A stretch of DNA of 34,084 nucleotides from Rhodocyclaceae bacterium (GTDB lineage Bacteria > Pseudomonadota > Gammaproteobacteria > Burkholderiales > Rhodocyclaceae): assembly GCA_020445785.1 (NCBI GenBank), contig JAGRFZ010000038.1, positions 1 through 34,084 of the forward strand, in the 5' to 3' direction. Made by a program: the position numbers and the translations under genes. Shown here piece after piece: positions 1 to 34,084 of this stretch. A model generated the notes under the pieces. The model searched no databases and had not been told where the DNA came from. It saw nothing but the letters and a program-made list of their open reading frames with translations. Position 1 is the first letter of the stretch, and every line of letters starts with the position of its first letter.

Positions 1-108
1 AAGCAGTCCGGCATCGGTCGCGAGACCCACAAGATGATGCTCGACCACTATCAGCAGACCAAGAACCTGCTGGTCAGCTACAGCCCGAACGCGCTCGGCT
101 TCTTCTGA
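1..108 (+). CDS. Aldehyde dehydrogenase, C-terminal 35 residues (partial)
   Basis: The reading frame enters at base 1 and stops at TGA 106-108. The visible peptide runs from [14 protein letters not shown] to SPNALGFF. The G-x-G-R-E pattern and the terminal aromatic pair are what the C-terminal oligomerisation strand of NAD(P)+-dependent aldehyde dehydrogenases of the AldB/acetaldehyde dehydrogenase group looks like. These enzymes oxidise aldehydes to acids in the cytoplasm. The active-site Cys and Glu lie upstream of the window, so substrate range cannot be judged. The next gene encodes a DUF779 protein, a family commonly found beside this class of dehydrogenase, which supports the call. Confidence 0.85.
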
Positions 109-121
109 GCACCCCGATGCC

Positions 122-184
122 GCCGCCCCGCCCGCGGGCGGGTGCCGGGGCGGCGACCGCCGGGCGGCTCGAGGGCCGCCCGGC
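122..184 (+). terminator. Two tandem GC hairpins between the aldehyde dehydrogenase and DUF779 genes
   Basis: The first hairpin pairs GCCGCCCCG (122-130) with CGGGGCGGC (146-154). The second pairs GCCGGGCGGC (159-168) with GCCGCCCGGC (175-184). The second is followed only by a short T-containing stretch (CTCTGTCTT), so it is not a textbook intrinsic terminator. It could be a partial terminator or an mRNA-stabilising stem that sets the ratio of the two products. The role is inferred; the pairing is directly visible. Confidence 0.4.
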
Positions 185-206
185 TCTGTCTTGCGGAGGA
201 AGAACC

Positions 207-587
207 ATGGTCGAACGAGTCGTTGCGACGCCGGCCGCGCTCGAACTGATCGCGTTGCTGAAGGAAAAGCACGGCGAACTGATGTTCCACCAGTCGGGCG
301 GCTGTTGCGACAACAGCGCCGCCAACTGCTATCTGCCGGGGGAAGTGATGATCGGTCCTGCCGACGTGCTGCTCGGGGAAGTCGGCGGCTGCCCGTTCTA
401 CATCGGCAAGCTGCAGTACGAAACCTGGAAGCGCACCCAGATCATTCTCGATGCCCTCGACGGCGCGGGCGGCGGCACCTTTTCGCTGGAGGCGCCGGAA
501 GGCAAGCACTTCCATTCCGGATCGCGCCTGTTCAGCGACGCTGAATGGTCCGAACTGCTCGCCAGCGGCGTCGTCGCGGACGACTGA
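207..587 (+). CDS. DUF779 family protein
   Basis: This is a 126-residue protein. The ATG at 207 follows a strong GGAGGAAG Shine-Dalgarno sequence (SD). An in-frame upstream ATG at 117 would run through the hairpin region and has no SD. The N-terminal half carries the Cys-rich stretch HQSGGCCDNSAANC (about residues 30-43), and a further Cys lies in GGCPFYIG. DUF779 proteins are small cytoplasmic proteins regularly encoded beside aldehyde dehydrogenase genes, as here. A helper or metal/thiol role for the dehydrogenase is plausible, but I do not know a settled biochemical function. It converges on the next minus-strand gene with only 11 bases between the stops. Confidence 0.85.
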   Translation: MVERVVATPAALELIALLKEKHGELMFHQSGGCCDNSAANCYLPGEVMIGPADVLLGEVGGCPFYIGKLQYETWKRTQIILDALDGAGGGTFSLEAPEGKHFHSGSRLFSDAEWSELLASGVVADD

Positions 588-598
588 GCCAGGGGCGG

Positions 599-961
599 TC
601 AGCGACCCTCGCGAGGTGCTTCGTCGTCCGGCACTTCCCGGATCACTTCCCCTTCGAGGACGTCGCCGCGGGTCGTGGCGGGGCCGGGGGCGCCGCCGGT
701 TCGCCCGCCGGTGTCCTGCTGGGCACGCACGTGCTCGCGCATCGCCTTGCGCAGGTCGCGCGTCTTCCACCACAGATAGCCCCAGACCAGCAGGCCGATG
801 CTGGCGACCACCGCGAACAACACGACGGAGAAGGTCATCGCCAGGGCGAAGACCACCAGCGTGACCACCACGGCGCCGGCCTTCTGCAGCCAGTTGCCGC
901 CCTGGGGACGGGCCGACTGGCCCTGGAGCAGGCGGTCGAAGCGCGGATCCGGGATGGGCAT
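599..961 (-). CDS. Small integral membrane protein of unknown function
   Basis: This is a 120-residue protein. The ATG at 961 follows a good GAGGAG SD; a longer 991 start has none. Residues about 27-65 are hydrophobic and could form one long or two short membrane helices, ending in the aromatic cluster WGYLWWKTRD. A basic segment (RDLRKAMREH) and a charged, Gly/Pro-rich cytoplasmic tail follow. No domain was recognised. The gene stands alone: its upstream neighbour on the same strand is the HicA-like gene more than 100 bases away, with a GC hairpin between them. Existence is well supported; function is unknown. Confidence 0.65.
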   Translation of the reverse strand: MPIPDPRFDRLLQGQSARPQGGNWLQKAGAVVVTLVVFALAMTFSVVLFAVVASIGLLVWGYLWWKTRDLRKAMREHVRAQQDTGGRTGGAPGPATTRGDVLEGEVIREVPDDEAPREGR

Positions 962-996
962 GGGACTCCTCTCTGCGGCGCCGGAGCGCACGATGG

Positions 997-1016
997 GGCC
1001 GCCGGGCTAGGCGGCC
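997..1016 (-). terminator. GC hairpin between the HicA-like gene and the small membrane protein gene
   Basis: A 7-bp perfect stem pairs GGCCGCC (997-1003) with GGCGGCC (1010-1016) around a 6-base loop. It lies downstream of the minus-strand gene ending at 1078 and upstream of the start at 961. There is no T-tract, so termination is only a possibility. Confidence 0.3.
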
Positions 1017-1077
1017 GGAACCGATAATCTTGGGGCAGCGGCGGCGATTGCAAGCCCGTTCGCCCGGCGTCGTCCGC

Positions 1078-1371
1078 TCAGGCGTCCTCGGTGGCCTCGC
1101 CCGCGTGCTCGTAGCGCGACGGTGTCACTCCGGCCGACGCGAGGAAGTCGCGCAGGTGGCGAATGTCCTGTCGTCCGAAGGTGTTGCCGTGGTGAGGATG
1201 GTGGAGGACGAATTCGCGCCGGTTGAGGCGGACGTGGAAGCGGGCGCCATGTCCCGGCTCGACATCCGCGCCCAGGTGGGTAAGCAGGGACTCGACCTCT
1301 CGCCACTGGATATTGCCGGGTGCCGGATCCTGGTAGATCTGGCGCAACAGGTTGCGGTGCTTCGAACTCAT
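1078..1371 (-). CDS. HicA-like (dsRBD-fold) small protein, unpaired
   Basis: This is a 97-residue protein. The ATG at 1371 has GAGG six bases upstream. The N-terminal MSSKHRNLLRQIYQDP, the following block NIQWREVESLLTHLGA, the His-rich strand FVLHHPHH and the C-terminal DIRHLRDFLASAGV match the layout of short proteins usually annotated as HicA-family toxins. Those are mRNA interferases with a double-stranded-RNA-binding fold. The classical GSH signature is replaced by GHGARFHVRL. No HicB antitoxin gene is visible on either side, so either it is not a working toxin or the pairing has been lost. Family membership is moderately sure; toxin activity is unproven. Confidence 0.65.
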   Translation of the reverse strand: MSSKHRNLLRQIYQDPAPGNIQWREVESLLTHLGADVEPGHGARFHVRLNRREFVLHHPHHGNTFGRQDIRHLRDFLASAGVTPSRYEHAGEATEDA

Positions 1372-1602
1372 GATGAACCTCGTTCGGGGGCGGCGCCCGC
1401 TCGCCGGGAGCGCCTTACTTCACCATAGCCCAACGCAGTGGATGGCGTTCCCCTACGTCGTTTCGGTGCCACAGGCGCGGGCGCCGTCGGGCCGCGATCT
1501 CCGCGACCTGCAGCAGATCGATGGGCGGGATCTTCTGCGATTGCTTGGCGGCGTCCGTGTGGGTCGTGATCGCGAAGCGCGTCATTCGCGCTTGCGTGGT
1601 GC

Positions 1603-3444
1603 CTAGCCCTGTCCGAACGTTGCCGGTGGCGCATCGCCCTCGAGTTGCTGCAATTCGTAGAGACGTCGGTAGCGGCCGTCGTCGATGCGCATCAGCGTCG
1701 CGTGGTCGCCCTGTTCGTCGACCCGGCCGTGGTTCATGACCACGATCCGGTCGGCGTGGCGGATCGTGGACAGGCGATGGGCGATGGCGATCACGGTGAC
1801 GCGGCCACGCAGCGATTCCAGTGCGACCTGGACGATCTGCTCGGTTTCGGAGTCGACATGGGCCGTGGCCTCGTCCAGCAGCAGTATTCGGGGCTGGCCG
1901 GCGAGCGCTCGGGCGATCGCAATGAGCTGCTTCTGCCCGACCGACAGGCGGGCACCCCCTTCGCCGAGGCGGGTATCGTAGCCGGACTCGAGGGTGCGGA
2001 TGAAGTCGTCGGCGTGGGCCGCGCGCGCGGCCTCGCGCAGGGTCGCGTCGTCGAGGCCGCGGCCCATGTCGATGTTCTCGCGCACGCTGTCGGCGACCAG
2101 GAAGGGCTCCTGCGGCACCAGACCCACCCTTTGTCGCAGGGTTCGCTCGTCGAAGGTCTCGAGCCGGGTGCCGTCGATCAGGATCTGTCCCGCGGTCGGC
2201 GCATAGAAGCGCAGCAGCAGCGCGAGCAACGTACTCTTGCCCGAGCCGGTGTGGCCGACGATGCCGAAGAAGCTGCCGGCTGGGATTTCCAGGTCGATGC
2301 CATGTAGAACCGGTGCGTCGTGATGGTAGGCGAAGGCGAGCTGCCGGATGCTGACGCGGCCGTGGGCGACGTCGGGGCCGTCTCCTGGCGGCCGCTCCGT
2401 CGGCTCGTCGAGGAGGCGCGCGACGCGGGCGGCGGAGATCACCGACTGCTGCAGCATCGAGAACTGCATCGTGAACTGGATCAGGGGCTCGCCGACGCGG
2501 CCCATGTAGTTGATGAAGGCGTAGAGCACGCCGACCTCGATGGCCGACAGCCGGCCGCCGAACTCGCGCAGCCCGAAGACCCAGATCACCACGGCGAGCA
2601 GCAGCAGGTTGACCAGGTCGAGGGCCGGACGGAGCAGCCACGCGTTGGCCTGCAGTTCGGCCTGCCGTGCCCGGTAGTAGGCGTCGTTGGTGCGGGCGAA
2701 GCGCTCGCCAAAGGCATCCGCCGCGTTGGTGGCCTGGAGCACCGCCATGCCCGCGATCGACTCCGACAGCCCGGCGTTGAGGTCGCTGCGCAGGGCCCGG
2801 CTGCGCGCCACCGCCGGTGCGCTCCAGCGCTGGTAGATCCAGACGATCAGGAATACGGCCGGTACCAGCAGCGCGACGATGCCCATCAGGCGTGCGTCGA
2901 GCCAGGCCATCGCGACCAGCGAGCCGGTCAGTACGATCAGGCTGTCGAGCATGACGAACAGGACCTGGACGTAGAGTGCCTTGACCGCCTCCGTGTCGTT
3001 GGTGACCCGGCTCACCAGCTGGCCGGTGATGCTGCGGTCGAAGAAGGCCATCGGCAGCGCCAGTACATGGTGGAACACCCGCTCTCGCAGGCGCTGCACC
3101 GAGCGCATCGCCAATCCGGCCATTCGGGTCAGTTGCCAGAAGCGCAGGGTGCTGGCGATGCTCCCGGCCAGCAGCACGCCGACCAGCAGCGCTGCCATGG
3201 TGGCCAGTTCGCCGCTGCGCGGCAGCAGGTGGCGGTCGATGAAGACCTTGGCGAGCACGGGTCCGAAGGCCTCGAGCAGGGCGGCGGCGGCGAGGCCGAC
3301 CAGCGCGCCGCCCATTACCCCGCGTTCCGGCGCGGCGGCCCCGGCCAGCAGCCGCATCGCCCGTCGCTGGGGCGAGTCGGCGCGCGCCCAGCCGCCGCGC
3401 AGGTCGCTGCCGCTTGCTTCGGCCTGGCCCACGTCGCCCGTCAT
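1603..3444 (-). CDS. mdlB: ABC exporter half-transporter, MdlB-like (canonical ATP site subunit)
   Basis: This is a 613-residue half-transporter of the multidrug/lipid exporter class: an N-terminal six-helix membrane domain (about 35-330) and a C-terminal ATPase domain. Visible ATPase motifs are Walker A GHTGSGKST (397-405), a Q-loop in VPQEPFL, the divergent signature LSVGQKQ, Walker B with catalytic Glu (ILLLDEATAHVD) and the H-loop IAHRLST. The LSVGQ signature is the one typical of MdlB/SmdB. The start overlaps the stop of the upstream subunit by ATGA, implying translational coupling and a heterodimer. The substrate is unknown. An inner-membrane location and use of ATP hydrolysis for export follow from the family. 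Confidence 0.88.
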   Translation of the reverse strand: MTGDVGQAEASGSDLRGGWARADSPQRRAMRLLAGAAAPERGVMGGALVGLAAAALLEAFGPVLAKVFIDRHLLPRSGELATMAALLVGVLLAGSIASTLRFWQLTRMAGLAMRSVQRLRERVFHHVLALPMAFFDRSITGQLVSRVTNDTEAVKALYVQVLFVMLDSLIVLTGSLVAMAWLDARLMGIVALLVPAVFLIVWIYQRWSAPAVARSRALRSDLNAGLSESIAGMAVLQATNAADAFGERFARTNDAYYRARQAELQANAWLLRPALDLVNLLLLAVVIWVFGLREFGGRLSAIEVGVLYAFINYMGRVGEPLIQFTMQFSMLQQSVISAARVARLLDEPTERPPGDGPDVAHGRVSIRQLAFAYHHDAPVLHGIDLEIPAGSFFGIVGHTGSGKSTLLALLLRFYAPTAGQILIDGTRLETFDERTLRQRVGLVPQEPFLVADSVRENIDMGRGLDDATLREAARAAHADDFIRTLESGYDTRLGEGGARLSVGQKQLIAIARALAGQPRILLLDEATAHVDSETEQIVQVALESLRGRVTVIAIAHRLSTIRHADRIVVMNHGRVDEQGDHATLMRIDDGRYRRLYELQQLEGDAPPATFGQG

Positions 3445-5231
3445 GCCGCCTCCAGGCTGGCCTGGAGTTGCTGATAGCGCCACTGTCGCGCGTACCAGCC
3501 ACCGGCCGCCACCAGGGCCTCGTGGCGGCCCTGTTCGGCGATGCGGCCCGCGTCGAGGACGACGATATGGTCCGCGTCCATCAGTGCCGTCAGGCGGTGG
3601 CTGACCACGATCACCGTACGATTGCGCCGGGTGTCGCGCAGGTGGGCCAGGATGCGGGTTTCGGTATCGGTGTCGACCGCCGACAGGGCGTCGTCGAGCA
3701 GCAACAGCGGGGCGTCCGCCAGCAGCGCGCGGGCGATCGCGACGCGCTGGCGCTGACCGCCGGACAGCGTCACCCCGCGCTCGCCCACCGCGGTGGCGTA
3801 GCCGCGCGGAAAGCGCGTGATGTCGTCGTGGATCGCCGCCAGGCGTGCGGCGGCCTCGATCGCCTGCGGGCTGGCTTCGGGGCGGGCCAGTGCGATGTTG
3901 TCGGCGACCGAGGCGGAAAAAAGAAAGGGCTCCTGGGGCACCCAGCCGATGGCACCACGCAAGGTGGCCAGCCGCAGTTCGTCGAGCCCGGCGTCGCCCC
4001 AGAGCAAGCTCCCCGCCGACGGTTGGAGCTGACGCAGCAGCAGGCGCAGCAGCGTGCTCTTGCCGGCACCGGTGGCGCCGGCCACGCCGAGGGTCCGGCC
4101 GCCGGGCAGGTGGAGGTCGATGTCGGCGAGGGCGTCGCGAGTCTGGCCGGGATAGCGGTAGCGCAGGCCGTGGATCGCCAGCGTGCCGGGGCGGAAGTCG
4201 GTCCGGGGACCGTCGTCGGCAATCCGAGGTGCCTCCTCGAGCACCGGGGCGAGGCGGAGCCACGCCGCCTTGCCCCGCTCGATCAGGGACAGGACCCAGC
4301 CGGCCGCGAACATCGGCCAGATCATCTGGCCGAGATACATCGAAAAAGCGGTGAGCGTGCCGACCGACAATTCGCCTCGCCAGACCAGGACGCCACCCAT
4401 GGCCAGGGTCAGGGCGGTGGCGGTCGCGAGGCAGACACCCACCGCCGGTTCGTAGGCAGCTTCCCAGCGCTGGGCGGCCAGGCTGGCGTCGCTGGCCTGC
4501 CCGGCCAGGCGGGACAGGCGCTCGCCGCTGCGCCCTTCGAGCCCGAGGGCGCGCAGGGTACGGACCCCGGAAAGACTTTCCTGGACGTGGTCGTTCATGT
4601 CCGCGAAGCGGTCCAGTGCGTCCCGCGAGTGCACGTGGATGCGGCGTGCGATCCACCAGAACGAGGCGGCCATCAGCGGAAACGGCAGCAGGGCGATCAA
4701 GGCGAGACGCCAATCCACACCGAGGGTCATCATCGCCACCACCGCCACCAGGGTCAGGCTGCCGTCGAAGCCGGCGAGCAGCGCCTCGCCCGAGGCCATC
4801 TCGATGGCATCGATGTCGTTGGTGGCCATCGCCATCAGGTCGCCGGTGCGATGATGCTGGAAGAATCGCGGGTCGTGGAGGGTCAAGCGCTGGAAAAGAC
4901 GGTCGCGCAGTTCGACGCCGAGGCGGTAGGCGGCGGCAAAGAGCTTGAGCCGCCAGCCGACCCGCATGAAATAGATCGCGGCCCCTGCGGCCAGCAGCAG
5001 GGCCAGTTCGCCGGCGAGTTGCGCCGGCGAACTCCGGTGCGAGATCAGACCGTCGACGATGGCGCCGACCTGGCGCGGAATCCACACCACGAGCAGCGAG
5101 ATCCCGAGCAGCATCGCGGCTGCGCTGGTGTAGGCGCGCACCTGGCGTCGGACGAAGTCGCCGATCAGCGCAAACAGGCTGATCGGAAGCGGTCGGGTGT
5201 GGAGGTCGGCAATCGGGGCCTGCCGATCCAT
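3441..5231 (-). CDS. mdlA: ABC exporter half-transporter, MdlA-like (degenerate ATP site subunit)
   Basis: This is a 596-residue half-transporter with membrane helices from about residue 18 to 315 and an ATPase domain at the C-terminus. Walker A is GATGAGKST (385-393), the signature is a regular LSGGQRQ, and the H-loop is VSHRL. Walker B reads LLLLDDALSAVD, so Asp stands where the catalytic Glu normally is, as in E. coli MdlA. Paired with the downstream MdlB-like subunit, which keeps Glu, this predicts an asymmetric heterodimer with one consensus and one degenerate ATP site. The ATG at 5231 lies 7 bases after the hydrolase stop, so the three genes probably form one transcript. Confidence 0.88.
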   Translation of the reverse strand: MDRQAPIADLHTRPLPISLFALIGDFVRRQVRAYTSAAAMLLGISLLVVWIPRQVGAIVDGLISHRSSPAQLAGELALLLAAGAAIYFMRVGWRLKLFAAAYRLGVELRDRLFQRLTLHDPRFFQHHRTGDLMAMATNDIDAIEMASGEALLAGFDGSLTLVAVVAMMTLGVDWRLALIALLPFPLMAASFWWIARRIHVHSRDALDRFADMNDHVQESLSGVRTLRALGLEGRSGERLSRLAGQASDASLAAQRWEAAYEPAVGVCLATATALTLAMGGVLVWRGELSVGTLTAFSMYLGQMIWPMFAAGWVLSLIERGKAAWLRLAPVLEEAPRIADDGPRTDFRPGTLAIHGLRYRYPGQTRDALADIDLHLPGGRTLGVAGATGAGKSTLLRLLLRQLQPSAGSLLWGDAGLDELRLATLRGAIGWVPQEPFLFSASVADNIALARPEASPQAIEAAARLAAIHDDITRFPRGYATAVGERGVTLSGGQRQRVAIARALLADAPLLLLDDALSAVDTDTETRILAHLRDTRRNRTVIVVSHRLTALMDADHIVVLDAGRIAEQGRHEALVAAGGWYARQWRYQQLQASLEAA

Positions 5232-5238
5232 CGTCGGA

Positions 5239-6075
5239 TCAGAGGCCGTGGGCAACGAACCAGCGTTGCATGCGCTGCCAGCCGTCGGCGGCATCGGTTG
5301 CCCGGTAGCTCGGACGATAGTCGGCGAAGAAGGCGTGGCCGGCCGCCGGATAGACCACGATCTCGCTGTCCCGTGCGAAAGCGGCGAGGGCTTCGCGCAT
5401 GGCCTGGACATCGGCCGCGGGTATGCTCGCGTCCTGTCCGCCGTAGAGACCGAGCACCGGCGCCTGCAGCGAGGCAGCGAGGCTGATCGGCGATTGTGCA
5501 TCGAGCGGGCCGAATCCGTCGCGCAGGCGGCCATACCAGGCGACCGCGGCCTTGAGCGCGGGATTGTGTGCTGCATACAGCCAGCACATGCGCCCGCCCC
5601 AGCAGTAGCCGGTGATGCCGAGGCGCGCCGGGTCACCGCCGTTGGCCGCCGCCCACGCGGCCGTGGCGTCGAGATCGGCCATGACACCGGCTGCCGGGAC
5701 GCGCGCGACGATCTCGGCGACGATGCGGGGGATCTCGGTGTGGCCTGCCGGATCGCCCTGGCGGAAGAAGAGCTCGGGCGCGATCGCCAGATACCCCTGA
5801 TGCGCCAGCCGGCGACAGACGTCGCGGATGTGCTCGTGCACGCCGAAAATCTCCTGCACCACCAGAATCGTCGGCAGTTGTCCGCGGCCGGCGGGGCGGG
5901 CCGCGTAGGCAGGCATCTCGCGGCCTTCATGTGCGATCCGCAGTTCGTCGCATTCGAGCCCCAGGTCGGGCGTAAGAATGCGGGTGGCGGCCGGCGAAGA
6001 TGCCGCGGCGGCCGTAAACCCTCGGGTCCGGGGGCGGCCTGTCGTGGCAGGTCGCTCGATCCATTTTTCCGTCAT
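5239..6075 (-). CDS. Dienelactone hydrolase family protein
   Basis: This is a 278-residue alpha/beta-hydrolase. The ATG at 6075 has a GAGGAG SD. The catalytic triad can be read: Cys158 in GYCWGGRM, Asp216 in GGQDASIP and His248 in AAGHAFF, plus the family Glu in VVQEIFG (about 75). Dienelactone hydrolases open 4-carboxymethylenebutenolides in chloroaromatic breakdown. Many chromosomal relatives, such as the E. coli YsgA type of similar length, have no proven substrate. No catechol-pathway genes are nearby, so a general esterase/lactonase role is safer. The first 25 residues are Ala-rich but lack a convincing signal peptide. It is probably the first gene of a transcript with mdlAB. Confidence 0.9.
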   Translation of the reverse strand: MTEKWIERPATTGRPRTRGFTAAAASSPAATRILTPDLGLECDELRIAHEGREMPAYAARPAGRGQLPTILVVQEIFGVHEHIRDVCRRLAHQGYLAIAPELFFRQGDPAGHTEIPRIVAEIVARVPAAGVMADLDATAAWAAANGGDPARLGITGYCWGGRMCWLYAAHNPALKAAVAWYGRLRDGFGPLDAQSPISLAASLQAPVLGLYGGQDASIPAADVQAMREALAAFARDSEIVVYPAAGHAFFADYRPSYRATDAADGWQRMQRWFVAHGL

Positions 6076-6403
6076 GGCCTTCTCCTCGCGCGCGCCACGG
6101 CGACCGGTTCGTTCGCGGTGGGCGTTCGTTCGACCCGAAACCCCGTCAACCGATGCGTCACTCGCTGCCGATGGGGCTGGGCAGCCCGTGGCGGGTCCGA
6201 GTCGTGGGGCTCGTCCGGCGCGTACATGCGCCGCAGCCTCCGATGGTACGCCCGGGGCGGCTCGGAAGGCGGTTCAGGAACGGCCGCGCGCAATGCCAGC
6301 CGTCCTTGCGCCAGTGCCCGCGGTCGGGCGCGGGTACGGGATCGTGGGGTGAAAATGGCCGTACGACGGCCGGCGCGCGCGCCGGATCGGGGCCGAGGGG
6401 GGA
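6076..6403 (-). other. Gene-free stretch upstream of the dienelactone hydrolase gene
   Basis: These 328 bases are GC- and Arg-codon-rich in every frame. No frame shows a credible protein or a start with an SD. The promoter of the hydrolase/mdlAB transcript should lie here, but I see no clear -10/-35 pair. Confidence 0.4.
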
Positions 6404-6754
6404 TCAGGCGCGGGTGTAGAGGCAGTCCATCGGCGGGTAATCGGACAACAGGGTCGCCTGCAGCTGAAACAGGTCGCCGATTTCGTTTTCGTCCACGAAG
6501 TCGATGTCGATCATGCCGTGGCGCTGGCGATAGGCGTCGACGATCTTGCGCAGGCCGCCGGCGTCGCTGGGCGGGCCGTCGAGGGTGTAGGACTTGCCCG
6601 ATGCGGTCTCGGCCGCGCGGGCAAGCGAATCGAAGCTGATCAGCATCGAGCTGACGCGATAATTGCCGTCGCCGCCGCGGCCGACGAGTCTGAGCTGCGG
6701 GCCACTGCGCGCTTCGACACGCACCACATGCCAGTTCTGAAGCCTGATGTCCAT
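6404..6754 (-). CDS. Conserved-looking hypothetical protein
   Basis: This is a 116-residue protein if the ATG at 6754 is used (MDIRLQNWHVV). The frame is open to an ATG at 6835 and a TTG at 6844, but the extra N-terminal residues are Ala/Pro/Thr-rich and neither start has an SD. The sequence is balanced and soluble, with a strand-rich first half, an acidic stretch (IDIDFVDENEIGDLFQL) and the ending DYPPMDCLYTRA. The codon pattern and composition look like a real gene, unlike the surrounding Arg/Pro-rich frames. No domain was recognised and no neighbour suggests a role. Confidence 0.6.
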   Translation of the reverse strand: MDIRLQNWHVVRVEARSGPQLRLVGRGGDGNYRVSSMLISFDSLARAAETASGKSYTLDGPPSDAGGLRKIVDAYRQRHGMIDIDFVDENEIGDLFQLQATLLSDYPPMDCLYTRA

Positions 6755-7412
6755 GATTTCCGGGCCGGTCGCACCGGGCGCGGCGGGCGTCGTCGCGACC
6801 GGCTGTTTCCACGAGGTTCTCTTCGCTGCAAACATAATTTGCAAAGGCCCGGATGCGCAATCGCGCCGCGGCGGGTGCTGCCAACTCGATCACGAGCCGG
6901 GGGGCTCGCCCCGATGGGCGGTGTGCTGGGCGCCCCGAGGGGCGGGCGACCGAATGTCGTCCACGGTCCCCGAAAGCGACGCGCCGGCGTGGGCCGCGTT
7001 CGGCCCATGGGTCGGCAGGGCCGTATCTCGTCGGAGGAGGGGGCTTCGGTGCGCCGCGCCCACTGCCGCGGGCGGTGTCGAGGCCGTTCACAGGTTCCGC
7101 GGTGCCCCGCGACGCCCCAGCGGATGGAGCGGCGTGGACGATACGGCAGTGACCGGAAGCCCGGTCCCATCGCCGCGCCAATGGCGCGAACCCCTGCCGA
7201 CGTCACGGCCGGGGTTGGGCATCGGCATCCATGGCGACGGTGTCCTGCGCTGCCTCGGTCGGTCGCAGCGCACTCGCGAACGGCGTGATCGCAGCCGCCG
7301 GAGCAGGATGCGCGGGCGCGCCGTTCGGGGGCCGCGTCACGCCGCAGCAGGCAGGCATCCGCGCGCCGCGGAGCCGAGGGCGGTGCCGTGCGCGGTGCGT
7401 CCGCGCCGGTGG
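6755..7412. other. 658-base stretch without a supportable gene
   Basis: All long frames here are Arg/Pro/Gly-rich shadows with no SD. Two small perfect hairpins are visible: GGGGC-TC-GCCCC at 6901-6912 and CGCCCC-GA-GGGGCG at 6931-6944. No tRNA-like T-arm was seen. The stretch could be decayed coding DNA, or a leader or small RNA locus. Nothing more can be supported. Confidence 0.4.
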
Positions 7413-7595
7413 TCAGTTGTAGCCTGGCACCGCGTCCTGTTCGGATTCGACCTGGGGGGGCGCCTGCAGCGGTGGCTGGGGCGCCTCGGCGCGGGAGGGC
7501 TTGGACGATTCGCGCGGCGGCTTGGTGTGGCTTGCCGGATGCTTGTTGGCACCGGCAAACGCGAAGTCGGGCAGTTGGCGGTGAAGGGCGCTCAT
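7413..7595 (-). CDS. Small Pro-rich hypothetical protein
   Basis: This is a 60-residue protein starting MSALHRQLPDFAFAG. The ATG at 7595 is preceded by GGAGAG at good spacing, which is the main reason for accepting it; the longer frame to 7655 lacks such a site. After a short start it becomes Lys/Ser/Pro/Gln-rich (APQPPLQAPPQ) and ends PGYN, so it is probably unstructured. There is no signal peptide, membrane segment or recognised domain. It lies opposite to and about 200 bases from acuR, so the intergenic region between them may hold divergent promoters. Confidence 0.45.
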   Translation of the reverse strand: MSALHRQLPDFAFAGANKHPASHTKPPRESSKPSRAEAPQPPLQAPPQVESEQDAVPGYN

Positions 7596-7736
7596 GGCGA
7601 TCTCTCCATTGGCTGGGTCATGCCGCAAAGGTACGGCGAGCCCATTCTGCGCCACTTGCCCAGGCCCTGTACGTTAATGAGTGTCGCACTGTGTGATTTG
7701 CGCAACATCATGATGTAAAGGGATTTTTGTGTTCGC

Positions 7737-7769
7737 CCAAATCCATTTTCCAAATCTCGTTTGATTTTG
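7737..7769 (+). promoter_or_regulatory. Candidate operator before acuR (repeated CCAAATC)
   Basis: CCAAATC occurs twice in direct orientation (7737-7743 and 7750-7756, 13 bases apart). An imperfect reverse copy, GATTTTG, is at 7763-7769. The last two make the inverted repeat AAATC-N6-GATTT, which overlaps the predicted -35 hexamer. TetR-family repressors usually bind their own promoter at such sites, so AcuR autoregulation is a reasonable guess. I did not match it to a published AcuR site. Confidence 0.3.
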
Positions 7770-7788
7770 TAGTTGTGCGGTCTAATAT
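7761..7788 (+). promoter_or_regulatory. Sigma-70-type promoter of acuR-acuI, possibly giving a leaderless mRNA
   Basis: The -35 TTGATT (7761-7766) and -10 TAATAT (7783-7788) are separated by 16 bases in a locally AT-rich patch. The expected transcription start, about 7 bases after the -10, falls on the acuR ATG at 7795. No SD precedes that ATG, consistent with leaderless translation. Confidence 0.5.
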
Positions 7789-7794
7789 TTGTCC

Positions 7795-8466
7795 ATGGAA
7801 CTCCCGGTACGGCGTAAGCGCGGGCGACCGCCCAGACGGCTCGATGGTGGTCTCGAGACGCGGCAGGCGCTGGTGCGGGCCGGCGTGGCGCTGTTGACCG
7901 AACAGGGCTTCTGCGCGACGGGCATCGACGAAGTGCTGTCGCGGGTCGGCGTGCCGAAGGGCTCGTTCTACCATTACTTCACCAGCAAGGAAGCCTTCGG
8001 TGCGGAACTGATCGACAGCTACGCGACATATTTCGATCACAAGCTCCAGCGCTGGCTCGGGGATCGCCGCCGGCCGGCCGTGCAGCGATTGGGCGATTTC
8101 ATGGCCGACGCTCGTCGCGGCATGGAGCGCCATGGCTATCGCCGCGGCTGTCTGGTCGGCAACCTCGGCCAGGAAATGGCCTCCTTGCCGGATGCCTATC
8201 GCGCTCGGCTGATCGAGGTCCTGCTGGGCTGGCAGGCAAGGGTTCAGCGCTGCCTCGAAGAGGCTCGCGAAGACGGGGAGCTGGCCGACGATCGCGACTG
8301 CGCCCAGTTGGCCGCGTTCTTCTGGATCGGATGGGAGGGGGCCGTGCTGCGCGCAAAGCTCGAACAACGCGCGGCACCGCTGGACTGTTTCGCTCAGGGA
8401 TTCGTCGCGCTGCTCGGCACGCCGAGGCCGGGGGCCGATCTGTCTGCACTGACACGGGAGGGATGA
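7795..8466 (+). CDS. acuR: TetR/AcrR family repressor, AcuR-like
   Basis: This is a 223-residue regulator. The N-terminus is basic ([11 protein letters not shown]). A TetR-type helix-turn-helix spans about residues 38-66 ([20 protein letters not shown]), and an all-helical ligand domain follows. The ATG at 7795 is chosen over a TTG two codons upstream. It overlaps or abuts the AcuI gene, the same order as acuR-acuI in Rhodobacter sphaeroides. There AcuR represses acuI and is relieved by acrylate. Acrylate sensing here is inferred from that gene order and the TetR family, not from ligand-binding residues. It is probably autoregulated from the short AT-rich promoter upstream. Confidence 0.8.
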
Positions 8467-9449
8467 TGTTCAAGGGAATCTTGATTCAGAAGGACGACGC
8501 GGGCTACCGCGCCGCATTGCAGGAACTCGACGACAGCGCGCTCGGAGACGGCGACGTCACGGTGCAAGTCGGGTATTCGACGCTGAACTACAAGGACGGA
8601 CTGGCGATTACCGGCAAGGGCCCCGTCGTGCGCCGGTTTCCGATGATTCCGGGCATCGACATGGCCGGCACCGTCGAGCACAGCAATCATCCGGATTACC
8701 GGCCGGGCGACGCGGTGGTGCTGAACGGCTGGGGCGTCGGCGAGGTGCACCCGGGCGGTCTGGCGCAGCGCATCCGCCTGAAGGGCGATTGGCTGGTGCC
8801 GCTGCCGGCCGCATTCTCCGCCCGCCAGGCGATGGCGATCGGTACCGCCGGCTACACGGCGATGTTGTGCGTGCTGGCCCTGGAGCGTTTCGGTGTGACC
8901 CCGGACCACGGTGAGATTCTGGTCACCGGCGCCAACGGCGGGGTCGGCAGTGTCGCCGTGGCGGTCCTCGCCAGGCTGGGATTCACGGTGGTGGCCTCGA
9001 CCGGACGTGTCGAGGAAGCCGATTACCTGAAGTCGCTGGGGGCTGCCGAGATCATCGACCGGGCGCAATTCTCCGAGCCCGGCCGCCCCCTCGGCAAGGA
9101 GCGCTGGGCGGGCGCGGTAGACACGGTCGGCAGCCATACGCTCGCCAATGTCTGCGCCACCGCCCGCTACCGGGGTGTGGTGACCGCGTGCGGACTGGCG
9201 CAGGGCATGGATCTGCCGGCCACCGTCGCCCCCTTCATCCTGCGCGGCGTCACGCTTGCCGGGATCGACAGCGTGATGTGCCCGCGTCCCGAGCGGCTCG
9301 TGGCCTGGGAGCGCCTGGCCACCGACCTCGACATGGCCAAGCTCGACCTGATCACCCGTGAGATCGCGCTCGGCGACGTCATCGAGGCGGCCGGGCAATT
9401 GGTCCAGGGCCGGATCCGCGGCCGCGTCGTCGTCGACGTCAATCGCTGA
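8466..9449 (+). CDS. acuI: Acrylyl-CoA reductase (NADPH), AcuI/YhdH family
   Basis: This is a 327-residue zinc-free medium-chain oxidoreductase of the YhdH/AcuI group. Family features in order are: [13 protein letters not shown] (about 42-54), [11 protein letters not shown], the NADP-binding [18 protein letters not shown], and the C-terminal [12 protein letters not shown]. The enzyme reduces acrylyl-CoA to propionyl-CoA in the cytoplasm, detoxifying acrylate made from DMSP or 3-hydroxypropionate. Two adjacent ATGs (8463 and 8466) are possible. GGGAGG sits 5 bases before 8466 but only 2 before 8463, so 8466 is preferred. Its start overlaps the acuR stop, giving coupled expression. No DMSP lyase is visible in the window. 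Confidence 0.88.
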
Positions 9450-9459
9450 GGTGCCGGCC

Positions 9460-10038
9460 ATGGATGAACGTATCAGCCGTTTCCCGGTGTCCGAGTTGGC
9501 CGATCTCCCCGAGGACGTGCGGACCCGCATCCTCGCGGTGCAGGAAAAGGCCGGCTTCGTGCCCAACGTGTTTCTGATGCTGGCCCACCGCCCGGCGGAG
9601 TTCCGCGCGTTCTTCGACTACCACGACGCCCTGATGGAGCGCGACGTCGGCCTCTCCAAGGCCGAGCGGGAGATGATCGTGGTGGCGACTTCGGCCCTCA
9701 ACCATTGCCTGTACTGCGTCATCGCCCATGGCGCCGTGTTGCGTATACGGGCCAAGAACCCGCGTCTCGCGGATCAGCTTGCGACCAACCATCGCAAGGC
9801 GGAGGTTTCGCCGCGCCAGCGGGCCATGCTCGATTTCGCGATCAAGCTCTCGCGCGACGGCGAGACCGTCGACGACGATGATTTCGCTCGGCTGCAGGCG
9901 CACGGCTTCGATGATTCGGCGATCTGGGACATCGGCGCCATCACCGCCTTCTTCGCCATGAGCAACCGCCTGGTGCACCTCACCGGTACACCGCCCAACG
10001 AGCCGTTCTACCTGATGGGACGACTGCCCAAGAGCTGA
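9460..10038 (+). CDS. Peroxidase-related protein, carboxymuconolactone decarboxylase/AhpD-like fold
   Basis: This is a 192-residue protein starting 10 bases after acuI, so probably the third gene of that operon. The AhpD-like core is clear: EREMIVVATSALNHCLYC followed by VIAHG gives the redox pair Cys83-x-x-Cys86 and His90. The C-terminal NEPFYLMGR is typical of the uncharacterised peroxidase-related subfamily, close in length to other members. AhpD-fold proteins use the Cys pair to reduce or hand electrons to peroxidases. The natural substrate of this subfamily is not known. Co-transcription with acuI hints at a role in coping with reactive electrophiles, which is inference. Confidence 0.85.
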   Translation: MDERISRFPVSELADLPEDVRTRILAVQEKAGFVPNVFLMLAHRPAEFRAFFDYHDALMERDVGLSKAEREMIVVATSALNHCLYCVIAHGAVLRIRAKNPRLADQLATNHRKAEVSPRQRAMLDFAIKLSRDGETVDDDDFARLQAHGFDDSAIWDIGAITAFFAMSNRLVHLTGTPPNEPFYLMGRLPKS

Positions 10039-10065
10039 GCGAGCGGCTGCCGTTGCGGCGCCGGC

Positions 10066-10440
10066 TCAGCGCCGGCCGCAGCGGCGCTCGACGAGCCAGG
10101 CGCCGCCCAGGCCGGCGGCCGTGGTGACGATGCCGGTGCCGAGCCAGAACAGCATCGGGCCGGGCTTGCCCTGGAAAAGGAGGTCGCCGAGACCGAGCGC
10201 GGCGAGCAGCAGCGCCGGGCTGGCGAAGACGGTGGCGCCGAGCCATGCGAGCTGCAGCGATTCGCGCGCCGTGAGGGCGCTCGATACCGCATTGAAGGCC
10301 AGCGCCGAGACGGCGGCGAGGATCACCTGGGTGTGCAATCCGTTGAACATCGAGGCGAAGAACCACAGCAGCACCGTGGCACCGAGGACGAACTTGGCGA
10401 GAAGCGGCCAGAAGCGGCGCGCGGCAGAGGTTGTGATCAT
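10066..10440 (-). CDS. Small multi-pass membrane protein
   Basis: This is a 124-residue protein with about four hydrophobic helices (roughly 12-30, 35-55, 65-87 and 95-115) and short basic ends (ITTSAARRF and VERRCGRR). The ATG at 10440 has no good SD. No family was recognised and there are no charged residues inside the helices to suggest transport. It converges on the peroxidase-related gene and lies divergently from the flavin reductase gene. It is likely real, because the regular hydrophobic pattern fits a plain helix bundle. Confidence 0.6.
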   Translation of the reverse strand: MITTSAARRFWPLLAKFVLGATVLLWFFASMFNGLHTQVILAAVSALAFNAVSSALTARESLQLAWLGATVFASPALLLAALGLGDLLFQGKPGPMLFWLGTGIVTTAAGLGGAWLVERRCGRR

Positions 10441-10613
10441 GGCGAGGACCGGCTAACCGACGGTGCCATCTTGCGAGCAGCTCGGCAGCGAGGCAAGGGA
10501 CAATGTCACCGGTAGGCATCGCGGCGATGGCGCCGCGAAAGGGTGCCCAAGCGCGCCGCGAAGGCTTATGCTGCGGCTTCCTGCGTCTGCCGCGCACTTC
10601 TGGAGACCGCTGA

Positions 10614-11210
10614 ATGACCCGCCCGAGAATCCTTGCCCTGGCCGGCAGCAGCCGCCGTGAATCGCTGGCGCGCCGCCTTGCCCAGGCCTGCGTCGAGCCT
10701 CTGTCCGAGGCCGGCGCCGTCGTTGAACTGATCGAACTCGGCGACTATCCGATGCCGCTCTACAACGGTGATCTGGAGCGAGAGTCCGGCTTGCCGGCAA
10801 CGGCTGCGGCGTTGCAGCGCGAACTCCATGGGAGTGACGGCCTGCTGGTCGTCAATCCCGAATACAACGGTTCGATCACGCCGCTGCTCAAAAACACGCT
10901 CGATTGGTGCTCGCGCCCGAATCCCGAGGACGAGGCGCGTTCCGGCGGCGCCGTCTTCGCCGGGCGTGCCGCAGCGGTCCTGGCCACGTCGCCGGGGCCG
11001 ATGGGGGGCATGCGCGTGCTTTTTCACGTGCGGGACATCCTCGGCTACCTCGGGATGCATGTGATCCCGCAGCAACTCGGGGTCGGCAATGCCGGCGGCG
11101 CGTTCGCCGCGGACGGCCGCCTCGCCAATGAGCGCCAGCAGGGAATGCTCGAGGCGACGCTGCAGTCGCTGGCCACCACCGCGGCCCGGCTCGCGCCGGA
11201 GTCGCGGTGA
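10614..11210 (+). CDS. NAD(P)H-dependent FMN reductase family protein
   Basis: This is a 198-residue flavodoxin-like protein. The N-terminal strand-loop ILALAGSSRRESLARRLA (about 6-23) is the FMN phosphate-binding loop. The middle motif NPEYNGSITPLLKNTLDW is the hallmark of the NADPH-dependent FMN reductase/azoreductase family, and SPGPMGGMR follows. Such enzymes use NAD(P)H to reduce flavin or quinones in the cytoplasm. Its stop overlaps the next start as GTGA, so it is coupled to the pirin gene. Pairing with pirin suggests a quinone- or flavonoid-type substrate, but the sequence does not fix it. Confidence 0.87.
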   Translation: MTRPRILALAGSSRRESLARRLAQACVEPLSEAGAVVELIELGDYPMPLYNGDLERESGLPATAAALQRELHGSDGLLVVNPEYNGSITPLLKNTLDWCSRPNPEDEARSGGAVFAGRAAAVLATSPGPMGGMRVLFHVRDILGYLGMHVIPQQLGVGNAGGAFAADGRLANERQQGMLEATLQSLATTAARLAPESR

Positions 11211-12088
11211 ACATCCTGCACGCCCTGGAGGGGCGTGAGCGCGATCTCGGCGACGGCTTCACGGTGCGGCGCCTGCTGCCGGCGTCCGCGTGCCGGTCGG
11301 TCGGTCCGTTCATCTTCTTCGACCACCTCGGGCCACTGGATGTCGCCGCGGGCGTCCGTCACGACGTGCGCCCGCATCCGCACATCGGACTGGCCACCGT
11401 GACCTATCTGTTCGAAGGGGCGATCACCCATCGTGACAGCCTCGGGCATGTACAGCGCATCGAGCCCGGGGCGATCAACTGGATGACGGCCGGGCGCGGC
11501 ATCGTGCATTCCGAGCGTACGCCGGACGATATGCAGGGCCAGGCGCGCCGCATGCATGGTCTGCAGTTGTGGTGCGCGTTGCCGGCAACGGACGAGGAGT
11601 GCGATCCGGCCTTCGCCCACTACCCGGCGTCCGGCATGCCGGAGGTTCGCGAGGGGGACGTCGGCGTACGGGTGCTGGTGGGCGAACTGCACGGCAGTCG
11701 CTCGCCGGTCGAGACCATGCTCGAGACCCTCTACCTGGACGTCACCTTGGCGCCCGGTGCGGCCTGGCACGTGCCGGCGGTGGTCGCCGAACGGGCCTTG
11801 TACTGCATCCAGGGGGAGGTCGCCCTCGACGGCCTGCCGCTGCCGGCGCACCGCCTGGTGGTGTTGAAGGAGGGCGCGAGCCCGGTGCTCGCCAGCGTCG
11901 ACGGCGCCCGTGTCGTGGTGGTCGGCGGCGAGGCCCTGCCGGAACCACGCTATATGTGGTGGAACCTGGTGTCTTCTCGACGCGAGCGAATCCAGCAGGC
12001 CGCCGCGGACTGGGAGTCCCGACGGTTCGCGCCGATACCGGGGGACGACGAGGAGCGCATTCCGCTGCCGGAGTCGCGGTTCGCGTGA
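11207..12088 (+). CDS. Pirin family protein (bicupin)
   Basis: This is a 293-residue bicupin. The metal ligands of pirin are all present at almost the positions seen in human pirin: His57 and His59 in RPHPHIG, His101 and Glu103 in IVHSERTP. The GTG start at 11207 is chosen because it overlaps the flavin-reductase stop (GTGA) and gives the normal family N-terminus with FIFFDHLGP. Bacterial pirins are iron-containing cupins; some cleave quercetin and others act as regulators. Given its place between a flavin/quinone reductase and a LysR regulator, a role in handling redox-active phenolics or quinones is the best guess. Confidence 0.9.
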   Translation: MNILHALEGRERDLGDGFTVRRLLPASACRSVGPFIFFDHLGPLDVAAGVRHDVRPHPHIGLATVTYLFEGAITHRDSLGHVQRIEPGAINWMTAGRGIVHSERTPDDMQGQARRMHGLQLWCALPATDEECDPAFAHYPASGMPEVREGDVGVRVLVGELHGSRSPVETMLETLYLDVTLAPGAAWHVPAVVAERALYCIQGEVALDGLPLPAHRLVVLKEGASPVLASVDGARVVVVGGEALPEPRYMWWNLVSSRRERIQQAAADWESRRFAPIPGDDEERIPLPESRFA

Positions 12089-12969
12089 GCCTCGCGGCGC
12101 GCAGCATTCCGCCGATGCATGCGCTGGCGGCGTTCGAGTCCGCTGCGCGGCTCGGCGGCTTCGCGGCCGCCGCCGAAGAGTTGTGCGTGACGCCGAGTGC
12201 GGTCAGCCATCGCATCCGTCAGCTCGAGGCTCGCCTCGGCTTGGCGCTGTTCGACCGCGCACCGTCCGGTGTGCGCCTGACCTCGGCCGGCCGGCGCTAT
12301 CTCGACAGCGTGCGCGAAGCCTTTGCAAAGCTCTCGCAGGGAGGCGGCGAGATGGCGGCCGAGCGGGAACGGCTGAGGATCTCGGTGCCACCGACCTTCG
12401 CTCGGCAGATGCTGATGGCGCGACTGCCGGAGTTTCTCGCCCGACACCCCGAGGTCGAGGTCACCGTGAACGTGGCCTTGCCCTTGGACGGCACGACGAC
12501 CGAGTCCTCCGATCTGGCGGTACGTTGGCTGGACCGGGCGCCGGTGGCGGCCCTGGTGGACAAGCTGTTCGAAGACGAACTGGTCGTGCTGTCGTCGCCC
12601 GGCTATTGCCGCAGGCTCGCCTTGCGCGAACCGGCGGATCTGGAACGGGCCGAACTATTGCGTTCGGAGCTGCTGCCATGGCGTCCGTGGTTCGCGGCCG
12701 CTGGTCTCGATTGGCCCGAGCCCCAGCGGGGCTCGGTGCTCAACGATCTCGGCATGTTGCTCGAGGTGGCTGCCTGCGGCCTCGGCGTGGCGCTGTGCAC
12801 CCGGCGGATTGCCGCGGCCTGGCTGGATGCCGGGCGCCTGCTGAGCCCGCTATCGTTGGCGGCGCCGTCCCCGATGGCCTACTACCTGGTCGCAGACGCT
12901 GCGGCCGCACGGCGCCCGGCGGTGACGGGTTTCGCTGCTTGGCTCGGCGAGGCGCTGGGCGCGAATTGA
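12085..12969 (+). CDS. LysR family transcriptional regulator (GcvA/AmpR-like)
   Basis: This is a 294-residue regulator. The GTG at 12085 overlaps the pirin stop as GTGA; an internal ATG at 12115 (MHALAAFES) is the alternative. The winged helix-turn-helix is clear at about residues 12-70 (LGGFAAAAEELCVTPSAVSH, then RLGLALFDR). A substrate-binding domain follows from about residue 95 (RLRISVPPTFARQMLMARLP). The SIPP...LAAFESAARLGGF start is typical of the GcvA/AmpR/TrpI subgroup. LysR genes usually diverge from their targets; here it is the last gene of the flavin reductase-pirin run, so it would be made together with its likely targets. The effector is unknown. Confidence 0.88.
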   Translation: MSLAARSIPPMHALAAFESAARLGGFAAAAEELCVTPSAVSHRIRQLEARLGLALFDRAPSGVRLTSAGRRYLDSVREAFAKLSQGGGEMAAERERLRISVPPTFARQMLMARLPEFLARHPEVEVTVNVALPLDGTTTESSDLAVRWLDRAPVAALVDKLFEDELVVLSSPGYCRRLALREPADLERAELLRSELLPWRPWFAAAGLDWPEPQRGSVLNDLGMLLEVAACGLGVALCTRRIAAAWLDAGRLLSPLSLAAPSPMAYYLVADAAAARRPAVTGFAAWLGEALGAN

Positions 12970-12986
12970 GCAAGCGCCGGCTCCGT

Positions 12987-13535
12987 TCATGGCAGCGCCG
13001 GCTTCTTCTCCGGGCCGATATTCAGGTAGGCGTGGGCGGCGGCCAGATCGGACACCGTGTTCGCGACCAGTTGTGACAGGACTTCTTCCTCCCAGCGTCG
13101 GGTGACGTGGAGCTGACCACGCTGCGAGCGCTCGATCCAGCCGCGGGATTGCAGTTTCGCGATCTTGCGACGCACGGTTTCATGGGCGAGGCCGAGCGCC
13201 TGCGCGATCGAATAGGCGTTGCAGCAGGGAACCAGACTGCCGCGCTCGGCGCCGTCGAGCCGTTCGCTGAGGTGGGCGCATCCGCTGCGTTCGGCAAATC
13301 GGCCGATGTTGTACAGCCAGATCTCGTTGGCCACCAGCGACATCACCGGGTCGCCGGCGGAGAGCTGATGATCCTGTACCCGAGCGCGCTGGATCAGCGA
13401 CAGCACGACGAACGAGCGGGCATGCCAGTCGCCCCGCGTGGGGCGATCGGATGTGGTCCGCCGCAGGTTGCCGAACGCACCTCGGAGAAAGGCTTCGAGC
13501 CCGTGGCGGGGCGGATTGTCGTCGTCGATCAACAT
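12987..13535 (-). CDS. Winged-helix transcriptional regulator without a recognised sensor domain
   Basis: This is a 182-residue protein. The C-terminal half contains a Crp/MarR-like winged helix: YSIAQALGLAHETVRRKIAK, then LQSRGWIERSQRGQLHVT, about residues 105-145. The N-terminal 90 residues are helical by appearance and lack the glycine-rich beta-roll of a cyclic-nucleotide or FNR domain. Cys residues at SGCAHL and VPCCNAY are notable. The ATG at 13535 has no strong SD, but the frame opens there. An AT-rich patch (about 13573-13596) just upstream probably holds its promoter. It converges on the LysR gene. Regulator function is fairly sure; target and signal are unknown. Confidence 0.72.
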   Translation of the reverse strand: MLIDDDNPPRHGLEAFLRGAFGNLRRTTSDRPTRGDWHARSFVVLSLIQRARVQDHQLSAGDPVMSLVANEIWLYNIGRFAERSGCAHLSERLDGAERGSLVPCCNAYSIAQALGLAHETVRRKIAKLQSRGWIERSQRGQLHVTRRWEEEVLSQLVANTVSDLAAAHAYLNIGPEKKPALP

Positions 13536-13629
13536 CGTGAGTCATGGCTACCGGTTCATGCGAAGTTCGGATTGTATGCATAATTATGAATTATTGGAAG
13601 GGGCGGCAGTGCCCCGCAGGGGGGTTGAC

Positions 13630-13662
13630 GCAAAGCGCCCGACCAATGGTCGGGCGCTTTGC
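13630..13662 (-). terminator. Strong hairpin terminator of the His-rich protein gene
   Basis: A 15-bp perfect stem pairs GCAAAGCGCCCGACC (13630-13644) with its complement at 13648-13662 around a 3-base loop. It begins 18 bases after the stop of the minus-strand gene ending at 13680. The flanking AAA/TTT inside the stem would give a short U-run in either direction, so it may work on both strands. Confidence 0.7.
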
Positions 13663-13679
13663 CACACGGGGGAGACCGC

Positions 13680-14051
13680 TCAGGGCAGGGGAAACGGGAT
13701 CACGAGTGGCGGTAGATTGACGCCGATCACGAGGCCGGGCTCTGCATAGATCGGGCGGGACTCGTAGTGCCGATAGATCGGCCGCTCCCGGACGATCACC
13801 CGTTCCCGCACCACGTCGCGATGGTGGTCGTGGGCGTGGCGGTGGTGACGGTGGCGATACTCGTTCTTGTGTTTGCGGTGCCGCCAGTGGCGGTGGCCAC
13901 GGTCATGGTCGCGATCGTAAGCGCGCTCGCGCCACTCGTGGCGACCGTGATCGCGGTCGTGATGGCCGCGGTCCGCGCTCGCAGTGCCGGCAGCGAACAG
14001 CATCGACGCGGCGAGCGCGGCGCCGAGCAAGCTGCGAATGGATTGCCTCAT
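13680..14051 (-). CDS. Secreted histidine-rich protein
   Basis: This is a 123-residue protein. The ATG at 14051 has AGGAGG at 8 bases; the frame is open upstream to 14102 but without such a site. A signal peptide is plain at residues 1-27 (MRQSIRSLLGAALAASM to GTASA, cleaved before DRGHH). The mature part is dominated by His, Arg and Asp in H-D-R-D-H-type repeats (about 28-85). A Tyr/Pro-rich tail with the hydrophobic end LVIGVNLPPLVIPFPLP follows. Similar short exported His/Arg/Asp-rich proteins are common in proteobacteria and are often guessed to bind metals such as Ni or Zn; no function is proven. It is a single-gene unit with its own terminator. Confidence 0.78.
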   Translation of the reverse strand: MRQSIRSLLGAALAASMLFAAGTASADRGHHDRDHGRHEWRERAYDRDHDRGHRHWRHRKHKNEYRHRHHRHAHDHHRDVVRERVIVRERPIYRHYESRPIYAEPGLVIGVNLPPLVIPFPLP

Positions 14052-14294
14052 GTCCTTGCCTCCTGTTCGTGGGTCGGCGACGGCCTTCGAGGCCGGTCGC
14101 ACGACTGCACGATACGTCCGGAAGCGTGGCCTTGCGCAGGGTGCTTGTAAGCGATTCCGTGCCCGGGTGCGAGGCTGTGGTCCTCTGGGGATTTCTGGAA
14201 TCGGGCAGACAATCAGCGAGTTGCGCGATGATCGCGGCCGGTCACCCGGTGCTCGCGCGCTTGACGTGCTTACATTGGCGCGCCCGGGCTTAAC

Positions 14295-14927
14295 CTAACT
14301 TTTCATGTCTTTTGCACGAACCAGCAGTACGTGCACCTGGCGCGGACCATGGGCGCCGAGCTGGATCGTCTGTTCGACATCGCCGGTTCGGGACGGGCCG
14401 GCGATCAGGTTGAGGGCGCGCGGCATGTCGCCGAGGGCGCGAGCATTCGCCCACACCGCTTCCTGGTTGTCGCAGACGTCGTCCGCGCGAATCGCCACCA
14501 GATGGAACTCGGGCACATAGTTGTGGGTGATCGGTGAGTTCGGCCCCGAGTACATCACCAGACTGCCGCTTTCGGCGATGCCGGCGAAGGCGAGCGAAAC
14601 GGCGACCGATTCGTCGATGGCGGCCGGCCGGCTGTGCCGATCCACCTTTTCCGGCCAGTTCAGCGCCATCAGCGGCGGGGCGACGGCCAGTCGGTGGTCG
14701 AGCTGTCGCTGCTCGAGCCATGCCACCACCCGCTGCGGCAATTCGTCGAGCTCAGCGATCGCCTCCCATGTGCAGGCGTGCGCGACCAGGCGGTCGGTGA
14801 ACCGCTCGATGCGCTGCTCGCCGTAGGTCGGCGGGGTCGGCCGTGGGGGCAGCGCGCTTCGCGCGCGCAGACCCGGGGCGCTGGTGATCGCGCGTCGAAT
14901 TTCGTGCAGCACCAGTTCGCGGTTCAT
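14295..14927 (-). CDS. lutC: Lactate utilisation protein C (LutC/YkgG family)
   Basis: This is a 210-residue protein of the LUD-domain family. The typical C-terminal motif block is present: AFAGIAESGSLVMYSGPNSP, then YVPEFHLVAIRADDV and GPSRTGDVEQTIQLGAHGP. LutC is the smallest subunit of the LutABC L-lactate oxidation system, in which iron-sulfur proteins pass electrons from lactate to the respiratory chain. The start at 14927 overlaps the lutB stop as ATGA. The N-terminal 70 residues are more variable, as usual in the family. It is the last gene of the lut operon; no clear terminator follows. Confidence 0.9.
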   Translation of the reverse strand: MNRELVLHEIRRAITSAPGLRARSALPPRPTPPTYGEQRIERFTDRLVAHACTWEAIAELDELPQRVVAWLEQRQLDHRLAVAPPLMALNWPEKVDRHSRPAAIDESVAVSLAFAGIAESGSLVMYSGPNSPITHNYVPEFHLVAIRADDVCDNQEAVWANARALGDMPRALNLIAGPSRTGDVEQTIQLGAHGPRQVHVLLVRAKDMKS

Positions 14928-16336
14928 TGGTCGCCTCCCCGGGCTTTCCATTGATCGATGAAGGTCGCGCCCTGGGGCGCGGGAAGATCGCGGACACGGG
15001 TCCACGCCTCGGCACCCGGCAACGACGACATCGCGCCACGGCGACCGGCGCGCAGTCGCAGCATGCGGCTGCCGAGCCGTTCGAGGGCCCGGTACAGCCC
15101 CGGCTGGCGCGCCACCCAGCCCCAGGCCCCCATCATGCGACGCTGGCTGGCGGGCATCAGGCCGGCCTTGACTTGCTCGTTGCGCATCGTGCGGATCAGA
15201 TCGGTGAGCGGAATGCGCACCGGGCAGACCGCCTGGCAGCGGCCGTTCAGGGTACATGCATTGGGTAGATCGTAGTTTTCCGCGAGGCCGTTGAACAGCG
15301 GTGTCAGGATCGAGCCCATCGGCCCCGGATAGACCCATCCGTAGGCGTGGCCGCCGACCGCGCCATACACCGGGCAGTGGTTCATGCAGGCACCGCAGCG
15401 GATGCAGCGCAGCATGTCGCGGAAGCGGCCGGCGAGCATTTTCGAGCGACCGTTGTCCACCAGCACGACATGGTATTCCTCAGGCCCGTCCGGATCCCCC
15501 GCACGCCGCGGTCCGGTCGACAGCGTCGTGTAGCACTCGGTGTCCTGGCCGGTGGCACTGCGCGCCAGCAACCGCAGAAACACCGACAAATCGTCGAGGG
15601 TGGGGATCACGCGCTCGATGCCCGAAGTCACCACATGCACCCGCGACAGGGTTTGGGTGAGGTCGCCGTTGCCTTCGTTGGTGACGATGACGCTGGTGCC
15701 GGACTCGGCGATCAGGAAGTTGCCGCCGGTGATGCCGACGTCGGATTCGAAGAAGCGCTCGCGCAGGGCGTGGCGGGCTTCATTCACCAGGCCGGCCACG
15801 CTGTCCTCCCGTGGCCGCCCGGGGTGGTTCTGGGCGAACAGGTCCGCCACCTGTTCGCGGGTCTTGTGGATCGCCGGCGCAATGATGTGGGAGGGGGGCT
15901 CCTTGGCCAGCTGGATGATGTACTCGCCGAGATCGGTTTCGACCACGCGATAGCCGTCCTCCTCGAGCACCTCGTTGAGGCCGATTTCCTCCGACACCAT
16001 CGACTTGCCCTTGCATATGGTACGGGCATCGGCCTTGCGGCAGATCTCGCGGATGATCTCTCGGGCGTCCGCCGCGTCCTTGGCGAAATGGACTTTGCCG
16101 CCGAGCGACTCGACCTTGTCGGCGTAGCGTTCCAGCCAGACGTCGAGTTCGGACAGGACCGCATCCTTGATCGCCGCGGCGGCATCGCGCAAGCGTTCGA
16201 AATCCGACAGTTCCGCGACGGCGGCGGCGCGCTTGGCGACGAACAGCGGCTTGAAATTCTGCAGCGCCTTCTGCAGCGAGGGATCGGCCAGTGCCGCCTC
16301 GGCACGGCTGTCGAAGCTTCCCGGCAACGCTTTCAT
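14924..16336 (-). CDS. lutB: Lactate utilisation iron-sulfur protein B (LutB)
   Basis: This is a 470-residue protein: an N-terminal LUD domain (about 65-290, with CKGKSMVSEEIGLN and GGNFLIAESGTSVIVTNEGN) and a ferredoxin-like domain. The first cluster motif is complete: Cys311, 314, 317 and 321 in CIRCGACMNHCP. The second, CTLNGRCQAVCP, has Cys361, 367 and 371 but Asn364 at the second Cys position. LutB is the central subunit of the LutABC L-lactate dehydrogenase system. The start at 16336 overlaps lutA (ATGA) and the stop overlaps lutC (ATGA), so the three are tightly coupled. The longer frame upstream of 16336 is only lutA read out of frame. Confidence 0.93.
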   Translation of the reverse strand: MKALPGSFDSRAEAALADPSLQKALQNFKPLFVAKRAAAVAELSDFERLRDAAAAIKDAVLSELDVWLERYADKVESLGGKVHFAKDAADAREIIREICRKADARTICKGKSMVSEEIGLNEVLEEDGYRVVETDLGEYIIQLAKEPPSHIIAPAIHKTREQVADLFAQNHPGRPREDSVAGLVNEARHALRERFFESDVGITGGNFLIAESGTSVIVTNEGNGDLTQTLSRVHVVTSGIERVIPTLDDLSVFLRLLARSATGQDTECYTTLSTGPRRAGDPDGPEEYHVVLVDNGRSKMLAGRFRDMLRCIRCGACMNHCPVYGAVGGHAYGWVYPGPMGSILTPLFNGLAENYDLPNACTLNGRCQAVCPVRIPLTDLIRTMRNEQVKAGLMPASQRRMMGAWGWVARQPGLYRALERLGSRMLRLRAGRRGAMSSLPGAEAWTRVRDLPAPQGATFIDQWKARGGDQ

Positions 16337-17106
16337 CGGGTTTCCTCCTCGCCGATCGCGGCGCCGTCGGTGCGCCCCGCCAGCACTTCCGCAGTGTGCC
16401 AGACGCGCACCCGGGCACCGGTACGGCGAAGCCGACCGGCGATGTTCATCAGGCAACCGAGGTCACCGCCGACCAGTGTATCGGCGCCGGACTCGGCGAT
16501 CGAGCGCAGCTTGTCGTCGACCATCTTCTCGGAGATCTTCGGATACTTGACGCAGAAGCTGCCGCCGAAGCCGCAGCAGACTTCGGCGTCCTCCATCTCG
16601 GTCAGACTCAGGCCTTCGACCTGGCCGAGCAGCTCGCGGGGCTGGCGCTTGACGCCGAGCTGGCGCAGCCCGCTACAGGAATCGTGGTAGGTCGCCTTGC
16701 CGCGGTAACTGGCGTCGATCGTCACCCGGCGGACATCCACCAGGAACGAGAGCAGTTCGTAGGACTTGGCGGCCAAGGCTTCCGCCCGGCTCCGCCAGGC
16801 GTCGTCGTCGGCCAGCAGCTGCGGGTACTTGCGCACGGTGCCGATGCAGGAACCGGACGGACTCACCAGGTAGTCGTACGATTCGAACTGTGCGATCAAC
16901 TGGCGCGCCATGGCCCGGGCGGTGTCGTCGTCTCCCGCCGAATAGGCGGGCTGGCCGCAACAGGTCTGGTCGGTCGGTACCTCGACACGGCAACCGGCAG
17001 CCTGCAGGAGATCGGCCGCCGAGAATCCGATGTTGGGCCTGAACACGTTCATCAGGCAGGTGGCCATCAGGCCGACGCGCGGTTGCGCGTGAGTGCTTCG
17101 CGACAT
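16333..17106 (-). CDS. lutA: Lactate utilisation protein A (LutA, CCG-domain)
   Basis: This is a 257-residue protein with two cysteine-rich CCG domains: TCCGQPAYSAG (Cys49-Cys50) in the first half and EVCCGFGGSFCVKYP in the second, with further ligand Cys in SPSGSC and GGDLGCLMN. This is the layout of LutA/GlpC-type proteins that carry an iron-sulfur or heterodisulfide-reductase-like centre. It is the first gene of lutABC; the ATG at 17106 follows GGAGGAGAG. It takes part in oxidation of L-lactate to pyruvate. No LutR/GntR-type regulator gene or lactate permease is in the window. Confidence 0.92.
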   Translation of the reverse strand: MSRSTHAQPRVGLMATCLMNVFRPNIGFSAADLLQAAGCRVEVPTDQTCCGQPAYSAGDDDTARAMARQLIAQFESYDYLVSPSGSCIGTVRKYPQLLADDDAWRSRAEALAAKSYELLSFLVDVRRVTIDASYRGKATYHDSCSGLRQLGVKRQPRELLGQVEGLSLTEMEDAEVCCGFGGSFCVKYPKISEKMVDDKLRSIAESGADTLVGGDLGCLMNIAGRLRRTGARVRVWHTAEVLAGRTDGAAIGEEETR

Positions 17107-17157
17107 GCTCTCCTCCGTCTTGGCACGCCTCTCGGGCGCGTTGCTTCGTTCGGGATC

Positions 17158-17186
17158 ATGCTAGGGCGCGGCGGCCCGATGCTCAA
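17158..17186 (-). promoter_or_regulatory. Candidate sigma-70 promoter of lutABC
   Basis: On the minus strand TTGAGC (17186-17181) and TAGCAT (17163-17158) are spaced 17 bases apart. This predicts a start near 17151 and a leader of about 45 bases before lutA. Each hexamer matches the consensus only partly. Confidence 0.35.
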
Positions 17187-17231
17187 GCGAAGTCTGTTCA
17201 GGAGGGGGGTGAAGCAGATTCGTCCCGCCGC

Positions 17232-18263
17232 TCAGGGCAGGGCAAAGGGCAGTAGCGCGAGACTCGTCACCCGCGAGACGTCGATCAGGCCGTCGTCGTC
17301 GTCGTCGAGCTCGATCAGCACTTCGCCGGCGGTCAGGAATGTCAGCCACAGTACACTGGCCAGGCCGTTCACCCGCAGTCGGCCCGACAGGATCTGCTGT
17401 CCGCTGCCAATGTCCAGTGCCGTCTCGGTGACGATGCGCAGCACGCCGCGGACGTCGGTGGATACCACGACGTAGTCCTCGGTCACGGTCACCGTGGTTC
17501 CCGTGATCGCGTTCTCGGTGAAGCTGACGCTGCCCTCGCGCACGGTGATGACGACGACGTCGCCGTCCGCAGCGAGGCGGTACTCGATGTCCTGCGAGTC
17601 CGCCGTCGCCGACACGGCGCCGTTGCTCACCGTGACTTCGATGGTCATCGAACCGTCGGCGGTGAGACTGTCGCTGCCGTCGGAAAAGCGCAGGGCGGTA
17701 AACGTCGCCGCCAGCGTCGCGCTGCCGCTGTCGTCGAGCCGTCCGCTGAGCCGCGTTACGGTCAGTTCGAGCTTGCCATCGACCGTCTCGCCGTCCTGGG
17801 TGCAGTCGGCGAAGTCGAGAGCGACCCGATCGCCGGGGTCGAGGGTCAGCAGATCGTCGTCGCCGCTGTCGATCGAGATCAGGACTTCGCCGCCGACGTT
17901 GCAGTCTTCGCTGCGCGTCAGCGTGACGCCCTGCACCAGATCCTCCGCCGGCGCGCCGGACAGCAGCCGGATCGCACTGCGAATCGCCAGCGCCCCGGCT
18001 TCGGCCACCGACACGCGCGAACCATCGTCGAGCACCGAACCGGTCACGGCGTCACCGGCTTCGCTGGCGCTGGCCAGATCGGCGCGCGCCAGGGAGACAC
18101 TGATTCCGGCCACCGGCTCCATGTTGTCGGCGGTGATCGTGACTTCGGTGGTGGTTGCGCCTCCGTCCCCACCGCTGACGACGCTCAATTCGCCGCCGCC
18201 GCCTCCGCAGGCCGCGATCAGGAGCCCGGAGAGGAGGGCGGCAAGACGGGTACGGATGGCCAT
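17232..18263 (-). CDS. Predicted lipoprotein, beta-rich, unknown function
   Basis: This is a 343-residue protein. The N-terminus MAIRTRLAALLSGLLIAACG is a type II signal peptide with Cys19 as the lipidated residue, followed by a Gly tract and a Ser/Gly/Thr linker. The rest is acidic and full of alternating Val/Thr strands, suggesting an all-beta surface or periplasmic protein. Two Cys in DCNVGG and FADCTQDG may form a disulfide. Near the end, LDDDDDGLIDVS looks like a calcium-binding Asp loop, though no full EF-hand is present. It follows the barrel gene by 78 bases on the same strand and may be co-expressed. No family was recognised. Confidence 0.72.
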   Translation of the reverse strand: MAIRTRLAALLSGLLIAACGGGGGELSVVSGGDGGATTTEVTITADNMEPVAGISVSLARADLASASEAGDAVTGSVLDDGSRVSVAEAGALAIRSAIRLLSGAPAEDLVQGVTLTRSEDCNVGGEVLISIDSGDDDLLTLDPGDRVALDFADCTQDGETVDGKLELTVTRLSGRLDDSGSATLAATFTALRFSDGSDSLTADGSMTIEVTVSNGAVSATADSQDIEYRLAADGDVVVITVREGSVSFTENAITGTTVTVTEDYVVVSTDVRGVLRIVTETALDIGSGQQILSGRLRVNGLASVLWLTFLTAGEVLIELDDDDDGLIDVSRVTSLALLPFALP

Positions 18264-18341
18264 CGGCGGACCTTCAACACAATGCTCGTTACGGCATGCT
18301 ACGCGGCTGGCGGCGGCAGCGAAAGCCCGCCGCGACGTTCG

Positions 18342-19124
18342 TCACCAACTCAGGCGCAAGCCGGCGCCGAGCTGCCATTCGGTGCGCTCGGGCTGGCCGA
18401 TGCGACCCTGGATCACGCCGTCCCGGGTCCAGGCGCGACTGTCGCTGGCCTCGGAGTGGGTGCGCGAAAACCCCGGCTCGAGGTCGATACGGCGGAATCC
18501 GGCCAGGGTGCCGAGCGGAATTCGCGCCGACACGCTGAAGCCGCGACTGGCGCCCGATGGAATCCACACCGGGTCCACCAGGCCCGGCGAATCCACCCGC
18601 ACGGTGCCGCCGATGTCGCGGTGCCAGCGCGCTTCGATCCATGCCACCGGCCCTTCGGCGAGTCGGTGGCGCAGGCCGATCGCGGCGCGGTTGCCGAGGG
18701 TCTGCTCGCGCAGGCCGGCGATGCCTTCACGACCGCGGATGTCGCGCTCGACGCGGCTGCGCTCCCAGCGCAGGCCGAGCGACCAGCGCCCGCCGAGGTC
18801 GAGGCGGTAGCCGGCCCACAGGCGTTGATCACGGTAATCGCTGTGGCTGTCGATGGCTCTGCCCTGCTGGCTGCGACCGTCGTAGTCGAGCCGGTAGCTG
18901 CCGAGACCGAGGCCGCCGAACACCATGCCGGGGCCGACGCGGTGGGAGAGTTCGAGGCCGACACCGGGGGCGAGGCCCGACTCGGTCAACAGGCGGCCGC
19001 CGTCGTTGCCGAATTCCTCGAGGTGGCGGTAGTACAGGCCACTGCCGAGCGACAGCTCGGTGTCGCCGGCGCCAAGGGCGACGATCGGCGCCGTCGACAA
19101 CAGGGCAGCGAAAACTCGTCGCAT
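18342..19124 (-). CDS. Predicted outer-membrane beta-barrel protein
   Basis: This is a 260-residue protein with start ATG 19124 after AGGA. A signal peptide covers about residues 1-19 (MRRVFAALLSTAPIVALGAG). The mature chain is a run of amphipathic strands rich in Gly, Tyr, Trp and Arg (LSLGSGLYYRHLEEFG, LWAGYRLDLGGRWSLGLRW, WQLGAGLRLSW). It ends in an aromatic residue, as barrels recognised by the Bam machinery do. The family is unknown. It sits 56 bases downstream of ruvC and upstream of a lipoprotein gene. A barrel-lipoprotein pair is a plausible functional unit, but the partnership is inference. The frame is open to 19184, but the extension lacks a signal sequence. Confidence 0.72.
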   Translation of the reverse strand: MRRVFAALLSTAPIVALGAGDTELSLGSGLYYRHLEEFGNDGGRLLTESGLAPGVGLELSHRVGPGMVFGGLGLGSYRLDYDGRSQQGRAIDSHSDYRDQRLWAGYRLDLGGRWSLGLRWERSRVERDIRGREGIAGLREQTLGNRAAIGLRHRLAEGPVAWIEARWHRDIGGTVRVDSPGLVDPVWIPSGASRGFSVSARIPLGTLAGFRRIDLEPGFSRTHSEASDSRAWTRDGVIQGRIGQPERTEWQLGAGLRLSW

Positions 19125-19180
19125 CGTTCGGTTCCTGGGACAGGCGATACGGCCCATGCTAGCGCCATCCGAGGCCGGGT

Positions 19181-19777
19181 TCACGGCATTCGTTCACGGG
19201 ACGGGTCGCGGGTGCCCGGTGGCGCCTGGATCAGGCGACCGCCTCGGCGCCGGGTGCCGGCGCCAAGGCCGAGCCGGCCGGCGCCGGCACCCGCGTGGGC
19301 ATGGCAGATCGCGCAGGCCAACGCGTCCGAGGCGTCCGGTCCCGCCGGGCGCGGCAGATCCAGCAGACGTTGCACCATCTGCTGCACTTGGCTCTTGTGG
19401 GCCTTGCCGTAGCCGACCACTGCCTGCTTGATCTGCAGTGCGGTGTATTCGGCCACCGGCAGATCGCGCGAGACCGCGCCGCAGATCACCGCGCCACGGG
19501 CCTGGCCGAGCAGCAGGGTGGACTTGGGATTGACATTGACGAAGACGATTTCGACCGCGGCGAGGGTCGGCGAGTAGGTATCCACCACCTCGCCTACGCC
19601 GTCGAGCAGGCAGCGCAGGCGGGCCGGGAGCTCGCCGTCCGGGGTGCGGATGCAGCCGCTGGCGACATAGCGCAACTGGCTGCCGAGGTGGTCGATGATG
19701 CCGAAGCCGGTGACCCGGAGGCCCGGGTCGAGACCGAGAATGCGGGCCGGAACCCTTTGCGAGGCGGTCGCGATCAT
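19181..19777 (-). CDS. ruvC: Holliday junction resolvase RuvC
   Basis: This is a 198-residue endonuclease with the catalytic acidic residues visible: Asp17 in ILGLDPG, Glu76 in AAVEIVF, Asp148 and Asp151 in [16 protein letters not shown]. The conserved GQARGAVIC block and [10 protein letters not shown] are also present. RuvC cuts Holliday junctions with the RuvAB motor. The last 30 residues form an Arg/Gly-rich tail longer than in typical RuvC proteins of about 175 residues. ATG 19777 is chosen; a TTG at 19798 is the only earlier start. Unusually, ruvA and ruvB do not follow; a barrel gene does. It lies 69 bases after the DMT transporter gene on the same strand. Confidence 0.93.
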
Positions 19778-19846
19778 GCTGCGGACGACCTGGCGCAAGC
19801 GGGAGCGGCGTGCCGGCGATGCATCGGCGGGAGGGTAGCGCGCACG

Positions 19847-20704
19847 TCAGCCACGCCGGGCCATCGCAACGCCGGAGACGGCAAGGGTCATGCCGACCAG
19901 GGCGACGGCGCCGAGGGTCTCGCCGAACAGAGCCCATGCCATCAGTGCTGTACACGGCGGGGTGAGGTAGAACAGGCTCGCGACATTCACCGCGTTGCCG
20001 CTTCGGATCAATACGTTCAGCAGGCTGACGGCGCCGAGGGACAGCACCAGGACCAGCCACGACAGGGCGAAAACGAAATGCGGATCCCAATCCACCGCCA
20101 TCGTCTCGGTCGATGCGGCCAGCGCTGCGGTCAGTGCCAGCGTCGGGATGAACTGGAGTACCGAGCCGGTACGCAGATCGAAGCTCGGGCAGAAGCGTTT
20201 CTGGTACAGCGTGCCGAGGGTGATGCCGAACAGTGCCGCGAGGGCCGGCAGGAGCATGGTGCCCAGTTGCGCCATCGGCACCTGGCCGAATTTTCCGGAA
20301 ACCACCAGGGCAACGCCGGCGAAGCCCAGCGCCAGACCCAGCCACTGTCGGCCGCTGACCCGCTCGCCCAGCAACCAGCCGGCGCCGAGGGCGGTCAGCA
20401 GCGGCTGCATCCCCACCACCAGACTCGCCACCCCCGCCGGCAGGCCGTAGTGGATCGACGTGAAGACGCCGCCCAGATAGACGCCGTGGATCAGTATGCC
20501 GGAGACGCCGATGTGGACCGCCGATCGCAGGTCGGCCGGCCAGCGTGCGCGAGTGGCCAGGGCCAGAGCGGTCATCAGCGCGATCACCGACACGTAGCGG
20601 ATCGACAGGAAGGTCAGCGGCTCGGCGTAGGGCAGGCCGTACTTGGCGCCGATGAAGCCCGTGCTCCAGAGCAGAACGAACAGCAGTGGGTAGATGCGGC
20701 TCAT
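19847..20704 (-). CDS. DMT superfamily transporter (EamA family)
   Basis: This is a 285-residue protein with about ten membrane helices in two EamA repeats. The start YPLLFVLLWSTGFIGAKYGL is highly typical, and the first repeat ends in GERVSGRQWLGLALGFAGVALVV. The second repeat has the matching FGETLGAVALVGMTLAVSGVAM. Members export or import small metabolites such as amino acids or purines; the substrate cannot be told from sequence. It sits between the small 83-residue gene (25-base gap) and ruvC on the same strand, so it is probably part of the yebC transcript. Confidence 0.92.
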   Translation of the reverse strand: MSRIYPLLFVLLWSTGFIGAKYGLPYAEPLTFLSIRYVSVIALMTALALATRARWPADLRSAVHIGVSGILIHGVYLGGVFTSIHYGLPAGVASLVVGMQPLLTALGAGWLLGERVSGRQWLGLALGFAGVALVVSGKFGQVPMAQLGTMLLPALAALFGITLGTLYQKRFCPSFDLRTGSVLQFIPTLALTAALAASTETMAVDWDPHFVFALSWLVLVLSLGAVSLLNVLIRSGNAVNVASLFYLTPPCTALMAWALFGETLGAVALVGMTLAVSGVAMARRG

Positions 20705-20729
20705 GCCGGGATGCGCGGCGTCCGAGCGA

Positions 20730-20981
20730 TCAGCTCGGGCGGGGCGCGAAAATGCGCGACGCCACCACCACCAGGAGATGGACGTCGACTTCGGTCAGTT
20801 CGGGCATCTCTGCCCGCAGCCGTCGGTAGGCCATGTGGTCGAGGCTGTGTCCGCCCCAACGGCTTTCGGCTTCGAAGAACGGGCGAACGATGATCAGGGC
20901 CTGTTCGATGCGCGCCCTGCGGGCGGGATCCTTGCGCCGCTCGGGCCGGTGGGCGGACGCATCCGTGGCGACGTCGCTCAT
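20730..20981 (-). CDS. Small hypothetical protein in the yebC-ruvC locus
   Basis: This is an 83-residue protein starting MSDVATDASAH at ATG 20981, 4 bases after the yebC stop, so probably coupled to yebC. The frame opens further upstream inside yebC, but those residues are a shadow. After a charged N-terminal region the core RIEQALIIVRPFF, SLDHMAYRRLRAEMPEL and VDVHLLVVVASRIFAPR looks like three helices of a compact soluble protein. No Cys or catalytic motif is present. No family was recognised. Confidence 0.62.
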   Translation of the reverse strand: MSDVATDASAHRPERRKDPARRARIEQALIIVRPFFEAESRWGGHSLDHMAYRRLRAEMPELTEVDVHLLVVVASRIFAPRPS

Positions 20982-20985
20982 CGGG

Positions 20986-21711
20986 TCAATCCGAGAACAC
21001 CGCGCTGGTATAGACGTTCTGCACGTCATCCAACGAGTCGAGCGCGTCGAGCAGGCGCTGCATCTTGGCGGCGTCGTCGCCGGCGAGTTCGGTTTCGTTG
21101 TCCGGCTTCATCGTGACTTCGCCGAATTCGGCATGAAAGCCGCCGGCCTCGAGTCCGTCGCGAACGTCGCTGAATTCGTTGGGCGCCGTGAGGACTTCGA
21201 TCGAACCGTCGTCATTGGCGAGCACATCTTCGGCGCCGGCCTCCAGCGCGGCCTCGATCAGCGCTTCCTCGTCGGTTCCCGGTGCGAACAGCAGTTGGCC
21301 GCAATGCTTGAACTGGTAGGCGACGCAGCCGTCCGAGCCCATGTTGCCGCCGTGCTTCGAGAAGGCGTGGCGCACGTCGGCCACGGTTCGGGTCTTGTTG
21401 TCGGTGAGGCAATCGACCATCACCGCGGCGCCGCTGACGCCGTAGCCCTCGTAGCGGATTTCCTCGTAGCTGACGCCCTCGAGTTCGCCGGTCCCCTTCT
21501 TGATTGCGTTCTCGATCTTGTCCTTGGGCATGTTGGCGCCCTTGGCCTTGTCCACCGCCAGTCGCAGCCGCGGATTGAAGTTGATGTCGCCGCCGCCCAT
21601 CTTGGCGGCCACGGTGACCTCCTTGGCCAGCTTGGAAAAGGCCGCGCCGCGCTTTTCGTCCTGTCGCCCCTTGCGGTGCTGGATGTTGGCCCACTTGGAA
21701 TGACCTGCCAT
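20986..21711 (-). CDS. yebC: YebC/TACO1 family protein
   Basis: This is a 241-residue protein with the invariant start [22 protein letters not shown] (the ATG at 21711 is preferred over the track of extra residues up to 21726). Family blocks include [43 protein letters not shown] and [16 protein letters not shown]. YebC proteins bind ribosomes or DNA. They help translation of difficult motifs such as polyproline and were earlier classed as transcription regulators. It is the first gene of a minus-strand run toward ruvC, and yebC-ruvC linkage is common in bacteria. A perfect TATAAT lies upstream. Confidence 0.96.
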
Positions 21712-21755
21712 AAGAACCCTCTGCAATGCTTGCTGAAGCCGAAATCGAGCCAGTA

Positions 21756-21761
21756 ATTATA
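21756..21761 (-). promoter_or_regulatory. Predicted -10 element (TATAAT) of the yebC transcript
   Basis: The minus strand reads TATAAT at 21761-21756, 44 bases before the yebC ATG, which predicts a start near 21749. No good -35 hexamer is seen at 16-18 bases, so strength is uncertain. Confidence 0.45.
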
Positions 21762-22067
21762 CCGCCGCGCCAGTCCGTGCCGCGCACCGCGGCCGTCGTC
21801 GGCGGGGCGTGGCCGCCGGGCCATGGCCGACCGTTCATGCTGCAATGCGGAGACGGGTGTGTTCCTGGCATGGCATCGGCAATGCCGGCCCGGGATCGAT
21901 CGAAGTCGATCGGACGCCCCGATGCCGCGCCCAGGCGCCCGTCGCCGAAGGGCTTCGAAAGGCGCGTTGCACGGCATCCGACATATGCCGGCAGGGTGTC
22001 GACGGATTTTACATTCGGCGAACGTTACGCTATGTGTCTGGAATGTTTTCATGCGCTTATATACCAG

Positions 22068-22083
22068 TGGACTGTTTTTTGCT
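22068..22083 (+). promoter_or_regulatory. Sigma-54 (-24/-12) promoter of the PEP-CTERM gene
   Basis: TGGACTGTTTTTTGCT has the invariant GG (22069-22070) and GC (22081-22082) at exactly the spacing of the sigma-54 consensus TGGCACG-N4-TTGCT, with a full TTGCT -12 block. The predicted start is near 22094, giving a leader of about 57 bases. PEP-CTERM genes are known to be controlled by RpoN with the PrsK/PrsR two-component system in floc-forming bacteria, which supports the call. The PrsR and RpoN genes are not in the window. Confidence 0.68.
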
Positions 22084-22150
22084 CTGCGTCTAATGCTTAA
22101 GTGATAAGTACGATTCAATACGTAATAACCAGAAGAACGTGAGGATGCAC

Positions 22151-22798
22151 ATGCACAAGAAACTGATCGCCGCTGCCTTCGGCGCCTTGCTCAGCGCCGG
22201 CGCGAATGCCGGATTCGTCGCGATCGACACTTTCGATTCAGGCGATCAAAGCATCGTGCTGAATGCGGTCGGGGCGACCGACACCCAGACCAACGCAGAG
22301 CGTTCCCTGTCGGCGACGGTGGATTCGTCGACCGTGCCGCCGGTGGCGAGTACGGCGTCCGTGGTCGGCGGAATCCTCGACGTCACCAACGGTACCGGCG
22401 AAATTTCGACCGTGACGGTGGGTTGGAGTCTAGCGGCGGGTATCGTCCCGGCCGGCGCGACCGGGCTTCAGTTTCTGTTTACCGTGCTCGAATCGGACCA
22501 GAACCCGACCAGTATCGAATTCACCCTGGATGGCACGCAGGTCTTCTCCGAGTCCATTCCGGGTGGCACGGTCAATGACGACGTTGCCTTCGGCATTGCC
22601 GACGACCTGCTCGATGCCGGCGGCTTTCTCGAGCTGACCTTGACCGGGGGTTCGGGCTGGGATCTGGCCCTGGATTCGATCGGCTTGAACTTCGTCGATC
22701 CGGAAACGCCGAATCCGACCGTTCCGGAACCGATTTCACTGGCTCTGGTCGGACTGGGCCTGGCCGGCATCGCCGGCGTGCGCCGTCGCAAGGCCTGA
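22151..22798 (+). CDS. PEP-CTERM sorting domain protein
   Basis: This is a 215-residue exported protein. Of three in-frame starts (GTG 22139, ATG 22145, ATG 22151) the last is best spaced from GAGG at 22141-22144. A signal peptide spans 1-20 (MHKKLIAAAFGALLSAGANA). The body is acidic, Thr/Ser/Gly-rich and beta-rich (TVTVGWSLAAGIVPAGATG, ESDQNPTSIEFTLDG) and has no Cys. The C-terminus VPEPISLALVGLGLAGIAG plus an RRRK tail is a classic PEP-CTERM signal: PEP motif, one helix, basic end. Exosortase (EpsH) cuts and anchors such proteins in exopolysaccharide/biofilm-forming bacteria. No exosortase gene is in the window. Confidence 0.9.
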   Translation: MHKKLIAAAFGALLSAGANAGFVAIDTFDSGDQSIVLNAVGATDTQTNAERSLSATVDSSTVPPVASTASVVGGILDVTNGTGEISTVTVGWSLAAGIVPAGATGLQFLFTVLESDQNPTSIEFTLDGTQVFSESIPGGTVNDDVAFGIADDLLDAGGFLELTLTGGSGWDLALDSIGLNFVDPETPNPTVPEPISLALVGLGLAGIAGVRRRKA

Positions 22799-22821
22799 TC
22801 CAGCTTCAGCGTCGATTCGCC

Positions 22822-22853
22822 TACGAAAGCCGCGGAATTCCGCGGCTTTCGTA
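22822..22853 (+). terminator. 32-bp perfect palindrome, terminator of the PEP-CTERM gene
   Basis: The sequence from TACGAAAGCC to GGCTTTCGTA is perfectly self-complementary over 32 bases, centred on GAATTC. It starts 24 bases after the PEP-CTERM stop. The GC-rich stem ending in CTTTCGT makes it a plausible intrinsic terminator, although the T-run is short. Confidence 0.65.
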
Positions 22854-22979
22854 CTTGTGGCCCGGGAATCGGCAGCCGGATTCGGCGAAGTGGCCCAAGA
22901 CAGGGCCTGACGACGTGCCGCGAGATCGAGGGTCTGATAGATTCGGCAGTTCCCGGAATGATCTGGACGCGGAGTCTTC

Positions 22980-23606
22980 ATGCGCTACGCTCTGATTTTG
23001 TCGGCGGCCCTGGCTGCGCCGGCCCATGCCCAGCACGCTTCGCTGTTTTTCGATGGCTGCGTCGATGCCGCCGGCCGGCCGGTGCGGGCCGTGGCGGATG
23101 CGAGCCAGCGCCAGTTCGTGCGCATCGCGAACGAAGGGGGGCGCCCGGCGCTTCTCTACAACCCGGACGTACTGCCGCGCCGGCGGGATGTCACCCGCGG
23201 CTTCCTGTTCGCCCAGGCCTGTGCGCGGCTGAACCTGGGCATGCGGTCCGAAAGCGTCAGCCTCGCCGATGCCCATCGAGCGGATTGCTGGGGCCTGGAG
23301 ACGCTGCGGCGCTCACAATGGATCGTCGATCCGGCGGGCGTTGCCGCATTGGAGGCCGATCTGCATCTCGATGCGGACGAATGGGCCCGCCTGCCGGGAC
23401 CCGAACGGCGTTTCGACTTTGCGTCGTGCCGGCGCGAGGCGATCCGCCTGCCTTCGGCGGCGCGCGCCGAAGGCGATCGGCGCGCCCTCAATGCCTGTCT
23501 GCATGGCTGCGGCGACCGGCTGTTTCGGTGTCAGGACGGCGCCCTGCGTGAGGCCGGCGAGTGCATGCAGGCCTTCGATGCCTGCGAAGCCGCGTGCGGA
23601 CGCTAG
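22980..23606 (+). CDS. Secreted Cys-rich hypothetical protein
   Basis: This is a 208-residue protein. A signal peptide covers about residues 1-18 (MRYALILSAALAAPAHA). Cysteines recur through the chain (DGCVD, QACARL, ADCWG, ASCRR, NACLHGCGDRLFRCQDG, GECMQAFDACEAACG), with a dense cluster in the last 45 residues, so several disulfides in the periplasm or outside are likely. No enzyme motif was recognised. An SD before ATG 22980 (GGAG) is present but close. It stands alone, between the PEP-CTERM terminator and the HerA-like gene, on the same strand as both. Confidence 0.7.
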   Translation: MRYALILSAALAAPAHAQHASLFFDGCVDAAGRPVRAVADASQRQFVRIANEGGRPALLYNPDVLPRRRDVTRGFLFAQACARLNLGMRSESVSLADAHRADCWGLETLRRSQWIVDPAGVAALEADLHLDADEWARLPGPERRFDFASCRREAIRLPSAARAEGDRRALNACLHGCGDRLFRCQDGALREAGECMQAFDACEAACGR

Positions 23607-23657
23607 CGGCAGTACTGGGCGCTAGCGTGCAAACCAGTTCCCTGAAGGAGGAAGCCC

Positions 23658-25178
23658 ATGGCTGAACCGATGCTGATCGCCCGCAATGCCGAGCGCGATG
23701 TCTCCCTGCTGCCGCAGTTGGCCAATCGCCACGGCCTGATCACCGGTGCCACCGGTACCGGCAAGACCGTGACCCTGCAGAAACTGGCCGAATCCTTCGC
23801 GTCGATCGGCGTGCCGGTGTTCGTGGCCGACGTCAAGGGCGATCTTTCCGGCATCGGAGTGCCCGGTGACGCGTCGGACAAGCTGATGAAGCGCCTCGCC
23901 GCAATCGGCATCACCGAGTTCGAGCCGCGCGGCAACACCACGGTGTTGTGGGACGTTTTCGGCGAGGCCGGCCATCCGGTGCGAGCAACCGTGTCGGACA
24001 TGGGGCCATTGCTGCTCGCCCGCCTGCTGAATCTCAACGACACCCAGACCGGTGTGCTGCAGATCGTATTCCGCGTGGCCGACGACAATGGCCTGTTGCT
24101 GCTCGATCTGAAAGATCTGCGGGCGATGGTCCAGCACGTGGGCGACAACGCCAAGTCCTTCAAGACCGAGTACGGAAACATCTCGGCCGCTTCGGTCGGC
24201 GCCATTCAGCGCGGCCTGCTCGGGCTCGAGGACCAGGGGGGCGACCGCTTCTTCGGCGAACCGATGCTCGACATCGCCGATCTGATGCAGACCGACGCCG
24301 ACGGGCGCGGCGTCGTCAATGTGCTGGTCGCCGATCGCCTCTACTCGAGCCCCAAGCTCTATTCGACCTTCCTGCTGTGGCTGCTGGCCGAGCTGTTCGA
24401 GCAGTTGCCGGAAGTGGGAGATCCCGACAAGCCGAAGATGGTGTTCTTCTTCGACGAGGCGCACCTGTTGTTCGACGACGCGCCGCAGGCCCTGCTGGAC
24501 AAGATCGAACAGGTCGTGCGGCTGATCCGCTCGAAGGGCGTCGGCGTCTATTTCGTCACCCAGAATCCGCTGGACGTGCCGGATGCCGTGCTCGGGCAAC
24601 TCGGCAACCGGGTCCAGCACGCGCTGCGGGCGTTCACCCCACGTGACCAAAAGGCGGTGCGGGCGGCGGCCGAGACGATGCGTACGAATCCGAAGTTCGA
24701 CGCGGCGACGGCGATCACCGAACTCGGCGTCGGCGAGGCCCTGGTCTCGTTCCTCGACGGCAAGGGGCGCCCGTCGGTGGTCGAGCGAGTGTCGGTGATC
24801 GCGCCCACTTCGCGGCTGGGCCCCATGAGTGCAGAAGAGCGTGGACACGCGATCAAGGAATCACTGCTCTTCGGCCACTATGAAAAGGTGCTCGATCGGG
24901 AGTCGGCCTACGAGATGCTGCGGGCCAATGCCCAGGCGGCACAGGAGGCGGTGGACGCACCGCCGGCCAAGAGTCCGGCGGGCCAGGCAGAAGGGGGCCT
25001 GTTCGATGGCGCCCTCGGCGGCATTCTGTTCGGCAGTACCGGGCCGCGCGGTGGCCGCCGTGACGGCGTGGTGCAGGCGGCCGCCAAGAGTGCCGCCCGC
25101 AGCATCGCCTCGTCGCTCGGCCGCCAGATCGTCCGCGGCCTGCTTGGTTCCTTGCTCGGTGGTTCGCGCCGGCGCTGA
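23658..25178 (+). CDS. HerA/FtsK-like ATPase, DUF853 family (YjgR-like)
   Basis: This is a 506-residue protein with a strong AAGGAGG SD before ATG 23658. Walker A is GATGTGKT (30-37) and Walker B with catalytic Glu lies in [12 protein letters not shown]. Further family blocks are [45 protein letters not shown] and [19 protein letters not shown]. The C-terminal 60 residues are Gly/Arg-rich and variable ([14 protein letters not shown] and following). E. coli YjgR is of similar length and layout. It is a cytoplasmic RecA-fold ATPase related to the HerA DNA pump; its true role is not established. It is not next to a nuclease (NurA, SIR2 or similar), so a defence role is not indicated. Confidence 0.92.
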
Positions 25179-25197
25179 GTGCCGCGCGGAGAGAACG

Positions 25198-25980
25198 TCA
25201 ATAGCGGTGTGACAGGATGACGCCGGCGCCGATGTCCGGGCTGTTGTCGGAAAAGCCGCGTACCAGGTAGGCCTGCAGCTTGTTGCCACCGCCGAGGCGG
25301 TGGCTGGCGAACAGCGTCAGCTCGCGGATTTCGTCGCCGGTGCGGGTGACGTTGTCGCGCCAGTCGTAGCTGGCGCCGGCAAAGGTGCTGGGGATCACGC
25401 GCTTGCCGACACCGATCGAGCCGTAGTAGGGGTCACGGTAGTCGCGGCCGTCCGGGTCGCCGTATTTCTTCTTGCCGACCGTGCCGAACAGCGTCAGGCC
25501 CTTGATCAGCGTGGCGCCGTCCAGTTGCAGCGAATAATCGGTCTTTCCGGTGCCCAACGCCCGGTCCTCGTCGGCAGTCGGGATCTTGACCTTGACGATG
25601 ACATCGAGCAGCAGATGGCGGTTCTGCACGGCCGCGTAGCCGGCGCTGAGGACCAGATCGCCGATGCCGGATTCGGTCTTGGTCTCGTTCTCGGACCCTT
25701 CTGCCGGAATCCGGTCGGGACCGACGCCGATGACGTCACCCGGGCCGGTGGTGCGAATCCAGGGAATGCTCGCCTTCAAGGTCGTCGGTCCGTTTTCGTA
25801 CTTGGCGATGAACGGCACCACCCATGTCCGGGTCTCCTTTTCGCTGCCGTACTCGCCGGTCGAATAATCCACCCCGACCATCATCGTCAGATCGCCCGAG
25901 GACGATTCCGCCGCGATGGCCGCGTGCCCGAAGCCGGCCACGGCAGTGGCTGCCAGCAGCGGCAGAACGCGCCCTTTCAT
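25198..25980 (-). CDS. Predicted outer-membrane beta-barrel (transporter-like) protein
   Basis: This is a 260-residue protein. ATG 25980 begins a signal peptide (MKGRVLPLLAATAVAGFGHA, cleaved near AIAAES). The mature protein has regular amphipathic strands with Gly-Tyr/Asp turns (MMVGVDYSTGEYGSEKETR, FIAKYENGPTTLKASIPWI, DIGAGVILSHRY) and an aromatic C-terminal residue, the sign of an outer-membrane barrel. It resembles proteins loosely annotated as transporters in many Betaproteobacteria and Gammaproteobacteria. The substrate is unknown. The longer frame up to 26094 lacks a signal and is not used. It converges on the HerA-like gene with 19 bases between stops. Confidence 0.75.
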   Translation of the reverse strand: MKGRVLPLLAATAVAGFGHAAIAAESSSGDLTMMVGVDYSTGEYGSEKETRTWVVPFIAKYENGPTTLKASIPWIRTTGPGDVIGVGPDRIPAEGSENETKTESGIGDLVLSAGYAAVQNRHLLLDVIVKVKIPTADEDRALGTGKTDYSLQLDGATLIKGLTLFGTVGKKKYGDPDGRDYRDPYYGSIGVGKRVIPSTFAGASYDWRDNVTRTGDEIRELTLFASHRLGGGNKLQAYLVRGFSDNSPDIGAGVILSHRY

Positions 25981-26150
25981 CGAAAGCCTCCCTAACGTTC
26001 GGTGAGCCCTGGGCCGCTCCGCGCCGGGGCGTGGAACGGGAGAGGGCTCGGATCTCCCGATTGTATGCGCTCGGCCGATCGGTGGGCGTAACAATGAAAG
26101 ACATCGCGCCGTGCATCGGCAGGGTGCGGGGCATGCCAGTATGCGCTATA

Positions 26151-26164
26151 TTAGTAAAAACTAA
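26151..26164 (+). promoter_or_regulatory. Inverted repeat before the heme-protein gene
   Basis: TTAGT-AAAA-ACTAA is a perfect 5-bp inverted repeat around 4 bases, 15 bases before the DUF3365 start. It overlaps TATATT (26147-26152), a possible -10. The TTxxT-N4-AxxAA shape has the geometry of FNR/DNR boxes, but the inner bases differ, so factor identity is open. Confidence 0.3.
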
Positions 26165-26178
26165 TCAAAGGAGGTGTC

Positions 26179-26748
26179 ATGCGTACCCTGTTGATCGTTT
26201 CCCTGCTGGCCTCTGCCGGCGCTGTGCACGCCGGCGAACTCGAAACCTTGACCGAGCAGACCCGTGGCGAGGTCAAGCAGATCCTGCCGCAGGTGGCGGG
26301 GATGATGAAGTCCGCCGTGAAGGAGCAGGGCGTGGCGGCCGCCATTCCGGTATGCAAGGACAAGGCTCCGAAGCTGATGGCCGACAAGGCGCAGGCGCTC
26401 GGCTGGAAGATCCGCCGGGTCAGCCTCAAGACACGCAATCCCGAGCGGGCCACCCCCGACGCCTGGGAAAAGGACGTGCTGACCAGTTTCGATGCTCGCG
26501 CGGCAGCCGGCGAGGCCCCTGCCGGCATCGAGGCTGCCGAGATCGTGACCGCCGCCGACGGTCGGCGGATGTTCCGCTACATGAAGGCCTTGCCGGTCGC
26601 GCCGGTGTGCGTCCAGTGCCATGGCGAGCAGGCCAATCTGGCACCGGAGTTGGTGCAGGCTTTGGCACGCGACTACCCGCACGATGCGGCGACGGGGTAT
26701 GCCCCCGGTGAGATCCGCGGCGCGGTTTCGGTCGAGCGCCCACTGTGA
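26179..26748 (+). CDS. DUF3365 c-type heme protein
   Basis: This is a 189-residue protein with a signal peptide at about 1-18 (MRTLLIVSLLASAGAVHA). A single c-type heme site is Cys144-Val-Gln-Cys147-His148 in APVCVQCHGEQ. A second Cys lies in IPVCKDKAP. The DUF3365/Tll0287-like domain fills the chain, with the typical RNPERATPDAWEKDVL and FRYMKALPV. Such proteins bind heme in the periplasm and may sense redox or gas. The SD AAAGGAGGTG is almost fully complementary to the 16S 3' end, with short spacing, so strong translation is expected. A hairpin follows the stop, and an inverted repeat lies at the promoter. Confidence 0.9.
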   Translation: MRTLLIVSLLASAGAVHAGELETLTEQTRGEVKQILPQVAGMMKSAVKEQGVAAAIPVCKDKAPKLMADKAQALGWKIRRVSLKTRNPERATPDAWEKDVLTSFDARAAAGEAPAGIEAAEIVTAADGRRMFRYMKALPVAPVCVQCHGEQANLAPELVQALARDYPHDAATGYAPGEIRGAVSVERPL

Positions 26749-26754
26749 GCGGCG

Positions 26755-26780
26755 GCGGGCGAGCCGCTCGGTTCGCCCGC
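26755..26780 (+). terminator. Hairpin after the DUF3365 gene
   Basis: GCGGGCGA (26755-26762) pairs perfectly with TCGCCCGC (26773-26780) around a 10-base loop, starting 6 bases after the stop. No real T-run follows, so termination strength is uncertain. Confidence 0.4.
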
Positions 26781-26870
26781 TGTGCGACGCGGCCGCGGGC
26801 GCGGCGGCGGCCGGGGGAATCTTTCGAGCGGCGTGCGGTTCAAAGCCCCATGTCCTGCACGGAGTTGCCC

Positions 26871-27176
26871 ATGACCCCCGAAGCGCTGGAAGTCCTGATG
26901 TGCGATATCGAGAGCGGTGATCCGCTGGATTTCTCCGACCTGGGCATCGGCGAAGACGAAGCGCGCGGCCTGATGGCGCGGCATTTCTGTCAGCTCGACG
27001 GCGATCTGGCCGCCGAGGGCCTGGATGCGGAAGGCCGGCTGGCGGTGATGACCGCGATTGCGGCTCATACCATGGAGGCGAACTTTCTGATCCAGTTGCA
27101 GCGCCTGCGGTCCGCGGGCCAGGGGTTCGATCTCAAGGCTTGGATGAACGACCGGGGTTTCGTCCGCCGCCAGTAG
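26871..27176 (+). CDS. Small hypothetical protein
   Basis: This is a 101-residue acidic protein starting MTPEALEVLMCDIESG. ATG 26871 has GGAG at 6 bases; the ATG at 26850 has none. The chain looks mainly helical and soluble, with conserved-looking blocks DPLDFSDLGIGEDEARGL, MARHFCQLDGDL and MTAIAAHTMEANFLIQLQRL. No domain was recognised. Its last 44 bases overlap the end of the oppositely oriented TfoX-like gene, a tail-to-tail overlap. Confidence 0.65.
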   Translation: MTPEALEVLMCDIESGDPLDFSDLGIGEDEARGLMARHFCQLDGDLAAEGLDAEGRLAVMTAIAAHTMEANFLIQLQRLRSAGQGFDLKAWMNDRGFVRRQ

Positions 27177-27522
27177 CGGTCGTGCTGCGCTGACGCAGCG
27201 CGCACTCGATCGCCATTCGTGCCCAGGGTTGCATCGCCTGCGGGCTGTCGAGCGATTCGTCCGGAGCGCTCCAATAGCCCATCGAAAAGGTCCGGCCGTC
27301 GGTCCGCTCGCTGCGGAAGATCCGGCAGCCGGCCTGCTGGAACGCCGCCTGCGACTGCTCGTCCGCCTTCAGGTAGAGGGTGTTCCATGCCACCAGCGCG
27401 AAGAACAGGCCGTCGCAGTAGAAGCCGTGGCCGCCGAACATTCGTTTGGTCCGAATGTGGCCCAGTGGCGCGAACAGCTCGAGGGCGTGGGCGACGATCT
27501 CCGGTGCTGGGGCCGGGCACAC
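27133..27522 (-). CDS. TfoX/Sxy N-terminal domain protein
   Basis: This is a 129-residue protein. The GTG at 27522 begins 3 bases after the metF stop, pointing to coupling. The N-terminal domain of TfoX/Sxy is recognisable: FAPLGHIRTKRMFGGHGFYC, then DGLFFALVAWNTLYLKAD and TDGRTFSMGYW. Full-length TfoX regulates competence and has a second C-terminal domain, absent here; single-domain proteins of this kind have no clear function. The last 25 residues are Ser/Gly/Arg-rich and overlap the neighbouring plus-strand gene. It is the last gene of the SAH-riboswitch operon. Confidence 0.85.
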   Translation of the reverse strand: MCPAPAPEIVAHALELFAPLGHIRTKRMFGGHGFYCDGLFFALVAWNTLYLKADEQSQAAFQQAGCRIFRSERTDGRTFSMGYWSAPDESLDSPQAMQPWARMAIECALRQRSTTATGGGRNPGRSSKP

Positions 27523-27525
27523 GGG

Positions 27526-28365
27526 TCAGGTGCCGAGCCGGAGGCGCTCGACGATGGCGCGGGTCGCTGCGGACTGGTTCATGCAATAGAAGTGGAGACC
27601 GGGAGCGCCCGCCGAGATCAGCTTGTCGCACAGTTCGGTAACCACGTCGAGGCCGAAGGCCTTGATCGAATCGCTGTCGTCGCCAAACGATTCCAGCTTG
27701 CGTCGCATCCAGCGCGGGATCTCGGCGCCGCAGGCATCGGAGAAGCGCGCCAGTTTGACGAAACTGACGATCGGCATGATGCCCGGCACGATCGGCGCGT
27801 CGATACCCATCGCGCGGCAGGCGTCGACGAAGTGCAGATAGGCGTCGAGATTGTAGAAGTACTGCGTGATCGCGGCATCGGCGCCAGCGTCCATCTTGCG
27901 CTTGAACGCGATCAGGTCGTCTTGTGGAGAACGGGCCTGGGGATGGTATTCGGGGTAGGCAGCGACCTCGATGCGAAAGGTGTCGCCGGTCTCGCGACGG
28001 ATGTACTCGACCAGTTCGTTGGCATGGCGGAACTCGCCCGGATCGACCACGCCCGAGGGCAGGTCTCCGCGTAGGGCGACGATGCGGTCGATTCCGGCGT
28101 TGCGGTAGCGCTCGAGAATGTCGCGAATGCCTTCCCGGGTGGAGCCGACGCAGGACAGATGCGGGGCCACCGACAGCCCCTCCTGCTGGATCTCGAAGAC
28201 GGTCTCGAAAGTGCGCTCGCGGGTCGAGCCGCCGGCCCCGTAGGTCACCGAAAAGAACTCCGGGCCCAAGGTGGCGAGGCGGCCGCGCGCGAGGCGCAGC
28301 TTGTCCATGCCCGCCTGGGTCTGGGGCGGGAAGAACTCGATGCTGAAGGGGGTCTTGCCTGTCAT
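27526..28365 (-). CDS. metF: Methylenetetrahydrofolate reductase (MetF)
   Basis: This is a 279-residue flavoprotein that reduces 5,10-methylene-THF to 5-methyl-THF, the methyl donor for methionine synthesis. The motifs FSIEFFPPQTQAG, VTYGAGGSTRERT, HLSCVG, DRIVALRGDLP, EVAAYPEYHPQA, AITQYFYNLDAY and GLHFYCMNQS follow in family order, and the length matches bacterial MetF. The ATG at 28365 overlaps the tlyA stop (ATGA), so it is coupled. The placement behind ahcY and the SAH riboswitch fits the methyl-cycle logic: remove SAH and regenerate methionine. Confidence 0.96.
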   Translation of the reverse strand: MTGKTPFSIEFFPPQTQAGMDKLRLARGRLATLGPEFFSVTYGAGGSTRERTFETVFEIQQEGLSVAPHLSCVGSTREGIRDILERYRNAGIDRIVALRGDLPSGVVDPGEFRHANELVEYIRRETGDTFRIEVAAYPEYHPQARSPQDDLIAFKRKMDAGADAAITQYFYNLDAYLHFVDACRAMGIDAPIVPGIMPIVSFVKLARFSDACGAEIPRWMRRKLESFGDDSDSIKAFGLDVVTELCDKLISAGAPGLHFYCMNQSAATRAIVERLRLGT

Positions 28366-29210
28366 TCGTGGTTTCCTGTGGCGGCCGGTCCTTCGGGCCG
28401 GCGCGCATGAATGAAGAATTCGCGGTTGCCGTCGCCGCCGGCGATGGGGCTGTCGAAGTAGCCCAGTACGGTCATCCCTGCATCGACGAAGGCGGCGCGG
28501 ATGCGAGTCTCGACGGCGGCATGTTGCGCCGGGTCGCGCACGATGCCCCCCTTGCCGAGGCCGCGCGGGCCCACCTCGAACTGAGGCTTGACCAACGCCA
28601 GAACCTGCCCGCCTTCCCGCAGCAGCGCGCGCCAGCGCGGCAGCAGCAGCGTGACGGAAATGAAGCTGGCGTCGCAGACGACGAGGTCGAAGCCACTGGC
28701 GGGAAAGGCGTCGCCGAGGGCGGCCGGCGACAGATCGCGCGCGTTGATGCGCTCGATCGCGAGCACGCGGGGATCGGCTGCGAGGCGAGGGTGCAACTGG
28801 CCGTGACCGACCTCGATGCCGACCACGCGCTGTGCACCGGCCTGCAGCAGGCAATCGGTGAAGCCGCCGGTGGATTGGCCGACATCGAGGCATTCCGCAC
28901 CGCGGACCTCGATGCCGCTGCGCAGCAACGCGTCGGCGAGCTTGATGCCACCGCGCGAGACGAAACGATCCTGGTCGTCGCCGGCGATCTCGAAGCGGGC
29001 GCTGGCGGGTAGTTCCTGTGAGGCCTTGCGCACCAGCTCGCCGTCGGCCCGCACCCGGCCCGCCTCGATCAGCCGGCGCGCCGCGCTGCGCGATTCGGCG
29101 AGGCCCAACTCGCTCAGCAGGGCGTCGGCACGCACGCCGGCGCGCGGCTGCGGGGACCGCGACTCGCCCGCCGCGCGCGGACGGCGGCTGCGCGCGTGGA
29201 ACGAGTTCAT
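28362..29210 (-). CDS. tlyA: TlyA family rRNA 2'-O-methyltransferase
   Basis: This is a 282-residue protein. After a basic N-terminus it has an S4 RNA-binding domain (about 27-85; ADALLSELGLAESRSAARRL, then AGRVRADGELVRKASQEL). A FtsJ-like SAM-dependent methyltransferase domain follows: motif I CLDVGQSTGGFTDCLLQAG, then DLVVCDASFIS, LALVKPQFEVG and NREFFIHA. TlyA proteins methylate 16S and 23S rRNA 2'-hydroxyls and are also called hemolysins by old annotation. ATG 29210 lies 25 bases after ahcY; the frame extends to 29270 only as read-through of the ahcY end. Being SAM-dependent, it produces SAH, the ligand of the riboswitch upstream. Confidence 0.92.
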   Translation of the reverse strand: MNSFHARSRRPRAAGESRSPQPRAGVRADALLSELGLAESRSAARRLIEAGRVRADGELVRKASQELPASARFEIAGDDQDRFVSRGGIKLADALLRSGIEVRGAECLDVGQSTGGFTDCLLQAGAQRVVGIEVGHGQLHPRLAADPRVLAIERINARDLSPAALGDAFPASGFDLVVCDASFISVTLLLPRWRALLREGGQVLALVKPQFEVGPRGLGKGGIVRDPAQHAAVETRIRAAFVDAGMTVLGYFDSPIAGGDGNREFFIHARRPEGPAATGNHE

Positions 29211-29235
29211 GCTCACGATCGGGCCGCCCGCTCGC

Positions 29236-30648
<1,413 letters not shown>

Positions 30649-30731
30649 GCGAACTCCTTGAACGATGTGGCCGGGTTGGGGTGTAGCGGCATCGATGCCC
30701 ACCTCGCACCCCGTGCCCGGCACGGGTTAAA

Positions 30732-30824
30732 GGTGAGCGCCGTTAGTCGAAATGCCGGCACGAAGCCGGATCTTTCCCGAGCCTGGGGGCAGACGAATCA
30801 TGCAGCCTCGCAGCGCTCCTCGGG
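30732..30824 (-). ncRNA. SAH riboswitch aptamer upstream of ahcY
   Basis: Read on the minus strand, CCCGAGGAGCGCTGC (from 30824) and CAGGCTCGGG (ending 30776) form stem P1 (CCCGAG/CTCGGG). The P4-like hairpin CCGGC-TTCGT-GCCGG follows. AACGGCGCTCACC (30744-30732) then provides GCGCTC to pair with GAGCGC of the first strand, the pseudoknot that defines this class. These blocks are the conserved nucleotides of the SAH riboswitch known upstream of ahcY in Beta- and Gammaproteobacteria. It binds SAH and turns expression on. The position before ahcY makes the call strong. Confidence 0.93.
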
Positions 30825-30832
30825 ATCCCGCA

Positions 30833-30861
30833 AGTATAGCAACTCGGCCGCAGCGCAAGCA
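30833..30861 (-). promoter_or_regulatory. Promoter of the SAH-riboswitch operon
   Basis: The minus strand has TATACT at 30838-30833. This predicts a start near 30826, just 2 bases before riboswitch stem P1. A weak -35 (TGCTTG, 30861-30856) lies 17 bases upstream. The fit between the predicted start and the aptamer end supports the -10. Confidence 0.5.
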
Positions 30862-30938
30862 TGCCTTGGCCTGGGCGGCCCATTCGAGCCGTCGGGCGGT
30901 GGGTCGGCGGCAAGAACGTGATCGGCCGCCGCGCGTGG

Positions 30939-32021
30939 CTACGGTCCGCGGCCGCGCACCGAGTGTCGGACGAAGCTCGCGGCCAGCGTCAAGCCGGTCA
31001 GCGGCAGCACGAACAGCAGCATGACGCCGGAGAACATCGGCAGCATTTCGTGGTGCTGGGCCGACAGGATCAGGTAGGCCGTGTAGGCGGCATAGTAGCC
31101 GAGCAGCAATGCGCCCTCCCAGCGGCGGATCTCGCGGGCGGTCAGAAAGATCGGCAGGCACACGAATGCCACGGCCAACATCACCCACAGGTCGAAACTG
31201 CGGGCCGCTTCCGGCACGATCAGGCCGACCGGCGACACCAGCCCCGCGGCGCCGAGGCAGGCCAGGATATTGAACAGATTGCTTCCGACGACGTTGCCGA
31301 CCGCGATGTCGCGCTGGCCGCGCAATGCGGCCATCAGGGATGTGGCGATCTCCGGCATCGAGGTGCCGATGGCGACGATGGTGAGGCCGATCACCAGATC
31401 GCTCACGCCGAGCGCCCGCGCGAAGCTGACCGCCGATTGCACCAGCCAGTCTGCGCCGAGCACCAGCATCGCGAGGCCGACCGCGACCAGCATGAACTGC
31501 ACGCTCCAGTGCCGGTCCCAGCCGTTGTCCGCGGGCAGGTCCGCTTCCATGTCGGCACGCATCTGCGCCGAAGCCTTTCGCGCCTGGATCGTCAGGAAGC
31601 CGGTATAGCCCACCGACAACAGCAGCAGCAGGCCCGCTTCGGTCCGGGATATGTCGCCGTCGAGCGCCATCCCGACGATCAGGACGCTGGCGGCGATCAT
31701 GACCGGCACCTCCTGACGGACGATCTGCTCGGCCACCAACAACGGCGCGATCATTGCCGAAAGCCCCAGGATCAGGAGGATGTTGGCGATGTTGCTGCCG
31801 ATTACATTGCCGATGGCGAGGGAGGGATTGCCGTCGAGCGAGGCGTCGACCGCGACCGCGATCTCCGGTGCGCTGGTGCCGAAGGCAACCACCGTGAGTC
31901 CGACCACCAGGGGAGAGATGCCGAACGACAGGGCCAGGCGGGAAGCGCCCCGCACCAGGGCTTCGGCACCGATCGCCAGCAGCACGAGGCCGCCGGAAAA
32001 CAGCAGTAGTTCTACAGTCAT
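30939..32021 (-). CDS. Sodium/calcium exchanger family protein (CaCA, YrbG-like)
   Basis: This is a 360-residue inner-membrane protein of about ten helices in two inverted repeats. The alpha-repeat signatures are both present: VVAFGTSAPEIAVAV with GNVIGSNIANILLILG in the first half, and IVAIGTSMPEIATSL with GNVVGSNLFNILACLG in the second. These Glu/Ser/Asn residues bind the cations. Members exchange Ca2+ for Na+ (or H+). The E. coli YrbG is similar in kind. The first segment MTVELLLFSGGLVLLAIGAE is the normal start. It lies upstream of the ahcY unit on the same strand but is separated from it by the promoter and riboswitch. Confidence 0.94.
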   Translation of the reverse strand: MTVELLLFSGGLVLLAIGAEALVRGASRLALSFGISPLVVGLTVVAFGTSAPEIAVAVDASLDGNPSLAIGNVIGSNIANILLILGLSAMIAPLLVAEQIVRQEVPVMIAASVLIVGMALDGDISRTEAGLLLLLSVGYTGFLTIQARKASAQMRADMEADLPADNGWDRHWSVQFMLVAVGLAMLVLGADWLVQSAVSFARALGVSDLVIGLTIVAIGTSMPEIATSLMAALRGQRDIAVGNVVGSNLFNILACLGAAGLVSPVGLIVPEAARSFDLWVMLAVAFVCLPIFLTAREIRRWEGALLLGYYAAYTAYLILSAQHHEMLPMFSGVMLLFVLPLTGLTLAASFVRHSVRGRGP

Positions 32022-32488
32022 CTGATTCCGTGCGAGCTGGAAACCGCGGTGGCGCGCGTTCGAATAGGGATCTGCGGGCCCACCCGGCCGGGCACCGCGA
32101 CGCGGCGGGGCGAGCGTCGGTCGCGCCGATCGATCTGCAATGCCCGGGCCTGGCGAGCCGGGCGGGGCCTGGTCGAAGATTGACGTGGGTTCATGGTGTC
32201 ATGGGTGGTTGCAGGTGCTGGCGCGCCGCGCTTGGCTTCGATCGTCGGCAGGGGCCGATCCTGAGAGCGGAAATTCGTCGTCGAGTTCGCCGCTCGCGTC
32301 GCGGGAAGATCGCGGCGGAGCCGATCCGGCGCAGCGCAGCGACGAGGCAGGCGTCGCCAGTGCGCAATCGTCCGGCAACCGCCCAGCCGGCGGCGGAGAC
32401 GGCATGCCCGGCCTTTCCCCGAGATTGGTCGCGGCGCCCCGCATGCTGCGGGTCGTGACCGGTCGACACCGGCTTCGCCCGTGTCACC
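32022..32488. other. 467-base stretch without a supportable gene
   Basis: Frames here are Arg/Ala/Pro-rich shadows on both strands, with no SD-supported start. No tRNA-like arm or strong terminator was recognised. The promoter of the exchanger gene should lie near 32022-32100; no consensus pair is clear. Confidence 0.4.
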
Positions 32489-33412
32489 TCAGGTCAGATT
32501 GGCGGGTACGAAGTTTTGCCGGATCCACTTGATCATGTCCTGCCAGATGGCTTCCTGATCGCGGGCCGACGGCATTCGCGTCGCATGGGGAAGTTCGATC
32601 GTGATCACCGGTACGCCCTTGTGCACACCGCCGTAATTGCCGAGCGAGCCCGGATAGACGCCGAGGCGGTTCAGGCGAAGGCGGCCGAATCGCTTCGGTT
32701 CCTCGGCCGGTCCGTCGAAGTCGAGCACGCCGTATGGCGCGTGGATCGACACGATCACGTCGGGTCGGAACTTGGTGATTTCTTCCTGCAGCCAGCGTGT
32801 TTCCGGTTCGGATACCGGCACCCTGCCCGGGAAACGGCGAGGATCCTTGCGCGTCCGCCCGACCCAGTAGCGCATCGCCTTGTCGCTCCAGTCCGGCGTA
32901 TCGAAATTGCGATTGAGGTCGACACCGCGCGCATTCATGCGCTGGGCCGGCCGCATCAGCAGGCCGTCCGGGTTGGCGAGCGGGATGATCAGCCAATGCA
33001 GCTGCGACGCGTCTGCGCGATTCAAACGTTCCATCCACTTGAAGACGATCGATACGGAGGTCAGTTCGTCGCCATGGATGCCGCCGATCATCATGATGCG
33101 CGGACTGCGCGATGCGCCGTCGATCGAGGCGGATCTGCGTGGCAGTTGGGGCGGGCGCTCGAAACGCATCAATGCCCGGCCCTCGATCGAGGTTGCCGAC
33201 GACGGACGAAGCCCGGATTCTTCGCAGAATTCCGCGGACACGCTGAACAGGCGGTTGCCGATGGTCTCGCACCACTCGGACGAGACGATCTCGCTCGGCA
33301 AGGGTGCTGGCGGCTCGGCGACGGCCACGAGCGCGATGCCCGCCAGCACGCCCGCGAGAATTCCACGCAGGCCGCCAGCCAGAGCGGATCCGGTTGTTAT
33401 TGCGCGACGCAT
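32489..33412 (-). CDS. M14 family zinc carboxypeptidase, MpaA-like, secreted
   Basis: This is a 307-residue protein. ATG 33412 begins an N-terminal signal (residues about 1-32, LAGVLAGIALVAVA before EPPAP). The longer frame to 33661 runs through the repeat region and is not used. The catalytic site is complete: His113 and Glu116 in GGIHGDE, His224 in VSIHAPYG, and the general-base Glu273 in ITIELPHA. NPDG and RGVDLNRNFD are the substrate-binding blocks of the M14 family. The closest match by eye is murein peptide amidase A, which cuts the gamma-D-Glu-diaminopimelate bond of peptidoglycan peptides; unlike cytoplasmic MpaA this one is exported. It lies on the same strand downstream of metK, 250 bases away. 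Confidence 0.82.
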   Translation of the reverse strand: MRRAITTGSALAGGLRGILAGVLAGIALVAVAEPPAPLPSEIVSSEWCETIGNRLFSVSAEFCEESGLRPSSATSIEGRALMRFERPPQLPRRSASIDGASRSPRIMMIGGIHGDELTSVSIVFKWMERLNRADASQLHWLIIPLANPDGLLMRPAQRMNARGVDLNRNFDTPDWSDKAMRYWVGRTRKDPRRFPGRVPVSEPETRWLQEEITKFRPDVIVSIHAPYGVLDFDGPAEEPKRFGRLRLNRLGVYPGSLGNYGGVHKGVPVITIELPHATRMPSARDQEAIWQDMIKWIRQNFVPANLT

Positions 33413-33502
33413 ATCGCGCAATAGTAGCAGGAAGGCGGGTCTGCCGAGCCCCCGCTCGTGAATCGAATCCGACCGTCCGCCGAGCCCTGCTGCCCCGATC
33501 CC

Positions 33503-33662
33503 GAAAACGCCGGACCGTCCTGAGTATTCTCGACCTCCTCGAGGAGCGGGGCGGGCGTAGCCCGGCCTGGGGGCGGTCCCAAGAAAACGCCGGGCCGTCC
33601 CAAATTTTCTTGACCCCCTCGGGGGGCGGGGCGGGCGTAGCCCGGCCCTGGGGGCGGTCAAC
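33503..33662. repeat. Two-copy 80-bp tandem direct repeat downstream of metK
   Basis: Copy 1 (33503-33582) and copy 2 (33583-33662) both begin GAAAACGCCGG and share CCGTCC, a central variable segment, GCGGGGCGGGCGTAGCCCGG and a GGGCGGTC end. Each contains the hairpin GGGC-GTA-GCCC and a second palindrome at the centre: CTCCTCGAGGAG in copy 1 and CCCCCTCGGGGG in copy 2. There, base changes keep the pairing. The repeat abuts the metK stop (33663-33665). It looks like a dispersed GC-rich extragenic palindromic repeat or a double 3' stem that stabilises metK mRNA. Confidence 0.85.
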
Positions 33663-34084
33663 TCAAGCCAAGCCAGCGTCCTTGCGCAGCTGGTCCGCCT
33701 TGTCGGTCGCCTCCCACGTGAATTCGGGCTCGTCGCGCCCGAAGTGCCCGTAGGCGGCAGTCTTGCCGTAGATCGGCCGCAGCAGATCGAGGCCGACGAT
33801 GATGCCCTTCGGCCGCAGATCGAAGTGTTCGCGGATCAGCTCGACGATGCGGGCCTCCGGAATCTTCGCTGTGCCGAAGGTGTTGACCATCAACGACACC
33901 GGATTGGCGACGCCGATGGCGTAGGCGACCTGGACCTCGCAACGCTCCGCGAGCCCGGCGGCCACGATGTTTTTGGCCACATGGCGGCCGGCATACGCGG
34001 CCGAGCGGTCCACTTTGGAAGGATCCTTGCCCGAGAAGGCGCCGCCGCCATGGTGGGCGGCACCGCCATAGGTGTCGACGATGA
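33663..34084 (-). CDS. metK: S-adenosylmethionine synthetase, C-terminal part (partial)
   Basis: The frame runs off the window end and stops at 33663. The visible 140 C-terminal residues include the metal/substrate loop [61 protein letters not shown] and [14 protein letters not shown], all highly typical of MetK. The enzyme makes SAM from ATP and methionine. Together with ahcY and metF downstream on the same strand, the neighbourhood covers most of the methyl cycle. The promoter and any riboswitch for metK are outside the window. Confidence 0.96.

What the first reader, a model, noticed from the sequence alone, without database searches (positions are those of the whole stretch)
27133..30838. 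SAH riboswitch heading a four-gene unit ahcY-tlyA-metF-tfoX-like
The aptamer carries P1, a P4-like stem and the GAGCGC/GCGCTC pseudoknot, right behind a TATACT promoter. The genes behind it are spaced 25 bases, overlap by ATGA, or are 3 bases apart, so all four are likely under SAH control. Riboswitch control of ahcY, often with metF, is known. An SAH-inducible rRNA methyltransferase and a TfoX-like protein in the same unit would be new information.
Basis: partly seen in the sequence, partly recalled or inferred. Interest (0 to 1): 0.72.

Follow-up and report, generated by a model that had tools for sequence, protein, structure and literature searches.

The report
SAH riboswitch heading ahcY-tlyA-metF-tfoX operon
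A known kind of RNA switch that senses a methylation by-product sits in front of the genes that recycle that by-product; two extra genes ride along, of kinds already predicted in print for related bacteria, and the RNA behind the sensor shows a conserved three-strand relay that may open the ribosome site.

Summary
Confirmed: RF01057 (SAH riboswitch) matches window 30827..30728 (-) at 50.5 bits, cut-off 37, behind a -10 box TATACT; ahcY, tlyA, metF and a TfoX_N-only gene follow with gaps of 25, -4 and 3 nt. The genome is a Rhodocyclaceae near Denitromonas. The claimed novelty is mostly in print: COG1189 (TlyA group) in SAH-riboswitch operons of Comamonadaceae (PMC4239095, passages) and PF04993 (TfoX_N) in Ralstonia (PMC3766115, passage). 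Among 109 riboswitch-ahcY-metF loci, 40 carry full-length tlyA and 7 carry tfoX within 150 nt of metF. These helices held on 64 leaders not used to define them, but folding energies do not show the switch in the window. The genome's second riboswitch, before metH, instead folds its pseudoknot strand into a terminator-like hairpin. So ahcY control is probably translational; SAH control of tlyA, metF and tfoX is indirect and unproven. Modest interest.

The parts
30833..30838 (-). -10 box TATACT, 5 nt before the aptamer
   Evidence: a -10 of at least 5/6 in the last 25 nt before the aptamer in 59 of 71 riboswitch loci, 4.0 expected
30728..30827 (-). SAH riboswitch aptamer (RF01057), with an inserted hairpin CCGGCUUCGUGCCGG before the 3' pseudoknot strand
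   Evidence: cmscan 50.5 bits, gathering 37
30732..30738 (-). 3' pseudoknot strand with extension, GCUCACC (5' arm of helix B)
   Evidence: helix B cells 95.7% paired in 33 leaders, 85.6% in 64 held-out leaders
30716..30723 (-). GUGCCGGG, proposed antisequestor 5' arm (helix A)
   Evidence: helix A 90.4% and 98.4% paired in its two parts; 88.4% in 64 held-out leaders with 20 double-change cells, 8.8 in shuffles
30697..30703 (-). GGUGGGC, competitor of the pseudoknot strand (3' arm of helix B)
30667..30675 (-). CCCGGCCAC, shared middle strand: helix A with the upstream arm or helix C with ahcY codons 3-6
30654..30659 (-). Shine-Dalgarno AAGGAG of ahcY
   Evidence: read directly
30633..30640 (-). 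UGUGGCUG inside the ahcY coding region, 3' arm of helix C (proposed sequestor)
   Evidence: upper helix C 89.1% paired, 83.8% in 64 held-out leaders, 34 double-change cells against 14.1 in shuffles
29236..30648 (-). ahcY, adenosylhomocysteinase, 470 aa
   Evidence: TIGR00936 618 bits, PF05221
28362..29210 (-). tlyA, S4 plus FtsJ rRNA 2'-O-methyltransferase of the TlyA group, 282 aa from the ATG at 29210 (the frame is open to a GTG at 29270)
   Evidence: aligned to TlyA structure 7s0s, E 7.6e-46
27526..28365 (-). metF, methylenetetrahydrofolate reductase, 279 aa, overlaps tlyA by ATGA
   Evidence: TIGR00676 328 bits
27133..27522 (-). TfoX N-terminal-domain protein, 129 aa, GTG start; no other Pfam domain matched
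   Evidence: PF04993 107 bits; profile of 8 relatives matches 2od0, E 1.2e-19

Best explanation
A class RF01057 SAH riboswitch switches on ahcY when SAH builds up, and the mRNA continues through tlyA, metF and tfoX. Proposed mechanism: without SAH, the pseudoknot strand GCUCACC is captured by the downstream GGUGGGC (helix B). Helix B crosses helix A topologically, so helix A (GUGCCGGG with CCCGGCCAC) is prevented, and the CCCGGCCAC strand instead closes a hairpin with ahcY codons 3-6 (helix C) that holds the Shine-Dalgarno and start codon: OFF. With SAH, the pseudoknot holds its strand, helix A forms while the leader is being transcribed and before the coding arm of helix C exists, and the ribosome site stays open: ON. 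tlyA, metF and tfoX follow through co-transcription and translational coupling. Shown here: the aptamer match, the genes, and conservation with double changes for helices A, B and C. Inferred: ligand binding, ON polarity (recalled for the class), the order of folding, co-transcription and coupling.
For: RF01057 at 50.5 bits, and present in 56 of 61 genomes of the relatives sample and 135 of 141 of the family sample, own genome included. Helices B and A: 93.9% of 461 cells paired in 33 leaders, slid controls 33.0-50.2%, covariation score above all 500 shuffles. Helix C plus inner hairpin: 83.8% of 588 cells, slid 32.2-40.4%. On 64 leaders not used to define the pairs: B 85.6%, A 88.4%, C1 83.8%, slid controls 24.6-62.7%; double-change cells A 20 against 8.8 and C1 34 against 14.1 (0 of 500 shuffles as high in either), B 5 against 1.5 (2 of 500). 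Of 94 genomes, 80 have C or U at the middle-strand column and G or A at the coding column: 46 C-G, 26 U-A, 5 C-A, 3 U-G; 13 of the 94 have all three strands changed, G-C-G to A-U-A. In all 9 GTG-start leaders shown the start codon itself lies in the predicted hairpin. No terminator-like site in the ahcY leader, whereas metH leaders have one built on the pseudoknot strand in 38 of 58 (0.5 expected), ahcY leaders in 7 of 108 (0.6 expected).
Against: Equilibrium folding does not show the switch: blocking the pseudoknot strand raised Shine-Dalgarno accessibility by more than 0.05 in 6 of 42 leaders and lowered it in 16, window included (0.78 to 0.61). With the RNA cut at the start codon, the middle strand pairs upstream more when the pseudoknot strand is blocked in 20 of 37 leaders and less in 6, but the window does not change (0.74 both). 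In one search the number of pairs with double changes and of pair types is no higher than in shuffles (221 and 236 of 500), and a slide by 3 gives a similar number of double-change cells (16 against 17). With relatedness counted the covariation is weak: 3-5 independent pairs on supported branches, too few for significance, none against. The lower stem of helix C and the inner hairpin show no excess covariation in the held-out set. Five of 42 leaders show no hairpin C, and the criterion was loose, so some of the 37 are not the same helix. No expression data.
Confidence: 0.55

Rival explanations
1. Ordinary SAH riboswitch controlling only ahcY in practice; tlyA, metF and tfoX are neighbours with their own weak promoters or post-transcriptional fate.
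For: A translational platform acts directly only on ahcY. By coordinates tlyA lies elsewhere in 3 of 20 genomes with a full-length copy and tfoX lies elsewhere in 7 of 17 genomes with a strong copy, so linkage is not obligatory.
Against: Gaps of 25, -4 and 3 nt, no terminator-like or promoter-like site found inside; same order in same-genus genomes G001 and G005 with gaps 24-25, -4 and 3, and in G003 with an insert after ahcY and gaps of 21 and 138 nt.
Confidence: 0.25
2. Transcriptional control: the GCUCACC/GGUGAGC hairpin acts as a pause or Rho-linked terminator, so that SAH lifts premature termination of the whole operon.
For: Helix B is a well conserved hairpin and metH copies appear to use termination (38 of 58); this would give direct control of all four genes.
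Against: No U-tract behind helix B in the window; ahcY leaders have a terminator-like hairpin on the pseudoknot strand in only 7 of 108. It would leave the conserved pairing with the ahcY start unexplained. Rho effects were not testable.
Confidence: 0.12
3. The pairing of the middle strand with ahcY codons 3-6 is a by-product of protein conservation (MN-A/T-V-A-D) and GC-rich composition, not a regulatory helix.
For: The N-terminal residues are conserved; independent-pair tests are under-powered; energy tests do not show a switch in the window.
Against: Slid controls fall to 24.6-46.3% for C1 against 83.8%, and double-change cells exceed all 500 shuffles; 9 of 9 GTG-start leaders keep the same RNA element although it is now the start codon.
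Confidence: 0.2

Closest known systems
SAH riboswitch, Rfam RF01057, upstream of ahcY-metF in beta- and gammaproteobacteria (PMC4239095, passages)
   Same: Aptamer model match over its full length, ahcY and metF in one unit, metH as second target in the same genome
   Different: Rhodocyclaceae leader with the A/B/C relay and tfoX attached; neither appears in the passages read
SAH-riboswitch operons with COG1189 in Comamonadaceae (PMC4239095, passages)
   Same: TlyA-group gene in the riboswitch operon; COG1189 holds TlyA (PMC2954847, one passage)
   Different: Another family; here full-length tlyA in 40 of 109 sampled loci, 38 of them in the window's family
PF04993 genes in the Ralstonia SAH regulon (PMC3766115, passage)
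   Same: TfoX_N-domain gene predicted under an SAH riboswitch
   Different: Another genus and family; there named together with PF04020, which no protein of the unit matched
metH SAH riboswitch of the same genome, G000:C4:734-815
   Same: Same aptamer class, 54.8 bits
   Different: Its pseudoknot strand folds into a terminator-like hairpin with a short U run (-25.3 kcal/mol over 54 nt), not a relay to the ribosome site

Membership tests
SAH riboswitch (RF01057) | Covariance-model score above the gathering score over the whole model | tested here: met
   50.5 against 37 bits, positions 1-78
SAH riboswitch (RF01057) | Pseudoknot GAGCGC with GCGCUC | tested here: met
   Read in the sequence; the GCGCUC strand is invariant in the 33 rows of alignment A2. 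Pairing itself was not probed.
SAH riboswitch (RF01057) | Located before SAH/methionine-cycle genes | tested here: met
   ahcY directly downstream, metF in the unit; second copy before metH (metH by tblastn and reading)
SAH riboswitch (RF01057) | Binds SAH and discriminates against SAM; raises expression | not testable with these tools
   needs in-line probing and reporter; polarity is recalled for the class
TlyA rRNA 2'-O-methyltransferase | S4 plus FtsJ domains | tested here: met
   PF01479 and PF01728
TlyA rRNA 2'-O-methyltransferase | NCBIfam TIGR00478 curated cut-off | tested here: not met
   176.8 against 185.8 bits; of 20 genomes with a full-length hit only 4 reach it, so this branch lies about at the cut-off. 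I therefore say TlyA group, not TlyA proven.
TlyA rRNA 2'-O-methyltransferase | K-D-K-E catalytic tetrad | tested here: met
   tetrad named in PMC2954847; window residues K in SRGGIK, D in VCDASFIS, K in LVKPQFE, E in GNREFF, matched by eye on the alignment to 7s0s
TfoX/Sxy competence regulator | TfoX_N domain | tested here: met
   PF04993 106.6 bits
TfoX/Sxy competence regulator | Second, C-terminal TfoX domain as in the E. coli Sxy (recalled) | tested here: not met
   129 aa, only PF04993 matched at E 0.001; so a TfoX_N protein, not filed as a competence regulator

The most novel reading that the evidence does not exclude
In Rhodocyclaceae the ahcY SAH riboswitch works by a topological relay: the pseudoknot strand decides, through helix B, whether an antisequestor (helix A) can form before the ahcY coding arm of the sequestor (helix C) is made, so that codons 3-6 of the enzyme are part of the switch; in the same genome the metH copy of the same aptamer is wired to a terminator instead.
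Probability: 0.45. Interest if true: 0.5.

Novelty: new member of a known kind. Interest (0 to 1): 0.36.

Why it matters
It adds a defined, testable expression platform to a riboswitch class whose aptamer is well known, and suggests one aptamer class wired to two different outputs in one genome. It also supports, with a wider sample, the published prediction that an rRNA methyltransferase of the TlyA group travels with SAH recycling. The tfoX gene remains a hitchhiker of unknown function.

Tried and rejected
Direct pairing of the Shine-Dalgarno with the pseudoknot strand (my first idea, by eye in the window) was dropped: the in-register partner in most Rhodocyclaceae ahcY leaders is GGUGAGC. 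Several other-family leaders with short spacers do look like direct sequestration, read by eye only.

A simple equilibrium test of the switch failed to support it; it is kept as evidence against. A cut-RNA test supported it in 20 of 37 leaders but not in the window.

The inner hairpin CCCGUGC/GCACGGG was first taken as a part of the mechanism; it shows no excess covariation in the held-out set and was taken out of the core model.

A promoter with both boxes was not found by the strict scan; only the -10 is supported.

It is therefore not among the 38 of 58. I lowered two odds slightly (best explanation 0.6 to 0.55, novel case 0.5 to 0.45) after setting out the weaker measures.

Two SAH-riboswitch papers asked for by DOI (recalled) and two by PMC number (recalled) are not held, so I cannot say whether this platform has been drawn before.

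Rows dropped before counts: alignment A2 uses 33 of 35 family-f1 ahcY riboswitch leaders of the first sample (G011 and G024 left out for short leaders); the accessibility test uses the 42 leaders of at least 45 nt of the first sample with a called start (G005 had none); the held-out test uses 64 of 70 ahcY leaders (6 under 45 nt left out) and adds them to A2 with its columns kept; one of the 114 new loci held neither ahcY nor metH; the listing was cut by the tool, so weaker matches were not fetched; the tree uses 94 of 97 leaders. New loci reach only about 5.5 kb downstream, so tfoX counts are lower bounds.
Full report
Observation. The window holds one Rfam hit above threshold, the SAH riboswitch RF01057 at 30827..30728 on the minus strand, 50.5 bits against a gathering score of 37. 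A -10 box TATACT lies at 30838..30833. Behind the aptamer come ahcY (30648..29236), tlyA (29210..28362), metF (28365..27526) and a TfoX_N gene (27522..27133), all on the same strand, identified by NCBIfam and Pfam. No terminator-like or strict promoter-like site was found between 26600 and 31100.

Where it is. The nearest named loci for the TfoX protein are Rhodocyclaceae: a MAG (HKST-UBA162) with the same gene order, and Denitromonas ohlonensis with an extra 1.6 kb after ahcY. The window's genome carries a second SAH riboswitch, G000:C4:734-815, 54.8 bits, in front of metH.

How common. RF01057 is found in 56 of 61 genomes of the relatives sample and 135 of 141 of the family sample, own genome included in both. 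I fetched the downstream DNA of 70 riboswitch places of the first sample (69 loci) and of 114 places of further genomes listed. Of 109 loci where both ahcY and metF are seen, 40 carry a full-length tlyA, 3 carry only an S4-sized frame, and 7 carry tfoX within 150 nt of metF (G000, G001, G003, G005, G030, G036, G137). In the first sample 20 of 61 genomes have a full-length TlyA hit; by coordinates 15 lie in the riboswitch operon, 3 lie elsewhere and 2 are on contigs that end. TfoX_N hits over 90 bits occur in 17 of 61 genomes; by coordinates 8 lie downstream of the riboswitch-ahcY-metF unit (in two of these, G035 and G046, 0.8 and 1.4 kb past metF), one more (G002) lies beside tlyA on a broken contig, 7 lie elsewhere and 1 cannot be placed. 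Among the 80 named TfoX loci kept by the search, 37 have ahcY, metF, tlyA or metH nearby; in Accumulibacter and Propionivibrio records the TfoX hit begins 12-34 nt after the MetF hit. All 9 of these 37 that I scanned have RF01057.

What is already known. PMC4239095 (passages) reports ahcY and metF as the core SAH-riboswitch regulon, with COG1189 and metH in Comamonadaceae. COG1189 holds TlyA (PMC2954847, one passage). PMC3766115 (passages) reports PF04993, which is TfoX_N, and PF04020 in Ralstonia. So neither an rRNA methyltransferase nor a TfoX-domain gene in an SAH-riboswitch operon is new as a prediction. Searches of the held library for 'SAH riboswitch' with tlyA found no paper, and for two or more of the terms S-adenosylhomocysteine riboswitch, TlyA, TfoX, COG1189 and PF04993 found two papers, neither with the riboswitch term.

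The proteins. TlyA has S4 and FtsJ domains and aligns with solved TlyA structures (7s0s, E 7.6e-46) with the K-D-K-E residues in place by eye; it scores a little below the NCBIfam cut-off, as do 16 of the 20 full-length hits. The TfoX protein has only the N-terminal domain, and the profile of 8 relatives matches one solved structure, 2od0, deposited as a hypothetical protein. I do not call it a competence regulator.

The expression platform. Printing the leaders showed a shared layout in most ahcY leaders of the family: pseudoknot strand GCGCUCACC, then GUGCCGGG, then GGUGAGC, then CCCGGCCAC close to AAGGAG, then the start codon and UGUGGCUG in codons 3-6. Three helices compete: B (GCUCACC with GGUGAGC), A (GUGCCGGG with CCCGGCCAC, one bulge) and C (CGGCCACA with UGUGGCUG, holding the Shine-Dalgarno and the AUG inside). 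B uses the strand of the aptamer pseudoknot, A crosses B, and A and C share a strand. In 33 family leaders, 93.9% of cells pair in A plus B (slid controls 33.0-50.2%) and 83.8% in C plus the inner hairpin (slid 32.2-40.4%). In one search the cells with double changes exceed all shuffles (17 against 7.4) but the number of pairs with double changes does not (221 of 500 shuffles as high). On 64 further leaders not used to define the pairs, B, A and C1 pair in 85.6, 88.4 and 83.8% of cells, and double changes in A (20 against 8.8) and C1 (34 against 14.1) exceed all 500 shuffles. In 13 of 94 genomes all three strands have changed together from G-C-G to A-U-A, and in 13 more the middle and coding strands have changed while the upstream arm keeps a G-U pair. 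The caveat is relatedness: 3-5 independent pairs stand on supported branches, none against the expectation but some without change, too few for significance. In all 9 GTG-start leaders shown the start codon itself is in the predicted hairpin.

Against it, equilibrium folding does not show more Shine-Dalgarno access when the pseudoknot strand is blocked (up in 6, down in 16 of 42; the window goes down from 0.78 to 0.61). If the RNA is cut at the start codon, the middle strand is held upstream more often when the pseudoknot strand is blocked (20 up, 6 down of 37), but the window itself is unchanged at 0.74. The model therefore rests on order of folding during transcription and on conservation, not on energy in the window.

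Two outputs in one class. In metH leaders a terminator-like hairpin with the pseudoknot strand as its 5' arm was counted in 38 of 58 (0.5 expected by shuffling), in ahcY leaders in 7 of 108 (0.6 expected). The window genome's own metH leader was not counted by that script, because another helix scored slightly higher, but it folds into the same hairpin as those of G001-G004, with a short run of U behind it. So the class appears to use antitermination before metH and, most likely, translational control before ahcY.

Verdict. A real and well-supported SAH riboswitch operon, a new member of a known kind. The gene content extends published predictions. The relay platform is the part worth testing; whether it has been described in papers that are not held I cannot say.

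Noticed in passing
L052:2656-4181 (genome G003) and gaps of the same size in G035, G014, G142, G062, G088, G137, G120, G063: A GNAT acetyltransferase plus carbon-nitrogen hydrolase pair lies between ahcY and tlyA in G003 (Pfam); eight more genomes have a gap of about 1.6 kb at the same place, whose content I did not check.
   Followed up: partly
L060:2644-2895 (G025), L259 (G109), L268 (G061): In place of tlyA only a short open frame of 83-97 codons remains, overlapping metF by 4 nt in all three; in G025 it matches the S4 domain: a possible S4-only protein or remnant.
   Followed up: partly
G046:C93:83612-83683 and 83462-83549 (L049): Two SAH riboswitches in tandem before one ahcY.
   Followed up: no
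window 27133-27176: The end of tfoX (-) overlaps by 44 nt the end of a convergent + strand ORF (26745..27176, no Pfam match).
   Followed up: no
L117:12588-12669: In an Accumulibacter MAG a SAM_alpha match (39 bits, cut-off 36) lies just before a metH hit.
   Followed up: no
window 30939-34082: metK (3' part, cut by the window edge), an M14-type peptidase gene and a calcium/sodium antiporter gene lie upstream on the same strand; in several relatives a MetK hit lies directly before the riboswitch.
   Followed up: partly
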